From: Methylophilus sp. QUAN
GTDB lineage: Bacteria > Pseudomonadota > Gammaproteobacteria > Burkholderiales > Methylophilaceae
DNA length: 64,000 nucleotides
Reading direction: 5' to 3'
NCBI RefSeq assembly: GCF_015354445.1
Contig: NZ_JADKYT010000001.1
Location: forward strand, 1,240,001-1,304,000
Under the pieces are notes generated by a model that saw nothing but the letters and a program-made list of their open reading frames with translations, made no database searches and had not been told where the DNA came from. Below, in pieces: positions 1 through 64,000 of this stretch (position 1 is the first letter of the stretch; each line of letters starts with the position of its first letter). Position numbers and translations under genes: made by a program.

Positions 1-29
1 TGGTTAATAAAATCACTATGGTTTTGTCA

Positions 30-1352
30 TTAAAGTGTGATGATTTCAGTGGCCTTGATCTCATAATCACACTTTGTGACCAACCCTTGATCGCTAAAGT
101 TATGCGTGGCGCGGATGATGATCCAGCCCGTATTATCAATTTTTGGCTTAAAGCCGCTGACTGTGATTGGCAACTCTGGCATTAACTCAGGGTCACCCTC
201 AGCCATAGTAAAGCTAAACTCTGCCATGCCACGTTTGATACGCCGCCATTCTGCACGTGCAGCCCTGGCTGCGTTTTGTTGTGAAGCATATACATGGCGC
301 AGTGTTTTTACGCTGTCACCGGTGGCGGTGATGGTATCCACTGAGTTTTGGCGCTGATCGTCACGAATGGCCAGCGCCTGTGCGCTTTTAATTTTCTTGT
401 CTACCTCAGCCTTGCCATACTCAACCGTGCCGCTCACTTTGAGAACCGGATCCTTATAATTGGCTTTCACACCGATTAGCCCAGCTGAGAGAGAGGCGAT
501 CTTTGATATGCGCGCCCACTCCTTGCGTGCTGCATGCTGTGCCTTTCCACGCGATTTATAAGTGGTGCCAAGGGTTTTGTATTGGCCGAGGGGTTTTTCT
601 GGCTCGTAGGGCTTTATTGCGGGCACTTTTTGTGCCGTCTTTTCTGTTTCATCATTCCACAGTACTTCGCCTTTTTTATTGCCATGCAGGTCGTGATACA
701 TGGCTTTAACGCCTGTGTAGGTGTTGCTATCTGCAATGTTAAATGTGTGGTAGTCACCATCTTTGCGGGTGAGTGTTTTGCCTGTGAATGGCTTGCCGCT
801 GGCAGTGGTGGCCGCGCTGCGCGGAATAAAAAGCAACTTCTTATCTTTAACTGCAGCAATGGCATCAAACTCTACCGCCAGCCTGGTTAAAAAGCTGGCG
901 TTGCTTTCGTTGGTCTGGTCCATATGTTCAATAGACTCATTGGCGAGCACGTCTGATATCTTGGGCTCCAGGTCGCACTCGGTGGCAATGGTATAAACAA
1001 TATGGTGCACCGTGGTGTTATGCCAGGAGCGCTCTATATTGGTTTTCATGCCGGTGGTAAAGTCTACACTGTTTGCGCGTATGGTGAGCACATCGGGCGC
1101 GCCACGGTGGCTACATTCATCGACCGTGTATTTGCCCTTGTAAACCATTTGCCCGGCACCTTTTAACCAAAGCTCAACAATGACACCGCGCTCAGGGATA
1201 TCGAGCTTACCGGCGCTGTCATCAAGCTCTATCACCAGGTTATCGGCAAAGATGCCACGGTTTTCAGTGAGGGTGCCATTCATAAGCAGGCCCTTGATCA
1301 TGGTGGTGATCTCAATGCCATCTACAACCAGTCGGTAATCAGGCTTAAACAT
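30..1352 (-). CDS. D: P2 gpD-like late control / baseplate hub protein
   Basis: The 440-residue product resembles P2 gpD, which forms the hub of the baseplate at the tip of the tail tube and is needed for tail completion. The N-terminal part (MFKPDYRLVVDGIEITTMIK) begins the gp27-like hub fold, and the DQTNESNASFLTRLAVEFDA stretch near residues 145-165 is typical of the family. It is somewhat longer than P2 gpD because of a repeated central segment: RGKAQHAARKEWARI and QQNAARAARAEWRRIKRG are similar and about 90 residues apart. It is the last visible gene of the FI-FII-E-T-U-D tail operon, and its start overlaps the end of U. No ogr-like gene can be seen because only 29 bases remain on its 3' side. 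Confidence 0.9.
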   Translation of the reverse strand: MFKPDYRLVVDGIEITTMIKGLLMNGTLTENRGIFADNLVIELDDSAGKLDIPERGVIVELWLKGAGQMVYKGKYTVDECSHRGAPDVLTIRANSVDFTTGMKTNIERSWHNTTVHHIVYTIATECDLEPKISDVLANESIEHMDQTNESNASFLTRLAVEFDAIAAVKDKKLLFIPRSAATTASGKPFTGKTLTRKDGDYHTFNIADSNTYTGVKAMYHDLHGNKKGEVLWNDETEKTAQKVPAIKPYEPEKPLGQYKTLGTTYKSRGKAQHAARKEWARISKIASLSAGLIGVKANYKDPVLKVSGTVEYGKAEVDKKIKSAQALAIRDDQRQNSVDTITATGDSVKTLRHVYASQQNAARAARAEWRRIKRGMAEFSFTMAEGDPELMPELPITVSGFKPKIDNTGWIIIRATHNFSDQGLVTKCDYEIKATEIITL

Positions 1353-1789
1353 CAGAGCATCGCCAGTAATTCAGGGGTGTACACGCCCAGCACTTCTGGC
1401 AGGCTATCATCAGCGCGTTTGAGCTTGATGCTAAAGTCAATTGCCCGGGGCTTGCCATTGGGATAAAACTCAGTGCCGCGCTCGGTAACCTCCTCAATGA
1501 CATACATGCCGAGGCTGATACCATTGCCTTGAATAAACGGCCAGGCTTTGCCGCCTTCGGCCATATAGCGGATCATGGCAAGGCTGAGTTGCCCGCCTGT
1601 GATTTCGGGCCGTAAGGATCCTGCAATATTCAATATATCCTCCCCGGCGCCTAAAAACTGCACCGATGGGCGACGGCCGATGCGGCTATTGGTTGGATAC
1701 CGCCAGTTGGTTGTTCGATCAAGGCTTTGATAGGGCAGTGTTTGTATGCCAAACACAAATAAACCCAATACGGCCATGGCTGAGGTCAT
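1352..1789 (-). CDS. U: P2 gpU-like tail protein
   Basis: The 145-residue protein matches the P2 gpU family, a tail terminator-type protein that caps the tail tube on the head-proximal side. Family features are the opening MAVLGLFVFGIQTLPYQSL and the central IRYMAEGGKAWPFIQGNG. It sits between T and D as in P2, follows T by two bases and overlaps D by one base, so the three are translationally coupled. Either MTSAM or the internal MAVLG may be the first residue. Confidence 0.9.
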   Translation of the reverse strand: MTSAMAVLGLFVFGIQTLPYQSLDRTTNWRYPTNSRIGRRPSVQFLGAGEDILNIAGSLRPEITGGQLSLAMIRYMAEGGKAWPFIQGNGISLGMYVIEEVTERGTEFYPNGKPRAIDFSIKLKRADDSLPEVLGVYTPELLAML

Positions 1790-1791
1790 GT

Positions 1792-3975
1792 TTACTCCCT
1801 GTCTCTCATACTTGAGCGAGCGGTGGCGGCCTCATTCCTGCGCATGCGCTCAATCACACGCTCTACTTCTACCGCAACATCTTTCGGGTTTTGACCTGGT
1901 GCCTGATGGATATGAATGTGCACCTCGCCAATGCTTTGCGCTGGCATGGCTGCACCACGTGCAATAGGTGTACGGCTATCAAACTGCACATTGCCAGCCA
2001 GTGCTGGCATGGCAACGGCCATGCCGCCAGCGAGTGCCGTGACACGCTTGGCGATCTGGCTGACCTTGCTGTAAATCGTGCCCTGGTTGGTATCTAACCC
2101 GCCAGCCATGCCCATGAGGGTGAATTTACCAATCTCGGCAAATACGCGGCTTGGTGACTTAATGCCAAGCGCATTGCGCACGGTGCTTGATATGCCCTCT
2201 GCGATTTTCTTGAGCTTGCTATATAGGCCACCCGTGACGGCATCCAGACCGATTTCAATGCCGTGCAGGATATCCATGCCCAGCCCGGACCAATTGGTGG
2301 TTTTAAAGAAATTGACGATCTTGTCCCAGTGATTGTAAATATAGGCAGCGGCGGCACCCGCTGCCATGCCAGCCAACACAAAGGGGCCAAAGGCCACTGC
2401 GGCTGCTGCCAGGCTGGGCAGCAGGGCAGGGAATAGAATCGAAAGCAGGGCTATGCCATACCTGAATACGGCCAGCGGCCCTAACACGGCAGCAATGCCA
2501 AGGAATAAGCCACCAAGGGCGGTGGTAAAGATAGCAATCCAGGCAGCAGACTTCACAATAAACGCGGTCAGCTTTGGATGCTCTTTCATCCAGTCACGCA
2601 CGGCGCCCAGAATATCTCGGATGCTGCCAAATACATCGACCAGGGCGGGTTTAAAGATGCTGCCCAAGTCAGTAGATGTGTTCTGTAATTCATTCTGCAT
2701 CAGCTGGTATTGCGCTGTCAGGTTTTGCAGCCTTGCTGAAGATTCACGCTCCATGGAATCCTTGGCCTGTACATCTTGCACCAGCTGCAGCTGGCGACGG
2801 TATTCCTGAATATTGTTGGCCAGCTTGGCGACATCGTCCCCATACTCTTTGCCAAACAAGCGTGTGGTTGCCTCCAATTGCTGGTTTTTTGGCAGTTTGT
2901 TAAGTGCATCCAGCACCTTGAGGATAGTGCCGGTGGCATTTCCAGCCATGCTTTTTTGAATCTCTGCACCATTCATCTTGATCATGGCTAGACCTTCATT
3001 GAATTTCTTGGTCTGCATATTGGCAATGCCCAGTTCACGGATCACTGCGTTAGTCGCTGTGGCCGCAATTTCTCGCGTGGATCCACTACTGAGGAAAGTA
3101 CTGCCAAGCGCAGCGGCTTCTTTGTAGCTCATGCTGACTGTAGCAGTAGTACCAGCAATACGATTTAGCACGTCGACAATATCATCCCCCTTGGATAATG
3201 CGTTGTCATCGAGGTAGTTGATGGTATCGCCCAGCGTTTTAATGCTCTGAATCGGGATTTTGTAAAGCTGTGCCGTTTTGGCAATCTGGTCACCGGCCGT
3301 TTCCACACTCATCTGCATAGCATCTGCCATTTTTGCAGTGGTTTCGGCATAAGTGAGGAGGTCAGCTTTACCCTGAATGCCCATGCGTGCACCAGCCTCC
3401 ACAATCGCGGCGATATCGTTAGCCGCCATGGGTAGGCGTTCACTCATGGCCTTGATCGCGTCGGCCATTTCATAATAAACATTGGTGAGCTTGCCGTTTT
3501 TGTCCCGGGCACCGTCTACCTGCTTGGCAACGCCTAACATGGCGTCTTCAAAGCTGGCGTATTGCTTGATTGAGGCGATCAGTGGCGCACCCATCACGCC
3601 GCCAGCGACGGTAAGTGAGGTCCCCGCATTGAGTGCTTTGTCTCGCATGGCCATGGTTTTGTCATAGTCAGCGCGTGCGGCATTCAGTTGCCGCATTTTT
3701 TCATTAATACGGGTGAGCTCCTGGTATTGTTTGTGCAGGCTGAGGTTGGTCTGGTTAACAGATTCATTCAGGTGTTGCTGATAGCTAGCCATGGCCTGGC
3801 TGCCGTTGACGCTGGATCCCGCAATTTTCTTTTGCGTGGCCTCCAGGTTTCTTAAGTTGTTTTGTAGCTGCTTGATTTCGGCACTGGTGTTTTTGCTCTC
3901 AGTGCGCATGAACTTAAGCGGGCCGGTGACCCGCTCAATGGCTTGAAAAAGAACCTCAAGTTTTAATTTATCCAT
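1792..3975 (-). CDS. T: P2 gpT-like tail tape measure protein
   Basis: At 727 residues this is the longest phage protein of the window and sets tail length. The N-terminal ~110 residues are charged and predicted coiled coil. A PhageMin-type core follows from about residue 115 (GTSLTVAGGVMGAPLIASIK). A cluster of hydrophobic segments lies near residues 480-550 (SAAWIAIFTTALGGLFLGIA and following), the part thought to enter the host membrane during DNA ejection. It is somewhat shorter than P2 gpT, implying a slightly shorter tail. The ATG overlaps the stop of the E' frame, as expected for coupling with E+E'. Confidence 0.93.
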   Translation of the reverse strand: MDKLKLEVLFQAIERVTGPLKFMRTESKNTSAEIKQLQNNLRNLEATQKKIAGSSVNGSQAMASYQQHLNESVNQTNLSLHKQYQELTRINEKMRQLNAARADYDKTMAMRDKALNAGTSLTVAGGVMGAPLIASIKQYASFEDAMLGVAKQVDGARDKNGKLTNVYYEMADAIKAMSERLPMAANDIAAIVEAGARMGIQGKADLLTYAETTAKMADAMQMSVETAGDQIAKTAQLYKIPIQSIKTLGDTINYLDDNALSKGDDIVDVLNRIAGTTATVSMSYKEAAALGSTFLSSGSTREIAATATNAVIRELGIANMQTKKFNEGLAMIKMNGAEIQKSMAGNATGTILKVLDALNKLPKNQQLEATTRLFGKEYGDDVAKLANNIQEYRRQLQLVQDVQAKDSMERESSARLQNLTAQYQLMQNELQNTSTDLGSIFKPALVDVFGSIRDILGAVRDWMKEHPKLTAFIVKSAAWIAIFTTALGGLFLGIAAVLGPLAVFRYGIALLSILFPALLPSLAAAAVAFGPFVLAGMAAGAAAAYIYNHWDKIVNFFKTTNWSGLGMDILHGIEIGLDAVTGGLYSKLKKIAEGISSTVRNALGIKSPSRVFAEIGKFTLMGMAGGLDTNQGTIYSKVSQIAKRVTALAGGMAVAMPALAGNVQFDSRTPIARGAAMPAQSIGEVHIHIHQAPGQNPKDVAVEVERVIERMRRNEAATARSSMRDRE

Positions 3976-4129
3976 CTACCTGGCTCCTAACCCTTGCCCG
4001 TTCACGCCAGGCCATTAATTCGTCAATTTCCATCACGTCCATAATCTCTGGCCCCCAATGAAAAATCGTGGCGATATCGGCCATGGCGTCGTCAACTATT
4101 GCAGGGAGTTTTGCACTTCCTTCGGCAAT
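3968..4129 (-). CDS. E': E' extension, read by -1 frameshift from E
   Basis: This reading frame continues from the end of E in the -1 frame and encodes 53 residues ending in the GpE-family sequence MADIATIFHWGPEIMDVME. The small ORF alone (ATG at 4084) would give 38 residues. A -1 slip at 4129-4135 joins residues 1-84 of E to this segment and gives a 137-residue E+E' fusion, close to the P2 fusion. In P2-family and lambda-type phages this fusion is a tail assembly chaperone that binds the tape measure while tube protein assembles around it. The stop overlaps the ATG of T. Confidence 0.85.
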   Translation of the reverse strand: MAEGSAKLPAIVDDAMADIATIFHWGPEIMDVMEIDELMAWRERARVRSQVDG

Positions 4130-4380
4130 AAAAAACTTGCAATCGCCGCCCCAATCTTGAGCAGGTCAGCAGGTTCCAGCGCCTCGGCTTCCTGAATGGT
4201 GATGATTGGCTCTGAGACCCGTGGGGTGACCTTCATAATGGCATCAGTATTCATTTGCAGCAGGTCAGCCAGGTTAATGCCACGCAGCGCGCCGGACTTT
4301 GGCTTGCGTATTTCAATGAAAGCAATCTTGCTATCACCACGAGTGATCGGTTCATCTAATGTGACGGCTTGGGTATTCAT
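4096..4380 (-). CDS. E: P2 gpE-like tail assembly protein
   Basis: The 94-residue protein matches P2 gpE in size, position and sequence type (IFIEIRKPKSGALRGINLAD-like core around residues 22-41). It is the short form made when the ribosome does not slip at codons 83-84, and the -1 slip makes E+E'. The family acts as tail tape-measure chaperone and is not in the finished virion. An AGGAG-type ribosome site (CTTTAGGAGACC) precedes the ATG. A terminator-like hairpin lies between the tube gene and this gene. Confidence 0.88.
   Translation of the reverse strand: MNTQAVTLDEPITRGDSKIAFIEIRKPKSGALRGINLADLLQMNTDAIMKVTPRVSEPIITIQEAEALEPADLLKIGAAIASFLLPKEVQNSLQ
4129..4135 (-). promoter_or_regulatory. 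Programmed -1 frameshift slippery heptamer T_TTT_TTA
   Basis: On the minus strand the heptamer TTTTTTA is in the X_XXY_YYZ register of gene E: codons 83 and 84 are TTT and TTA. A -1 slip continues with ATT GCC GAA and stays open to the TAA at 3968. P2 uses a T_TTT_TTG-type site at the same place (established for P2). That it works here is inferred. Confidence 0.82.
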
Positions 4381-4397
4381 AGTGGTCTCCTAAAGTT

Positions 4398-4425
4398 AAA
4401 AAAACCGGACATGTTGATGCCCGGT
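4398..4425 (-). terminator. Intrinsic terminator between FII and E
   Basis: On the minus strand an ACCGG(G/T)CAT-type stem with a CAAC loop is followed directly by seven T. It lies just after the tube gene inside the tail operon, so it is likely a partial terminator that keeps E, T, U and D below the abundant sheath and tube. Confidence 0.7.
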
Positions 4426-4442
4426 TTGTCGATAAAACTCGA

Positions 4443-4949
4443 TTACAGGCCCATGGCTGTTTTTTGAGCGGCCAACAGGTCAACGCCGTTGACGATCTCG
4501 ATCATGTTCACAAAGTCGAGCTCGATGATCGTTTTATTGTTGACCGTCAGCTTGTAATAGGTGCAGGTCATTTTGATTTTAGTCGTTGACTTGTCACCGG
4601 CTTTGGCAGTGCCCCAGTCGATCTCTGAGTAACGGCCGCGATATACAACCTCAACCGCGTCATAGCCGCCAGTGGTCTCATTTTGGTAGGCGCCAGCAAA
4701 GCGAAACATGACGGCATCATGCTTGGTGGCGGCGTACTTTTTCACGGAATCGAGTACAAAGCCGCCCAGGGTGATTTCTGACTCTAATTTTTCGTTACCC
4801 ATATCAATAGGGATAGGGCCAGACATACCGCCTGCGCGCCAGTCTTCGAGCTTGCGGGTGAGTTTTGGCAGGGCGATTTCATCGACCTCACCTTGCCAGC
4901 TCACACCGTCTGCAAAGACATTAAAGTTTTTGAGTACTGAAGGCAGCAT
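4443..4949 (-). CDS. FII: P2 gpFII-like major tail tube protein
   Basis: The 168-residue protein is the tail tube subunit of contractile P2-type tails. The start MLPSVLKNFNVFADGVSWQG and the segment LEDWRAGGMSGPIPIDMGNE are characteristic. It lies 29 bases downstream of the sheath gene FI and presumably shares its promoter. Its length is close to P2 FII. Confidence 0.94.
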   Translation of the reverse strand: MLPSVLKNFNVFADGVSWQGEVDEIALPKLTRKLEDWRAGGMSGPIPIDMGNEKLESEITLGGFVLDSVKKYAATKHDAVMFRFAGAYQNETTGGYDAVEVVYRGRYSEIDWGTAKAGDKSTTKIKMTCTYYKLTVNNKTIIELDFVNMIEIVNGVDLLAAQKTAMGL

Positions 4950-4978
4950 GTTTGCTCTCCTGAATGCTTAATATCGGG

Positions 4979-6148
4979 TTAACCGTTCATACGGGCTGCA
5001 AAGTCAGCCAGGTAACGGTCGGTAATGCGCTGGCGGAACATCATGTTTTCCAGCGGTGGCACAGGGGTGTAGTCGTAGTCGAGATACAACTTGCCAGCCT
5101 TGAGCGTCTCTTTACTGTTGACGGTATCGTCGTACCAGGCAGAGCCATCAATGATGTAGCCCAGGGAGCGCAGCTCACGGAACTTGGCATTAAGACCTTC
5201 AATGATGTCTCGTGCCAGGGATGGGTTAAGCGGCAAATCAACCGCCCACATATGCGCCTCAGCCATGGTGTCCGCCAGCACTTGCGCAGTGCGGGTGTAG
5301 TTTTCAAAGGCAAACAGTGGATCAGCTGAGCAAGTGCGGGATCCCCAAAAGCGGAAGCCATCCTCACGAATGAGGGTAGTGACGTCATTCTCATTGAGGT
5401 ATCCAGCATCGGTAGCAGGGTTTTGCAGGTCCCAAGTGACATCATGGCTAATGCCTTCAACGCCGTTGACTGGGATATTTGATAAGGTTTTATGCCAGCC
5501 AATTTCCTCATCGAGCTTGGCGCGCAGGCCGGCCGCACGTGCAGTTGCCCATAAGGTTTCATACAAGGCAGTTTCAGCGTTAAAGCCTCTAAAGTCTGGC
5601 CACATGACCATGGCCTCACGTGCGCCAAAGTTCTCACGGTAAGTATTGGCCTCTTCTTTGGTATCCGCACCAGCTGCTGACAAGTAAGTAAAGCCGCGCA
5701 AGGCTTGCGCAATAGTGATCAGCTCGTTTGCCACTGGCAGGCTATCCAGACCAGGAGCCACCAGAATGCGTGGCTTAACGCCTAACTGTGTTTTAGCAGC
5801 CAGTAATGATTTAAGCCCGGTGTAAGCGCCGTTTGTGTAAGAGCCAATGACATTGGCGGTGGTCTCGTTCTCAGTGGAACCCTCGGCAACGCGGGTGGCG
5901 ACAATGACCGGGTTGGTTTGGTCGGCAATGGCATCAAACACACGTGCACCGGTGCCCAGCTCGCCCGCCTTGCCCGCCGCTTCACGTACTGAGGTGATCA
6001 GTTTAGGGGTGTTGAGTGGAAAATATGCTGCATCAGCATCGCTGGCCGTGAACGCCAGGCCGATAATGGCCGTTGCAATGGTGCGAATGGGGCGGGTGCC
6101 TTCGTTGATCTCTTCAACGCGGACACCGTGGTGGTAGTCTTGGGCCAT
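4979..6148 (-). CDS. FI: P2 gpFI-like major tail sheath protein
   Basis: The 389-residue protein forms the contractile sheath. The start MAQDYHHGVRVEEINEGTRP, the TAIIGLAFTASDAD segment and the C-terminal RFRQRITDRYLADF-type region (here MMFRQRITDRYLADFAARMN) are typical of P2 FI. Translation starts behind a strong AAAGGAG site. It opens the tail operon FI-FII-E-T-U-D and has the dyad-type late promoter upstream. Confidence 0.95.
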   Translation of the reverse strand: MAQDYHHGVRVEEINEGTRPIRTIATAIIGLAFTASDADAAYFPLNTPKLITSVREAAGKAGELGTGARVFDAIADQTNPVIVATRVAEGSTENETTANVIGSYTNGAYTGLKSLLAAKTQLGVKPRILVAPGLDSLPVANELITIAQALRGFTYLSAAGADTKEEANTYRENFGAREAMVMWPDFRGFNAETALYETLWATARAAGLRAKLDEEIGWHKTLSNIPVNGVEGISHDVTWDLQNPATDAGYLNENDVTTLIREDGFRFWGSRTCSADPLFAFENYTRTAQVLADTMAEAHMWAVDLPLNPSLARDIIEGLNAKFRELRSLGYIIDGSAWYDDTVNSKETLKAGKLYLDYDYTPVPPLENMMFRQRITDRYLADFAARMNG

Positions 6149-6175
6149 GCCGAATCTCCTTTAGTGATGAAAAGG

Positions 6176-6237
6176 ATGGTGGCACAAGTCACTAAAGGAG
6201 GCGGTGTGGGGCGGTTGTATTGGGGTTTGGATACAAC
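6176..6237 (-). promoter_or_regulatory. Putative late promoter PF with 24-bp activator dyad
   Basis: The dyad GTTGTAT-N10-ATACAAC occupies 6214-6237. A CACCAT hexamer at 6181-6176, 47 bp away centre to centre, is the likely -10, which would put the start near 6169, about 20 bases before the FI ATG, and the dyad near -56. P2-family late promoters lack a -35 and use an Ogr-type zinc-finger activator bound near -55 (established). The assignment here rests on the repeated spacing seen at other copies. Confidence 0.75.
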
Positions 6238-6262
6238 TATTCTAATAGTTTTTGAGTGAATG

Positions 6263-6285
6263 AAAAACCCGCCGAAGCGGGCTAA
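6263..6285 (-). terminator. Intrinsic terminator after the cargo operon
   Basis: On the minus strand a GCCCGC-TTCG-GCGGG stem is followed by five T. It lies between the stop of the 570-residue protein and the FI promoter, separating the cargo transcript from the sheath operon. Confidence 0.85.
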
Positions 6286-6297
6286 AAATTGGTTTGC

Positions 6298-8010
6298 TTA
6301 CCTGTGATTAATCAAACCCATTGAAGCATTGTATTTTCGCATTTCATCATACGCACGATCACCATAGTGCAGGTACTGCCCACCGGCAGCAGGGGTATCA
6401 GAGAAGTAATGCTCAGCAAACACGTACATGGGGTTTGTTACAAAGTTGATATTCAAAGTTGTAACGCTGCCATTTAATTGGTTTGCACGAATAGCAGTCG
6501 GGGCATCTTCAGAGTTTCGTTGAATCAAACGCATAGTATCGCCATCAACATGTTGGAATTGACCGCGCAAGATACCCGCGCTCAAACCCATACCTGGAAT
6601 TACAAAATATGCGCCTTCATCCTCAAACGTGAAGGTGTTTGCGCCGGATACATCCATTGTCGTGATGGCCGGGAATGAACCTGTTGCGGCGGCAACTGTA
6701 ATCGTAGCTGTGCCGGTGTTAATTACGCGTGCGCGTGGTGGAATCTTAGGTGCAAGCGTCTGCGGGTGCGCGCAAACTGCGGCTGCCGGGTCAGAAAACC
6801 CGTTCATGCCTTTAACCAAACCCTTACGAATCGCCCCATTAATGATAGCAAGGATTTTCGGGTTTCGATTTGGAGGAGAGTTCGCAAGCGTCGTCATGAA
6901 GTCCGTAGACGTAAAGCTCGGCGTAATAGTGCTTGGGAACCAGCGCTTGATTTTTGGACACTGAGCCTTAATCCAATCGAACTCAGCTTGGTATTCAGCC
7001 AAACACGTTGTTTCACCCTGCCAGTTACTAGACAAAGTTAAAGAGTTGTATCCATAACCATAGTCGACATCGGTACACATTCTTGCCAATTTAGCGCGAC
7101 CAGCAAAGCATTTCTCTTTCTGGCCTACAAATGCAGTTACACCAAAGTTTGATACTGCCTCACCGGCATAACCGAGATTACTTACGCCAACATAGTAAGG
7201 GCCGTACATATTTGAGCCTTCGCCAAACATTGGCTTGTCAGTATGGTCTAGCCATAGACCAGACTCATTTTGACCGCCCTGGCGTTTACTATCACCCATT
7301 GATGCGACCGTGCGTTTAGTTGTTACCGCATAAAGATTATGCAGTCGAATTCCTACATCTTGAGCGGCGTTGGTTGTTGGGAAGTCAGCAACAACATTCG
7401 GAATTGGACTAGCGGTATTGGCCACCCAAGTAACCCACTGCGCATCTGTGATGGGCACTGATGCAAGCATCAAATCCTTACCCTGATTCCCAGCACTAGC
7501 CATCATAAACTGACCAGCCAGGCTGCCGTCAGTGTGGCTGGTTTGTCGAGCGCAAATCTTATACATGAACTCGGTTTCGTCAGGGGCATAAACATTACCT
7601 AAGTCGAACTCCATCGTGCCAATGTCGCCGAAGTATGCGCGCGCAGAGTTTGCTGATAAAGCATTGGCTGTTGCAATGACCTCACCATCAACATCAAGCG
7701 TGTCAACAGGATAGCCGCGATATGCTACGCCTTTGTAAATCAGCGTAACATACCAGTCTGCAAACCCATTCGTAGCTTGTGATAGGCCTTGCACAACCTC
7801 ACCGACACCAGTAATCATCGCCAGGGTGCCCCTGAATTTATTGCCACCAGTTTCGGAGACAACTGAGTGTTGGCCAAAGACTACGGGACGCCCACCCATT
7901 GACTTGAGCAATGCGCTTGTTGCTGTGCATGGCCCCCAATACGGTTTTGTCACATCACTTTCAGTTGATACATTTTTAAACTGATTGAAAGGAGAATTAA
8001 ACATGCTCAT
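6298..8010 (-). CDS. Phage cargo protein with SGNH-hydrolase-like motifs
   Basis: The 570-residue protein is not a standard P2 late protein. SGNH/GDSL esterase blocks can be picked out in order: VASMGDSKRQG (Ser about 241), NLGYAGEA (block II Gly), GYNSL (about 320-324, in place of GxND) and GQYLHYGDRAYDEM with Asp about 538 and His about 548. A stretch rich in beta-type sequence (about 425-530) appears inserted before the last block. The N-terminal ~230 residues are unassigned and could bind the virion. No signal peptide is seen. It follows the 95-residue gene by a few bases, shares its own late-type promoter and ends at an intrinsic terminator. Its place between fibre genes and sheath is where P2 carries non-essential genes (Z/fun). 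A virion-borne deacylase of surface glycans is my preferred reading; the function is not proven. Confidence 0.5.
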   Translation of the reverse strand: MSMFNSPFNQFKNVSTESDVTKPYWGPCTATSALLKSMGGRPVVFGQHSVVSETGGNKFRGTLAMITGVGEVVQGLSQATNGFADWYVTLIYKGVAYRGYPVDTLDVDGEVIATANALSANSARAYFGDIGTMEFDLGNVYAPDETEFMYKICARQTSHTDGSLAGQFMMASAGNQGKDLMLASVPITDAQWVTWVANTASPIPNVVADFPTTNAAQDVGIRLHNLYAVTTKRTVASMGDSKRQGGQNESGLWLDHTDKPMFGEGSNMYGPYYVGVSNLGYAGEAVSNFGVTAFVGQKEKCFAGRAKLARMCTDVDYGYGYNSLTLSSNWQGETTCLAEYQAEFDWIKAQCPKIKRWFPSTITPSFTSTDFMTTLANSPPNRNPKILAIINGAIRKGLVKGMNGFSDPAAAVCAHPQTLAPKIPPRARVINTGTATITVAAATGSFPAITTMDVSGANTFTFEDEGAYFVIPGMGLSAGILRGQFQHVDGDTMRLIQRNSEDAPTAIRANQLNGSVTTLNINFVTNPMYVFAEHYFSDTPAAGGQYLHYGDRAYDEMRKYNASMGLINHR

Positions 8011-8012
8011 GA

Positions 8013-8300
8013 TTACTCCTTGTACGCTTTTGCAGTTGCGCGGCGGGACTGAGGGACGATTTTATATACCGTTCCAGGCATATATGGCGTGACTTTGACA
8101 AGCGTATTGGCGTTATGAATCACTGCACTGACTTTGTCTATCCCAGCTGATGAACACAAGTAAAATTTGCTCGTTCCTGGTAGCTTTGCAGCGAGGGCGA
8201 TTTGCCCGTGATCAACGGTGACATAAAAGTCATCTGTGGGGGTAAATTCACCACTGGCGGCGACTGCATTATTAATTGATGCAAGTTCTGTGACGGCCAT
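8013..8300 (-). CDS. Hypothetical phage protein, 95 aa
   Basis: I do not recognise this protein. The start at 8300 (MAVTELASINNAVAASGEF) is chosen for its AAGGAG site; a longer reading to 8345 would run through the promoter. It lacks membrane segments or a signal peptide and looks like a small beta-rich domain (DFYVTVDHGQIALAAKLPG). It is the first gene behind a late-type promoter and ends two bases before the 570-residue gene, so the two are likely made together late in infection. It may be a decoration, chaperone or anchoring partner of that protein. Confidence 0.65.
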   Translation of the reverse strand: MAVTELASINNAVAASGEFTPTDDFYVTVDHGQIALAAKLPGTSKFYLCSSAGIDKVSAVIHNANTLVKVTPYMPGTVYKIVPQSRRATAKAYKE

Positions 8301-8327
8301 AACAACGCTCCTTATTTGATTTAGTGG

Positions 8328-8389
8328 ATTGTGGCACCAGTCCAATAGGGGCGTTGTTATACGCCGTTGTATTTAATAATGAATACAAC
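8328..8389 (-). promoter_or_regulatory. Putative late promoter of the cargo operon with 24-bp dyad
   Basis: The dyad GTTGTAT-N10-ATACAAC is at 8366-8389 and a CACAAT hexamer at 8333-8328. The 47-bp centre distance and the shared block GTGCCAC-ATCC around the hexamer are the same as at the FI promoter. The predicted start is near 8321, about 20 bases before the 95-residue gene. The far edge touches the last bases of the methyltransferase gene. Confidence 0.75.
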
Positions 8390-9216
8390 TATTTCAATAT
8401 TGATGTCAATGGATAGTTTGATACCAGTAACTCAGTGACTGCCTTTGTTTCTTTGCTGGAGATGCTGTATTTTGTTTTGACCTCCCGGATCTCATAGCCT
8501 GCAAATAATGCTCTTATCTCTGGCACGTTGTTGATGCTTACCAGCCATTTGGCTTTTGTTGTTGCCAGCGTGTCTCGCAGGTTCATGAAGTCATCTTTAC
8601 TAAAAATGCCCTTGCCGTAGTCGTTTTCGCAATCCCAATAGGGCGGGTCAACATAAAAGAACACTTCATCGCCATCGTAGCGTTTAATCAACTGCTCATA
8701 GTTGAGGTTTTCAATGGTGACACGTGCCAGCCGTAAGTGTGTCTCGCTGAGTTCCTCTTCCAGCCTGGTGAAATTTAAGCGGGGTTTGGTTGAGTTTGAA
8801 ACGCCAAAGCTCTGCCCCACAACTTTTGCGCCAAAGGCATTGCGGACCAGGTAGTAGAAGCGGGCAGCGCGCTGGATATCGGTTAAAGTGTCATCAGCCA
8901 CTCGCTGCAGCCGGTCCCATTCATCACGGGCAATCAGCATCCATTTAAAATAGCGGACAAATTCCTCCAGGTGATTTTGTATCACGCGATAAAGCGTGAC
9001 CAGGTCACCATTGATATCGTTGATGACCTCGACGTGGCTTGGCTCTTTTCTAAACAATACCCAGGCAGCCCCGGCAAATACTTCGGCATAACATTTGTGT
9101 GGTGGAATCAGCGGGATAATGGTGCTGGTGAGCTTTGACTTGCCGCCCACCCAGCCGAGAGGAGATTTTCTAGTGTGTTTACTGAACATATTGAGTGCCT
9201 TATTAAAGGCGCTCAT
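8389..9216 (-). CDS. Phage D12-class DNA adenine (N6) methyltransferase
   Basis: The protein has the D12/Dam-type layout: AdoMet-binding LGWVGGKSKL near residues 20-29, EVFAGAAWVLF near 45-55, and catalytic DPPYW at about 190-194. It would transfer a methyl group from AdoMet to adenine N6, perhaps at GATC or a related site, and so could protect phage DNA from restriction. No partner nuclease is next to it, so it is an orphan enzyme. The start is uncertain: ATG at 9216 has no Shine-Dalgarno, whereas ATG at 9189 (MFSKHTRKSPLGW) has AAGG at good distance. It follows a Com-like gene by 19 bases, the arrangement of Mu com-mom, where Com controls translation of the modification gene. Confidence 0.88.
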   Translation of the reverse strand: MSAFNKALNMFSKHTRKSPLGWVGGKSKLTSTIIPLIPPHKCYAEVFAGAAWVLFRKEPSHVEVINDINGDLVTLYRVIQNHLEEFVRYFKWMLIARDEWDRLQRVADDTLTDIQRAARFYYLVRNAFGAKVVGQSFGVSNSTKPRLNFTRLEEELSETHLRLARVTIENLNYEQLIKRYDGDEVFFYVDPPYWDCENDYGKGIFSKDDFMNLRDTLATTKAKWLVSINNVPEIRALFAGYEIREVKTKYSISSKETKAVTELLVSNYPLTSILK

Positions 9217-9235
9217 GACGCTCGTGGGTGATTAA

Positions 9236-9379
9236 TTATTTTTGCGGTGCATTTTCGACCTGGTTGATTTCCCCGCAGCGGGGACACTTGATACTCAGGC
9301 TTATTGCCACACCTTCAGCTAATTTCTTGTTGCAATGAGTACAGCGAATATCGTGTTTTTTTTCCTTTGTGTTGGTCAT
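9236..9379 (-). CDS. com: Com-like zinc-finger translational regulator
   Basis: A 47-residue protein starts at the ATG at 9379 (MTNTKEKKHDIRCTHCNKKL) and has four cysteines as CTHC and CPRC (residues 13-16 and 32-35). The layout IRCTHCNK...IKCPRCGE is that of phage Mu Com, a zinc-binding protein that binds mRNA and allows translation of the DNA-modification gene mom (established for Mu). Here the next gene is an adenine methyltransferase with no ribosome site at its first ATG, which suits the same control. The leader upstream is highly structured. Confidence 0.85.
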   Translation of the reverse strand: MTNTKEKKHDIRCTHCNKKLAEGVAISLSIKCPRCGEINQVENAPQK

Positions 9380-9498
9380 ACGGCCATCCTATAATCGGCC
9401 CTGCCGCTAGTGGCGCAGGGTCTTCGGTTGATCCGTAGTACTGTTACGGTGAGACGGGTGATCTGGCGGTTGCCGCCGTCAGGTCACTCGCCCTGTTT
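9380..9498 (-). promoter_or_regulatory. Structured leader of the com-methyltransferase genes
   Basis: The 119 bases before com contain three stem-loops on the minus strand. A long one lies at 9456-9492 (outer GAGTGACC/ATCACCC, inner GGCGG-CAA-CCGCC). A CCCTGC/GCAGGG stem lies at 9399-9420. A short GGCC/GGCC stem at 9382-9400 has the AGGA ribosome site in its loop. It may be a processing or Com-binding region. No dyad-type late promoter is present, so transcription may come from the fibre operon. Confidence 0.5.
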
Positions 9499-9915
9499 TT
9501 AAGGGTTAAAACCTCCTAAAATTTCGTGAGGCCTTTCTGCAGATAGTAGTCCTGCTGTAACCAGAGAGTTCAAACCTTCTATTGTTCTTTGATCTGTAAG
9601 GTCTACAAAACTAGCTGCGAGCATTTTGTCGTACCAAAGTTTAACCTCTGAGTTACTCATGGTCGCTGAGACAACATTTAATTGTTCAACTTGTGTAAAT
9701 TTCTCAAGAAATTCTAGCGGGGTATAAACTCCTAAACCATTGGTTGGACTCTGTGGCACAGCAACTGGATGATTATTCTCATCAGGTTCAATAACACTTC
9801 CTGATGCTTGAAGGTTGATTAATTCATTGTGATAGTCATCTGATATCTCAACTCCACCATTATCATCATGTTGAAAGAGATAACGACCAAATTCTTGTTG
9901 AAAAAGTGCAAACAT
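9499..9915 (-). CDS. Tail fibre assembly protein-like (gpG position)
   Basis: The 138-residue protein begins with a Caudo_TAP-like part (VEISDDYHNELINLQASGS, then a DENNHPVAVP motif near residues 44-53). It ends with a separate helical domain (PLEFLEKFTQVEQLNV ... LVTAGLLSAERPHEIL) found in proteins encoded behind phage fibre genes. In P2 the gene after fibre gene H is G, the fibre assembly chaperone, and this gene has that position, 10 bases after the fibre gene. Function is inferred from position and the N-terminal part. Confidence 0.65.
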   Translation of the reverse strand: MFALFQQEFGRYLFQHDDNGGVEISDDYHNELINLQASGSVIEPDENNHPVAVPQSPTNGLGVYTPLEFLEKFTQVEQLNVVSATMSNSEVKLWYDKMLAASFVDLTDQRTIEGLNSLVTAGLLSAERPHEILGGFNP

Positions 9916-9925
9916 AAATATTCCC

Positions 9926-10984
9926 TTAATCTAATATTGCTCGATAGTGAACTACTGCACTTGCAACTGAGCAGTGGCCATTGAATCCAGATCCACTGGG
10001 AGTATCAAACCATGCAGAAATTGAAGTTGTTCCGGTTGATAGAGGGGTTAACTGCAGATTTCGTAAGTTACTAGCACCAAGTGGGAAGGTCACGATACTT
10101 GGTGCACCAGGTGTAGCAGAGGAAACAAATGTTCCATTAACCTCAATCCGACCACTTGGTAATCTTTGCCAACCATTATTTGCAAGCTGAGCGCCAAATA
10201 ATTGCGGCATATATTTCAACGCACCGGGGCAGTTCTCAAGTGTCCAACCTATTGAAATTCTTCTAAATGTTAGGAAGTCAATGTTTGCGCTTACAACAGA
10301 GCCATTACTATTATCAGGGCGAATAATTACATCGGAACCTGCTGCAGAAATTGTTACCCCAAATCCATTTGGATTAAAGTAACAAAGAGCGCCGTTAGGA
10401 ATGCCTGAAGCTGGCGGTAGAGTTAAGGTGATACCTGCTGCTGTTGTTGTAAATATATAGCCAACGGCATCCGCTGTTAATGATAAGTTTCCTGATGCAA
10501 TTACTTGACCTCTTAGGTTTCCAAGCGCTCTTTGAACAAATTCAGTTGTTGCTATTTCAGTATCGGATGCGAACTGAGGTGGTGTTGGGGCTTTGGGTGT
10601 TCCCGTAAATATTGGTGAATTCTTCGGAGCCTTAGCATCTAATAAAGACAGAATTGTTGCAGAAAAATTGGGATCATCGCCCAAAGCTGCAGCAAGTTCG
10701 TTCAGTGTGTCGAGTGCAGCCGGAGAGGAGTCAACCAGCTCAGAAATTGCATTGCCAATGCGTGAATCAATCGCAGTTAATAGTTGCGTGGTCTCGTTGT
10801 CTACAACGGTTACACTTTCTGCAGTGCACACCTCTGACAGCATTAACCGTAACCAGTTTGTACGCGCCGCCAGTTGCTTGCCTGGTAGATTATCCAGGCC
10901 GTCTTCGCCGCCTTCGACCACATCATCAGTTTCAAATCTGTAAACCTCTGTAGACCAGTTATTACTTTCTGTCACGCCAGCCAT
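9926..10984 (-). CDS. Phage tail fibre protein (gpH position)
   Basis: The 352-residue protein starts with a P2 gpH-like virion-binding segment (TDDVVEGGEDGLDNLPGKQL, then a LDTLNELAAALGDDPNF motif near residues 88-104). It has a phage fibre repeat (TPPQFASDTEIATTEFVQRA) near 134-153 and a C-terminal gp53-like domain (GAQLANNGWQRLPSGRIEVN ... AVVHYRAILD) that would recognise the host. It is much shorter than P2 gpH, so the fibre should be short. The gene looks more A+T-rich than its neighbours, as is common for swapped host-range genes. It follows I by nine bases. Confidence 0.88.
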   Translation of the reverse strand: MAGVTESNNWSTEVYRFETDDVVEGGEDGLDNLPGKQLAARTNWLRLMLSEVCTAESVTVVDNETTQLLTAIDSRIGNAISELVDSSPAALDTLNELAAALGDDPNFSATILSLLDAKAPKNSPIFTGTPKAPTPPQFASDTEIATTEFVQRALGNLRGQVIASGNLSLTADAVGYIFTTTAAGITLTLPPASGIPNGALCYFNPNGFGVTISAAGSDVIIRPDNSNGSVVSANIDFLTFRRISIGWTLENCPGALKYMPQLFGAQLANNGWQRLPSGRIEVNGTFVSSATPGAPSIVTFPLGASNLRNLQLTPLSTGTTSISAWFDTPSGSGFNGHCSVASAVVHYRAILD

Positions 10985-10993
10985 AGTTTTTCC

Positions 10994-11566
10994 TTAGCTA
11001 ATAGTTGTGTTGACTACGCCCCGGGTATAGGTACCGTTGCGTTTAAATTTTCCGTTGTGTCGGAGTGATGCCTGGCTAAAATCAATGGCGGTTAACCAGA
11101 TAGCCTTGCGCTTTACGCTCTCTAAAGTGCGCTTCATCAAATAGGCCTGGTCAATGGTGACCGGCCGCTTGAGTGTCACCCTGAAATATGGCCAGCCAGC
11201 CAGCCCCATGCGTTTATGCATGCCGTTGCGTTTGATACTGCCATCGTGTCTGTTGGCATGCAGGCGTTCAATAATCTCAGCATCCGGTTGCCCAAGCGCT
11301 GCCAGTGCTGCCAGTACGCCTCCCGGGGTGCCTTTGTGGCGGTGAATTTCACGCGCAGCTTTAATGGCGCTGCGCTTGCGGCCTTCTGACCAAGTGTTGT
11401 CCCATTCGTCTACGCTCAATGCCCAAGCCAGGTATGGCAACAGGTTTACTGGGCATGTATCCGCGTTCCAGATACTTAACAGGGTAGGGGTGTTGCTAAA
11501 GTCGTAAGCGACATTAGCCAGCGCCTTTTCAAGCGGTGTGCTTGAGTTTGGCAGCTGGTTACTCAT
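10994..11566 (-). CDS. I: P2 gpI-like baseplate/tail protein
   Basis: The start MSNQLPNSSTPLEKALANVA is at 11566, where ATG overlaps the TGA of J (ATGA); the reading frame is open further upstream but only inside J. The 190-residue product matches gpI in its core (LLPYLAWALSVDEWD near residues 48-62, then KGTPGGVLAALAALG). It belongs to the baseplate wedge and connects to the tail fibres. It lies in the order W-J-I-fibre as in P2. Confidence 0.92.
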   Translation of the reverse strand: MSNQLPNSSTPLEKALANVAYDFSNTPTLLSIWNADTCPVNLLPYLAWALSVDEWDNTWSEGRKRSAIKAAREIHRHKGTPGGVLAALAALGQPDAEIIERLHANRHDGSIKRNGMHKRMGLAGWPYFRVTLKRPVTIDQAYLMKRTLESVKRKAIWLTAIDFSQASLRHNGKFKRNGTYTRGVVNTTIS

Positions 11567-12468
11567 GCCTCTACCCCTGCAACACTCACGGTGATGCCTG
11601 TGCAAAATGGGGCTTGCGTGTCATCGCAATAGATATTTGCCGCTGGCTCAAGGATGCTGATGCGTTTAATGGTGCTGGCGTATGACACACCCTTGATGGC
11701 GCTTTCATCGATATCGCCGCCAATGCGGTGCATGGAGTTAGCAAATAAGGCCAACTTACTTTCAGCATTGTTGATCGCCAGCTCGGCTGCGGCACCCGGA
11801 TATAACACCAGCTCGACGTTCAGCTGGTAAGGCACAATGGTGGCCGAGTGGACATTCACCTCATCACAAAGCGGCCGGATCATTTTGTCATTGAGCGCTT
11901 CTGCAACCGTGTCAATGAGTTCTGCGCTTGCTGACCCGTCACCGGTGCGCGAAATGATGTATACATCTACTTGGCCAGCTGCCACGGTGCTCGATGGTTT
12001 GGCATCTTTCACCTGACCACTGGCACTGAGTGCGTGATAAATATAGGCGCCATCTGGACCCGCAGTGCTGTAACCCTCTGGTTGCAGGCTCAGGCGGTAA
12101 CGATATTCGTCGTTTGTCTCATAAATATCCTCCGTGGGCGGGATTGCGTCAGGATCACCAGCCGTGACCAGTAGGCGCTGCTCACCGTTGTAGTAGGTAA
12201 TGCCGATATGGTCCAGATTGTTACCTGTAGCCGTTGCCAGCAATAATTCGCGCACCTCCTGGTTGTAGCGGTTGCGCAGTAGCATTTCCTGATAGGCGCC
12301 GTCTTGCAGGATTTTTACCGATGGCTCACTCTCCAGCTCGATCACGGCCGCAAGCTCTGGATAGTCAGCAATGAAGCGCGCTTTTTTCTCAGCCAGGATG
12401 GCTTCAAAGTCTACCGTCTCAATAATTGAGGGGGTGGGCAACAAATTAAAATCGACAGCGTTTGCCAT
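11563..12468 (-). CDS. J: P2 gpJ-like baseplate wedge protein
   Basis: The 301-residue protein has the gpJ length and layout. The N-terminal FEAILAEKKARFIADYPELA, the GNNLDHIGITYYNGEQRL segment and the central YRYRLSLQPEGYSTAGPDGA are typical of the Baseplate_J family. It forms part of the baseplate wedge that triggers sheath contraction. It starts three bases after W ends and overlaps I by ATGA. Confidence 0.94.
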   Translation of the reverse strand: MANAVDFNLLPTPSIIETVDFEAILAEKKARFIADYPELAAVIELESEPSVKILQDGAYQEMLLRNRYNQEVRELLLATATGNNLDHIGITYYNGEQRLLVTAGDPDAIPPTEDIYETNDEYRYRLSLQPEGYSTAGPDGAYIYHALSASGQVKDAKPSSTVAAGQVDVYIISRTGDGSASAELIDTVAEALNDKMIRPLCDEVNVHSATIVPYQLNVELVLYPGAAAELAINNAESKLALFANSMHRIGGDIDESAIKGVSYASTIKRISILEPAANIYCDDTQAPFCTGITVSVAGVEA

Positions 12469-12471
12469 AGG

Positions 12472-12825
12472 TTAGACCTTGAGTGATAGCGGCAGGTTAT
12501 AGAGCACCTTGCCAGATTGATCGACACGCATGCTGTCAATTTCAATGATTGACTCGCCGCTTAAATCAAAGGCGTGATTGACCTGTGTGATCACGATACG
12601 TGGCTCCCATCGTGTAAGGGCCAGCACAGCGCCAGCCATCATACGCAGGCGGGTGACTTCATTGTTTGGGTGGTCAACCAGGTCAGGGATGATTGAGCCA
12701 TAACTCCGGCGCTTGGTGCGGGTGCCAATGCGGGTGCCAATGATATCGCCGCAGGACTGATGGATATGCTCTGCATCAGTGATGCGCTTACCAGTGAGGC
12801 GGTTCATGCCGGTGTAGGTGGTCAT
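12472..12825 (-). CDS. W: P2 gpW-like baseplate protein
   Basis: The 117-residue protein matches P2 gpW, a gp25-type wedge component with lysozyme-like family name but structural role. MNRLTGKRITDAEHIHQSCG and the TRTKRRSYGSIIPDLVD segment are diagnostic. It overlaps the end of V by four bases (ATGA-type coupling). Confidence 0.94.
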   Translation of the reverse strand: MTTYTGMNRLTGKRITDAEHIHQSCGDIIGTRIGTRTKRRSYGSIIPDLVDHPNNEVTRLRMMAGAVLALTRWEPRIVITQVNHAFDLSGESIIEIDSMRVDQSGKVLYNLPLSLKV

Positions 12826-13421
12826 AATGGACCTCCGGTGCCTGGGTGCGCGTGGGTGTGTAGCACAATGCCGTTACTGGAGAGTACGCCACCTGCGTGG
12901 ATCAGGTTGCCGGTGATGGTGATGCTGTAGTCAGACAGTCCTGCATAACCGGTCATGCCGTTTTTATATGTGAGCATGCCTTCAACCTCAACAGCACCAG
13001 TGTTTTTCACCAGAGGGGTATCGAAGGTGATTTTTTCGCTAGCCTGAACTAGCAAGGTTTTAATGCCGCTAATCACCATGGCGCCTGTGGCGTGGTTGTA
13101 CATCATGGCTGCGCCATCAGGATATTGGCGCATATGCACATTAGGGTTTGCGCTTGGTGCGTCAAACTCATCGCAGTACATGCTGGGCATGACAATGCCG
13201 TTTTCAATCACGCCGCTGGGTGACAGGATCATGACTTGCTCGCCAACACTTGGAGGATCCCACTCTTTTGTTGTCCCAGCGCGCCCAGCACGCCAGCGTA
13301 ACCAATTTGTGAGCAGGTTGCCGGTTTTGACACGCACACGCCTGGCCGCATAGTCGATTTGTTCAATCGACCCGAAGCGGATCAGGTTTTCTACCATGCG
13401 GGAGAGTTCGGCAACATTCAT
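12822..13421 (-). CDS. V: P2 gpV-like baseplate spike protein
   Basis: The chosen start MNVAELSRMVENLIRFGSIE at 13421 gives 199 residues, aligned with the P2 gpV start; an in-frame extension to 13502 lies inside gene S. The N-terminal OB-type part (WRAGRAGTTKEWDPPSVGEQ) is followed by beta-helix and the tip motif HTHAHPG near the C-terminus, whose histidines bind iron at the needle point in P2 (established for P2). A -10-like TATACT at 13434-13429 and a dyad half-site lie just upstream. There is no good Shine-Dalgarno. Confidence 0.92.
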   Translation of the reverse strand: MNVAELSRMVENLIRFGSIEQIDYAARRVRVKTGNLLTNWLRWRAGRAGTTKEWDPPSVGEQVMILSPSGVIENGIVMPSMYCDEFDAPSANPNVHMRQYPDGAAMMYNHATGAMVISGIKTLLVQASEKITFDTPLVKNTGAVEVEGMLTYKNGMTGYAGLSDYSITITGNLIHAGGVLSSNGIVLHTHAHPGTGGPL

Positions 13422-13428
13422 GCGCCTG

Positions 13429-13472
13429 AGTATAGTCAAAAGCTTTTTAGCTTTGTTTTTGGCTGGTTGTAT
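13429..13472 (-). promoter_or_regulatory. Putative late promoter PV (half-site plus -10)
   Basis: A single ATACAAC half-site (minus strand, 13472-13466) and TATACT at 13434-13429 have nearly the spacing of the full dyad promoters (46 bp from the implied dyad centre to the -10 centre, against 47). The other half is degenerate, but the -10 is the best of the set. The predicted start (about 13422) falls at the V ATG. Confidence 0.55.
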
Positions 13473-13473
13473 T

Positions 13474-13920
13474 TCAACTATCGGCGATATGCTTGATGAC
13501 AATATCGCGGATCATTTCTATGTTGTCGGCATTAAAGCCCAATGTTTTACGTTCTGGATATTTTGCCGTGAGGTCGCGGTCTCTAAACACTTTGTCGCGC
13601 AGGCCGTAATAGTGAACCTTCATGATTTTTTGCACCTGGTCTTTAAAGGCGACGGTCGCTTTATCGGGGGTGGCCTCAGTTTTTAACCACTTGGCCAGCC
13701 GCACCTTGCTGAACATGGTGCGACGGATACGGCCCTGTTTCGCGCGTAGTTTGCGTGGCTCAAAACGGGTGCCATCCGGGTTGAGCTGTGCCGATATCTG
13801 CTTTTGGTTGGCAGCGCGCAGCTGCTTGGCAACTTCACGCGCCAGTTTACGGCGCTGTGATGATTCCAGGCTTTGAATGATGGCAGAGAATTGTGCCTCT
13901 AATTTGCTGAAGTCGTTCAC
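13474..13920 (-). CDS. S: P2 gpS-like tail completion protein
   Basis: The 148-residue protein fits P2 gpS. LESSQRRKLAREVAKQLRAA near residues 18-37 and KLRAKQGRIRRTMFSKVRLA are hallmark segments. It is basic, is required for completing the tail, and overlaps R by four bases. Its 3' end carries the dyad half-site of the V promoter. Confidence 0.93.
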   Translation of the reverse strand: MNDFSKLEAQFSAIIQSLESSQRRKLAREVAKQLRAANQKQISAQLNPDGTRFEPRKLRAKQGRIRRTMFSKVRLAKWLKTEATPDKATVAFKDQVQKIMKVHYYGLRDKVFRDRDLTAKYPERKTLGFNADNIEMIRDIVIKHIADS

Positions 13921-14375
13921 GGGGTGACTAGTTCATTATTTGCCCGCAGCTCCCATGGGCTTGGCCCTGTGAGGTCTGACAACTCAGGCTCTGGCACGTG
14001 TTCCATATCGAAATTGTCGCCGTTTTTGACTATTTTAACGGCCTCTGAGAGTGGCATTTTTATACTGATGTCATAGGTTTTATTGTTAATGGGCTCGCAC
14101 TCAAAAATAATGCGGTTCTCTGATTTATCAGGGTTCTGCATGAGGTCCGGCTGGTTGGTGGCAACCCAACGCAACAGCGGCAATACAATCGTGTCCGGGT
14201 GGCCCTCATAATCAATGACCAGAATATTCAGCTCGTAGCGGTATTCAAAACTCAGGCTGCTCAGCCGGGCAACAATGTTGCCATTTTCAATAAACACCTT
14301 GAGCTTGTCTGGGTGTTTTTTAAACTGTGCAACATTCTCTGTCAGTTGCTCGCGTAGAGAGGTAGCTTTATCCAT
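13917..14375 (-). CDS. R: P2 gpR-like tail completion protein
   Basis: The 152-residue protein begins MDKATSLREQLTENVAQFKK and contains YRYELNILVIDYEGHPDTIV and LPLLRWVATNQPDLM, the gpR pattern. It acts with S in completing the head-proximal end of the tail. It lies between the lysis genes and S as in P2. Confidence 0.92.
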   Translation of the reverse strand: MDKATSLREQLTENVAQFKKHPDKLKVFIENGNIVARLSSLSFEYRYELNILVIDYEGHPDTIVLPLLRWVATNQPDLMQNPDKSENRIIFECEPINNKTYDISIKMPLSEAVKIVKNGDNFDMEHVPEPELSDLTGPSPWELRANNELVTP

Positions 14376-14383
14376 AGTGGCCT

Positions 14384-14965
14384 TTACCAGCGGTATTCGG
14401 CACCCACGCCGATAAAGTAGTCTTGTTGGCCGGAGCCGGTGATTGGTTGATCAATAGAAGCGATGGCACCGACATGCAAATTTTTTATTTGCAGCATATC
14501 CTGCCGCAGCTGCAGCCGGGCGACCTGCTGACCATTTTTTAACCCAGCATACAGGCCTATGCCGCCGCGTGTATCCGTGGCAATCCATGGAAGTGGCTCA
14601 GTGGTGACGTAGGTGGTACTTTCACCCGTATCGGCATCAATCACCGTGGTGACGGTTTTGGGGTGATCGTCTTTTGAATCGATGCGGGTGCCTGCTATGA
14701 CCTGTTTACTGTCATCTTTGACCACCGTGGCAGGCAGTTTTAACTGTTGCTTGGTGGTAGCCCCGCCAGAATACACTTTGACCGGGCTGGTTAATGCCAG
14801 GTCAATCAATGGCGTATTGATCAGCACCGGTGCCGGGGTGGCCTCAACGGTTTCGCCCTCACTTTGCGGGACAGGGTGACGGCCAAAAACCAGCCAGACC
14901 ACAGCCGCTATGCACAGCAATACAATGATCTCAAGCGAGATTCTCTTTAGCATTTGCATATTCAT
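14384..14965 (-). CDS. Membrane-anchored phage protein of unknown function in the spanin position
   Basis: The chosen start is ATG 14965, inside the end of the endolysin gene (M at 14953 is also possible). The product has one strong N-terminal membrane helix (ISLEIIVLLCIAAVVWLVFG) and then a mainly beta-type domain ending YFIGVGAEYRW. P2 has lysB/lysC (Rz/Rz1-like spanins) here, but no spanin coiled coil is visible. The C-terminal Trp and the last strands recall outer-membrane or periplasmic beta proteins. It may replace the spanin, but I do not recognise the family. Confidence 0.6.
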   Translation of the reverse strand: MNMQMLKRISLEIIVLLCIAAVVWLVFGRHPVPQSEGETVEATPAPVLINTPLIDLALTSPVKVYSGGATTKQQLKLPATVVKDDSKQVIAGTRIDSKDDHPKTVTTVIDADTGESTTYVTTEPLPWIATDTRGGIGLYAGLKNGQQVARLQLRQDMLQIKNLHVGAIASIDQPITGSGQQDYFIGVGAEYRW

Positions 14966-15710
14966 AGGCCAGCTTTTGATCATAGAAGTTTTCTTTATAG
15001 GCGGGGCCGTTGTAGATTTTGGCGAACTCTGCCCATTTTTTTGATTTAAGGGCAGCATGTAGCTTGGTGTCAGCCTCTATAAAGCGGATAAAGGCATTTA
15101 GCTGCTTACCTTCACACACTTTCATGGACTCTACAAACTCAAAAACAGACTCGAACCCTGCCTGTCCCCAGTTAAAGCCCATGATCTGATAGGCGCCCCA
15201 TGAACAGGACTCCATGGCGCAGCTAACATCAATCTGGCTGGCTAAGCCTAAACGCGTGTATTCACTGGCGCCGCCAATATAACCACCCCTAGCTTTATTG
15301 ATGATGGCTGGATAGCTTTTCATCAGGGAGACAGCATCCTTGCCAATGCGGTCAAGCTGCTTATACATGATGTGACGCTCATACAGAATCTTGGGGCGTC
15401 CATCTTTTAAAAAGCCGGTGCCGGTGCTCTCAACCTTATGCACGGCAATGATGCTGGCGGCATCGACTTTAAGTTGTGCGGCCGCATTGTTGATGTCGTC
15501 CATGTTGAGCAGCTTGATGATCTCTTTTTTGTCTCCCTTGATAGCGATCATCGTTTTGGGGCCAGCAATACCATCTGCAATCAGGTTGTGCTGCTTTTGT
15601 ACTTTGATAACCGCCTGATAGGTCTTTTCATCAAAATGGCCAGTCATGGGCACGCCTAGCAGTTTTTGCAGGCCGCTGACCTCGTAGCCGATGGATCCGT
15701 TTTTAAGCAT
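14931..15710 (-). CDS. Endolysin: peptidoglycan-binding domain plus N-acetylmuramidase
   Basis: An N-terminal PG_binding_1 domain (GYEVSGLQKLLGVPMTG ... GIAGPKTMIAI, about residues 5-55) is followed by a DUF3380-type muramidase domain (VDAASIIAVHKVESTGTGFL, with the Glu of HKVES as probable catalytic acid, then KILYERHIMY). The enzyme would cut the glycan backbone at the end of infection. No signal peptide is present, so it needs the holin. The start at 15710 is favoured because GGGGG precedes it; an ATG at 15722 is in frame. The gene overlaps the membrane protein genes on both sides. Confidence 0.9.
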   Translation of the reverse strand: MLKNGSIGYEVSGLQKLLGVPMTGHFDEKTYQAVIKVQKQHNLIADGIAGPKTMIAIKGDKKEIIKLLNMDDINNAAAQLKVDAASIIAVHKVESTGTGFLKDGRPKILYERHIMYKQLDRIGKDAVSLMKSYPAIINKARGGYIGGASEYTRLGLASQIDVSCAMESCSWGAYQIMGFNWGQAGFESVFEFVESMKVCEGKQLNAFIRFIEADTKLHAALKSKKWAEFAKIYNGPAYKENFYDQKLAYEYANAKENLA

Positions 15711-16089
15711 GTTTACCCCCATCGTCTGTTTTGCGTCTTTGTGGAATATTCATGGCAGGGATTTTTTTAACTGGCTTGGTGAATCGCGCATATTTTTCGC
15801 GGTACCAATGCACAAACCTGAGAGCCTGGTATCGAGTAATAAACAGGTCTACCACATTGCCTCGGCTATTGATGAGTGCAGCAGCCAGCAGCGTTTTAAA
15901 AATCAGGCTGCTAACTGGGTAGTCACCCCCTGAAAACAGTACGGTGACGATATCGTAACCAGCGGCAATAATGAGGAGATATGCCAGCGCTGACATGACC
16001 GGCTTATAACTGGCGCCTGGTGGCTTTTGATAACAGACTGTGCGCAGCAATATGACCAGGCTGACAACAATATGCAAAAAGTTAAGCAT
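15703..16089 (-). CDS. Putative phage holin/antiholin, 128 aa
   Basis: Three hydrophobic segments lie near residues 4-17, 31-53 and 60-72, followed by a basic hydrophilic tail (RREKYARFTKPVKK-like). This resembles the 3TM putative phage holins of P2-family phages that precede the endolysin. The start directly abuts the end of the upstream membrane protein gene, and the 3' end overlaps the endolysin start, so a lysis role is likely. Confidence 0.7.
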   Translation of the reverse strand: MLNFLHIVVSLVILLRTVCYQKPPGASYKPVMSALAYLLIIAAGYDIVTVLFSGGDYPVSSLIFKTLLAAALINSRGNVVDLFITRYQALRFVHWYREKYARFTKPVKKIPAMNIPQRRKTDDGGKHA

Positions 16090-16463
16090 CAGGCGTCTCC
16101 TTTGATGAGTGGCAGTACTTTTGCCCAGTTGATGCGTGCAAGGTACAAGAGCACGTGTACAACGATGGCGCTACAAAATAAAGCACCTATGGCTGGGCTG
16201 ATGACTACCTCATTGAGTTTTATTAAATCAAGGGCTTTGGATAGCAGCTGAGAAAATCCATGTGCGCCCCATAACCCGCAAAACAGTGACACCAGCATCA
16301 AAAACAGTTTATATAAGATTTTGGTTTCCTGGCTGGACATGACAAAAACCACAGAGCCACAAAGCGCACCTAATAGAATGGCCTCGTTAATCCCCGGAAA
16401 GAACACAGACAGTGCTGCGATGCTGATCACTGAGGCTGTGGTTAGTGTGGTTGGCTCTGTCAT
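16089..16463 (-). CDS. Putative phage holin, 124 aa
   Basis: The 124-residue protein carries about four hydrophobic stretches (AALSVFFPGINEAILLGALC, GSVVFVM, LFLMLVSLFCGLWGAHGF, IGALFCSAIVVHVLLYLARI), like the putative phage holins located after gene X in P2-like phages. It abuts the next membrane protein (shared base at 16089), and the two could act as holin and antiholin. Confidence 0.7.
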   Translation of the reverse strand: MTEPTTLTTASVISIAALSVFFPGINEAILLGALCGSVVFVMSSQETKILYKLFLMLVSLFCGLWGAHGFSQLLSKALDLIKLNEVVISPAIGALFCSAIVVHVLLYLARINWAKVLPLIKGDA

Positions 16464-16476
16464 TTTTTTCCCCTTT

Positions 16477-16680
16477 TTAATCCCAAAGTTGCGTGAGTGA
16501 GGTTTGAGTCTCCACGACTGTCTCTGGCAGTTCTACGATGGTTCCCATTGGTAACTCAGGGCCTAAAAAAGCAATGTGTGGATTGCTGACCAGCACCTGT
16601 TCTACGATGGCTGTTGTTTTTAAATGGCGCCAGCAAATCAGGTCTACGCTGTCGCCTTGTTGTGAGCGGACCTGCATCAA
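16477..16680 (-). CDS. X: P2 gpX-like tail protein
   Basis: The 67-residue protein has the gpX size and pattern: VRSQQGDSVDLICWRHL at the start and IVELPE in the second half, a LysM-like fold. It is a small essential tail protein located between L and the lysis genes as in P2. It overlaps L by four bases. Confidence 0.92.
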   Translation of the reverse strand: MMQVRSQQGDSVDLICWRHLKTTAIVEQVLVSNPHIAFLGPELPMGTIVELPETVVETQTSLTQLWD

Positions 16681-17138
16681 ATCAACTCCACATTGCTGTG
16701 CGGGCTATTCAACAGATCTGAAATCGCCCAGTAAGCATTGCGGCGTAAATCTTCAATGTTTGGGGTTAACTGGTCGGCGGTCTCACGGCCGGCCGTAGTG
16801 GTGTCAAAGTCCCTGTATGTTTCAATCACCTCAGCTTTAACCAGGCAACCAACGGCACGCAGGTAGTGATGCACGTAGGTGTTGCTTCCATCAATTTTTG
16901 GTGCATCAATATCGGCAAGCTTTTCTACACCCGCTACAATCTGTTCTGCCTTTAATACAGCCAGTTGACGGTTAACATTAATCACTTGATTAACGATGCA
17001 ATGACGCAGGCGCAGCGTGGTGATGGTGCCGTCGATGCGGTTTGCCTCGCGAAACGGAGCCAGCTCAATGTTGGGGAAAAAGCCATCGTTTTCGATGGTT
17101 TCTTCTGGTGTATCAACGGTGGGGGAGGTGACCATCAT
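16677..17138 (-). CDS. L: P2 gpL-like head completion protein
   Basis: The 153-residue protein is a head completion/stabilisation protein, with family features FFPNIELAPFREANRIDGTI and TTAGRETADQLTPNIEDLRR. It binds the portal vertex after DNA packaging. Two ATG codons in tandem open the frame. A 100-base gap separates it from M. Confidence 0.92.
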   Translation of the reverse strand: MMVTSPTVDTPEETIENDGFFPNIELAPFREANRIDGTITTLRLRHCIVNQVINVNRQLAVLKAEQIVAGVEKLADIDAPKIDGSNTYVHHYLRAVGCLVKAEVIETYRDFDTTTAGRETADQLTPNIEDLRRNAYWAISDLLNSPHSNVELI

Positions 17139-17238
17139 GGTGTTGATTCCTTAGCAGAGGTGGGCGGGCTTTGTGCTGTGGAGACCGTTCCTGCACTCCA
17201 CCCGCGCCTCTGGTGCGGGGTACGCTCGGTTATAGCAG

Positions 17239-17931
17239 CTATTCGCTGCTTGAATTCTTAATCTCACGCTCAAGATTCTCGATGTCTTTTTTAACACCGG
17301 ACTTTTCAAACAACTCAAACGCTCGTTTTAATTGATCCAGGGCCATCTTCTTAATGGCAATGTCTTCACTGACACGCAAAGCATAGCCCCAAGCTTTATG
17401 CAGTTTGGCTCTAACCGGGTCGAATAGATCGGCATCTTTAGTGATTTCAATCGTGCGCTTGAGAATCTCTGTCGACATCTCATTCCCGGCGTTAAATAGC
17501 TTGATTTGTGCCTCGGCGATATCCTCTGCCACGATGTTGGCCAGGTCACGCTGGTAGTTATCTGTCATGGCGAGTTTATGCTTGATGCAATACTCAGCAA
17601 TGCGCAGGGCCAGCTCAAAGTCACTGACATCAATTGCCCAGACAAGCATGGTGACCAGGACATCGTCTTGTGCGCCAGCATCGCTGGTGATCACGCCCTC
17701 TACCCATGGCAGATACTTGGGCAGCAGCTCAAGTTTTTTGTCGGCCTTGAGTTCGAGGCCTTTGATTTTTTTGAGGTCGCGCTGATCTTGTGCGAGCTCT
17801 AGCAGCTTTAATTCATATTGGCTGGCAGCCTGGATATCTTCACCGGCTGACTGGCTATTTTTTTCTGCCAGCACGCGCTCACGGTGGCGGGCAGCTGGTG
17901 ATAGCATGCGCGTTTTTTTATCTTCTGACAT
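17239..17931 (-). CDS. M: P2 gpM-like small terminase subunit
   Basis: The 230-residue protein from MSEDKKTRMLSPAARHRERV is the terminase endonuclease subunit that cuts cos together with P (P2 knowledge). The GAGDEMSTEILKRTI-type region and LRVSEDIAIKKMALDQLKRA are typical. The start at 17931 has GGAG upstream; the reading frame is open further upstream only through the terminator-like hairpin after N. Confidence 0.92.
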   Translation of the reverse strand: MSEDKKTRMLSPAARHRERVLAEKNSQSAGEDIQAASQYELKLLELAQDQRDLKKIKGLELKADKKLELLPKYLPWVEGVITSDAGAQDDVLVTMLVWAIDVSDFELALRIAEYCIKHKLAMTDNYQRDLANIVAEDIAEAQIKLFNAGNEMSTEILKRTIEITKDADLFDPVRAKLHKAWGYALRVSEDIAIKKMALDQLKRAFELFEKSGVKKDIENLEREIKNSSSE

Positions 17932-17950
17932 GGCGGGGTCTCCAATAATT

Positions 17951-17975
17951 AAAAAAGGGCAGGGAACCCCTGCCC
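17951..17975 (-). terminator. Intrinsic terminator between N and M
   Basis: On the minus strand GGGCAGGGG-TT-CCCTGCCC is followed by six T, directly after the capsid gene. Within the O-N-M-L operon it should act as a partial terminator that keeps M and L below the capsid protein. Confidence 0.82.
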
Positions 17976-17989
17976 ATTCAATTGGTTGA

Positions 17990-19012
17990 TTAATCAACCA
18001 GCTCGATATTCTCGGCGAAGGCTGTCAGGCCGTAGTCTTCAACCACGTAAGCGTCATTGCTTGACTCGTAGTTTTCGACGCGGTCACGCTTGGCGTTGTC
18101 AACAATCGTCCGGCGGCGCTTACCATTTTGGTAGTAGCGGGACAGGTTGTCCAAACGAGTGACCAGGATGCCGTTTTCAGGGAAGTAAGGCACACGGACG
18201 GCAGGTAAAGCGCCAACGGTGACCTGGCTGGTCAGGATTTTAGTTGCCAGCTGCTCAGTCGGCGCCTGAGACACGTTGATGATGCCGAACATTTTGTCGG
18301 AGATCAGCTTGCGGCCAACAACACATACCAGCTCTGTATCTTCGCGGTACCAGGGTTCCATTAAGTTGTTCACCATGTCATGTACCAAGGCGTCAATGTT
18401 TTTGTAACCATTAGCAGCGGCAACACTTGAACCAATTTCGATGGTGCCTGATGCTGCTGCCACCTCTTCCATGTAACGCTCAGGTGCAAATTGGCGAATT
18501 TTTTCCAGCCAGCCAATATTCACATCCTGCAACATTGGGTTTGCCCCTTTATTGCTGGTGGCTGCACGGCTGGTACCGTTAAAGCCGATCATGATGGCAT
18601 CAAGCGCAGCACGGGTAAGCAACATATTGCGGATGCGAGTTTGGAAGTCTTCAAACTTGGCCCACATATCCAGTTTTGAATAACTGAGGTATGTATCAAA
18701 GTTTGTTTGCGTGCACAGATAACCCTCAGCATCCAATGCAGTTGGATCTGTCACAGCGCGGTCTGTTGTGGCGGTGTTAGTAGTTCCTGAGACGGGTGCA
18801 CCGATACCAAGGCCAATTTTTTCGCCCTGTTGTTCATCGACACCTACGTTATTGATCATGCCAAGGAACTCGACGCTCTCTTGCATGCGGTTTTCCATAC
18901 GCTGCTGCACGGATGGCGTGGCCGTGAACTTCTCAGATACATCTGTGACGCCATTGAGATTGGCAACCTCATCACGGTAGGCGTTGAATAATTTTCGTGT
19001 TTCGTTTTGCAT
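17990..19012 (-). CDS. N: P2 gpN-like major capsid protein
   Basis: The 340-residue protein begins MQNETRKLFNAYRDEVANLN, contains FLGMINNVGVDEQQGEKIGL and IMIGFNGTSRAATSNKGANP, and ends near SNDAYVVEDYGLTAFAENIE, all typical of P2 gpN. It has the HK97-type shell role and is probably cleaved near its N-terminus by the O protease. Confidence 0.96.
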   Translation of the reverse strand: MQNETRKLFNAYRDEVANLNGVTDVSEKFTATPSVQQRMENRMQESVEFLGMINNVGVDEQQGEKIGLGIGAPVSGTTNTATTDRAVTDPTALDAEGYLCTQTNFDTYLSYSKLDMWAKFEDFQTRIRNMLLTRAALDAIMIGFNGTSRAATSNKGANPMLQDVNIGWLEKIRQFAPERYMEEVAAASGTIEIGSSVAAANGYKNIDALVHDMVNNLMEPWYREDTELVCVVGRKLISDKMFGIINVSQAPTEQLATKILTSQVTVGALPAVRVPYFPENGILVTRLDNLSRYYQNGKRRRTIVDNAKRDRVENYESSNDAYVVEDYGLTAFAENIELVD

Positions 19013-19058
19013 TTTTAATCCTCTTAACGTGGTTACCGGTCTCTTGTTTAATGGTTAC

Positions 19059-19934
19059 CTAGCAGTCTGTTTTTTCGTGAGTTGTGCCACCGCCTGCGGC
19101 CTGTGAGCGCTGGGCACCTTCTGGCTGTTTTTCCAGTTTTGACTTCAAGTCGTTGAAGTCTTTGGTGATCGTGTTGACACTGGTTTGCAGGGTGTTAACA
19201 GCTTCAGCTTGTTTGTTCATCAGGTCACCGAAAGTCTTTGCCATCCCTGTGGTCAACTCTTGAGTGAATTTTTGAGGATCAAAGGGCTCTGTATGAGCTG
19301 GCTTTGTTTCTGGTTTTGGCTCTGGTGCTTGCTCATTTTTTTTGAACATTGCAGCCAGCCCGGTGAGCAGCTCTTGTGCGAAGTTTGGTGTTTGTGCTGG
19401 ATTGGATGGCGCTGGCGCATCGCTATATTGCAATGGTTGAGACTCAACCGCTGCCACAATCATGGTTGCAGGATCGTTTTTACGATTAGCAAAAGGATTT
19501 TCTTTTGCAGTGCTTGCGAATTTCAAAACTTCAGTGCCCAAAGATGCTGGGCTGTCTGTCATTGCAAGGCCAGATAAATAGAACTTGCCTGTTTTGGCAA
19601 AGTTAGGCCAGATCTCGGCACTAAAGAAAATCTTCTGATTTTGCTTTTGTGTCATCTCGATCATGGTGTCATCACACAGAAGCTGAGCCTCTAGCGTTTT
19701 TTTCTTTTGCCCAAAGACATCTTTTTCGCCAACACGTACGGCTTTTACGCTCCCATACATTTTGAAAGCTGAATCTGGATATGTTGAACGGAAGTGTTCT
19801 AAGTTGATGCGCGCGGTGTAAGTGTCAGGATTGTAAGTGGCAGCTGCCTCTTCAATCATTTGGGCTGTGACTTCACGCCCGTCTGTAGTATCGCCCTCTG
19901 TAATGATCGAAATGAACTGGCTGACTTTTGACAT
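19059..19934 (-). CDS. O: P2 gpO-like scaffold and prohead protease
   Basis: The 291-residue protein has the two-part gpO form: an N-terminal serine protease part (ITEGDTTDGREVTAQMIEEA, INLEHFRSTYPDSAFKMYG with a likely catalytic His, and FLSGLAMTDSPASLGTE-type Ser motif near 125-135) and a C-terminal helical scaffold part (about 235-280). It shapes and matures the procapsid. The ATG follows an AAAGGGA site. It is divergent from P and shares the dyad operator with it. Confidence 0.94.
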   Translation of the reverse strand: MSKVSQFISIITEGDTTDGREVTAQMIEEAAATYNPDTYTARINLEHFRSTYPDSAFKMYGSVKAVRVGEKDVFGQKKKTLEAQLLCDDTMIEMTQKQNQKIFFSAEIWPNFAKTGKFYLSGLAMTDSPASLGTEVLKFASTAKENPFANRKNDPATMIVAAVESQPLQYSDAPAPSNPAQTPNFAQELLTGLAAMFKKNEQAPEPKPETKPAHTEPFDPQKFTQELTTGMAKTFGDLMNKQAEAVNTLQTSVNTITKDFNDLKSKLEKQPEGAQRSQAAGGGTTHEKTDC

Positions 19935-19976
19935 ATTTGTCCCTTTGCTAATTGGGTTGCTTATCTACTTGCGGCT

Positions 19977-20076
19977 AGTCTGTAGAGTTGGCTTTTATTG
20001 TTCAATCTGGTGCGGTTGTATCGGTTATTGAATACAACTGGCGTAAATGCAGAGTGGTTTTATGCGCGGGTACATT
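19977..20076. promoter_or_regulatory. Divergent late promoters PO/PP with one shared 24-bp dyad
   Basis: The dyad GTTGTAT-N10-ATACAAC occupies 20015-20038. On the plus strand TACATT (20071-20076) and on the minus strand CAGACT (19982-19977) both lie 47 bp from the dyad centre and fit as weak -10 hexamers. A single activator site could therefore drive P-Q and O-N-M-L in opposite directions. Assignment is inferred from the conserved spacing. Confidence 0.7.
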
Positions 20077-20082
20077 GCCTGC

Positions 20083-21828
20083 ATGACACAAATCACCGAA
20101 CTTGACCCACGCAGACACGCCAAGTTTTTATACTGGGGCGGCCATAGCATTGCCAAAATCAGTGAGCAGCTCGATGTTGCAAGGCCAACCGTTGACAGCT
20201 GGAAACGCCGAGATAAGTGGGACGATACTGATCCGCATGAGCGGATTATTCTGACGACTGAGGCGCGCTATAACCTCTTAATCATGAAGGCTGAAAAGAC
20301 CGGCTCTGACTATAAAGAGATCGACCTGCTAGGTCGGCAAATGGAGCGCCAGGCAAGGATCACAAAATATAGCGATGGCGGCAATGAAGCTGACCTTAAC
20401 CCGAATGTTAAAAACAGAAATAAGGGCGATCGCAAAAAGTCGCCTCGCAATGAGTTCACCGAAGAGCAGGCCGATAAAATACATAGAGCTTTGCTGGAGA
20501 ACCTGTTCGGGTATCAAAAGCTTTGGTATGACGCAGGGCTTGAACATCGCATCAGAGATATCCTCAAAAGCCGCCAGATTGGTGCGACGTGGTACTTTGC
20601 CAGAGAGGCGCTCGACGATGCCTTGCAAACTGGCCGCAATCAGATTTTTCTATCGGCCAGTAAGGCGCAGGCACATGTGTTTAAGGAGTACATCAAGGCG
20701 TTTGCACTGGAAGCGGCTGACCTTGAGTTAACCGGGGACCCTATTGTGTTGCCGAATGGTGCCACGCTGTACTTTTTGGGCACCAATGTCCGGACGGCGC
20801 AAAGCTATCACGGCAATATCTACATGGATGAGATTTTCTGGATCGGTAAGTTTGCCGAGTTTAGAAAAGTGGCCTCTGGTATGGCGATGCATAAGCATTG
20901 GCGCCAGACTTATTTCTCAACCCCTTCTAGTATTCAGCATGAGGCGTACCCATTCTGGACGGGTGAACTGTCTGCAGGCAAGAATGAGGATCTGATTCTT
21001 GACGCAAATGACCCACGCCTGAATGGTGGCATGCTTTGCCCGGATGGTCAGTGGCGCCAGATCGTTACCGTGATGGATGCCGTGCGCAGTGGGTGTGATT
21101 TATTTGACATTGAGCAGCTGCGCCGCGAATACAGCGCTGATGAGTTTAACAACTTGCTCATGTGCATGTTTATTGATGACTTGCTGAGCGTGTTCCCTAT
21201 GTCTGAAATGCAGTTGTGCATGGTGGATAGTTGGGAGGTTTGGGAAGACTACAAGCCATTTGCGTCGCGCCCATTGGGTAACCGCCCTGTGTGGATTGGC
21301 TACGACCCAAGTAACGGGGGAGATAGTCAGGCGCTGGCCGTCATCGCGCCACCTTTGGTGCCTGGTGGTAAGTTCCGAGTCATTGAAAAACATAAATTCA
21401 ACGTGTCTGATGACTATGAGAAACAGGCCGAATTTATTAAGCAAATCACGCAGCGCTATAACGTGGAAAAAATCACCATTGATGCCACCGGGATTGGATC
21501 CGCAGTGCACCAGTTGGTAGTTAAGTTTTTCCCAGCTGCGCAGGGTCTTAACTATAACCAGGAGCTTAAGGCGCTGATGGTGCTGAAAGCAAAACAGGTT
21601 GTCAGCAAGCGCCGCCTGGAGTTTGATGCAGGCGACAAAGATATCGTCAGCGCTTTTATCTCGATTAAAAAGACGCTCACCGAGAGCGGCCGTTCAATGA
21701 CTTACAAGTCTGATCGCAGCAAGAAAACAAGCCATGCGGATATCGCCTGGGCAATTATCAATGCCATTTATAACGAGCCGCTGACAGCTAATGCGGACAA
21801 ACAATCCATTGTGGAGATTTATTCATGA
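20083..21828 (+). CDS. P: P2 gpP-like large terminase subunit (ATPase)
   Basis: The start MTQITELDPRRHAKFLYWGG gives 581 residues; an in-frame extension to 20047 would overlap the promoter. The N-terminal part has a helix-turn-helix-like segment (GHSIAKISEQLDVARPTVDS). A terminase ATPase domain follows (SRQIGATWYFAREALDDAL in the Walker A position, IYMDEIFW as Walker B), then a nuclease-like domain (WIGYDPSNGGDSQALAVIAP). It moves DNA into the prohead with M. The predicted transcription start falls at this ATG, so the mRNA may be leaderless. It ends in an ATGA overlap with Q. Confidence 0.93.
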   Translation: MTQITELDPRRHAKFLYWGGHSIAKISEQLDVARPTVDSWKRRDKWDDTDPHERIILTTEARYNLLIMKAEKTGSDYKEIDLLGRQMERQARITKYSDGGNEADLNPNVKNRNKGDRKKSPRNEFTEEQADKIHRALLENLFGYQKLWYDAGLEHRIRDILKSRQIGATWYFAREALDDALQTGRNQIFLSASKAQAHVFKEYIKAFALEAADLELTGDPIVLPNGATLYFLGTNVRTAQSYHGNIYMDEIFWIGKFAEFRKVASGMAMHKHWRQTYFSTPSSIQHEAYPFWTGELSAGKNEDLILDANDPRLNGGMLCPDGQWRQIVTVMDAVRSGCDLFDIEQLRREYSADEFNNLLMCMFIDDLLSVFPMSEMQLCMVDSWEVWEDYKPFASRPLGNRPVWIGYDPSNGGDSQALAVIAPPLVPGGKFRVIEKHKFNVSDDYEKQAEFIKQITQRYNVEKITIDATGIGSAVHQLVVKFFPAAQGLNYNQELKALMVLKAKQVVSKRRLEFDAGDKDIVSAFISIKKTLTESGRSMTYKSDRSKKTSHADIAWAIINAIYNEPLTANADKQSIVEIYS

Positions 21829-22823
21829 GTAAGAAAATTCAAGCAAACGATGAAGTCTTGGCGTTTACCTTTGGCGATGATATTGAGGCGATCAGCAAGC
21901 GCGACATTTTTGACTATATCCAGTGCAATAAAAACGATAAATGGTATGAGCCACCGGTGGACTTTAATGGCGTGGCAAACATGAGATTATCTGCCGTGCA
22001 TCACGACAGTGCGCTAACGGTTAAGTGCAACATTCTCAGCGGGACCTTTGTGCCGACAAAGTATATGGATTCAATGATGTTTCAAAAGCTAGCATTGAAT
22101 TTTTTAGTCTTTGGTAATACCTACTATGCAAGTCAAAAGTCAGTCCTTGGCAACAAAATTAAAGGCGATATCCTGCCTGCAAAATACACTCGGGTAGGGC
22201 TGGAGCCTGAGCAGTTTTTCTACGTGCCTATGTACAACGAATACACGGAGTATAAGGGCAACGTGTTTCACCTGATGGCACCTGATATCAACCAGGAGAT
22301 TTACGGCTTGCCGCAATATCTGTCAGCGATTAATTCGATCATGCTCAATGAAAGCGCCACGCTGTTTCGCCGCCGCTATTATAAGAACGGTAGCCACGCT
22401 GGATATATCCTGTACATGACTGACGCTGCTCAGGAAAAGGGTGACATCGATGCTATTCGTAAGGCACTCAAAGACGCCAAGGGACCAGGTAATTTCCGCA
22501 ACCTGTTTGTGTATGCACCCGGGGGGGAAGAGAAGGGCATTCAAATCATCCCAGTGGCTGAGGCTGCGGCTAAGGATGAGTTCACTGGCATAAAAAATAT
22601 CAGCCGTGATGACATGCTGGCCATTCACCGGGTACCGCCTCAGTTGATGGGGATTATTCCAAACAATACAGGCGGCTTTGGTGACGCTGAGAAAGCTGCA
22701 AAGGTTTGCTATATCAATGAACTCAAGCCTATTCAAACGGCAATGCTATCCATCAATGATTGGATGGGCGATGAGGTGATCAAATTCAGGGAGTATGAAC
22801 TGGCCGTGACAACGCCAGCCTGA
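21825..22823 (+). CDS. Q: P2 gpQ-like portal protein
   Basis: The 332-residue protein is the portal vertex subunit. IFDYIQCNKNDKWYEPPVDF, KYTRVGLEPEQFFYVP and the HRVPPQLMGIIPNNTGGFGD motif near residues 266-285 are typical of P2 gpQ. It forms the DNA channel to which terminase and head completion proteins bind. It is coupled to P by ATGA and is followed by a strong terminator. Confidence 0.95.
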   Translation: MSKKIQANDEVLAFTFGDDIEAISKRDIFDYIQCNKNDKWYEPPVDFNGVANMRLSAVHHDSALTVKCNILSGTFVPTKYMDSMMFQKLALNFLVFGNTYYASQKSVLGNKIKGDILPAKYTRVGLEPEQFFYVPMYNEYTEYKGNVFHLMAPDINQEIYGLPQYLSAINSIMLNESATLFRRRYYKNGSHAGYILYMTDAAQEKGDIDAIRKALKDAKGPGNFRNLFVYAPGGEEKGIQIIPVAEAAAKDEFTGIKNISRDDMLAIHRVPPQLMGIIPNNTGGFGDAEKAAKVCYINELKPIQTAMLSINDWMGDEVIKFREYELAVTTPA

Positions 22824-22856
22824 TCATCTCGCTAAAGTTTCCACAACGCTCAACAC

Positions 22857-22879
22857 ACCGCCCTCGGGCGGTTTTTTTT
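22857..22879 (+). terminator. Intrinsic terminator after P-Q
   Basis: ACCGCCC-TC-GGGCGGT is followed by eight T, 34 bases after the Q stop. It ends the plus-strand P-Q transcript. Confidence 0.92.
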
Positions 22880-22983
22880 CGCCCATCGACCATGCAAAGC
22901 CATGGCTGCTTAAAAAATAGGCAACTAGCCCCCGGCGCGCGCGCTCGTGACCCCGCCACGCCCAAGGGCTTTATGTGCCTAGA

Positions 22984-23001
22984 ACCATGCATATGCATGG
23001 T
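22984..23001. repeat. 18-bp perfect palindrome
   Basis: ACCATGCATATGCATGGT is self-complementary. It lies just after the GC-rich patch and may be a binding site for a packaging or recombination protein. Function is unknown. Confidence 0.6.
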
Positions 23002-23149
23002 CTGGTCGGAGTGAGGCCTGCTGTGTGTTTGCATTGATGTTTGTTTATGTCGTTGCCAATTCAAAATCATGCACATATGTCATGCAGTGCCGTTTTTATT
23101 CCTAGATGGCCTGAAATGTGTCCGCAATCAGATTTGCTCATCGGAAAGA

Positions 23150-23423
23150 GGTAACTTTAGTAATGAAACTATTAAACGGCCTTGTAACCCGCCTGGAATA
23201 TAGATTCTTTAATTACCTTTTAAAGGTAATTTTTAGTAATAAAAAAGGTAATCTTTTATAACTATATGATTCTATTAGCTTTTATTTTTGATTAAATTAC
23301 ACTTTTAAAAGGTAATCTAGTTACCTAAAAATTACCATTTAATTACCTTTAATATTTTGTATATAACATATTGATATATATTGATTATTTGTACTTTTAA
23401 AAACACACATTACCAATATTACC
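23150..23423. repeat. AT-rich array of ten GGTAAY/RTTACC hexamers
   Basis: Copies of GGTAA(T/C) or its complement start at 23150, 23212, 23225, 23247, 23311, 23320, 23331, 23342, 23409 and 23418. Two at 23212-23230 form an almost perfect palindrome. The A/T flanks resemble the Cox boxes described for phage HP1 (GGTMAWWWWA, from memory). An attachment or control region is likely; a replication origin is another possibility. Confidence 0.65.
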
Positions 23424-23528
23424 TTTTTCCGATGGCCTGATTTTTTAAAGGTTTGTTTTTTTAGTTGGCACTTTGTTAGTGTTGTTGGCCAGAGTTTTTG
23501 AATGATGATCTTGCAGCGGTATCTGCTA

Positions 23529-23605
23529 TATAATCGATGACGCATTCACCTGAATGCACAGGTCGTACATCCCTGTAAAAAAGGCCATCTTCGGATGGCC
23601 TTTTT
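23529..23605 (+). ncRNA. Candidate small RNA with own promoter and terminator
   Basis: A perfect TATAAT (23529-23534) is followed from 23542 by three adjacent stem-loops: GCATTC-ACCT-GAATGC, ACAGG-N9-CCTGT (23558-23576) and the terminator AAGGCCATC-TTCG-GATGGCCTT with a T run (23581-23605). The unit of about 65 nucleotides has no open reading frame. The -35 is poor, so an activator may be needed. I do not recognise a known RNA family. Confidence 0.5.
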
Positions 23606-23633
23606 CTTGATCGAATTTTGTTGATTTAACAAT

Positions 23634-23655
23634 AATTGCGAAGCGCTTCGCAATT
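23634..23655. repeat. 22-bp perfect palindrome
   Basis: Two 11-base arms, AATTGCGAAGC and GCTTCGCAATT, meet without spacer. It lies between the sRNA-like unit and the tRNA terminator, and may be a protein site. Confidence 0.6.
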
Positions 23656-23666
23656 CTGCATAAAAG

Positions 23667-23696
23667 CAAAAAGGCCTTGCATCGCTGCAAGGCCTT
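23667..23696 (-). terminator. Terminator of tRNA-Asn
   Basis: On the minus strand a ten-base AAGGCCTTGC stem with a six-base loop is followed by TTT and T-rich sequence, nine bases after the tRNA 3' end. Confidence 0.8.
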
Positions 23697-23704
23697 ATTC
23701 TATT

Positions 23705-23780
23705 TGGCTCCTCAACCTGGGCTCGAACCAGGGACCTACGGATTAACAGTCCGGCGCTCTACCGACTGAGCTATTGAGGA
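23705..23780 (-). tRNA. tRNA-Asn (anticodon GTT)
   Basis: A 76-base cloverleaf includes the encoded CCA. The acceptor arms are TCCTCAA and TTGAGGA, the D-arm region is AGCTCAGTCGGTAGAGC, the anticodon stem-loop CGGACTGTTAATCCG gives GTT, and the T-arm is GGTTCGAGCCC. Its 3' end faces the prophage, a common integration target for tyrosine integrases. Confidence 0.97.
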
Positions 23781-24001
23781 ATCGGTACGTCGTTTGAAGG
23801 CGCTATATTACTGAGACCACGCCCCTTGGTCAACCACTTTTTGCGAAATATTTTATATTTTTTGTAGTTGACAAATCGACAGCTAGAAATGGCTTGCACG
23901 CGCACTGTTTTAAGCAAATTTTTGTAATATTCCCAGCCTCTAACCTTGACATCGGCGGGTTTGTCAGGGTGCTGACTTATAATGTGCGTCAGGAGAATAC
24001 T

Positions 24002-24541
24002 ATGCGAACCATGGTTGGAAAAATTGCGAGTGTGGATGGCGTGGCAGAAGTGATTGATGCCCGCGGTCAGCATCATCGTCTGGCAGCAGGCGACTGGTTG
24101 CGTGAGGGCGATCGTTTGGTCACCAGCCACGGTGCTGCTGTGACGGTTGAAACGACTGTGGGTGGCCTAGTGCAGGTAAGTGAGTCGCAGACCATCACCT
24201 TGAACACGCAGTTGAGTGCTGACTTTATGGCCGATAGCAGTGACGATGCGGTGAACCCGTGGTTATTGCAGCAGGTGCTGTCTGCGATTCAGTCTAAAGA
24301 CGATGTGCTGGATTTGTCTGCTTTGCTGGGGGCGATGCCAGCGGGCGATGGTTTTAGCGCATTTGCGGCTGAGGTGCCGGTTGCTTTGCATATTGAGGAT
24401 TTGATTCAGGACCATTCTGCGTCCGCTGGTGGGCATGCAGGATTGGTGGCAAGTGATGTGGCTGGTTTGATGGCGAACACCGGGTTGCCGAGTGAAGTGG
24501 CATTGCAGCAAAGCTTGCTAAAAGACTTTATTAAGGATTGA
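24002..24541 (+). CDS. Stand-alone RTX-adhesin retention-module protein
   Basis: The start MRTMVGKIASVDGVAEVIDA at 24002 has AGGAG upstream and gives 179 residues; the open frame extends 36 codons further up without a ribosome site. Residues 1-85 match the retention module at the N-terminus of giant LapA-type adhesins (DWLREGDRLVTSHGAAVTVE, then VQVSESQTITLNTQ), which holds the adhesin in its outer-membrane pore. The rest (about 86-179) is acidic and Ala/Ser-rich and has no RTX repeats or C-terminal secretion signal. No lapG, lapD or type I secretion gene is nearby. It may be a small independent protein or a leftover N-terminus. A TATAAT lies at 23978-23983, and an intrinsic terminator follows. 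Confidence 0.7.
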   Translation: MRTMVGKIASVDGVAEVIDARGQHHRLAAGDWLREGDRLVTSHGAAVTVETTVGGLVQVSESQTITLNTQLSADFMADSSDDAVNPWLLQQVLSAIQSKDDVLDLSALLGAMPAGDGFSAFAAEVPVALHIEDLIQDHSASAGGHAGLVASDVAGLMANTGLPSEVALQQSLLKDFIKD

Positions 24542-24555
24542 TCTGTCGCACCAAT

Positions 24556-24583
24556 AAAAAAAGCGCCCCAGGGCGCTTTTTTT
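24556..24583. terminator. Bidirectional intrinsic terminator
   Basis: AGCGCCC-CA-GGGCGCT flanked by A7 and T7 serves both the retention-module gene and the converging aminotransferase gene. Confidence 0.9.
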
Positions 24584-24606
24584 ATTGTAAGTCATTGGCT
24601 TGTTAC

Positions 24607-25818
24607 TTACTTTAATGCTTTTTCAATACGATCCAATGCTTCACGCAGGTTTTCCATGCTGGTGGCAAATGAGATGCGGAAATAGCCTTCAGCGCCGAAA
24701 GCGGAACCTGGCACGACGGCCACATTGTGTTCTTCCAGCAGGTATTCCGCTAATGCCATGTCTGTGGCTGCGTTGATTTTGCCGGCCTGGTGCAGGCTGG
24801 CGATGGCCTGGCGTGCATCCGGGAAGGCATAGAACGCACCGCCGGCCATTAAACAGCTCAGGCCTGGCATGGCGTTAAAGCGGTCTACCACATATTTATG
24901 GCGCTCACGGAAGGCAGCCACCATTGGCTTGATACAGTCTTGTGAGCCACTCAGTGCTGCTTCGGCAGCATATTGTGAAATTGAAGCCGGGTTGCTGGTG
25001 GACTGGCTTTGCAGGATTTCCATGGCTTTAATAATGTAAGCCGGGCCTGCAGCATAACCAATACGCCAGCCGGTCATGGAGTAGGCTTTTGAAACGCCGT
25101 TCAACACGATGCAACGGTCTTTGAGACCTGGCGCTGCGTTGAGGATGTTATGGAATTTGTCGCCCGTCAGGTTGACGTGCTCATACATATCATCGGTGGC
25201 AACCAGCACATGCGGGTGTTTCAATAATACTTCGCCCAGCGCTTTTAACTCGTCCAATGTATAAACAGCACCGGTTGGGTTGGAAGGGGAGTTGAACATC
25301 ACCAACTTGGTTTTAGCGTTAATGGCTGCTTCGAGTTGTGCTGGCAGCAGTTTAAAACCTTGCTCAATGCCACATTCGAGAATCACCGGTTTGGCTTCGG
25401 CGACCATGGCGATATCGGCATAGCTCACCCAGTAAGGCGCTGGCACAATCACTTCATCGCCAGCATTCAATACCGCCAGGCACAGGTTGAAAATAGTTTG
25501 CTTACCGCCCACGCCGACGATCACTTCGTTCAAGGCATAGTCAAAACCGTTTTCATTTTTGAACTTGTTAACAATGGCTTTTTTCAGCGCAGGAATGCCG
25601 CTGACAGGCGTGTATTTGGTGTAACCGGCATCAATCGCTGCCTTGGCTGCATCTTTAATATGTTGTGGCGTATCAAAGTCTGGCTCACCAGCAGCCAGGG
25701 CAATAATCGGGCGACCTTCGGATTTGTATTTCGCAGCTTTGGCGGTAATGGCCAAAGTTGGGGATTCTTTAATGGATAACACGCGTGCAGACAGCACGTT
25801 GGCGGCAGCTTGGCTCAA
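24607..25818 (-). CDS. PLP-dependent aminotransferase, aspartate aminotransferase type (subgroup Ib)
   Basis: The 403-residue class I aminotransferase has IIALAAGEPDFDTPQHIKDA near residues 38-57, FNSPSNPTGAVY near 174-185 and the PLP lysine in NGVSKAYSMTGWRIGY. These fit Ib aspartate aminotransferases, which make aspartate from oxaloacetate and glutamate in the cytosol. Aromatic or prephenate activity cannot be ruled out from sequence. The start MSQAAANVLSARVLSIKESP is the family's. The gene stands alone, convergent with the retention-module gene. Confidence 0.88.
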   Translation of the reverse strand: MSQAAANVLSARVLSIKESPTLAITAKAAKYKSEGRPIIALAAGEPDFDTPQHIKDAAKAAIDAGYTKYTPVSGIPALKKAIVNKFKNENGFDYALNEVIVGVGGKQTIFNLCLAVLNAGDEVIVPAPYWVSYADIAMVAEAKPVILECGIEQGFKLLPAQLEAAINAKTKLVMFNSPSNPTGAVYTLDELKALGEVLLKHPHVLVATDDMYEHVNLTGDKFHNILNAAPGLKDRCIVLNGVSKAYSMTGWRIGYAAGPAYIIKAMEILQSQSTSNPASISQYAAEAALSGSQDCIKPMVAAFRERHKYVVDRFNAMPGLSCLMAGGAFYAFPDARQAIASLHQAGKINAATDMALAEYLLEEHNVAVVPGSAFGAEGYFRISFATSMENLREALDRIEKALK

Positions 25819-25957
25819 GATTGCTTCCTTGTTGGTCGACTATGCTCAAACAGGCCGCTAAGTGCGACCTGCAAAAAATTGAAAAACGCAATATTTTACG
25901 CAAAAAAACACCGCTGTGGAAGCTGGCGCACGCTGTTTTGTCAAAATAATCAAGCCG

Positions 25958-26974
25958 TTATTTCTGGCAATGTTGTTCGCAGCTGAGATAGGCCTGGTAG
26001 ACGGAAACCAACAAGGGGTCGATTTGCTGCAGTTGTGCCTCGATCTGATGCACGGTTTGCTGGTCACCGAGTTGCTGGGCGACCTCACCACGTTTGAACC
26101 AGGCTTCGACAAATTGTTTGTCCAGGCTGACTGCCTGGTCAAAGGCGCTGGCCGCCGAGGTGAGTTGTTTTAAGGATAATTGTGCCAGACCCAGGCTAAA
26201 CCAGGCATCTGCGCTGGTGGGTTCTTGCTGCGTCCATAAGGTGCTCACTTTTTGCAAGGACGCCCAGTCTTGCCGCGACTCAGGCACTGCGGCACGCATA
26301 TAAAAAGGTTGTTTGTCTTCATCTTCTTCCCACAGGGCTTTGCCATGCACAGGGAACTCGGTGCTAGCGGGCATTTTTTCCAGCGTTTCCAGCCACTCAA
26401 CCGGCAGTGCAAAGTGGATGCTGCCGCCATTGCCCGCAGTTTTGAAGGTGTTGATGCCGACCAGCCTGCCTTCCATGTCAAACAGGCCGCTGCCGCTGGC
26501 GCCCATGAGGAATTTGGCGCTGCTGCGTATCATATTGCCCGGTTGTGTGGGGTATAGGCCCTGAATTTCACCGACGGAGGTGATGGGTGCCGGGACGCCA
26601 TTGGAATGGCCGATGGCGGTGATTTCCTGTCCGCGCGTGAGGGTTAGGCTGTTGCCGCGCTGCACGGGTTTAAAGGGCATGTTGTGGGTGGTGACCAGGC
26701 AGAGGTCGTGCCAGGCGTCGGCGCGCACGTCGGTAATCGGGTAACTGTCTTCGCCGCGCGAAATCCACGGCTGTTTGGTGGCACGCAATACATGGCAGTT
26801 GGTCACCACTTGATTGTCTGCCACCACCACCCCGGAACCATAAGCCATGCCGCCATCCAGATTGTAGCCACGGATCATGACGACACCAAAATAGGCTTCC
26901 ATCAGGGCCTGTTGGTTATAGGCGTTGGCAACGGATGTGCCGAGTAATATGCATGCTAAAAACAAGTGTTTCAC
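25958..26974 (-). CDS. Secreted trypsin-like serine protease with C-terminal TPR repeats
   Basis: A signal peptide (MKHLFLACILLGTSVANA) precedes a protease domain. The triad can be read as His in NCHVL (about 58-62), Asp in AWHDLCLVTT (about 88-97) and Ser in MGASGSGLFD (about 158-167). After about residue 235 come TPR-like helices (ADAWFSLGLAQLSLKQLTSA, EAWFKRGEVAQQLGDQ). The product is probably periplasmic and may degrade or sense proteins there; there is no PDZ domain as in DegP. Substrate is unknown. Confidence 0.82.
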   Translation of the reverse strand: MKHLFLACILLGTSVANAYNQQALMEAYFGVVMIRGYNLDGGMAYGSGVVVADNQVVTNCHVLRATKQPWISRGEDSYPITDVRADAWHDLCLVTTHNMPFKPVQRGNSLTLTRGQEITAIGHSNGVPAPITSVGEIQGLYPTQPGNMIRSSAKFLMGASGSGLFDMEGRLVGINTFKTAGNGGSIHFALPVEWLETLEKMPASTEFPVHGKALWEEDEDKQPFYMRAAVPESRQDWASLQKVSTLWTQQEPTSADAWFSLGLAQLSLKQLTSAASAFDQAVSLDKQFVEAWFKRGEVAQQLGDQQTVHQIEAQLQQIDPLLVSVYQAYLSCEQHCQK

Positions 26975-27132
26975 GTGATCCCCCAGGTGCCCGTTTTGAT
27001 GTTTTTAAAATGACTGATTCTTGCGATAAAAGTTCGGGCCGCAAGCATCTCCGAAAATTGTAAATCCTGCGCCTGTGACCACAAAAACAGTTAAAATATG
27101 ATTTATACCATTCTTGTCTCCAGATTGTTCTT

Positions 27133-29166
27133 GTGATCGTCACTTTTCCTGGCAGTAAATACGAATTGCACCAGCCGTTTCCCCCTGCTGGCGATCAGCC
27201 ACAGGCGATTGAAAAGCTCACGCAAGGCATTGAAGAGGGGCTGCAATTTCAAACTTTGCTCGGCGTGACGGGGTCAGGCAAAACCTACACCATGGCTAAC
27301 GTGATTGCACGCACGGGTAAACCGGCGATTGTCATGGCCCCCAACAAGACACTGGCGGCACAGCTCTATAGTGAATTCAGGGAGTTTTTCCCCAATAATG
27401 CGGTGGAGTATTTCGTCAGTTATTACGATTACTACCAGCCCGAAGCCTATGTGCCTTCGCGCGACCTGTTTATTGAAAAAGACTCCAGCATTAATGACCA
27501 CATCGAGCAGATGCGCTTGTCTGCGACCAAAGCCATCCTGGAGCGTGAAGATACGGTGATCGTGGCGACAGTGTCGGCGATTTACGGTATTGGTGACCCG
27601 GGTGAGTATCATGGCATGGTGCTGCATATCCACCAGGGTAAAAAGGTCGCGCAAAAAGACATCGTGACGCAGCTGATTAACATGCAGTATGACCGCAACG
27701 ATTTCGACTTTAGTCGTGGTTGTTTCAGGGTGCGTGGCGATATTATTGATGTGTTCCCGTCAGAAAACAGTGAAACAGCGGTGCGCATCAGCCTGTTTGA
27801 TGATGAAATTGAAAGCATCCAGTTGTTTGACCCGCTCACCGGCCAGGTGTTTAACAAAATCCATAACTTCCGTATTTTCCCTTCCAGCCATTATGTGACG
27901 GCGCGTGAAGCCACGGTGCGGGCGATGGATACGATTAAAGAAGAGCTGCGCCAGCGCGTGAGCTTTTTCTTAAGCGAAAATAAACTGGTAGAAGCGCAGC
28001 GTATTGAACAGCGCACACGCTTTGACCTGGAAATGCTCAATGAAATCGGCTTCTGTAAAGGCATTGAGAACTACAGCCGTCATTTAACGGGCCGTCCTCC
28101 AGGCAATCCACCGCCCACATTAATTGATTATCTGCCTGCAGATGCGTTGATGATTATTGATGAAAGCCACGTCACCGTGCCGCAAGTGGGTGGCATGTAT
28201 TTAGGCGACCGCTCGCGTAAATCCAACCTGGTCGATTATGGTTGGCGGCTGCCTTCGGCCATGGATAACCGTCCGCTCAAGTTTGAAGAGTTTGAGCATA
28301 TTATGCGCCAGTGCGTGTTTGTGTCAGCAACGCCTGCAGATTATGAAAAAAATCACCAGCAGCAAGTGGTAGAGATGATCGCGCGTCCGACTGGCCTGGT
28401 TGACCCTGAGATCACGGTGAAACCAGCTGATACGCAAGTGGATGATTTGCTGGGCGAAATTAAATTGCGTGTAGAGGTGGGCGAACGCGTGCTGGCGACC
28501 ACACTCACCAAGCGCATGGCCGAAGATTTGACCGATTACTTAAGCGAGCATGGCGTCAAAGTGCGCTATCTGCATAGTGATATTGATACCGTAGAGCGTG
28601 TGGAAATTATCCGCGATTTGCGTTTGGGCGAGTTTGATGTGCTGGTGGGCATTAACCTGTTGCGCGAGGGCCTGGATATTCCAGAAGTGTCGCTGGTGGC
28701 TGTGCTGGATGCAGACAAAGAAGGCTTCTTGCGTTCTGAACGGTCATTGATCCAAACCGCAGGCCGCGCAGCGCGCAACCTCAACGGCAAAGTGATTTTT
28801 TACGGTAACAAAATTACCCGCAGCATGAAACTGGCGATGGATGAAGCCGATCGCAGACGCAAGATCCAACTGGCATTTAATGCCGAACACGGAATCACGC
28901 CTAAAGGCGTGACCAAACGCATCAAGGATATTATTGATGGCGTTTATGATAAAGACGAAGCCCAGCGTGAGCGCAAAGCCGCGCAGGAGCAGGCCAGCTA
29001 CGAAAACATGAGCGAAAAAGCCTTGACCAAAGAGCTCAAGCGGATTGAAAAAGCCATGCATGATGCAGCCAAGAACCTGGAGTTTGAAAAGGCGGCGCAA
29101 TACCGTGACCAGCTGAAAAAACTCAAGTTGCAGGCATTCGGTGCCGAAGTAGAAGATTTGAAATGA
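27133..29166 (+). CDS. uvrB: UvrB, excinuclease ABC subunit B
   Basis: The 677-residue DNA repair helicase-like subunit verifies damage and recruits UvrC. Visible are Walker A GVTGSGKT near residue 42, the beta-hairpin region [34 protein letters not shown], the QTAGRAARN helicase motif and the C-terminal UVR domain ([20 protein letters not shown]). The start is GTG at 27133, where [20 protein letters not shown] begins the known fold. Its stop overlaps the next start as ATGA. Confidence 0.98.
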
Positions 29167-29429
29167 CCACCTTCCATCTCTGTATTGGCTCGATTGCTGC
29201 CGTGTGCACTACGCTAGCATTTGTGCCACAGGTCGTGCAATCCTGGCGTACCAGAGACTTAAGTGGTATTTCACTGCCTATGTATACGATTTTTACCGTC
29301 GGCGTGTTGCTTTGGCTGATTTACGGCATCCTCATCCAGGATTGGCCGGTCATTATTGCTAATGCGATCACGGCGATGTTGGCCAGTGTGGTTCTGTTGT
29401 TAAAATTGAAATCATGCTTGGCGCGCTGA
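29163..29429 (+). CDS. SemiSWEET-family PQ-loop membrane protein
   Basis: The 88-residue protein has three membrane helices (about 5-21, 38-56, 62-80) and the PQ motif [18 protein letters not shown], the pattern of bacterial SemiSWEETs, which dimerise to move sugars. It is coupled to uvrB by an ATGA overlap; the reason for this pairing is not clear. Substrate is unknown. Confidence 0.88.
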
Positions 29430-29481
29430 ATCAGATTTTTTATTAATGATGTTTATAACTATTTTATTTTAGGATACGACC

Positions 29482-30351
29482 ATGAAAAAAATTACAAAAG
29501 CAGTGTTCCCGGTAGCGGGGCTAGGCACCCGTTTCTTGCCGGCGACCAAAGCCAGCCCGAAAGAGATGCTGCCGGTGGTGGATAAACCACTGATTCAGTA
29601 TGCGGCTGAAGAGGCGATTGCCGCGGGTGCAACGGAACTGATTTTTATCACTGGCCGCAACAAGCGTTCGATTGCCGACCATTTTGACAAAGCCTACGAA
29701 CTGGAAGCTGAGCTCGAAGCTGCAGGCAAGCAAAAACTGCTGGATATCGTGCACAGCATCCTGCCAAAAGGCGTGAGCTGCGTATTTATCCGTCAATCAC
29801 AAGCGTTGGGCCTGGGCCATGCGGTGTTGTGTGCCAAGCCGGTGGTGGGTAATGAGCCATTTGCCGTATTGCTGGCCGATGACTTACTGGTCGGCGATGT
29901 GTCTATCACCAAGCAAATGGTGGATGTGTATAACGAGCAGCAGTGCTCGGTATTGGGTATTGAAACCGTGGCGCCGGAAGAAACCAGCAGCTATGGCGTG
30001 GTGGATGCTGTGGCTAAAACTGACGACTTGCTTGAAGTGAAAGGCATGGTAGAAAAACCAAAGCCAGAAGAAGCGCCTTCTAACCTGGCAGTAGTTGGCC
30101 GTTATGTGTTGAGCCCACGTATTTTTGATTGCCTGGAGCATGTGAAGCCAGGCAAAGGCGGCGAAATTCAGCTGACCGATGGTATTTCTGCCTTGATGGA
30201 GTTCGAAAAAGTCATGGCTTATCGCTACAAAGGCAAGCGTTATGACTGCGGTAGCAAACTGGGCTTTATGCAGGCCAACGTTGAGTTGGGCTTAAAGCAT
30301 CCTGAAATTGCTGATAGCTTTAAAAGCTATTTGAAATCACTGGCAATCTAA
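29482..30351 (+). CDS. galU: UTP-glucose-1-phosphate uridylyltransferase
   Basis: The 289-residue enzyme forms UDP-glucose from UTP and glucose-1-phosphate for cell envelope sugars. The nucleotide-binding start [34 protein letters not shown] and the Lys-containing [20 protein letters not shown] are typical. An AGGA site precedes the ATG. The next gene follows after five bases. Confidence 0.97.
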
Positions 30352-30356
30352 GCCAT

Positions 30357-30911
30357 ATGCTTGAAGCACAGGCGCAGCCGCCAGAGTTCTGGATCGCCCA
30401 TTCCGACGTCGTGTTTACGGCGGCTGAGGTCAGCCTTGCCATTGATCGCATGGCTGAGCAGTTGTGTGATCAATTATCTGGCCAGCCGGTGATCTTGCTG
30501 TGTGTGATGCGTGGCGGTTTGTATCTGGCAGGCCAGTTAATGAGTCGCTTGCCATTACCCGCCCGGCTGGATTACCTGCAAGCCAATCGCTACCACGGCA
30601 CTACCGGGCAGGAAATCATCTGGAGCAAGCAGCCAGAACTGGAGCTGGTCGGGCAAACCGTAGTGGTGCTAGATGATATTCTGGATGAAGGCATTACGCT
30701 GGCTGCGGTTGTGGCGTACTGCCAGCAGGCGGGCGCCAGCCGCGTGCTGACTGCAGTCCTCACAGAAAAAGACAACGGCCTGCAAAAACCACTGCAGGCC
30801 GATATTGTCGGTTTAACCGTGCCTAACCGCTATGTGTTTGGTTGCGGCATGGATGTGTATGGCTGGTGGCGAAATCTGCCAGAAATCCGCGCCTTGCAGA
30901 CCACTGATTGA
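30357..30911 (+). CDS. hpt: Hypoxanthine-guanine phosphoribosyltransferase
   Basis: The 184-residue purine salvage enzyme has the PRPP-binding motif VVVLDDILDEGITL near residues 101-114, the early VMRGGLYLAGQL loop and the base-binding part VPNRYVFGCGMDVYGWWRNL. It makes IMP or GMP from the base and PRPP. It is five bases after galU and probably cotranscribed. Confidence 0.9.
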   Translation: MLEAQAQPPEFWIAHSDVVFTAAEVSLAIDRMAEQLCDQLSGQPVILLCVMRGGLYLAGQLMSRLPLPARLDYLQANRYHGTTGQEIIWSKQPELELVGQTVVVLDDILDEGITLAAVVAYCQQAGASRVLTAVLTEKDNGLQKPLQADIVGLTVPNRYVFGCGMDVYGWWRNLPEIRALQTTD

Positions 30912-30916
30912 ATACA

Positions 30917-31501
30917 TCATTCCTCATTTTGCGGGCAGCTAATCGTATGCTGCACCATTCTCCCATCCACTAATTCTGTGGTTTCCTCACCTAATCGACA
31001 CTTGTTCTCGGCATCCATATGCCAGACGTTTTTATAAATTTCAGTATAACTACTGGTATTCCATGCCCAGATAGATTCATGGCCTTGGCCTGCAACCGCA
31101 CTCACTTCTTTTAGTTTGCTATAGCCATTTAATTTTTTGTCCATGATCTCTAACTTGCTGGTTGCAGGCGTCTCCCATATCAGTTTCGCCGTCGTTTTGT
31201 TCACTTTAAATAGCCACATGGGGCAGTCATGCGCACTACATAAACAGGCGTGCGCAGGTTTTACCAAATACGTCTTTGTGGATTTGCTTAAGCTTACTAA
31301 CTGTGCTTCATACAACTCATCATCTTTGATTTCTTGGCAGGCACTCGTGTTCGCAACGTGCTGCTTGGTGAGTTGCGCAGTCATTGAGGAAGGAATTTTC
31401 GCAGGATGCTTAACGCGTTCTGCAAAACTGAATTCTTCAGCACTTTGTGCACAGATGGTGATGAGTAACAGGGCTAATAGAGAGGCGATAGATAATTTCA
31501 T
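30917..31501 (-). CDS. Secreted protein of unknown function, 194 aa
   Basis: A signal peptide (MKLSIASLLALLLITICAQS, cut near SA-EE) is followed by a soluble domain with six or more cysteines, including CLCSAHDCPMW, suggesting disulfides in the periplasm. I do not recognise a family. It converges with hpt at six bases' distance, and a tRNA-Ser lies just upstream. Confidence 0.7.
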   Translation of the reverse strand: MKLSIASLLALLLITICAQSAEEFSFAERVKHPAKIPSSMTAQLTKQHVANTSACQEIKDDELYEAQLVSLSKSTKTYLVKPAHACLCSAHDCPMWLFKVNKTTAKLIWETPATSKLEIMDKKLNGYSKLKEVSAVAGQGHESIWAWNTSSYTEIYKNVWHMDAENKCRLGEETTELVDGRMVQHTISCPQNEE

Positions 31502-31515
31502 AGGTTTAGACTTGT

Positions 31516-31606
31516 TGGCGGAGAAGGAGGGATTCGAACCCTCGATACGCTTTCACGTATGCCTGATTTCGAGTCAGGTACATTCAACCAGCTCTGCCAC
31601 TTCTCC
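31516..31606 (-). tRNA. tRNA-Ser (anticodon CGA)
   Basis: A 91-base class II tRNA ends with an encoded CCA. Acceptor GGAGAAG pairs with CTTCTCC, the anticodon stem-loop is CCTGACTCGAAATCAGG (CGA), a long variable arm TACGTGAAAGCGTA follows, then T-arm GGTTCGAATCC. Confidence 0.97.
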
Positions 31607-31713
31607 GGGATGTTTTGCCACCTTTTGATTTGTGCAAAGGGTGGCGGGGCAAATAGTCTACACTGTGGCGCGCGTGCTGTTCAACAAAAATCTAATACCT
31701 TCTATTTGGCCAA

Positions 31714-33093
31714 TTATTGCAGTGGCAAGGTGATCTTTATCACCAGGCCAGAAGCGGGTAGTGGTTTGTTACTGATAGACAGTTTGCCACCATGCTTTTC
31801 AACAATCATGCGCGCAATGGCGAGGCCGAGACCGGTCCCGCCTGTTTGGCGTGAGCGTGAGTCTTCCAGTCTGCGGAAGGGTTCTAAGACGTTATTCAGT
31901 TCTTGTGCCGGGATACCGGGGCCGTCATCGGAGATCACAAAAATAACCTGGTTGCCATCGGTGTGGAGCGCCAGCGCAGGCATCTGCGCATAGGTAATCG
32001 CATTGTTGAGCAGATTGGTCAGGCAACGTGTAAGCAGGTGTGCTGAGCCGAGAATGGTAATGGATTGTGCGGGCAGGCTGCTGGCAATGGCGTGGCCTGC
32101 ATCTTCAAAGTCATCACAGACCGCGGTGGCCAGCGCGGTCAGGTCTACCTTGCTTTTATGGATGTTTCCCCCGCACAGGCGGGCGAAATCCAGGCCTTCG
32201 CGTACCATTTCCTGGGTGGCGGTGAGGTCTTTGATTAAGCCTTGTTTGAGCTCCTGGTCTTTGACTTTTTCCAGGCGCAAACGCAAGCGTGTGAGCGGGG
32301 TTTGCAGGTCGTGTGCAATGGCACCGAGGATAAAGCCGCGCTCCTGAATATGCTTGAGGATGCTGCGTTGCATTTCGTTAAACGCTTTGGCGGCATGGCG
32401 CACTTCGGTGGAGCCTTCATTTTCCGCTAAAGGCGCGTGTTCAATATTGTGTGCCAGTTGCAAGGCGGCGTTTGCCAGTTTGCGCAATGGCTGGGTAGCC
32501 ACAGAAGCCACGGCCCAGATAATACTGATCAAGCCAAAGAAGGCCAGCACAATGGTGAGCGGATTGCGTTCGTGCGGTGGCCCGGCCGGAGGGCGATGAC
32601 CGCCGTAGTGCAGTTCGATCAGCACCGGTGTGTTATCTTCGAGGTGTGTGTACACCGCCAGGCATTGGCCATGCGGATGTGGTGGTGGGGCGCCAAATCC
32701 GGGCGGTGGTGGAGGACGGCGCGGTGCACAATGGCTGGCCTTGGACAGGCTGATAAAGTCTGCCACTTCAGGCACCAGCAAGTTGTTGAGGTTGGCTAAT
32801 TCTGCAGGCAACAGTGGCGCATTTTGCGGCGGCTCTACGCCCAGCGTGACATGGCTGCCCATGCGTTTAAACACGTCCTGAATCTCGGAGCGTTTTTCGG
32901 GCACGGTCGCTTCGAGGATGCGGATCATGCTTTCAATACGGTCGAAGGCGAACTGGTCACGCAGGCGCGTTTCATTCTCGCGCGAGTCGCGTTGGCCCAG
33001 CATGCTCACGACGGTAGCAGTTAATAGAATACCAATGACGGTGATCAGGAAGATACGGACCGACATGGTACCCAACAATTTTTTTATCATCAC
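31714..33093 (-). CDS. Sensor histidine kinase (OmpR-partner type)
   Basis: The 459-residue kinase has a first membrane helix at about 13-30 and a periplasmic sensor with a striking Pro/His-rich stretch (APRRPPPPPGFGAPPPHPHG-like, about residues 122-142). A second helix (LTIVLAFFGLISIIWAVASV) is followed by HAMP, the H-box AHDLQTPLTRLRLRLEK, the N-box NLLNNAITYA, G1 DDGPGIP and G2 GGTGLGLAIA. It would phosphorylate the response regulator encoded 29 bases upstream. The Pro/His-rich loop suggests metal or envelope-stress sensing, but the signal is not known. Confidence 0.9.
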   Translation of the reverse strand: MMIKKLLGTMSVRIFLITVIGILLTATVVSMLGQRDSRENETRLRDQFAFDRIESMIRILEATVPEKRSEIQDVFKRMGSHVTLGVEPPQNAPLLPAELANLNNLLVPEVADFISLSKASHCAPRRPPPPPGFGAPPPHPHGQCLAVYTHLEDNTPVLIELHYGGHRPPAGPPHERNPLTIVLAFFGLISIIWAVASVATQPLRKLANAALQLAHNIEHAPLAENEGSTEVRHAAKAFNEMQRSILKHIQERGFILGAIAHDLQTPLTRLRLRLEKVKDQELKQGLIKDLTATQEMVREGLDFARLCGGNIHKSKVDLTALATAVCDDFEDAGHAIASSLPAQSITILGSAHLLTRCLTNLLNNAITYAQMPALALHTDGNQVIFVISDDGPGIPAQELNNVLEPFRRLEDSRSRQTGGTGLGLAIARMIVEKHGGKLSISNKPLPASGLVIKITLPLQ

Positions 33094-33122
33094 TGTAGTG
33101 CTCTTTATGGTCAGGTGCGCTT

Positions 33123-33890
33123 TTATTTAAGATAACGGACGTCTGCGGTGAGCAGATAGCCTTCATTACGTAGCGTTTTGATCATGGACGGACTTTTAGT
33201 ATCCACTTCAAGTTTCTGTCTTAATCTACTGATTTGTAAGTCTATTGATCTATCAAACGGGCCAGCTTCGCGGCCGTGCATTTCTTCCATCAATTGATCG
33301 CGGCTCAAGGTACGGTTAGCGTGCAGCAGCATGAACCGCAGGAACTTGAACTCGGCATTGGAGAGTGGAATGCTGGTATTGCTTTGGTCAATCAAGGTGC
33401 GGTTATGGATATCCAGCTTCCATTCATTAAACTCAATAAAACGCAAAATGCCGCTATCGGCAGACTCTTCATGATGGGCTTTGCCAGGATTTTCTGCATG
33501 CATACGCGCGCGACGGATCACACTGCGGATACGCGATAACAGCTCCAGTGGTTCAAATGGTTTCGCCACATAATCGTCGGCACCGGTTTCCAGGCCCATA
33601 ATGGTATCCAGCGAGCTGGTACGCGCTGTCAGCATGATAATCGGTAGCAAGCGGTACTTGGGTGACTCACGCAACTCACGGCACAGTTCAATGCCGCTAC
33701 GTTGCGGCATGTTGATGTCCAGAATAATCACGTCTGGCAGTTGTCGCTCCAACGCTTGCCACATTTGGGCGTGATTGGCCGCCTGATGGGTGATGAGCTG
33801 ATTATCTTGCAGAAAATCACACAGCAGATCACGAATCGCATCATCGTCATCTACTACCAGTACATGTGTGTCGGGATGGCCGTCAGTCAT
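33123..33890 (-). CDS. OmpR-family response regulator
   Basis: The start MTDGHPDTHVLVVDDDDAIR at 33890 gives 255 residues; the open frame to 33962 runs through a terminator hairpin. A receiver domain (VVDDDDAIRD, phospho-Asp in VIILDINMPQRSG, Lys in DDYVAKPFEP) is followed by a winged-helix DNA-binding domain (LSRDQLMEEMHGREAGPFDR, then ISRLRQKLE). It is paired with the kinase. OmpR/CpxR-type control of the upstream Spy-like gene is plausible. Confidence 0.93.
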   Translation of the reverse strand: MTDGHPDTHVLVVDDDDAIRDLLCDFLQDNQLITHQAANHAQMWQALERQLPDVIILDINMPQRSGIELCRELRESPKYRLLPIIMLTARTSSLDTIMGLETGADDYVAKPFEPLELLSRIRSVIRRARMHAENPGKAHHEESADSGILRFIEFNEWKLDIHNRTLIDQSNTSIPLSNAEFKFLRFMLLHANRTLSRDQLMEEMHGREAGPFDRSIDLQISRLRQKLEVDTKSPSMIKTLRNEGYLLTADVRYLK

Positions 33891-33931
33891 AAACAAAGTC
33901 TCGGGCTTACAAGAGTGAATATTTGAGCACA

Positions 33932-33954
33932 AAAACCGGCCATTGTGGCCGGTT
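33932..33954 (-). terminator. Terminator after the Spy-like gene
   Basis: On the minus strand ACCGGCC with a short loop and GGCCGGT is followed by TTTTT. It separates the periplasmic protein gene from the response regulator gene. Confidence 0.78.
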
Positions 33955-33988
33955 TCCAGCATTAAACCAGGATGGTTTTACGCACGTA

Positions 33989-34447
33989 CTATTTTTCATG
34001 GCGGGGGCCACCATGGTGTGGACCGTCATGCTGCGGAAACGCATTTTCATCAAAGGCTTTCTTCTGCGCATCATTCAATTGCGCATAAAACGCACGTACT
34101 GCTTTTGCACGTTCAGCCTGGCGCGTATCACGTTCTTTGTCCCAGGCTTCCATTTTATCCAGGCGTTGCAGCGTATTGAGTTTGTTTAACTCAGCCACAT
34201 CCGGATGCTCAGCTTTGTCTTGTGGCTTGATTTGTGCCTGGTAGTTTTTCCAGGCGTTTTCCTGGGAACTGGTCAGTTGCAAAATAGTGTGCAATCTTTC
34301 CTGATGTTTTTCAAAATGCTCCAGGCGGTGTTCTTGCCAGTTGGCTTTGTCAAATTTACCCTTGTCGCAACCATGGCCGGGTTCGGCAAAGGCGGTGCCG
34401 CACACCAAAACCAGAAGCCCTGCGAATGCCAGTTTATTCAGTTTCAT
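33989..34447 (-). CDS. Spy/CpxP-like periplasmic protein, His-rich
   Basis: The start MKLNKLAFAGLLVLVCGTAF at 34447 gives a 152-residue precursor with a signal peptide cut at AFA-EP. The mature protein is helical (LEHFEKHQERLHTILQLTSS, an LTxxQ-like motif) and rich in His at both ends (EPGHGCDKG; QHDGPHHGGPRHEK). This is the layout of Spy, CpxP and zinc-binding ZraP chaperones. With the adjacent two-component pair it likely forms an envelope-stress unit. Direct metal binding is inferred from the His-rich ends. Confidence 0.8.
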   Translation of the reverse strand: MKLNKLAFAGLLVLVCGTAFAEPGHGCDKGKFDKANWQEHRLEHFEKHQERLHTILQLTSSQENAWKNYQAQIKPQDKAEHPDVAELNKLNTLQRLDKMEAWDKERDTRQAERAKAVRAFYAQLNDAQKKAFDENAFPQHDGPHHGGPRHEK

Positions 34448-34489
34448 GATGTATCCTTTAATCATCATTGCGAAATTGCAATGTTGACA

Positions 34490-34516
34490 TTAAAACACCC
34501 GAATGTATCGGGTGTT
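34490..34516 (-). terminator. Terminator after the ABC-F gene
   Basis: On the minus strand ACACCCGA-TACA-TTCGGGTGT is followed by TTTAATG. It lies between the ABC-F stop and the Spy-like gene. Confidence 0.7.
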
Positions 34517-34554
34517 TGTCTGGTGAAACTGGCTATGTAACGGAGTGTATCCGC

Positions 34555-36150
34555 TTATTCAATGCCTTGGCTGGCGAGGTAATCCTCGTAGTTGCCGGTA
34601 AAGTCGACAATGCCATCGGCTTTGATTTCGATAATGCGGGTGGCAATCGAGCTCACGAATTCACGGTCATGGCTGACAAAGAATAAGGTGCCTTTGTATT
34701 TATCCAGCGCGGTGTTCAGCGCTTCGATAGATTCCATGTCCATGTGGTTGGTTGGCTCGTCCATCAATAGCACATTGGTTTTTGCCAACATCAGTTTGCC
34801 ATACAGCATACGGCCTTTTTCACCACCGGAGAGGACCTTGACGGATTTTCTGGTCGCTTCGGTTGGGAACAGTAAACGGCCGAGCATACTACGCACAGTG
34901 TTGTCATCGTCGCCTTGCTGACGTTGTGCAGTCATCCATTCAAACAGGTCTTCTCCTTTTTCAAATTCGTATTCATGGTCTTGCGCAAAATAGCCCAGCT
35001 TGGCTTTTTCTGCCCATTTGACTTCACCGTGTTTGGGCGCGAGATCACCAGCTAAACAGCGCAGAAAGGTGGTTTTACCGATACCGTTTTCACCAATGAT
35101 GGCGACTTTTTCCCCGGCTTCAAACATCAGTTCTACGTCATTAAACAAAGTCTTGTCAAAGCCATGGCTGAGTTTTTTCAGTTCCACTGCATTGCGGTGC
35201 AGCTTTTCCCTGTCGTCAAATTCAAAGCGGATAAACGGATATTGGCGGCTGGAAGGTTTAAATTCTTCCACCTTGATTTTATCAATCTGCTTGGCACGGC
35301 TGGTCGCTTGCTTGGCTTTAGAGGCGTTGGCAGAGAAGCGGCGTACAAAGTCCTGCAAGTCGGCAATTTGCTGTTTGGCCTTGGCATTGTCTTTGGCTTG
35401 CTGGTTACGTGCGGCAATGCTGGCTTCCATGTAATCATCATAGTTGCCTGGGTATGAAGTGATTTTGCCGTAATCCATATCGCAGGTATGCGTACATACC
35501 TGGTTCAGGAAGTGGCGGTCATGCGAAATGATGACCATGGTGCAGTCACGATTATTGACCACGTCTTCCAGCCAGCGGATGGTGTTGATATCCAGGTTGT
35601 TGGTCGGTTCATCCAGCAGTAATACGTCTGGATTAGCGAACAGCGCTTGTACCAGCAGTACACGCAGTTTCCAGCCAGGCGCCACTGCGCTCATCGGGCC
35701 GGTATGTTGCTCTAAAGGAATACCTACGCCCAATAGCAATTCGCCCGCACGCGCTTCGGCGGTATAGCCGTCATATTCGGCAAACACGCCTTCCAGCTCT
35801 GCTGCGCGCATATAGTCATCTTCCGTGGCTTCCAGGTTGGCATAAATGGCGTCACGTTCCTGCATGGCCTTCCACATTTGTTCGTGGCCCATCATCACTA
35901 CGTCCAGCACGCGCTGGTCTTCGTAGGCGAATTGATCCTGTTTCAAGAACGCCATGCGCTCATTGGGGTCCAGGCTGACGTTGCCGCTTGTTGGCTCAAG
36001 CACACCGGCCAGAATCTTCATAAAGGTGGATTTACCACAACCATTGGCGCCAATCAGGCCATAACGGTTGCCGTCGCCAAATTTGACAGAGACATTTTCA
36101 AACAGTGGCTTGGAGCCAAACTGCATGGTGATATTGTTTGCAATTAACAT
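34555..36150 (-). CDS. ybiT: ABC-F family ATPase, YbiT type
   Basis: The 531-residue soluble protein has two ABC domains and no membrane part. Walker A motifs are GANGCGKST (N-half) and GENGIGKTT (C-half), Walker B motifs are [13 protein letters not shown] and [13 protein letters not shown], and the linker contains [20 protein letters not shown]. The start [20 protein letters not shown] at 36150 and the C-terminus [12 protein letters not shown] match E. coli YbiT nearly throughout. The N-half signature is degenerate (MSAVAPGW in place of LSGG), as in YbiT. ABC-F proteins act on the ribosome, YbiT's exact role being unclear. Confidence 0.94.
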
Positions 36151-36241
36151 GAACAACTTTCAAAAAGTTTTGCCGCGGTTGAATGCGGATAAATAAATGC
36201 TTCAAAAATACAGGGCGCGCAAACTGCTGCGTGCCGGTGGT

Positions 36242-36844
36242 TTAAAAGGTGTTGTAGATGACAACTTCATCCATAGGCAACTGGCCACCACGTGCTTTGG
36301 CTTCTTCCATCGCTTTGCCGACGACGACAAACATCACTGGTACATGGTCGGCAGGCAGGTTGATGAGCTTGGCCACAGCGTCAAAATCAAAGCCATCCAT
36401 CGGGCAGGTGTCATAGCCCATTTCCTTGGCTGCCAGCATCAGTGTCATGGCGGCCATGCCACCCGAGCGCATGCCTTCATCACGCTCAGCTTGGGCGTGA
36501 TCGGTGTAATAGTCGTGAATGGCTTTTACCAGGTAGTCGCTCACTTGTTGCGGCGCATTGACCCAGTAGCGTGCCGGGTCTTTTTCCCAGGCTTTCAAAT
36601 CCACCGTAATTACAACCAGCAATGAGGCATCGGTGACTTGTGCCTGGTTCCAGCTCACCGCGCGGATTTGATGGCGTAACACCGGATCCGTGACCACCAC
36701 AAAGCGCCAGTGCTGAATATTGAAAGCGGTCGGCGATAACATGGCCAGCGAGAACAGCTGCTGGATTTCTGCTTCTGTCATGCGGTGGGCAGGATCGTAA
36801 GCTTTGATCGAGCGGCGTTCCTGTATGGCTTGTGATACGTTCAT
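36242..36844 (-). CDS. Nitroreductase family protein
   Basis: The 200-residue FMN-dependent NAD(P)H oxidoreductase has ERRSIKAYDPAHRMTEAEIQ near the start (FMN phosphate contact RRS), LSPTAFNIQHWRFVVV, and the RSGGMAAMTLMLAAKEMGYD and CPMDGF segments. The physiological substrate is unknown. It lies 12 bases after greB and is probably cotranscribed with greB and trpS. Confidence 0.9.
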   Translation of the reverse strand: MNVSQAIQERRSIKAYDPAHRMTEAEIQQLFSLAMLSPTAFNIQHWRFVVVTDPVLRHQIRAVSWNQAQVTDASLLVVITVDLKAWEKDPARYWVNAPQQVSDYLVKAIHDYYTDHAQAERDEGMRSGGMAAMTLMLAAKEMGYDTCPMDGFDFDAVAKLINLPADHVPVMFVVVGKAMEEAKARGGQLPMDEVVIYNTF

Positions 36845-36856
36845 GTTGTGTGTTAA

Positions 36857-37354
36857 TCAATACTCAATAGTTAAAATATCCAGCTGCAAAGGGCCAGCCG
36901 GGCGCTGCCAGACTGTACTATCACCGGCTTTGCGGCCGAGCAGGGCTTTCGCCACCGGTGAAACATAGCTGACTTTTTGCTGCGCAATATCTGCTTCATC
37001 TTCGCCAACAATCTGGAACACAGATTGTTCACCGGTTTCGTCTTCTACCTGCACTTTGGCACCAAATAATACGGTGTGCTGCGGCTTCTGTGCCGGATCC
37101 ACCAATTGCGCAGAGTCCAGCCTGGCGACAAAGTAGCGTAGGTCGCGGTCAATTTCAGCCAGTTTTTGCTGCGCACTGGGGTCTTCTTTGCGCGCAACGT
37201 ACTGGCTGCGTGCAGTTTCCAGCGTTCTGACGGTTTGCTGTAATTGTTGCAAGCCGTCTGGTGTCACATAGTTCGCATGTGGGCTCAGCGGGCGTTCCGG
37301 TAAGTCAGTTCCCGCTAGCTCCAGATCATCTTCTTTAACAAAACCGCGACTCAT
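36857..37354 (-). CDS. greB: Transcription elongation factor GreB
   Basis: The 165-residue Gre-family factor begins MSRGFVKEDDLELAGTDLPE, a GreB-like opening. It has an N-terminal coiled coil (about 30-78) with acidic tip and a C-terminal FKBP-like domain (YVSPVAKALLGRKAGDSTVW). It rescues backtracked RNA polymerase by stimulating cleavage of the nascent RNA. It is 17 bases downstream of trpS. Confidence 0.9.
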   Translation of the reverse strand: MSRGFVKEDDLELAGTDLPERPLSPHANYVTPDGLQQLQQTVRTLETARSQYVARKEDPSAQQKLAEIDRDLRYFVARLDSAQLVDPAQKPQHTVLFGAKVQVEDETGEQSVFQIVGEDEADIAQQKVSYVSPVAKALLGRKAGDSTVWQRPAGPLQLDILTIEY

Positions 37355-37371
37355 GCTCAGTGCTTAATTGC

Positions 37372-38391
37372 TTAAAAGTAGGTCAGGCCCAGCGCGGCAC
37401 GCACTTCACTCATGGTGTTTGCCGCAACTTCGCGCGCCTGTTCAGTGCCTTCACGCAGCAATTGCAGAATATAGCCTTTGTCGTTCGCCAGCTCGGCACG
37501 ACGCGTACGGATTGGCTCCAGCATCTCTTGCAATACAGCTTCCAGGCGCTTTTTAACGATGCTGTCTGCCAGGCCGCCGCGTGTGTAATGGGCTTTAAGC
37601 TCAGCGATAGCCGCTTTGTCAGTGTCAAACGCATCCAGGTAGGTAAAAGCAATATTGCCTTCAACATGGCCCGGGTCTTCAATTTTCAAGTGCAGCGGAT
37701 CGGTGTAAACGCGCTTCACTGCCTTAGTCACTTCGTCAGCCGTCGCGCCCAAGTTAATCACGTTACCCAGTGATTTGCTCATTTTGGCCTTGCCATCAAT
37801 GCCTGGCAGGCGGCCAAGCTCTGGCACCAGCGCTTTGGTTTCAACCAGAATCTCTTGTTTGGTGCTGGCATTCTTATAGGTACGGTTAAAGCGGCGCACG
37901 ATCTCGTTGGTTTGTTCAATCATCGGGATCTGGTCTTCACCGACCGGTACCAGTGTGGCTTTAAACGCCGTAATGTCAGCTGCCTGGCTGACCGGGTAGG
38001 TGAGGAAACCCGCCGGAATATCACGTTCAAAATCACGCAGGCGAATTTCTTCTTTCACAGTCGGGTTACGCTCCAGACGCGCCACTGTGACTAAGTTGAG
38101 GTAATAAAACGCCAGTTCAGTCAGTTCAGGCACCTGTGACTGGATAAAAATGGTGGACAGTTTAGGATCAATGCCGACAGCCAGGTAATCCAGCGCGACT
38201 TCCACCACATTGCGGTGCACTTTATCAATATCATCCATATTGTCGGTCAGCGCTTGTGCGTCGGCCAGCATCACATATTGCTTGTATTCATGCTGATATT
38301 TGACGCGGTTGCGCAAGCTACCAACAAAATGCCCCAGGTGTAACGGGCCAGTCGGGCGGTCGCCAGTGAGGATAATGGATTGTGTGCTCAT
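37372..38391 (-). CDS. trpS: Tryptophan-tRNA ligase
   Basis: The 339-residue class I synthetase carries the HIGH-type motif [15 protein letters not shown] (residues 10-24) and KMSKSLGN near 203-210. It charges tRNA-Trp. It sits in the guaA-trpS-greB-nitroreductase run on the minus strand. Confidence 0.97.
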
Positions 38392-38435
38392 CGTATTGTG
38401 CTCTAATCGGTCTGAGATTGGTTAGTGAATAAAGG

Positions 38436-40043
38436 TTATTCCCACTCGATGGTGGCGGGCGGTTTGCCGGAAATGTCGTACACCACGCGGTTAATGCCGC
38501 GTACTTCGTTAATGATGCGGTTGGAGACTTTGCCCAGCAAGCTGTATGGCAATTCTGCCCAGTGTGCGGTCATAAAGTCGCTGGTGACGACGGCGCGCAA
38601 TGCAACCACATAGTCATAAGTGCGGCCATCGCCCATGACGCCGACTGACTTCACCGGCAAGAACACGGTAAATGCCTGGCTGGTGAGGTCGTACCAGGTT
38701 TTACCTGTGGCAGTGTCTACGGTGTTGCGTAGCTCTTCAATAAAGATAGCATCTGCGCGTTGCAGCAATAAGGCAAATTCGCTTTTCACTTCACCTAGAA
38801 TACGTACACCCAGGCCTGGGCCTGGGAACGGGTGACGATAGACCATGTCGCGCGGCAAGCCGAGTGCAACACCGAGTTCGCGTACTTCGTCCTTGAACAG
38901 GTCGCGCAATGGCTCCAGCAGTTTAAGGCCTAATTGTTCAGGCAAGCCGCCGACGTTGTGGTGGCTCTTGATGGTGACGGCTTTTTTAGACTTAGCGCCA
39001 CCGGATTCAATCACATCCGGGTAAATCGTGCCTTGTGCCAGGAAAGTCGCCCCTTTGTGGCCAGCGCCGCTGGCTTTGAGTTTGGCCGCTTCGGCTTTAA
39101 ATACTTCCACAAACTCGGCGCCAATGATTTTACGTTTGGCTTCCGGGTCACTGACGCCAGCCAGTTTGCCCATGAACTGCTCAGTGGCGTCCACGCGGAT
39201 CACATTGGCATGCAGGCGGCCAGCGAACATTTCCATCACCATATCGCCTTCATTCAGGCGTAACAGGCCGTGGTCAACAAACACACAGGTCAGCTGGTCG
39301 CCAATGGCGCGGTGAATCAAGGCGGCTGCGACGGAGGAGTCAACGCCACCGGATAAGCCTAAAATGACTTCTTCGTCGCCAACCTGGGCTTTGATCTTGG
39401 CTACGGCTTCGCTGATGTAGTCACCCATGATCCAGTCTGGCTTTGCCGCACAGATATCCAATACAAAGCGCTCCAGCATGGCCTGGCCTTGCTTGGTGTG
39501 TGTGACTTCAGGGTGGAACTGCACGGCGTAGAATCTGCGGTCTTCATCGGCCATGGCAGCAATCGGCGTGGTGTCGTTGCTGGCGATGACTTTAAAGCCT
39601 GCTGGCAGCTCGGTCACTTTGTCACCGTGGCTCATCCAGACGTCAATCAGGCCGTGGCCTTCAGCGTTGGTGGCATCCTGGATGTCGCGGAATAGGGCAG
39701 AGTGGCCGCGTGCGCGCACCTGGGCATAGCCAAACTCACGCTTGGCACCGGCTTCTACCTTGCCGCCCAGTTGTTGTGCCATGGTTTGCATGCCGTAGCA
39801 AATGCCCATCACCGGCACGCCCAGTTCAAACACGGCTTGCGGTGCTTTGTCGGTTTCTTCTTCATACACGCTGGCATGGCTGCCGCTGAGGATAATGCCG
39901 TCTGCGCCAAAGTTTTTGACGAATTCTTCAGACACATCACAAGGGTGGATTTCACAATATACATGCGCTTCGCGTACGCGACGGGCGATGAGTTGGGTCA
40001 CTTGTGAACCGAAGTCTAGAATGAGGATTTTTGAATGAGACAT
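38436..40043 (-). CDS. guaA: GMP synthase (glutamine-hydrolysing)
   Basis: The start [20 protein letters not shown] at 40043 gives 535 residues; the frame is open ten codons further up only through the adjoining repeat. An amidotransferase domain (Cys in [10 protein letters not shown], His in VQFHPEVTH) is followed by the PP-loop ATPase ([13 protein letters not shown]) and the dimerisation domain ending PPATIEWE. It converts XMP to GMP, directly after the guaB step. Confidence 0.97.
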
Positions 40044-40049
40044 TTTTTT

Positions 40050-40122
40050 AGCCACAGAGTGCACAGAGGACACAGCGTCTAAGAGAAACTTTTCTCCGTG
40101 ACATCTGTGTCCTCTGTGGCTT
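40050..40122. repeat. Imperfect inverted repeat between guaA and guaB
   Basis: The left arm GCCACAGAG...GACACAG (with nine extra bases inside) and the right arm CTGTGTCCTCTGTGGC pair around an A/T-rich core that has its own AGAGAAA/TTTTCTC pairing. CCACAGAGGACACAG-type elements are dispersed in many proteobacteria (from memory). It may be a mobile repeat or an mRNA hairpin. Confidence 0.65.
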
Positions 40123-40145
40123 GGTTTAATAATGGTCAGTAAAGC

Positions 40146-41615
<1,470 letters not shown>

Positions 41616-41747
41616 TTATCTCCAAAATATAATTATACCGATTTCGTTTTGCCTTGACAAAGCGTTTTGCATTTTTTGCTACGACGCTGGCTGTGTTTGG
41701 CATGGTTTGTGCATGGATGTTTTTTAATTAAGAGCAGAGTGTGGGCG

Positions 41748-42221
41748 ATGAAGATTATTTTGAAAGTGATTTTGGCGGGATGCTTGTTGTGGTCTATGCA
41801 GGCAAGCGCCGAAATTTATAAGTGGCGCGATGAAAAAGGCGTGATGAATTATTCGGACGTGCCACCACAGGCAGGGGCCAATAGTACGCAAAAAATCAAG
41901 GCCGCCACGGTGCCTAATGATGTACCACTCACGCGCTCAGACGCCTACCAGCGCGAGGAAGCCGCGTCTGCGAATAAGAAACCTGTAGAGAATCGTGAGC
42001 CTGCGCCCTCCGCAGAGGCTGAGGCCTTGAAGGCCATGCAGGAGCGTTTAAAAGCGCAAAACTGTGCTGCCGCAAGGTCCAACTACCGTAACTATGCCGT
42101 TGGCGGTCGCATGCAAAATGTCAATGAAAATGGTCAAAAAGAATATCTGACGGATGATCAGATTCGAGAGGGCATGGCGAGGGCGCAACAGGAAATTGAC
42201 GAAAATTGTCTGGGAGAGTAA
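41748..42221 (+). CDS. DUF4124-domain exported protein
   Basis: The start MKIILKVILAGCLLWSMQAS at 41748 gives 157 residues with a signal peptide cut at ASA-EI. The mature N-terminus EIYKWRDEKGVMNYSDVPPQ is the DUF4124 signature. The rest is charged and Ala-rich with few structural cues. The function of the family is unknown; many members are periplasmic. Confidence 0.85.
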   Translation: MKIILKVILAGCLLWSMQASAEIYKWRDEKGVMNYSDVPPQAGANSTQKIKAATVPNDVPLTRSDAYQREEAASANKKPVENREPAPSAEAEALKAMQERLKAQNCAAARSNYRNYAVGGRMQNVNENGQKEYLTDDQIREGMARAQQEIDENCLGE

Positions 42222-42235
42222 CCAAAAGTGCTCAT

Positions 42236-42559
42236 TTATGCGTCTCTGAGCCGCGTTTGCTTCCCATCTTTGGCAGCTGCGCGTTGTCTGCGCGCCTCTT
42301 TAGGATTGGCCAGCAGTGGCCGGTAAATTTCTACCCGGTCCATGGCTTTTAATACCGTCCCGGCTTCTACCTTCTTGCCAAAAATCCCCAGTGCCAGGTG
42401 ATCCAGCGAAATGTCAGGATATTGCTGAGCAATGCCTGATTGGATAACAGCCTCTAGCGCGGTGGTGCCTGCGCTGACAGTTAATGTAAGAATACTTTGC
42501 GCCTGTGGTAAGGCATAGGCCACTTCTACGGTGATGCTCTCGCGTTGTCTGTTTGGCAT
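42236..42559 (-). CDS. rnfH: RnfH family protein (RatB)
   Basis: The 107-residue protein has the ubiquitin-like RnfH fold: ITVEVAYALPQAQSILTLTV at the start and GIFGKKVEAGTVLKAMDRVE, then the conserved EIYRPLLANPKEARRQRA. It lies five bases after ratA on the same strand, a pairing found throughout proteobacteria next to smpB. The molecular role is not established. Confidence 0.93.
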   Translation of the reverse strand: MPNRQRESITVEVAYALPQAQSILTLTVSAGTTALEAVIQSGIAQQYPDISLDHLALGIFGKKVEAGTVLKAMDRVEIYRPLLANPKEARRQRAAAKDGKQTRLRDA

Positions 42560-42564
42560 TGGGG

Positions 42565-42999
42565 CTACTTCAAATGCAGCTTGTCCGCCTGTTTGACAAA
42601 GCTATCTACAAAGGTATTGGCAATATGGCTAAACACCGGTGCAATAATGCGTTCGACCAGGCCATTTGCAAACACGTACTCCAGTTTGAACTCAATTTTG
42701 CAGGCATCTTCGCGCAGGGGGATAAAATGCCAATGCCCGGCCAGTTGCTTGAACGGGCCATCGACCAAGGTAATGTCCATGCGGTGCGGGAACTGTTTGT
42801 GGTTGCGCGTCGTGAAGTGCTGCTGAATCCCGTGATAGTTAATATGTATCGTCGCTTGCGTCGCCACTTCTGTGCGCTCGGTGAGCTCGCTACCGCCACA
42901 CCAGGGCAGGAATTGTGGATAGTCTTCCACGGCATCAACCAGTTGAAACATGGCTGCACAGGAGTGCATGACTAAAACGGTTTTTTCTACTTGCGCCAT
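42565..42999 (-). CDS. ratA: RatA-type START-domain protein
   Basis: The 144-residue protein begins MAQVEKTVLVMHSCAAMFQL and has DYPQFLPWCGGSELTERTEV and GPFKQLAGHWHFIPL, the RatA/Coq10-like polyketide-cyclase fold. In E. coli RatA can block 70S formation when overproduced, while mitochondrial relatives bind coenzyme Q; which role holds here is open. It is divergent from smpB. Confidence 0.93.
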   Translation of the reverse strand: MAQVEKTVLVMHSCAAMFQLVDAVEDYPQFLPWCGGSELTERTEVATQATIHINYHGIQQHFTTRNHKQFPHRMDITLVDGPFKQLAGHWHFIPLREDACKIEFKLEYVFANGLVERIIAPVFSHIANTFVDSFVKQADKLHLK

Positions 43000-43091
43000 T
43001 GGGTTAAGCCATTTCAGCGATGGTTCCGGAACGGAATTGGGTTTTGAGTTAAAATGCTATTTTAAGTGATTTAAGTCTGCACACCAGCGTT

Positions 43092-43547
43092 ATGAGCATC
43101 GCGCAAAACAAAAAAGCGTTTTTTGACTACTTTATCGAAGAGAAGTACGAAGCCGGCCTTGTGCTTGAGGGCTGGGAAGTCAAAGCCATACGCGATAACC
43201 GCACCAACCTCAAAGAGGCTTACGTGGTGGTCATGCGCGGCGAGTTATACCTGATCGGCTGCCATATTACGCCGCTGGGCGCTGCCTCCACCCATATCCG
43301 TCCTGATGCGATCCGTACGCGTAAACTATTGTTACACCGCGAGGAAATTGACAAGCTGATTGGTAAGGTCGAGCGCGCGGGCTACACCATTGTACCGCTG
43401 GATATGCACTTTACACGTGGCCGTATCAAAATCCAGATTGGCCTGGCAAAAGGTAAAAAGCAACACGACAAGCGCGATACTGAAAAAGAGCGTGACTGGA
43501 AGCGTGAGCAAAACCAGCTGTTAAAAAACAAGCAGCGCAGTCGTTAA
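43092..43547 (+). CDS. smpB: SsrA-binding protein SmpB
   Basis: The 151-residue OB-fold protein partners tmRNA in ribosome rescue. Recognisable parts are the N-terminal [40 protein letters not shown] and the basic tail [20 protein letters not shown]. No tmRNA gene is visible next to it. Confidence 0.98.
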
Positions 43548-43570
43548 ATCCAGCTTATTCCTGATGGCTC

Positions 43571-43594
43571 GCACCATATTCATGGTGCGTTTTT
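43571..43594 (+). terminator. Terminator after smpB
   Basis: GCACCAT-ATTC-ATGGTGC is followed by GTTTTTA. It lies 24 bases after the smpB stop. Confidence 0.8.
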
Positions 43595-43803
43595 ACTTTC
43601 AATCTCTTTGTGTTTGTTCTCAGTTCGTATCCATGAATGGTCTTTCTTCCGCAATCTTAATTGTTAATTTTTATTAATATAAGTTGTTTTAATGTAATTA
43701 AATTGTGTTAATCTTAAGTTGGTTGGTGCCGTTTTGAGTGGAGGAGATTCACTTGTTTTAAGGCTCAACTATTTTGATTAACAATTTAAATAAGGAAGAA
43801 GTT

Positions 43804-44004
43804 ATGCGTGAATTAACAATGACTGAAGTTGAAGTGGTTTCTGGTGGTTTTTCCATTATTCCTGAGTTTCCAACATCATTGGGTTTGGTAGGCGGTATCG
43901 CTACGATCCTGACTGGCGCTGGTTACATTATCGCGGTTGCGGGTACTAACCTGGCATTGGGCTTGAATGAAGCATTGGGCATTGCGACACCACGTCCATT
44001 CTAA
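43804..44004 (+). CDS. Small peptide with double-glycine leader, bacteriocin-like
   Basis: The start at 43804 has AAGGAAG upstream and gives 66 residues; an earlier in-frame ATG at 43774 lacks a ribosome site. The first 15 residues, MRELTMTEVEVVSGG, are a classic double-glycine leader recognised by C39-peptidase ABC exporters (family knowledge). Cleavage after GG would release about 51 residues that are hydrophobic and Gly/Ala-rich (LVGGIATILTGAGYIIAVAG) and end in RPF, with no cysteine. This fits a class II microcin or signalling peptide. No exporter or immunity gene is next to it. The upstream ~200 bases are A/T-rich, unlike the flanks. Confidence 0.72.
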   Translation: MRELTMTEVEVVSGGFSIIPEFPTSLGLVGGIATILTGAGYIIAVAGTNLALGLNEALGIATPRPF

Positions 44005-44017
44005 ATTTAAGCTGTTA

Positions 44018-44056
44018 GAAAAAGCGCCATGGCACATCGTGCAATGGCGCTTTTTG
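44018..44056 (+). terminator. Terminator after the double-glycine peptide gene
   Basis: An AAAGCGCCATGGCAC-type arm pairs with TGCAATGGCGCTTT around ATCG and is followed by TTT. The A-rich left side lets it work for the converging nnrD as well. Confidence 0.82.
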
Positions 44057-44065
44057 TTGGCTACT

Positions 44066-44953
44066 CTATTGATTAAGGTGGGCGGGGGATTCAAGCGCCT
44101 GTAATATGGCAGGCATCATGGCAGGCAGGTCATCTGCAATGAGGCCTGGGCCAAATGTTGCGGCGGCTCTGCCATGCATCCAGCTCGCTGCTGCAGTGGC
44201 TTCAAACGCTGGCAGGCCTTGTGCTAATAATCCCGTAATCAACCCGGCTAAGACATCGCCTGCACCCGCCGTTGCCAACGTGGGCGGCGCATTGTCATTG
44301 AGCAGGACGCGACCATCTGGCGCAGCGATAATGGAGATTGCGCCTTTTAACAATAGGGTGGCATTAAACGTCTGCGCTGCCTGTTGCGCTTGTGAGATTC
44401 TAAGTGAGAGTGGCGAGGCGACTTCTGTGCCTGTCAGCCTGGCAAATTCACCTGCATGAGGCGTGAGTACGCAAGTGCTAGTGATCGCGCGGCTGAGAGA
44501 TTCGGCCTCGCCAGCAAATATAGTCAGCGCATCTGCATCAATCACCACGGGTTTACCGGTTTGCAGCATACGCAAGGTGTTTGTTTGGGTTTGCTGATTC
44601 ATGCCGGCGCCAGGCCCAATCAGGTAAGCATTAATGCGAGGGTCTGCGATCAGTTGGTCTATTCCTGTGTCATCGCCATATGGCTTGACCATGATGCTCA
44701 GTAACTGGCTGGCATAAACATGAAAGGCAATCTCGGGCACGGCGATAGCGGTGATGCCTGCGCCTACGCGTGCCGCTGCCAGCGCGGCGAGCCTGGCAGC
44801 GCCCGTGATCGGGTAGCCGCCATAGATAAAAGCATAGCCGCGATTGTATTTATGGCTGGATGGACCTAGCTTGGATAATAGGTGTTGCCAGTATTTTGGC
44901 TGGTTGATGGCGTGATTGTGCATTTGCTTATTGTATGCCTGAGCGAGCATCAT
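44066..44953 (-). CDS. nnrD: ADP-dependent NAD(P)H-hydrate dehydratase
   Basis: The 295-residue ribokinase-like protein corresponds to the C-terminal domain of YjeF/Nnr. It shows YIFGGYPITGAARLAALAAA-like opening (GYAFIYGGYPITGAARL), the DADALTIFAG segment, LTPHAGEFARLTG and the ATP/ADP-site motif ATAGAGDVLAGLITGLLA. It repairs hydrated NAD(P)H. The epimerase domain NnrE is not fused here and is not next to it. Confidence 0.9.
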   Translation of the reverse strand: MMLAQAYNKQMHNHAINQPKYWQHLLSKLGPSSHKYNRGYAFIYGGYPITGAARLAALAAARVGAGITAIAVPEIAFHVYASQLLSIMVKPYGDDTGIDQLIADPRINAYLIGPGAGMNQQTQTNTLRMLQTGKPVVIDADALTIFAGEAESLSRAITSTCVLTPHAGEFARLTGTEVASPLSLRISQAQQAAQTFNATLLLKGAISIIAAPDGRVLLNDNAPPTLATAGAGDVLAGLITGLLAQGLPAFEATAAASWMHGRAAATFGPGLIADDLPAMMPAILQALESPAHLNQ

Positions 44954-45032
44954 GGCGAATCTGCGCAGGATTTATCGTTTGCCTTCATTGTCGGCGAGGG
45001 GGCTTTACGGTAAAATGTTCTCCCGTCTGTAA

Positions 45033-46685
<1,653 letters not shown>

Positions 46686-46771
46686 GCTTTATTACTTATT
46701 TAGGTGAGTCTAGATAGTTTTAGGCAAAAGAGGGATTTGTAGAGCAAATCCCTGAGGCATATCTTCGTTAA

Positions 46772-48082
<1,311 letters not shown>

Positions 48083-48115
48083 CCGCAACCTCATTCAGGT
48101 CACTGATAGGTCAAC

Positions 48116-48496
48116 GTGCGTAAACTGACGGTCGTATTGGTGGTCCTGATTGCCCTGCTGCAATATCCATTGTGGCTGGGCAAGGGCAGCTGGTTGCGCG
48201 TCTGGCAGTATTCGCAGCAGATCGAAGCGCATGAGAAGCGTAATGAATATTACCGTCAGCGTAATGATACTTTGCGTGAAGAAGTGCGTGACCTGAAACA
48301 GGGCCAGTCAGCGATTGAAGAGCGCGCGCGTAGCGAGCTGGGGCTGGTCAAGCAGGATGAAGTGTTTTTCCAGGTCATCCAGAATAAACAAGCTGCAAGC
48401 AACAAGCCGACGTCGCCGCTGGATGCTAAACCTGCAGAACCAAAAACAGTAGAAATTAAACCAGTGTTACCGGAAACCAGTCCGCACGCACAATAA
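48116..48496 (+). CDS. ftsB: Cell division protein FtsB
   Basis: The 126-residue protein starts with GTG and has one membrane helix (LTVVLVVLIALLQYPLWLG) and a periplasmic coiled coil (about 35-80, NDTLREEVRDLKQGQSAIEE), then RARSELGLVKQDEVFFQVI, the FtsB pattern. It links FtsL and FtsQ in the divisome. The C-terminal ~40 residues are Pro/Lys-rich. It is 33 bases after eno. Confidence 0.95.
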   Translation: MRKLTVVLVVLIALLQYPLWLGKGSWLRVWQYSQQIEAHEKRNEYYRQRNDTLREEVRDLKQGQSAIEERARSELGLVKQDEVFFQVIQNKQAASNKPTSPLDAKPAEPKTVEIKPVLPETSPHAQ

Positions 48497-48522
48497 AAAA
48501 GGCGCTTACAGCGCCTTTTTTA
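48494..48522. terminator. Bidirectional terminator between ftsB and ygfZ
   Basis: AAAAAAGGCGC-TTACA-GCGCCTTTTTT works in both directions, ending the pyrG-eno-ftsB side and the converging ygfZ gene. Confidence 0.9.
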
Positions 48523-48541
48523 TTGTCTGATGGTTATGGCG

Positions 48542-49543
48542 TTATGACAGCGCATAAGGTAACTCTTGAAAGGTAAGGGCTTGGCCTTGCCAACCGATCG
48601 TGCCTGCCTCTTTAGCCTCCAGGCGGCATTCAGCCAACACCCACCAGGTATTGCCTGCCGCTGGTGCGACACGTACCAGTTGCCCGGCTTCCTGTTGCTG
48701 GGCATCCTGTAATACATCGCCTGGCTGTGGCGCGTGTTCACTAGTGAGTTGTGCCAGCAGTGTGCGGCGTTTAACCTTGCCCAGGTAATGTGTGCGTGCC
48801 ACGATTTCCTGGCCGGTATAGCAGCCTTTCTTGAAGTTGATGCCATTAAGTGCATCCAGATTGACCATTTGCGGTACAAACTGCTCTTTGGTGGCGGCAT
48901 AGACTTGCGGAATGCCTGCCTGGATTTCCAATGCCTCCCACTGTGAGGTGCTGCTTGGCGTGAATGTAGCCGACAATGCTTGCCAGCTGGCTTGTACCTG
49001 TTCGCTGGCGGCGATTAACAGGGCGCGTTGCTGTGCGCTTGTGTCGGCCAGGCGTATCAGGGTGCCGTGAGGCGTCTGTGCTTGTTGGTATGGCGTGGCG
49101 GGTAACGCTTCCATGGTTGTTGCAAGTGTATCGCTGGCCAGGCCTAAAGCCACGAGTCGCTCACTGGCGTCTTCTACCAGCACTTTGCTGCGCAGCACGT
49201 ACATGCGTAAGCGTTTGACCAAATCCGGGATCAAGTCACGCGGGCATTGCAGATAAATGACATCATCGATGATAAAACTGAAGAACAGTGCCAGTAAGCG
49301 GCCTTTGGGCGTGCAGTAACCATTGAATTGCGCGCCTTGGGCTAGCAGTTTAATATCGTTAGTCACTTGCCCTTGCAAAAAGGTCTGGCTGTCTGCGCCA
49401 CTGATGGCAATCAGCCCCTGACTGGAAAGGTCAAACAATTGTGCACTGGCGCTGGTGGCCGGGAATGCGGCTTCGCCCAAAGCATTAAATGCTGCGCCTT
49501 GTGAGATCAAAAAAGATTGCCAGGCGTTTGCTGGGCTGGACAT
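48542..49543 (-). CDS. ygfZ: Folate-binding protein YgfZ (Fe-S cluster maintenance)
   Basis: The 333-residue protein is related to the T-domain of glycine cleavage and helps repair Fe-S enzymes with folate. LIAISGADSQTFLQGQVTND, GYCTPKGRLLALFF and the diagnostic motif KKGCYTGQEIVARTHYLGKV near residues 238-257 with the conserved Cys are present. It is divergent from, and overlaps the upstream part of, the ygfX-like gene. Confidence 0.95.
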   Translation of the reverse strand: MSSPANAWQSFLISQGAAFNALGEAAFPATSASAQLFDLSSQGLIAISGADSQTFLQGQVTNDIKLLAQGAQFNGYCTPKGRLLALFFSFIIDDVIYLQCPRDLIPDLVKRLRMYVLRSKVLVEDASERLVALGLASDTLATTMEALPATPYQQAQTPHGTLIRLADTSAQQRALLIAASEQVQASWQALSATFTPSSTSQWEALEIQAGIPQVYAATKEQFVPQMVNLDALNGINFKKGCYTGQEIVARTHYLGKVKRRTLLAQLTSEHAPQPGDVLQDAQQQEAGQLVRVAPAAGNTWWVLAECRLEAKEAGTIGWQGQALTFQELPYALS

Positions 49544-49600
49544 AAAAAAGGGTTCCTTCCGGGGCAGGACATGCTTGTATGTGCCACCCGTATGATTGCG

Positions 49601-50098
49601 ATGAAAAAAGCTATTCTATCAAGTGAAATCGGTCTGCGTCTCAGACCCTCTAAATTTTTATGGGGGTGGTGGTGGCTGTTTTCAATACTGGTGGTGTTCA
49701 GCCTGGTTGATTGCCTGCCACCAGTATGGGCGGCGCTGGGCGTGCTGGCTTATCTGCTGGCGTGCGTTTGGCAATGGACGCAGTTACCCGCCACGCGTTG
49801 GCCATGGAGCGTGCAGTCATTAAGGGTAGATGTGTTTGGGCAGATGACGTTGACGGACAAGCGTGGCCAGATCTGGTCTTTGATTGTCTTGCCCGACACG
49901 GTAGTGCATCCGGCGTGCATCGTGTTGCATATCTCGGCTTTGGCGCTGCAAGCTGATGCTAGTACGTTGGTGCAAACGCCCTCAACGCCAATGATGCGCT
50001 GGCTGCGGCCTAAACGCTTGTTGATTCTGTCTGACCAGGCAGACACGCAAGCTTTGCAGGCCTTACGTGTCTGGTTAAAGTGGGGGCTACGCGAGTAA
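49601..50098 (+). CDS. YgfX-like membrane protein (CptA family)
   Basis: The start MKKAILSSEIGLRLRPSKFL at 49601 gives 165 residues; the open frame to 49517 overlaps ygfZ. Two membrane helices (about 21-40 and 45-60) are followed by a soluble domain. SSEIGLRLRPSKF and the order of helices then beta domain fit YgfX/CptA, which in E. coli pairs with SdhE/YgfY and was described as a cytoskeleton-targeting toxin. No sdhE gene is adjacent. The family assignment is moderate because sequence identity looks low. Confidence 0.6.
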   Translation: MKKAILSSEIGLRLRPSKFLWGWWWLFSILVVFSLVDCLPPVWAALGVLAYLLACVWQWTQLPATRWPWSVQSLRVDVFGQMTLTDKRGQIWSLIVLPDTVVHPACIVLHISALALQADASTLVQTPSTPMMRWLRPKRLLILSDQADTQALQALRVWLKWGLRE

Positions 50099-50120
50099 TT
50101 GCCGTATTGATTAAAGGTAT

Positions 50121-51152
50121 TTATTGAAAATGATTGTCGTGCGCTACAGATTCCGCACGTACCGAGAATTTTGAGCGGATCTGGTTACGGTATAGATGCA
50201 GGTTCTGTTTGATTTGGCGCCATGGGTGGCGGCTGGCATAGGTGCCCAACACACACAGGCCAGCCAGGATGGCAAACAGCCAGCTGAGTGGCAGCGGGGC
50301 AATATCGTGGCGAGCAGGTTTCTGCGCCTTCATGGCTTGTAGCACGTTGTAAGTACTGTCGCCTTTGATATATTTAGCACCAATCTCTTTGGTCAGGCTT
50401 TCCAGGTATTCTGTCGATAGTTTTGAAATAAACCGGTCATTGTCGCCAAAGGCAATATTGTCATCGCGCACGCCCAAGGTGCTTTCAGAAATCTGGGCAA
50501 TGCCTGGCTGCATGGCAAAGCTCTCGTTAGACCAGTAACCAATGACCTGGTTTTCCGGGCTGAGTTTGGGAATGGCCACGCCTTCTTCTGAGCCGATACC
50601 GACAAATAGCCAGTCGTCACCGCCCTGGAATTCTTCCAGGTTCTTGGTGTTAAACGCATGTAGTTTAGGGGCTTCTTCACCGTCGGTGAAATACAGCACT
50701 TGTGCCGGTTCTGGCATGGCGCGTACCACTTTGGCCGTCACAAACAGGCTCTCGCGTACGCGGCTATTGCCCGACCAGGCCATACGCCAGTCCAGGTGCG
50801 CAATTGTGTCCTGAATCGCCGCAAAGTTGCTGCATACTTCAATCGGTGAGTACATGGCGGCCACCGAGTTGCCAGCGAACATGCCGATACTGACCTTAGT
50901 GCCGCAGGGCAGGGAGGCGACGACCTCGTGCATCATATTCTGCATATAGGCCATGCGCGTGACTTTTTTGCCATGCAGGGTCATGTCTTCTGCGTTCATG
51001 CTCTGCGAGATATCTGCAATCAAAAAATAGGCGTAGATATTGTGTTTGAACGGAATGCTGGGCCGCAGGATAGCAATCAGCAAAAATAGCAGGGCCAGTC
51101 CGAGCAGGGCGGTGTCACGGTGTTTGATAAAGTGTCGTAGCCAGATCTTCAT
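50121..51152 (-). CDS. mxaL: MxaL-like von Willebrand A domain protein
   Basis: The 343-residue membrane protein has an N-terminal helix (TALLGLALLFLLIAILRPSI), a VWA domain with MIDAS DISQSM near residues 49-54 and the VLYFTDGEE motif, and a C-terminal helix (LSWLFAILAGLCVLGTYA). MxaL belongs to the periplasmic calcium-insertion machinery of methanol dehydrogenase. It is the last gene of this cluster; mxaD does not follow. Confidence 0.88.
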   Translation of the reverse strand: MKIWLRHFIKHRDTALLGLALLFLLIAILRPSIPFKHNIYAYFLIADISQSMNAEDMTLHGKKVTRMAYMQNMMHEVVASLPCGTKVSIGMFAGNSVAAMYSPIEVCSNFAAIQDTIAHLDWRMAWSGNSRVRESLFVTAKVVRAMPEPAQVLYFTDGEEAPKLHAFNTKNLEEFQGGDDWLFVGIGSEEGVAIPKLSPENQVIGYWSNESFAMQPGIAQISESTLGVRDDNIAFGDNDRFISKLSTEYLESLTKEIGAKYIKGDSTYNVLQAMKAQKPARHDIAPLPLSWLFAILAGLCVLGTYASRHPWRQIKQNLHLYRNQIRSKFSVRAESVAHDNHFQ

Positions 51153-51206
51153 GGAGTGCCAGTCAATAATGTTCAGTCAAATGATTTACGCGTTACACAC
51201 AACTTG

Positions 51207-51746
51207 TTATGGCAAGCCGTTAGGGATATTGCCCATGATCAGCCCTGGGTTGTCTGATTCGCCCACGCCTGGGGTCGGTTTTTCCGGCAGCAGGCCCAGT
51301 ACGCGGTCAAAGTTGCGACGTGTACCCCAATTACGGTTATCTGCCTTGAGGGCCGTTTTGTAAGAGGTGGCCGCTTGCGACAGCAGGTATTCAAGCTCGT
51401 CACGCGTGCTGTTGTCGTTGCCGCCCGTTAACTGGATGGCGCGTAGGAAGAACATATTGCCTACATTGTGCAATATGGCCGCTCGTTGGGTTGGGTTGGC
51501 CTGGTCTATGAGCTTGGTGAACAGCAATGTAGACTCTTTATAGCGTTCGTTTTTACCCAACCAATAGGCGACAGCAAACTTTGCCTCAAAGCTTTGCTGG
51601 TCGGTTTGCGGACTTTTGGCGACCATCACGGCTTCGTTGAAGGCTTCTACCTGCTGTATGCGTTGCCAGCTGTAGGCTATGGTGGCGAGTGACGCGACTG
51701 CCACGACCAGCAGGCCGGTCACCAGTTTATTTACGCTGAGCGCCAT
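51207..51746 (-). CDS. mxaK: MxaK-like protein
   Basis: The 179-residue protein has an N-terminal membrane anchor (LVTGLLVVAVASLATIAYSW) and a helical TPR-like periplasmic part (FEAKFAVAYWLGKNERYKES, AILHNVGNMFFLRAIQLTGG). It is identified as MxaK mainly by its position between mxaC and mxaL and its size. The gene overlaps the end of mxaC by 16 bases. It is needed for active methanol dehydrogenase in other methylotrophs (established for the family). Confidence 0.85.
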   Translation of the reverse strand: MALSVNKLVTGLLVVAVASLATIAYSWQRIQQVEAFNEAVMVAKSPQTDQQSFEAKFAVAYWLGKNERYKESTLLFTKLIDQANPTQRAAILHNVGNMFFLRAIQLTGGNDNSTRDELEYLLSQAATSYKTALKADNRNWGTRRNFDRVLGLLPEKPTPGVGESDNPGLIMGNIPNGLP

Positions 51747-52717
51747 GTGTGTATCTCCAGATATTTAACCGCCAGCAGGAAAGCAATCATGACAAATGCA
51801 ATCCAGTAACAGACATTGGTGTAATCGTGGCCTGGAATTTTTTCCAGGTATTGAATCGGCTTTTTCTCTTTGCTATTAATGTCAGCAATCGCGGCTTCGA
51901 GTGATTTGGGGTCAGCTGCTTCATAAGCGCTAAACGGTGTGCGCAGGGTTTGAAAAAACTGGTACAGCAAGACCTCGCTGGGCATCGGGCCGTCGTAGCT
52001 GCTTTCGGCATATTTCGGGTCAAAAATAGTGACGCCGCCAGGCTGGCGTAGCACGATCCAGTAGAGGCCGATGTTATAGCGTTGCAGCCAGTCACGCAGT
52101 TTTTGCTGCACCATGTCACTGACACGGCCTGCACCATCCGAAATGAGGATGATGACGCGCGAACCAGAGTCCGGCACATCTTTAAACAGTTCCACCGCGC
52201 TGGTTAAGCCGCCGCCAATATTGGTTTGAAACAAGGAGTTGCCTGCGGTGGCCTGAATGGCGGATAACATGGCCTCTTTGTTTTCAGTCAGCGGGAGCAC
52301 ATACATGGCAGAGTTGCTGAAGGTGATCAGGCCCATCATGTCGTTACTACGGTGCTCGACAAAGCTGGTCATGATGCGGGCCGCAGCGACCGACTTGGTT
52401 TCACCGACATGGCCATCCTTATCGCCTGCAAACGGGTCATCCATACTGGCGCTGCGGTCCAGCACCAGGCCAATCTGCGCGCCGATGCCAGTGCGTTCAA
52501 TTTGTTGTTCCAGGCTGTGTGGCCCGGCCAGGCCCAGAATGATAAACAAGATACTGACCACGGCTAGCACCTTGAGCAGAAATCCGATGGTGCTGGACAG
52601 TGGATCCGGCGGCAGCAGACCTATCCACGAATAATGTCTGCTGTGTGCACGCTCCAGCAATAGTGGCAATAGCGCTAATGGCAGCGCCCATAGCAGCCAG
52701 GGATGTGTGAATGCCAT
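51731..52717 (-). CDS. mxaC: MxaC-like von Willebrand A domain protein
   Basis: The 328-residue protein has the BatA-type layout: two N-terminal membrane helices (about 7-21 and 45-65), a VWA domain with MIDAS LVLDRSASMDD near residues 86-96 and a C-terminal helix (VCYWIAFVMIAFLLAVKYLE). It is part of the Ca-insertion system for methanol dehydrogenase, acting with MxaL and the MxaR ATPase. Its start shares a base with the end of mxaA. Confidence 0.9.
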   Translation of the reverse strand: MAFTHPWLLWALPLALLPLLLERAHSRHYSWIGLLPPDPLSSTIGFLLKVLAVVSILFIILGLAGPHSLEQQIERTGIGAQIGLVLDRSASMDDPFAGDKDGHVGETKSVAAARIMTSFVEHRSNDMMGLITFSNSAMYVLPLTENKEAMLSAIQATAGNSLFQTNIGGGLTSAVELFKDVPDSGSRVIILISDGAGRVSDMVQQKLRDWLQRYNIGLYWIVLRQPGGVTIFDPKYAESSYDGPMPSEVLLYQFFQTLRTPFSAYEAADPKSLEAAIADINSKEKKPIQYLEKIPGHDYTNVCYWIAFVMIAFLLAVKYLEIHTWRSA

Positions 52718-53697
52718 TATGCTTTTACCTCAGGGCGTAAGCCGCGCTCGCAGTCACGCATATGGCGGCAGAATTTTTTCAGCCATTGTTTGGGTGGCAT
52801 GCCCAACTCTAGCGGTGTGTTGGTATCGAAAAACACCTGGCGCGATAATGCAAAAAACCGTTCGATATCTGGTTTGGCTACAGCAAAAGCGGGCTTGGTT
52901 TGTAAAAACCGCTCAACACCATTACCAAATACGCTGTGGCCGGCTACCTGGTGCAAGGCGGCATGTACGGTTGAAATCGCCTGTTGCAAGCCTTGTTCAT
53001 CTTCGGGCAGTTTGTTGATCTTGCGATAGGCTTTCGCAAAGGCGCCGCCCATATATGGTAGCCAGGTGCGTGCGCCTAAGATGTATAACAAAGCCAACAG
53101 GCTGGCGGCTAACACGCCTGCCGCGACTTTGAGGGCCAGCCATTCTTTGTCCGCATGCAGCTTGAGTGGTGCCACAAAGGGGCTCATTTCATTTTTAAGG
53201 TTGACCTCGCCATACACCGAGAGCGGTGAAGTGCGGAAGTTAAACGATGGCATGCGGAATTGTTTGACGTCTTTGCTGCCTTGCTGGCGCACTTTGACGA
53301 TTTCGCCTCTTAAAATGGCCGGTTTGGCGACGCGGCCGATTTTAAACACCTGGTATTCAAGATGAATGGTATAGACGGATTGCTTGCTTTCACGTTGTTC
53401 CTCAACGTCAATCGCAGTCAATTCTATGCCGGATACCTGGCCGCGGTATCTGTGCTCATAACCAACGATAGGCAACGATTCCTTGATCAGGTCATAAGGC
53501 TGCTTGACAGTCAGTATCATGGTGCGTTGCAATTTGTCGCCCACCACATAACCGGCATCGCGGCTGGGGTTGATTTCTTTAACGCTGACAAACTTGCTGT
53601 CTACCGAAGGCAGAACGACATCGGCCGCGCTACTCAATGCGGTGCATAGCAAGGTCGATGCGAGAAATAATGACAATAAATGGTTGCGCGCTTTCAT
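52717..53697 (-). CDS. mxaA: MxaA-like methanol dehydrogenase maturation protein
   Basis: The 326-residue protein has a signal peptide (NHLLSLFLASTLLCTALSSA), a periplasmic beta domain (about 30-185), one membrane helix (VAAGVLAASLLALLYILGAR) and a cytosolic part with HRVFDKG-like replaced by HQVAGHSVFGNGVERFL. MxaA is required for calcium insertion into methanol dehydrogenase. It lies between mxaS and mxaC in the conserved order. Confidence 0.9.
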   Translation of the reverse strand: MKARNHLLSLFLASTLLCTALSSAADVVLPSVDSKFVSVKEINPSRDAGYVVGDKLQRTMILTVKQPYDLIKESLPIVGYEHRYRGQVSGIELTAIDVEEQRESKQSVYTIHLEYQVFKIGRVAKPAILRGEIVKVRQQGSKDVKQFRMPSFNFRTSPLSVYGEVNLKNEMSPFVAPLKLHADKEWLALKVAAGVLAASLLALLYILGARTWLPYMGGAFAKAYRKINKLPEDEQGLQQAISTVHAALHQVAGHSVFGNGVERFLQTKPAFAVAKPDIERFFALSRQVFFDTNTPLELGMPPKQWLKKFCRHMRDCERGLRPEVKA

Positions 53698-53709
53698 CGG
53701 TCGCTTTCC

Positions 53710-54567
53710 TTAGGCAGGCACATATTGGTGGAAGTAGTCAGTGAGCAGGTCTGCATCAAACGTGTCTTCCACAAAAAATGGCTGCATATCAAATCTCATA
53801 AAAATATCTTCAATCGCCTGGCGTCTGGCCGCAAACGCTTCCAGGATACGTTCACGATAAGAAGCGCGCAGGAATAAGGTACGCCGTTCACCAGTTTCCG
53901 GGTCGTTGATACTGGTAATGCCAAACTCCGGCAACTCTTTGTATTCGGTGCTGTTCCACAGGATCACCGGCACAATATGGTGGCGCAGCATCAGTAGCAG
54001 TGCTTCTTCCAACTGCTCCAGCGGCATATGAAAGTCAGATACCAGGAATATCAGCGAGCGTTCGCGTGGCAACAGGCGTACGCTCTCTAGCAGCGCGCCT
54101 GCACCGACTTCATTCGGTAAATGGTTTTCCAGGCGGTCCGCCAGGTCAAACATGGTGTGCGGGCGCAGCGAGAGGGTGCTCAGCCATTCGTCATGCACAT
54201 CATCATCAAAGCCGATAAAACCGACCGGATCCGTATTGCGGCTAGCCGATTGTGCCACCGAGCGCGTGATATGGGCGGCGGTGACCAGTTTGGTATGCGG
54301 TGTGCCATATTGCATGGAGCCCGACATATCGCACATCACAAATACCGGCGTGGCGCTTTTCTGGTTAAAGATACGCACATAGACCTGCTCCATCGGGTCG
54401 CGTATGGTCTGGCGGATGTCGATTCGGCGCGGGTCAGGGTATGACAGCAACGTGGTGTGGCCACGAAACTCCATGCCCATACCGCGCTGGTTGCTCTTGT
54501 GGCGACCAGGGCGACGCGAACGGGAACGCCAGCCGATGTGGTAGCTGAATTCCTTAATGGTTTCCAT
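53710..54567 (-). CDS. mxaS: MxaS-like DUF58 protein
   Basis: The 285-residue protein carries the DUF58 core with a MIDAS-like VFVMCDMSGSMQYG near residues 75-88 and FLVSDFHMPLEQLEEAL. The N-terminal GWRSRSRRPGRHKSNQRGMG is basic. It acts with the MoxR-type ATPase MxaR. It is 20 bases after mxaR and 12 before mxaA. Confidence 0.9.
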   Translation of the reverse strand: METIKEFSYHIGWRSRSRRPGRHKSNQRGMGMEFRGHTTLLSYPDPRRIDIRQTIRDPMEQVYVRIFNQKSATPVFVMCDMSGSMQYGTPHTKLVTAAHITRSVAQSASRNTDPVGFIGFDDDVHDEWLSTLSLRPHTMFDLADRLENHLPNEVGAGALLESVRLLPRERSLIFLVSDFHMPLEQLEEALLLMLRHHIVPVILWNSTEYKELPEFGITSINDPETGERRTLFLRASYRERILEAFAARRQAIEDIFMRFDMQPFFVEDTFDADLLTDYFHQYVPA

Positions 54568-54587
54568 AACGTTCCAGCAACAAAAAC

Positions 54588-55604
54588 TTAAGGTGCTGCG
54601 ACGGCATTGATAATGCCGGTCAGCAATTCGCGTGCGATTTCGGTACGGCGCATCTCATAAACCGGACTGAATACCAGGCGGTGCGCAATTGTTTCGTGGA
54701 ACACGGCATGAATGTCTTCCGGCACCACGGCCTGGCGATTATTGAGCCAGGCGTTAACGCGGGCCGCACGCAGCAACATGCCCATCCCACGCGGGCTGGC
54801 GCCACTCAGTACCAGGCGTTTCATATCGACATTGGATACTTTGACGCCGTAAGCGACCGGATCCTTGGTGGCTAACCACAAGTCCAGTGCATATTTACGC
54901 AGGGCAGGGCTGGCCTGGATATTTTCCTGGATGACCTTGGCGAAGCTGTTTAACTGGTCAAATTTGAGAATGTCAGCGGGGACATTTGAAATCAGCTGGT
55001 CCACATCGTGGAAGCGCGTGTCAAAAATCAATGACTCCATAATGTCATGCGCAGGCGGCACCACAATCGGGATTTCCATCATGAAACGGTCTCGCGCTGC
55101 AGACGGGATATCAAAGGTTTCCTCGCGCTCGACCTGGTTGCGGTCAGCGAATACCAGCATGTGCGGGAAGTAGTGTTCTTTATTAAAGGCCGTCAGCGTA
55201 CGCTCAGCCATCACGCGCAACATCAGCGAGTGCACCTGCGGCCGGGCACGGTTGATTTCGTTAAAAAAGAAAATCGATAAATCCTGGCCAGACATCAGCA
55301 ACGGGCCAGGGCTCACATGTGGTTTACCATCTTCCCCCAGGTAGGTGTGATACACCAGGTCATTCGGCATCAGGTCAATCGTACCTTCAATCCGCTGGTA
55401 ACCGCCGCCAATGCCGCGCGTAAAAGCGCGTAGCAAAGTGGTTTTACCCACGCCGACATCGCCTTCAAGCAACACGTGGCCGCGTGCAAACACGGCAGTG
55501 GTGATCAGGCGTACTGGATTTTCCTGACCGACGACGACTTTGTTAACTTCCGACTCTAATGTGAGCGCATGGGTACGCCAATCGTTTAGTTGTTGATCTT
55601 GCAT
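54588..55604 (-). CDS. mxaR: MxaR-like MoxR-family AAA+ ATPase
   Basis: The 338-residue AAA+ protein has Walker A LEGDVGVGKTTLLRAF near residues 57-72, Walker B IFFFNEINRA and LVFADRNQVEREETFDIPSA as sensor 1 region. MoxR ATPases act as chaperones for VWA-protein complexes and here would drive MxaC/L/S. It is the first gene of mxaRSACKL; a 265-base spacer divides it from the divergent fabA. Confidence 0.93.
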   Translation of the reverse strand: MQDQQLNDWRTHALTLESEVNKVVVGQENPVRLITTAVFARGHVLLEGDVGVGKTTLLRAFTRGIGGGYQRIEGTIDLMPNDLVYHTYLGEDGKPHVSPGPLLMSGQDLSIFFFNEINRARPQVHSLMLRVMAERTLTAFNKEHYFPHMLVFADRNQVEREETFDIPSAARDRFMMEIPIVVPPAHDIMESLIFDTRFHDVDQLISNVPADILKFDQLNSFAKVIQENIQASPALRKYALDLWLATKDPVAYGVKVSNVDMKRLVLSGASPRGMGMLLRAARVNAWLNNRQAVVPEDIHAVFHETIAHRLVFSPVYEMRRTEIARELLTGIINAVAAP

Positions 55605-55870
55605 GCCTGATTTCCTGATAAGGTTGAACGTTAGTTGGTGCTGAATTGTAACTAATTTGTAATTGAAAACGGCTTGATGATGCGAAATTATCCTTTAAAG
55701 CCTGATAGGCTGGTCATTATCAAGTTGTAAAATTCAGTAACAATTTAGTGAATACTACCTATATTTTTCTAAAAAGTATACAGGTCGGTATAGTTGTTGC
55801 ATGACAAAAAGCTTTCACTAAACGCAATTTCCGGCGAAAATATTGTTTTATACTAAAAATCTAAAAATAC
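55605..55870. promoter_or_regulatory. Divergent mxaR / fabA control region
   Basis: The A/T-rich spacer must hold the promoters of both operons. A TATACT at 55850-55855 sits 15 bases before the fabA ATG, which has no Shine-Dalgarno. Beyond that I cannot assign hexamers with confidence. Confidence 0.4.
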
Positions 55871-56386
55871 ATGACTAGAAAAAGTAATTTCAGCAAAGAG
55901 GATTTGTTGGCGTGCGGCCGCGGCGAAATGTTCGGCGAAGGTAACGCACAATTGCCATTACCACCAATGCTGATGTTTGACCGTATCGTAAAGATTTCTG
56001 ACGAGGGTGGAAAATACGGCCAGGGTGAAATTATTGCAGAGCTCGATATTCGTCCTGACTTGTGGTTTTTTGAATGCCACTTTACCGGTGACCCGGTGAT
56101 GCCTGGCTGTTTGGGCTTGGATGCCATGTGGCAACTGGTTGGCTTCTTCCTGGGTTGGAAAGGTGGCCCTGGCCGTGGCCGTGCCCTGGGTTCTGGTGAA
56201 GTGAAGTTTACCGGCCAGGTATTGCCATCAGCCAAGCTGGTACGCTATCACATTGATTTAAAACGTGTGATCATGCGCAAGCTGGTGATGGGTATTGCCG
56301 ATGCACGTATGGAAGTGGATGGCCGCGAGATTTATAATGCCAGTGATTTGCGTGTTGGCTTGTTTACCAGCACGGACAATTTCTAG
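55871..56386 (+). CDS. fabA: 3-hydroxydecanoyl-ACP dehydratase/isomerase
   Basis: The 171-residue hot-dog fold enzyme introduces the cis double bond in fatty acid synthesis. The active His lies in [20 protein letters not shown] and the active Asp in [14 protein letters not shown]. It is 36 bases before fabB and cotranscribed with it, the standard pair for anaerobic unsaturated fatty acid synthesis. Confidence 0.97.
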
Positions 56387-56422
56387 TCGTCTTTACAGTT
56401 TTTGAAGTGAATGGGAGGCGCA

Positions 56423-57649
56423 ATGCGTCGCGTAGTGATTACAGGATTTGGTATCGTATCAAGTCTTGGTAATAACAAACAGGAAGTGCTGGACAGCCTG
56501 AAAGCAGGCCGTTCCGGTATTACTTATCAACCTGAATATGCCGAGCGCGGTTTGCGTTCGCATGTGGCAGGCTCGATCAAAAGTCTGGATGTTGAAGCCT
56601 TGATTGATCGCAAGCTGTTGCGTTTTATGGCCAAGGGCCATGCTTACGCCTGGCTGGCGATGCAGGAAGCAATTGCTGATGCAAACTTGCCGGAAGACCT
56701 GGTTTCAAATGTGCGTACCGGCCTGATTGTCGGTGCAGGTGGCACGTCTACTGAAAGTATGCTGGACGGCACCAATACGCTGGCAGAAAAAGGCATTCGT
56801 CGTGTTGGCCCTTATATGGTGACCAAAACCATGAGCAGCGGGATTGCCGCTTGCCTGGCGACGGGCGCTAAAATTAAAGGTGTGAATTACGGCATCAGCT
56901 CTGCCTGTTCAACCAGTGCACACTGTATTGGCGCGGGTGTTGAGCAAATTCAACTCGGCAAGCAGGATATTGTGTTTGCTGGTGGTGGTGAAGAAGAACA
57001 CTGGACCATGAGCTACCTGTTTGATGCCATGGGTGCATTGTCGAGCAAATATAACGAAACGCCTGAAAAAGCATCCCGCACTTATGATGCCGACCGCGAT
57101 GGTTTCGTGATTTCCGGCGGCGGCGGTATTGTCGTACTGGAAGAGTATGAGCACGCAAAAGCGCGTGGCGCACAGATTTATGCCGAGGTGATTGGCTACG
57201 GCGCAACGTCAGATGGTTATGACATGGTGGCACCAAGTGGTGAAGGCGCTGTGCGCTGTATGCAGCAGGCATTGCAGGGCATTAATCCGGAAGACATCGA
57301 CTACATCAATACGCATGGCACCAGCACGCCGGTTGGCGATACCAAGGAGCTGGAAGCGATTCGTACCGTGTTTGGCGACAATAGCAAGACAGCCATTGCC
57401 TCGACCAAGTCATTGTCTGGCCACGCGTTGGGCGCTGCGGGTGTGAATGAGGCGATTTACACTTTGCTGATGATGCAGCACGGCTTTATTGCAGCCTCTG
57501 CCAATATTGAGACGCTGGATCCTGCAGCTGAAGGCTTGAATATTGTGCGTAGTCCGATTGCTTCGGCGCGCATTCAAACCGCGTTGTCCAACAGCTTTGG
57601 TTTTGGTGGCACCAATGCCACACTGACTTTATCGACCAAAAATCTTTAA
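56423..57649 (+). CDS. fabB: 3-oxoacyl-ACP synthase I
   Basis: The start [20 protein letters not shown] at 56423, behind GGGAGG, gives 408 residues. The condensing enzyme triad is Cys in [15 protein letters not shown], His in [14 protein letters not shown] and His in [11 protein letters not shown]. It elongates the unsaturated intermediate made by FabA. A terminator follows. Confidence 0.97.
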
Positions 57650-57670
57650 AGCGTCAGCAAGCAATAAACA

Positions 57671-57707
57671 GGCAGTGTGTTGTTAAAACACGCTGCCTTT
57701 CTTTTTT
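57671..57707 (+). terminator. Terminator after fabAB
   Basis: GGCAGTGTGTT and AACACGCTGCC pair (one G-T) around a five-base loop and are followed by TTTCTTTTTT. Confidence 0.88.
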
Positions 57708-57717
57708 GTAGGGATGG

Positions 57718-58215
57718 TTAGCAGCCGGAGCTGTCGATGGTGACGCTCAGGCCTGATGCATTGGCTGAGCCCGTGGTGATGGTGTATTCCAGTTTGCAGT
57801 GATTGCTGTCCCTGGCGCCCTGCAACGTGTAGGTGGCATGATTGGTATCAGACAGCGCTGCTTGCACCGAGAATTTGCCAGCATCCACCAGTTGAGACAA
57901 GCTGCCAGCGCCATTCTCATTGCCCAGCCAGCCAACTGGATAGCCATGACTAAAGTAAATCGTATTGCCTTCTATCACGGCGGATGGTGCATTCTGATTG
58001 CCGTCGCATTGCGGGTCTGACATGCACACGCCCTTGGCCATGGTGGCGACGGCCAGCACATTGGCTTTGAACGCTTGCAAGGCTGCCAGCCTGGCTTGTA
58101 TATCAATCTGCGAGATGCGCGCATAGGCAGTCACCGCTAGCGCTGATAGAATCAGCATGACGACGATCATTTCTATCAGGGTAAAACCAGATGAGGTGTG
58201 GGAAATTTTTTTCAT
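57718..58215 (-). CDS. Type IV pilin-like / pseudopilin protein
   Basis: The 165-residue protein has a prepilin peptidase site (SSG-FTLIEMIVVMLILSAL), with the conserved Glu at +5 and a hydrophobic N-terminal helix. The C-terminal domain has paired cysteines (CMSDPQCDG; CKLEYTI...SGC). It is a minor pilin or type II secretion pseudopilin; no other pilus or secretion gene is next to it. It stands between convergent fabB and divergent yceB-like gene. Confidence 0.82.
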   Translation of the reverse strand: MKKISHTSSGFTLIEMIVVMLILSALAVTAYARISQIDIQARLAALQAFKANVLAVATMAKGVCMSDPQCDGNQNAPSAVIEGNTIYFSHGYPVGWLGNENGAGSLSQLVDAGKFSVQAALSDTNHATYTLQGARDSNHCKLEYTITTGSANASGLSVTIDSSGC

Positions 58216-58294
58216 TGCGCACGATCTTATCGTATGCAGTCTGCGTGATTGTCAATTTTTGTCGAATGTTGCAAGTGTTAAATAAGGCTTACAA

Positions 58295-58840
58295 ATGCGT
58301 CTTTTAAAAAGCTTCTGCGTGGTAGTTTTGCTAGGGTTGTTGCTGACTCACTGTGTGAGTATGGGTGATCGTACGGTGAAAATGAACACCGCCCAGTTAC
58401 AGCAAAAACTCAATCACAAGCTGGCAAAACCACTCACCATCATGAAGGTGTTTCATGTCCAGCTTTCCAATGCATTGGTTTCGATGGATCCTGCCTCAGG
58501 CCGGATTCATACCCTGATGGATGCCAGCGTACAAAGTGATTTGTTATCCAACGCGGCTACCGGCAAACTGGGAGTGTCTGGTTTGGTTAAGTTTGACCAG
58601 GCACGCAATGCCGTGGTGCTTGATCAGCCTGCCGTGGATTCCTTCAAGCTGGATGGCGCCAATAGCGAGTGGAATGGCCTGGTGCAGCAAGTGGCGCAAA
58701 GTCTGAGTGGCAAATGGCTGAACCAACTGGTGTTATATGAAGTCAAGCCTGAGGATTTAAGCTACGCAGGTCGCCAATATCAGCCCACCGATTTACAAGT
58801 GACGGCTGATGGTTTGCAAGTAACGCTCAAGCCGCAGTAG
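58295..58840 (+). CDS. DUF1439 lipoprotein, YceB-like
   Basis: The 181-residue protein has a lipoprotein signal (VVLLGLLLTHC, Cys at about residue 20). The MNTAQLQQKLNHKLAKPLTI and NALVSMDPASGRIHTLMDAS segments fit E. coli YceB (DUF1439). It likely sits in the outer or inner membrane facing the periplasm. The function of the family is unclear; a lipid-binding fold is likely. Confidence 0.8.
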   Translation: MRLLKSFCVVVLLGLLLTHCVSMGDRTVKMNTAQLQQKLNHKLAKPLTIMKVFHVQLSNALVSMDPASGRIHTLMDASVQSDLLSNAATGKLGVSGLVKFDQARNAVVLDQPAVDSFKLDGANSEWNGLVQQVAQSLSGKWLNQLVLYEVKPEDLSYAGRQYQPTDLQVTADGLQVTLKPQ

Positions 58841-58848
58841 TCAGGCGT

Positions 58849-59241
58849 TTATACGGATGCTGCCAGGTGTGATTCCAGCAGCAGGGCCGCAACCACCTTG
58901 CGGCCTTCCGCGGTCAGGATGTTGAAGGTGCGGCAGGCCGCAGCCGTGGTCATGCATTCCACGGCGATGTTGGCTGCCAGGAAAGCCTGCGTATGCCTTG
59001 GATGAATAAAGCGCTGTTTATCGCCCGTGCCTAGCAATACCACTTCCGGGGTGAAGTCCAGTATCGCAGCTAATTGCTGCGCATCCAATGTTTCCCATGC
59101 CCCCTGAAACCAGTCTGTACTTAAGGCCTGTTCGCTGACAATCACCGGCTGTGCATAGCGCTGGCGATTAATGATCACCGCGTCGCTTTCGACGCCATTA
59201 ATTTGATATTGCTGTTCGCTGGTATGTAAGTGTAGTTTCAT
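58849..59241 (-). CDS. Mth938-like domain protein (DUF498)
   Basis: The 130-residue protein matches the Mth938/AAMDC family: VIVSEQALSTDWFQGAW, EVVLLGTGDKQRFIHPRH and the final MTTAAACRTFNILTAEGRKV. The biochemical role is unknown. It converges with the YceB-like gene. Confidence 0.9.
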   Translation of the reverse strand: MKLHLHTSEQQYQINGVESDAVIINRQRYAQPVIVSEQALSTDWFQGAWETLDAQQLAAILDFTPEVVLLGTGDKQRFIHPRHTQAFLAANIAVECMTTAAACRTFNILTAEGRKVVAALLLESHLAASV

Positions 59242-59414
59242 AGCTTGGAATCGTGGCTGGTCTGCAAATTGCCCATGATGAAAATTCCGTTTAAATCTAC
59301 CGATTCAGAGTCTGGCAAAGGTCTAAGGTTCATTGATGTAGCAAGGGTTTGCAGGTAGAATGAAAGTTTTACTTTAAGAGCTTAACACACGCCAGATGTG
59401 TTTGTTAACCAGCG

Positions 59415-60641
59415 ATGAAGCCAGTCAATAAATCCAGCAAACTCAGTAATGTCTGTTACGACATCCGCGGCCCGGTATTACAACGTGCACGCCAGATGGA
59501 GGAAGACGGACAGCGCATTATCAAGCTGAATATCGGTAACCCAATGCCATTCGGCTTTAATGCGCCAGAAGAAATCGTTCAGGACGTGATCCACAATATG
59601 GACCACGCCTCAGGCTATACGGATTCCAAAGGCTTGTTCGCGGCGCGCAAAGCCATTATGCATTACACCCAGCAAAAAAATATTGCAGGCGTGACCATAG
59701 ACGACATCATCATCGGTAACGGTGTATCCGAGCTGATTGTGATGGCCATGCAGGGCCTGCTCAATAATGGCGACCAGATTCTGGTGCCTATGCCGGATTA
59801 TCCTTTATGGACGGCAGCGGTGAACCTGGCGGGCGGCACGGCGCGGCATTATGTCTGTGATGAGCAATCCGGCTGGTTGCCTGACTTGGCTGATATTGAA
59901 AACAAGATCACGGCCAACACCAAAGGCATCGTGATTATCAACCCGAATAACCCGACCGGTGCCTTGTACCCCAAAGAAACACTGGAAGGTATTATCGAGA
60001 TCGCGCGTCACCATGGCCTGGTGATTTTTGCCGACGAGATTTACGACAAGGTGCTGTACGACGGCAATACACATACGTCTATCGCCTCACTGGCCGATGA
60101 TGTGCTGTTTGTGACCTTTAACGGTTTGTCTAAAAACTATCGCGCTTGTGGCTACCGCTCAGGCTGGATGATTATCTCTGGCGATAAAAAAGATGCCAAA
60201 GATTATATCGAAGGCTTAAACATGTTGGCCTCCATGCGCTTGTGTGCCAATGTGCCGGGGCAGTTAGCCATTCAAACGGCGCTTGGTGGTTACCAGAGTA
60301 TTAACGACCTGGTGGCACCTAGCGGTCGCTTGTGCAAGCAACGTGATTTGGCCTATGACATGTTGACCGCCATGCCGGGTGTAACCTGTGTCAAACCAGC
60401 GGCGGCCATGTATCTGTTCCCCAAGCTGGATCCGGTGATGTATCCGATTGAGGACGACCAGCAGTTTATTCTCGACCTGTTGCTGGAAGAAAAGGTGTTG
60501 CTGGTGCAGGGCACCGGCTTTAACTGGAAAACACCTGACCATTTCAGGGTGGTTTTCTTACCCAATGTAGACGACTTGACTGAAGCCATGACGCGCATAG
60601 GCCGCTATCTGGATAGCTATCGCAAGAAGCATGCAAAATAA
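59415..60641 (+). CDS. alaA: Alanine aminotransferase (AlaA type)
   Basis: The 408-residue class I aminotransferase has KLNIGNPMPFGFNAPEEIVQ near residue 36, INPNNPTGALYPKETLEGII and the PLP Lys in FNGLSKNYRACGYRSGWMII, all typical of AlaA, which makes alanine from pyruvate and glutamate. In betaproteobacteria it commonly precedes hom and thrC, as here. Confidence 0.93.
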   Translation: MKPVNKSSKLSNVCYDIRGPVLQRARQMEEDGQRIIKLNIGNPMPFGFNAPEEIVQDVIHNMDHASGYTDSKGLFAARKAIMHYTQQKNIAGVTIDDIIIGNGVSELIVMAMQGLLNNGDQILVPMPDYPLWTAAVNLAGGTARHYVCDEQSGWLPDLADIENKITANTKGIVIINPNNPTGALYPKETLEGIIEIARHHGLVIFADEIYDKVLYDGNTHTSIASLADDVLFVTFNGLSKNYRACGYRSGWMIISGDKKDAKDYIEGLNMLASMRLCANVPGQLAIQTALGGYQSINDLVAPSGRLCKQRDLAYDMLTAMPGVTCVKPAAAMYLFPKLDPVMYPIEDDQQFILDLLLEEKVLLVQGTGFNWKTPDHFRVVFLPNVDDLTEAMTRIGRYLDSYRKKHAK

Positions 60642-60682
60642 AGAAACATTCAAAATAAGGTAAGCGTGCGCGCAAGCCATTA

Positions 60683-62011
60683 ATGGTGAGTATGAGTATG
60701 AAAGAATTAAAAGTAGGGTTGTTGGGCATAGGCACAGTGGGTGGCGGTACCTATACCGTGATCACGCGTAACCAGGCAGATATCGCACGCCGTCTTGGTG
60801 GCAATATCCGTATTGTGCAAGTGGCTGATCGCAATCTTGAGCTGGCAAAGCAAGTGACTGGCGGCCAGGTGGCCGTGACTGATGATGCCTTCGCGGTGGT
60901 GAATAACCCGGAAATTGATGTCGTCGTTGAGTTGATCGGCGGCTACACCGTCGCTAAAGAGTTAGTGTTAACCGCGATTGCCAATGGCAAGCACGTGGTG
61001 ACCGCTAACAAGGCCTTGCTGGCTGTGCACGGCAACGAGATTTTTAAAGCCGCGGCTGACAAGGGCGTAATCGTCGCCTTTGAAGCAGCGGTAGCCGGTG
61101 GTATTCCTATCATCAAGGCTTTGCGTGAGGGCTTAAGTGCCAACAAAATCGAATGGGTGGCGGGCATTATCAATGGCACGACCAACTTTATCCTGACTGA
61201 AATGCGTGACAAAGGCCTGGCTTTTGCCGACGTGCTGAAAGAAGCGCAACGTCTGGGCTATGCCGAGGCAGATCCGACCTTTGACGTGGAAGGCATTGAT
61301 GCCGCGCATAAACTCACGATTATGGCCAGCATTGCTTTTGGCATGCCGATGCAATTTGAGCATGCGTATACCGAAGGTATTACCAAGCTCACCATTAAAG
61401 ATATTCAATATGCCCAAGAGTTGGGTTATCGCGTGAAATTGCTGGGGATCAGCAAAAAAGCCGAGGCTGGTGTTGAGCTGCGTGTGCATCCGACGCTGAT
61501 TCCTGAAAAGCGCCTGATTGCTAACGTGGATGGCGCTATGAACGCTGTCGTGGTTAAAGGTGATGCGGTTGGTCCAACCTTGTATTATGGTGCCGGTGCA
61601 GGTGCTGAGCCGACCGCCAGTGCGGTGGTGGCTGACCTGGTGGATATTGCGCGTTTGCAAGGCACCAAGGCTGAGCAGCGTGTGGCTTATCTGGGCTATC
61701 AGTTAGACCAGCAGCAAGTGTTGCCGATTTTGCCGATTGTCGAAGTGCATTCAGCCTATTACCTGCGCTTGCGTGCTTCTGACAAACCGGGCGTGATGGC
61801 AGATATCACCAAGGTGTTGGCTGACCTGCAAATCTCGATTGATGCCATGCTGCAAAAAGAGCCAGCCGAGGGCGAGTCAGAAGCCGATATCGTCATCTTG
61901 ACGCACACGACGCAAGAAAAGATCATGGATGCAGCGATTGCCAATATTGAGGCACTGCCTGCTATCGCCGCCGGTGTGACGAAAATCCGCATGGAAGCAT
62001 TGTCACGCTAA
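60683..62011 (+). CDS. hom: Homoserine dehydrogenase
   Basis: The 442-residue enzyme reduces aspartate semialdehyde to homoserine. An N-terminal Rossmann fold (VGLLGIGTVGGGTYTVI), the catalytic-domain motif GIINGTTNFILTEM with AEADPTFDVEGIDAAHKL, and a C-terminal ACT domain (LRASDKPGVMADITKVLADL) for feedback by threonine are present. The frame opens with three possible Met (residues 1, 4 and 6). It stands as a monofunctional enzyme without aspartokinase. Confidence 0.97.
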   Translation: MVSMSMKELKVGLLGIGTVGGGTYTVITRNQADIARRLGGNIRIVQVADRNLELAKQVTGGQVAVTDDAFAVVNNPEIDVVVELIGGYTVAKELVLTAIANGKHVVTANKALLAVHGNEIFKAAADKGVIVAFEAAVAGGIPIIKALREGLSANKIEWVAGIINGTTNFILTEMRDKGLAFADVLKEAQRLGYAEADPTFDVEGIDAAHKLTIMASIAFGMPMQFEHAYTEGITKLTIKDIQYAQELGYRVKLLGISKKAEAGVELRVHPTLIPEKRLIANVDGAMNAVVVKGDAVGPTLYYGAGAGAEPTASAVVADLVDIARLQGTKAEQRVAYLGYQLDQQQVLPILPIVEVHSAYYLRLRASDKPGVMADITKVLADLQISIDAMLQKEPAEGESEADIVILTHTTQEKIMDAAIANIEALPAIAAGVTKIRMEALSR

Positions 62012-62038
62012 TTAAGGTTTTGAGCATAGGTTAATGCA

Positions 62039-63472
62039 ATGAAATATATCAGTACCCGCGGGCAGTCGCCTGCTTTAACATTTAGTGAAATTTTGCTGGG
62101 TGGCCTGGCGCCAGACGGCGGTTTGTACCTTCCCGAGCAATATCCGCAATTCAGTGATGCTGACTTGAACGCCATGCGCGGCATGAATTACAGCGATTTG
62201 GCGTTTGCCATCCTGTCACGCCTGGTAGACGACAGCGATATTCCGCACGTAGACCTGAAAGCGATCATTGATAAAACCTACCGTGCTGAAGTGTATCAAT
62301 ACGCACGTGCAGGCCAAAACGCATCAGACATCACGCCTACGCTCAAACTGGAAGATAACCTTTACCTGTTAAGCTTGTCCAACGGCCCAACATTGGCGTT
62401 TAAAGACATGGCCATGCAGTTGCTGGGTAACCTGTTTGAATACGTGTTGACTAAAACTGGCCAGACCACCAATATCTTGGGCGCGACTTCAGGCGATACG
62501 GGCTCTGCGGCCGAATACGCCATGCGTGGTAAAAAAGGCGTGCGTGTATTTATGCTGTCGCCTTACCAGAAGATGAGCCGCTTCCAGACCGCACAAATGT
62601 TCAGCCTGCAAGACGACAATATTTTCAATATCGCCGTGAAAGGCGTGTTTGACGATGCGCAGGATATGGTCAAAGCTGTGTCCAATGACCACGCATTCAA
62701 GGCGCAATATAAAATCGGTGCCGTGAACTCTATCAACTGGGGCCGTATTGCGGCGCAGATTGTGTACTACTTCAAAGGCTATCTGGCTGTGACCAGTCAT
62801 AACAGCCAGAAAGTCAGCTTTACCGTGCCTAGCGGCAACTTCGGCAACATTTGCGCCGGACATATTGCGCGTATGATGGGGCTGCCAATTGACCAATTGG
62901 TGGTAGCCACCAATGAGAATGATGTGCTGGACGAGTTCTTTAATACCGGCGTTTACGCGCCACGCGGTTCAGCCAATACTTACCACACCTCCAGCCCGTC
63001 TATGGATATTAGTAAAGCCTCTAACTTTGAGCGTTTTATTTATGACCTGGTTGGCCAGGATGGTGGCAAAGTGCGCGAGCTATGGTCAGCAGTAGATACG
63101 GGTGGCCAGTTTGACTTGAATGCGCAAGGCTATTTCAGCAAAGTTTCCGGGTTTGGTTTTGTGTCTGGTCATAGCAATCATGCGCACCGTATGCAAACCA
63201 TACGCGCGACCAAAGACAACTATGGCGTGACCATTGATACCCACACGGCAGATGGCCTGAAAGTCGCGCTGGAACACCGCAAAGCCGACGTGCCTATGCT
63301 GGTATTGGAAACCGCCTTGCCAGCCAAGTTTGAAGATGCCATTGTCGAAGCCCTGGGTGAGAAACCTGAGCGTCCAGCCAGCCTGGCCGGCTTGGAAGAC
63401 TTGCCACAAACATCGACAGTGATGGATGTCAGTGTTGATGCCATTAAAGCGTTTATTGTCGCCAATACTTAA
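62039..63472 (+). CDS. thrC: Threonine synthase
   Basis: The 477-residue PLP enzyme makes threonine from O-phosphohomoserine. The PLP Lys is in [18 protein letters not shown], the [17 protein letters not shown] loop binds phosphate, and [18 protein letters not shown] is conserved. It follows hom by 27 bases. Homoserine kinase is not in the window. Confidence 0.97.
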
Positions 63473-63492
63473 CTCGCAGCGGGAGCCTGTCT

Positions 63493-64000
63493 ATGCAGCA
63501 GTATCATGATTTATTGAACCACGTACTGGCGCATGGTCATGTCAAAACCGATCGCACCGGCACCGGCACCACCTCGGTGTTTGGTTACCAGATGCGGTTT
63601 AACCTGGCTGAGGGTTTCCCGCTACTGACGACCAAAAAAGTTCATTTAAAATCGATTATCCATGAGCTGTTATGGTTCTTGCAGGGCAGCACTAATATTG
63701 CCTACCTCAAAGAGCATGGCGTCAGCATCTGGGACGAATGGGCAGATGAGCAGGGCAACCTGGGTCCGGTGTATGGTTACCAATGGCGCAACTGGCCCAA
63801 GCCAGACGGCACGCATATTGACCAGATCACACAGGTCATCAACCAGATTAAAAAGACACCAGATTCACGTCGTTTAATCGTTTCGGCCTGGAACGTAGCA
63901 GACGTAGAGCGCATGAAGTTACCGCCATGTCATGCGTTTTTTCAGTTTTATGTCGCTGATGGCAAGCTCTCTTGCCAGTTGTATCAGCGCAGTGCAGATA
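63493..64000 (+). CDS. thyA: Thymidylate synthase (5' part, cut by window edge)
   Basis: The start [20 protein letters not shown] at 63493 is behind GGGAG. The visible 169 residues include [18 protein letters not shown], the nucleotide-binding [10 protein letters not shown] and the catalytic Cys in [13 protein letters not shown]. It methylates dUMP to dTMP with methylene-THF. The rest lies beyond 64,000. Confidence 0.97.

Follow-up and report, generated by a model that had tools for sequence, protein, structure and literature searches.

Two adjacent genes of a P2-like prophage, encoding proteins of 95 and 570 aa, appear to form a late-expressed cassette, and we consider it probable, with moderate confidence, that the larger product is a virion-associated esterase of surface polysaccharide that belongs to the phage family phrog_8480 and has the 95-aa protein as its partner. 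The genes lie on the minus strand of a 64,000-nt stretch of Methylophilus DNA (the window), and are flanked by the genes for a D12-class methyltransferase and the tail sheath, where the initial annotation had described two ORFs of these sizes (Table 1). The mechanical ORF call for the smaller gene begins at a TTG codon and gives 110 aa; we count from its ATG. The sequence AAGGAG stands at the 3' end of this gene, just ahead of the ATG of the 570-aa gene, so that the last codons of the one are the ribosome-binding site of the other, an overlap that suggests that the two genes are coupled.

Table 1. Positions in the window of the gene pair (here called the cargo pair), its control elements and neighboring genes.
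Feature	Position	Strand	Basis
570-aa protein	6298-8010	-	ORF; phrog_8480; phage-family HMM; AF2 model; SGNH fold matches
95-aa partner (candidate)	8013-8300	-	ORF from ATG; no family match; no relative; hydropathy
Putative cargo-pair late-promoter dyad, GTTGTAT-N10-ATACAAC	8366-8389	-	Exact pattern match
Cargo-pair leader, related to sheath leader (GTGCCAC, AAGGAG)	8301-8365	-	Local and ungapped alignment
Intrinsic terminator after 570-aa gene	6266-6283	-	Hairpin folding against shuffles
Putative sheath-operon late-promoter dyad, P_F equivalent	6214-6237	-	Exact pattern match; dyads of relatives
Dyad between scaffold gene O (-) and terminase gene P (+), P_O/P_P equivalent	20015-20038	.	Exact pattern match
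Tail sheath FI	4979-6148	-	Pfam and PHROG
D12-class N6-adenine methyltransferase, accessory gene in same slot as pair	8389-9216	-	Pfam PF02086, E 4.1e-32
Tail fibre, upstream of slot	9926-10984	-	phrog_4209 (tail fiber), E 3.9e-57
Probable fibre-assembly gene	9499-9915	-	phrog_25252 (unknown), E 1.2e-7; phrog_188 (fiber assembly), E 1.8e-5

The prophage spans approximately 37 kb, based on a 52-nt direct repeat that lies within a tRNA-Asn gene at 23702-23753 and has a second copy, left of the window, adjoining a gene for an integrase. It contains scaffold, small and large terminase, portal, sheath, tape-measure, hub, muramidase and holin genes, and, also left of the window, a gene with an Ogr_Delta domain (PF04606, E 3.8e-16; L006:15082-15333, which is G000:C1:1237082-1237333). 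The pair had been described as foreign to the P2 core, and it is; this needs the qualification that relatives, too, use the site as a slot for accessory genes. Among ten slot proteins of relatives, Pfam recognized a resolvase, an acyltransferase, a TIR-domain protein, a C5 methyltransferase and a Transposase_31 protein, and had no match for the other five (L018, L038, L041, L057 and L089), while relatives of the window’s own methyltransferase occupy the same slot in L009 and L015. For P2, Z/fun is listed between FI and G, and the P2-like phage KS5 has a methylase in the Z/fun slot (PMC3091744); the P2 defence hotspot is in a different place, between gpA and gpQ (PMC9122126). The slot of this prophage is like the Z/fun slot in holding accessory genes between fibre assembly and sheath, but unlike it in that the accessory pair has its own copy of a putative late promoter.

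The dyad GTTGTAT-N10-ATACAAC occurs in exact form at only three sites in the window and the 34 kb to its left (98 kb): one ahead of the sheath gene, one ahead of the cargo pair, and one in the interval that separates the scaffold gene from the terminase genes. Approximately 0.0003 copies of such a 24-nt dyad are expected from base composition. With up to three mismatches there are five dyads, a number found in 8 of 100 shuffles and so no clear excess, and the late-promoter claim therefore rests on the exact copies. The cargo dyad overlaps the stop codon of the methyltransferase gene by one base, and the distance from dyad to ATG is 65 nt for both sheath and cargo. The 100 nt upstream of these two ATGs are identical at 61 positions without gaps (5000 random pairs: 25 ± 4.5, maximum 41), which argues that the predicted cargo promoter is a copy, related to the sheath promoter region; the score of the local alignment between the two leaders was equalled in 0.36% of random pairs. 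As a footprint of duplication, the DNA ahead of the sheath dyad might retain part of the methyltransferase 3' end, but the similarity was not significant (local score reached in 11% of random pairs; 3% when anchored). The terminator hairpin (-11.8 kcal/mol, z -2.77, equalled by 3 of 200 shuffles) stands between the pair and the sheath promoter. The initial annotation had credited the pair with the dyad promoter of the structural operons and with a terminator of its own; the exact dyads, the upstream identity and the gene for an Ogr-type activator agree with the first, and the hairpin with the second.

The sheath dyad can be compared with those of 83 relatives listed by a search with the sheath protein (80 viral contigs and three genomes, which are not independent samples). 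A TTGT-N9..12-ACAA dyad lies 31-131 nt before the sheath gene in 51 of the 83 listed, vs. 17 of 4019 random windows, and in 47 of 75 when distinct windows among the relatives listed are counted. All 51 have N12 spacing, and eight more have N13, which brings the number to 59 of the 83; N14 spacing was found before none of the 83 listed sheath genes. The remaining 24, including L009, L010 and L011, have no N9-13 dyad before the sheath; L009 and L010, which are of the same bacterial family and have the nearest sheath among the relatives listed, are without a recognizable dyad. In P2, the late-promoter consensus is TGT-N12-ACA and the activator is Ogr (PMC3931495). The dyad of our prophage reads TGT-N14-ACA, two bases over this consensus, but its position matches that of the N12 and N13 dyads in 59 of the 83 relatives listed. 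Because N14 is found in none of these relatives and the P2 consensus is N12, the longer spacing seems to be a variant particular to this prophage. The same N14 dyad in nine viral and 15 genome stretches was taken as chance, since none of these stretches matched any of 21 proteins of this prophage. An own dyad was found before none of 61 slot ORFs in 36 of the 83 relatives’ loci listed. Slot ORFs are here mechanical calls on the same strand, in the interval bounded by the sheath gene and by whichever fibre, assembly or baseplate gene comes first; for 9 of the 61 the upstream DNA was shorter than 100 nt, and clusters 10 and 13 may belong to the fibre region.

The 570-aa gene at first looks like a true orphan. 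The full-length query has no match in Pfam, PHROGs, NCBIfam, PADLOC or PDB sequences, none in phage and plasmid records, and none by peptide pattern in viral and genome contigs. A search of 187 genomes of the bacterial family returned its own gene and one weak, short match (L002, E 0.009), and a search of 399 genomes of the order its own gene and two such matches (L004, E 0.002; L005, E 0.008). All three were taken as chance: the L002 match lies on the strand opposite to a long ORF that contains a GGDEF motif, and those of L004 and L005 contain one and three stops, respectively. The orphan reading is overturned when residues 230-425 alone are used as the query. This segment matches phrog_8480, a lysophospholipase L1-like esterase, with E 2.6e-8 against PHROGs (1.3e-8 in the own-genome search). 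Among phage records nothing matched it at E up to 10, nor did it match Pfam or any PDB sequence. The family is present in 18 of the 399 order genomes, the own genome counted, and 18 of the 20 matches outside the own gene were aligned, with GDS, Asn and a late His; the other two (L093 and L101) were left out, since the ORF choice gave none with GDS. Through one phrog_8480 match we reached 17 phage records, and then, through RHph_Y25 gp22, which consists of two tandem modules, 37 records. An HMM of 12 phage proteins (13 rows, with gp22 split and the window protein excluded) scores residues 233-413 of the window protein at 57.6 bits. With a DNA-pattern scan of viral contigs the family grew to at least 100 distinct ORFs, some of them incomplete. 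In a tree of 75 rows that includes the window protein (cores filtered by score and motif, with two modules from some ORFs), the 570-aa protein has the longest branch (2.41 vs. a median of 0.51, among the matches listed) and is not reliably placed. Its membership in phrog_8480, as a very divergent member, is well supported by these sequence comparisons, and an apparent orphan gene is in this way tied to a phage esterase family. In the open-access literature we found no paper on an SGNH protein in a P2-like prophage, or on a phage lysophospholipase L1-like esterase.

The protein comprises an N-terminal region (~1-228), an SGNH core (~231-415 plus 548-564), and a beta-rich insertion (~425-540). 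A model made without an alignment has pLDDT 30; AF2 with an alignment of 40 rows (the window protein and 39 chosen viral-contig rows) gave pTM 0.63 and a mean pLDDT of 55. Confidence is concentrated in the core (231-410), where 14 of 18 ten-residue blocks are at pLDDT 71-92 and the remainder at 48-69. The helix after His548 is at 80, and the block that holds His548 at only 54; residues 1-228 are mostly below 50, and the insertion is at 35-62. Foldseek matches in the PDB are mostly SGNH esterases, including a peptidoglycan O-acetylesterase, and VIA-align gives Z 17.6 over 330 residues to the carbohydrate esterase PbeAcXE and Z 17.1 to a polyvinyl alcohol esterase, in an alignment that covers much of the low-confidence N-terminal part. 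The search among viral models likewise yielded SGNH proteins and, at Foldseek E 5e-4, the phage PP99 tail spike. An alpha/beta SGNH fold is thus supported for the modelled core, as the initial annotation had proposed. The beta-rich inserted region that it described is also supported; five phage relatives (AbbyDaisy, L136, L161, L165 and L187) have an insertion at the same position, ahead of block V. In L165 and AbbyDaisy a match to phrog_32881 (pectin lyase activity by its label) overlaps the insertion; the insertion of the 570-aa protein has weak similarity to those of the relatives (best 14.8 bits, to L161).

The ordered motifs noticed earlier are real and align to the family: GDS at 239-241, GYN at 320-322, and His548. 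G239, S241 and H548 are invariant in all 40 aligned rows, and G320, N322 and D240 are nearly so, while at the place of the block II oxyanion Gly the 570-aa protein has G283 (in YAGEA), opposite which many rows, but not all, have G. His548 aligns with the His of all 39 other rows in three MAFFT modes and in A2. In SGNH/GDSL hydrolases the Asp of a DxxH motif usually, but not universally, completes the triad. Here the expected Ser-His-Asp arrangement is not supported: the late His stands, but the position three residues before it is occupied by Gln545, around which the alignment is gapped, and not by Asp. Of the 115 domain rows among the matches listed, 83 have an aligned His; Asp is found three residues before it in 76 of these, and the others have G (3), S (2), F (1) and R (1). 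The three G rows are L153, which is the best pairwise match of the 570-aa protein among the matches listed (36.7 bits), and the first modules of RHph_Y25 gp22 and L116, and all three have GTS for GDS. Asp539, nine residues before His548, could stand in as the acid only where a loop brings it near.

With the acid residue missing, any activity of the protein would depend on a Ser-His dyad and might be slow, or the protein would serve mainly for binding. The CE2 esterases CtCE2 and CjCE2B work with such a dyad, and 14 of 26 CE2 members are without the Asp (PMC2661963). Like CE2 and CE20 esterases, the 570-aa protein has a predicted beta-sandwich beside an SGNH-type catalytic domain, and the CE2 dyad enzymes share its lack of the Asp; but those are cellular enzymes, and the likeness is one without sequence similarity shown. 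The loss of the Asp leaves a real chance that the protein binds and does not cut, and the principal alternative to our reading is a tail protein with lost catalysis, that is, an SGNH-fold lectin for surface glycan. The absence of the Asp here, as in L153 and the two GTS modules, together with the longest branch and the GTS for GDS in L153, would fit a loss of catalysis. The esterase centre of one CE2 enzyme has a second, non-catalytic function in binding (PMC2661963), and in a CE20 enzyme an Asp-to-Gln change nearly abolished activity (kcat from 9.70 to 0.18 per second, approximately fifty-fold; PMC12313940). We nevertheless hold a pure lectin to be rather unlikely, because GDS with Ser241, Asn322 and His548 are retained despite strong divergence, and because Ser-His dyad esterases are known. 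The protein is in any case a natural test case for whether an SGNH protein without the usual Asp still cuts esters.

The setting of the relatives points to the particle or the host surface. In Rhizobium, Mesorhizobium, Shewanella, Gordonia and Arthrobacter phages, phrog_8480 relatives have structural, tail or lysis genes as neighbors, and several annotated ones are named minor tail protein. The family gene follows the major tail protein in Bibwit and Rabbitrun, lies among minor tail proteins in JuJu, Crater and TripleJ and between capsid and portal in RHph_X2_26, and is near terminase genes in Lo5R7ANS and X3_9. In L153 a baseplate-wedge gene, one further gene and two fibre-type genes precede it, and in L204 a baseplate assembly gene is nearby. 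Among loci L113-L252, no plainly P2-like prophage carrying a relative was seen, and this prophage’s proteins have relatives only in L204 (V) and L219 (FI and FII). The 570-aa protein thus shares with the family (RHph_Y25 gp22, Lo5R7ANS gp62, Shewanella QDWS gp18, and the Gordonia and Arthrobacter members) the SGNH core, GDS, GxN and late His and a place by structural, tail or lysis genes, and with some members the same-site insertion; it differs in lacking the DxxH Asp, in its branch length, in its only weakly similar insertion, in its P2-like prophage, and in having its own putative late promoter.

The initial annotation had left the choice between a virion component and a lysis-time effector, and the placement of the phage relatives among tail, head or lysis genes makes a virion or host-surface role the likeliest. 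An effector that is released at or after lysis instead of being particle-bound, and that de-esterifies, for example, capsule or peptidoglycan so that progeny escape the debris, would agree with the predicted late promoter, the lack of an export signal and the peptidoglycan O-acetylesterase among the fold matches, and some relatives do adjoin lysozyme or endolysin genes (a lysozyme gene is near the family gene of RHph_Y25); we judge it unlikely, because the prophage has its own muramidase and two holins elsewhere and several relatives are annotated as tail proteins. A role in lysogenic conversion or superinfection exclusion, suggested by the TIR-domain gene, acyltransferase, methyltransferases and resolvases in the slot of relatives, is highly improbable given the late promoter copy, the absence of a hydrophobic N-terminus, and sigma-70-like sites that are no more frequent than chance in 4900-9300 (4 found vs. 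5.8 in shuffles).

SGNH-fold tail proteins offer a parallel to the virion-associated esterase that we favor. The PP99 tail spike (Pectobacterium phage, gp55) deacetylates O-polysaccharide (PMC6989608), coliphage G7C gp63.1 is an SGNH-fold tail spike with shown deacetylase action (as cited in PMC13123978), two Klebsiella prophage SGNH-domain receptor-binding proteins were confirmed as esterases (PMC13123978), and in other phages SGNH-domain tail proteins acting on surface polysaccharide have been linked to host specificity (PMC13123978). The 570-aa protein resembles PP99 gp55 in its modelled fold and in the expected action on surface polysaccharide, but unlike PP99 gp55 and G7C gp63.1 it is encoded by an accessory gene beside a separate tail fibre, and its deacetylase action is a prediction. 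After induction, the Ogr-type zinc-finger activator would act at the cargo dyad, so that the two genes would be transcribed alongside the capsid and sheath operons, and the hairpin would stop the transcript ahead of the sheath promoter. The 570-aa protein has no hydrophobic N-terminus by hydropathy, and without a signal peptide would remain cytoplasmic until its incorporation into the tail or fibre region or its release at lysis. It would then remove ester groups, probably O-acetyl, from the host surface polysaccharide, with Ser241 and His548 acting and Asn322 in the oxyanion hole. An accessory pair behind a copied late promoter is unusual for a P2-like phage, and predicts a role in the particle or at lysis, not in the lysogen. 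More tentatively, the pair might be a self-contained late virion cassette, made up of promoter copy, anchor, an Asp-less SGNH protein acting as dyad enzyme or lectin, and terminator, that adds a second glycan-modifying or -binding part beside the fibre, with the 95-aa protein as a new virion anchor.

The 95-aa protein went unrecognized in the initial annotation, and our searches agree: it has no family match, no relative in phage records, and only itself in the 187 family genomes. It also bears no resemblance to small proteins encoded beside other phrog_8480 genes. Judging from its position only, it is most likely an anchor or assembly partner of the 570-aa protein. Hydropathy indicates neither a hydrophobic N-terminus nor a membrane stretch. 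Upstream DNA is available for 83 family genes among the matches listed, and 30 of these directly follow an ORF of 60-140 aa (mechanical calls, with no null).

The protein encoded by gp22 of Rhizobium phage RHph_Y25, a relative of the 570-aa SGNH protein, contains two SGNH modules. In module 1, GTS replaces GDS and the Asp of the DxxH motif is missing, while in module 2 GDS and DGTH are both retained; gp22 may possibly combine a putative binding module with an enzyme. In the loci L030 and L077 of other P2-like phages, the same accessory slot holds a TIR-domain gene and an acyltransferase, respectively.

The leaders of the sheath gene and the cargo pair, i.e., the DNA between dyad and ATG, have a short element in common, which is likewise present, as TGTGCCACCATCG, in the sheath leader of one relative (L015). 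The element resembles the left half of the relatives' N12 dyads.

An HTH and HipA-like gene pair lies directly outside the left attachment repeat, with a match to HipA_C (Pfam, E 4.3e-48). In the methyltransferase-domain protein of the left prophage part, a VADPR motif is repeated mid-protein (by eye).

Features in the window, in the same-genome stretch to its left (L006) and in loci of other phages (L030, L077, L113)
Feature	Position	Strand
GTGCCACCATCC / GTGCCACAATCC element, sheath / cargo-pair leaders	window 6174-6185 / 8326-8337	-
TIR-domain gene / acyltransferase	L030:4372-5307 / L077:4266-5438	opposite to sheath
RHph_Y25 gp22	L113:6704-9121	
52-nt attachment repeat, inside tRNA-Asn	window 23702-23753 and L006:4643-4694	
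HTH + HipA-like pair	L006:2967-4545 (G000:C1:1224967-1226545)	+
616-aa protein, C5-cytosine methyltransferase domain (E 2.7e-17)	L006:7831-9681	-
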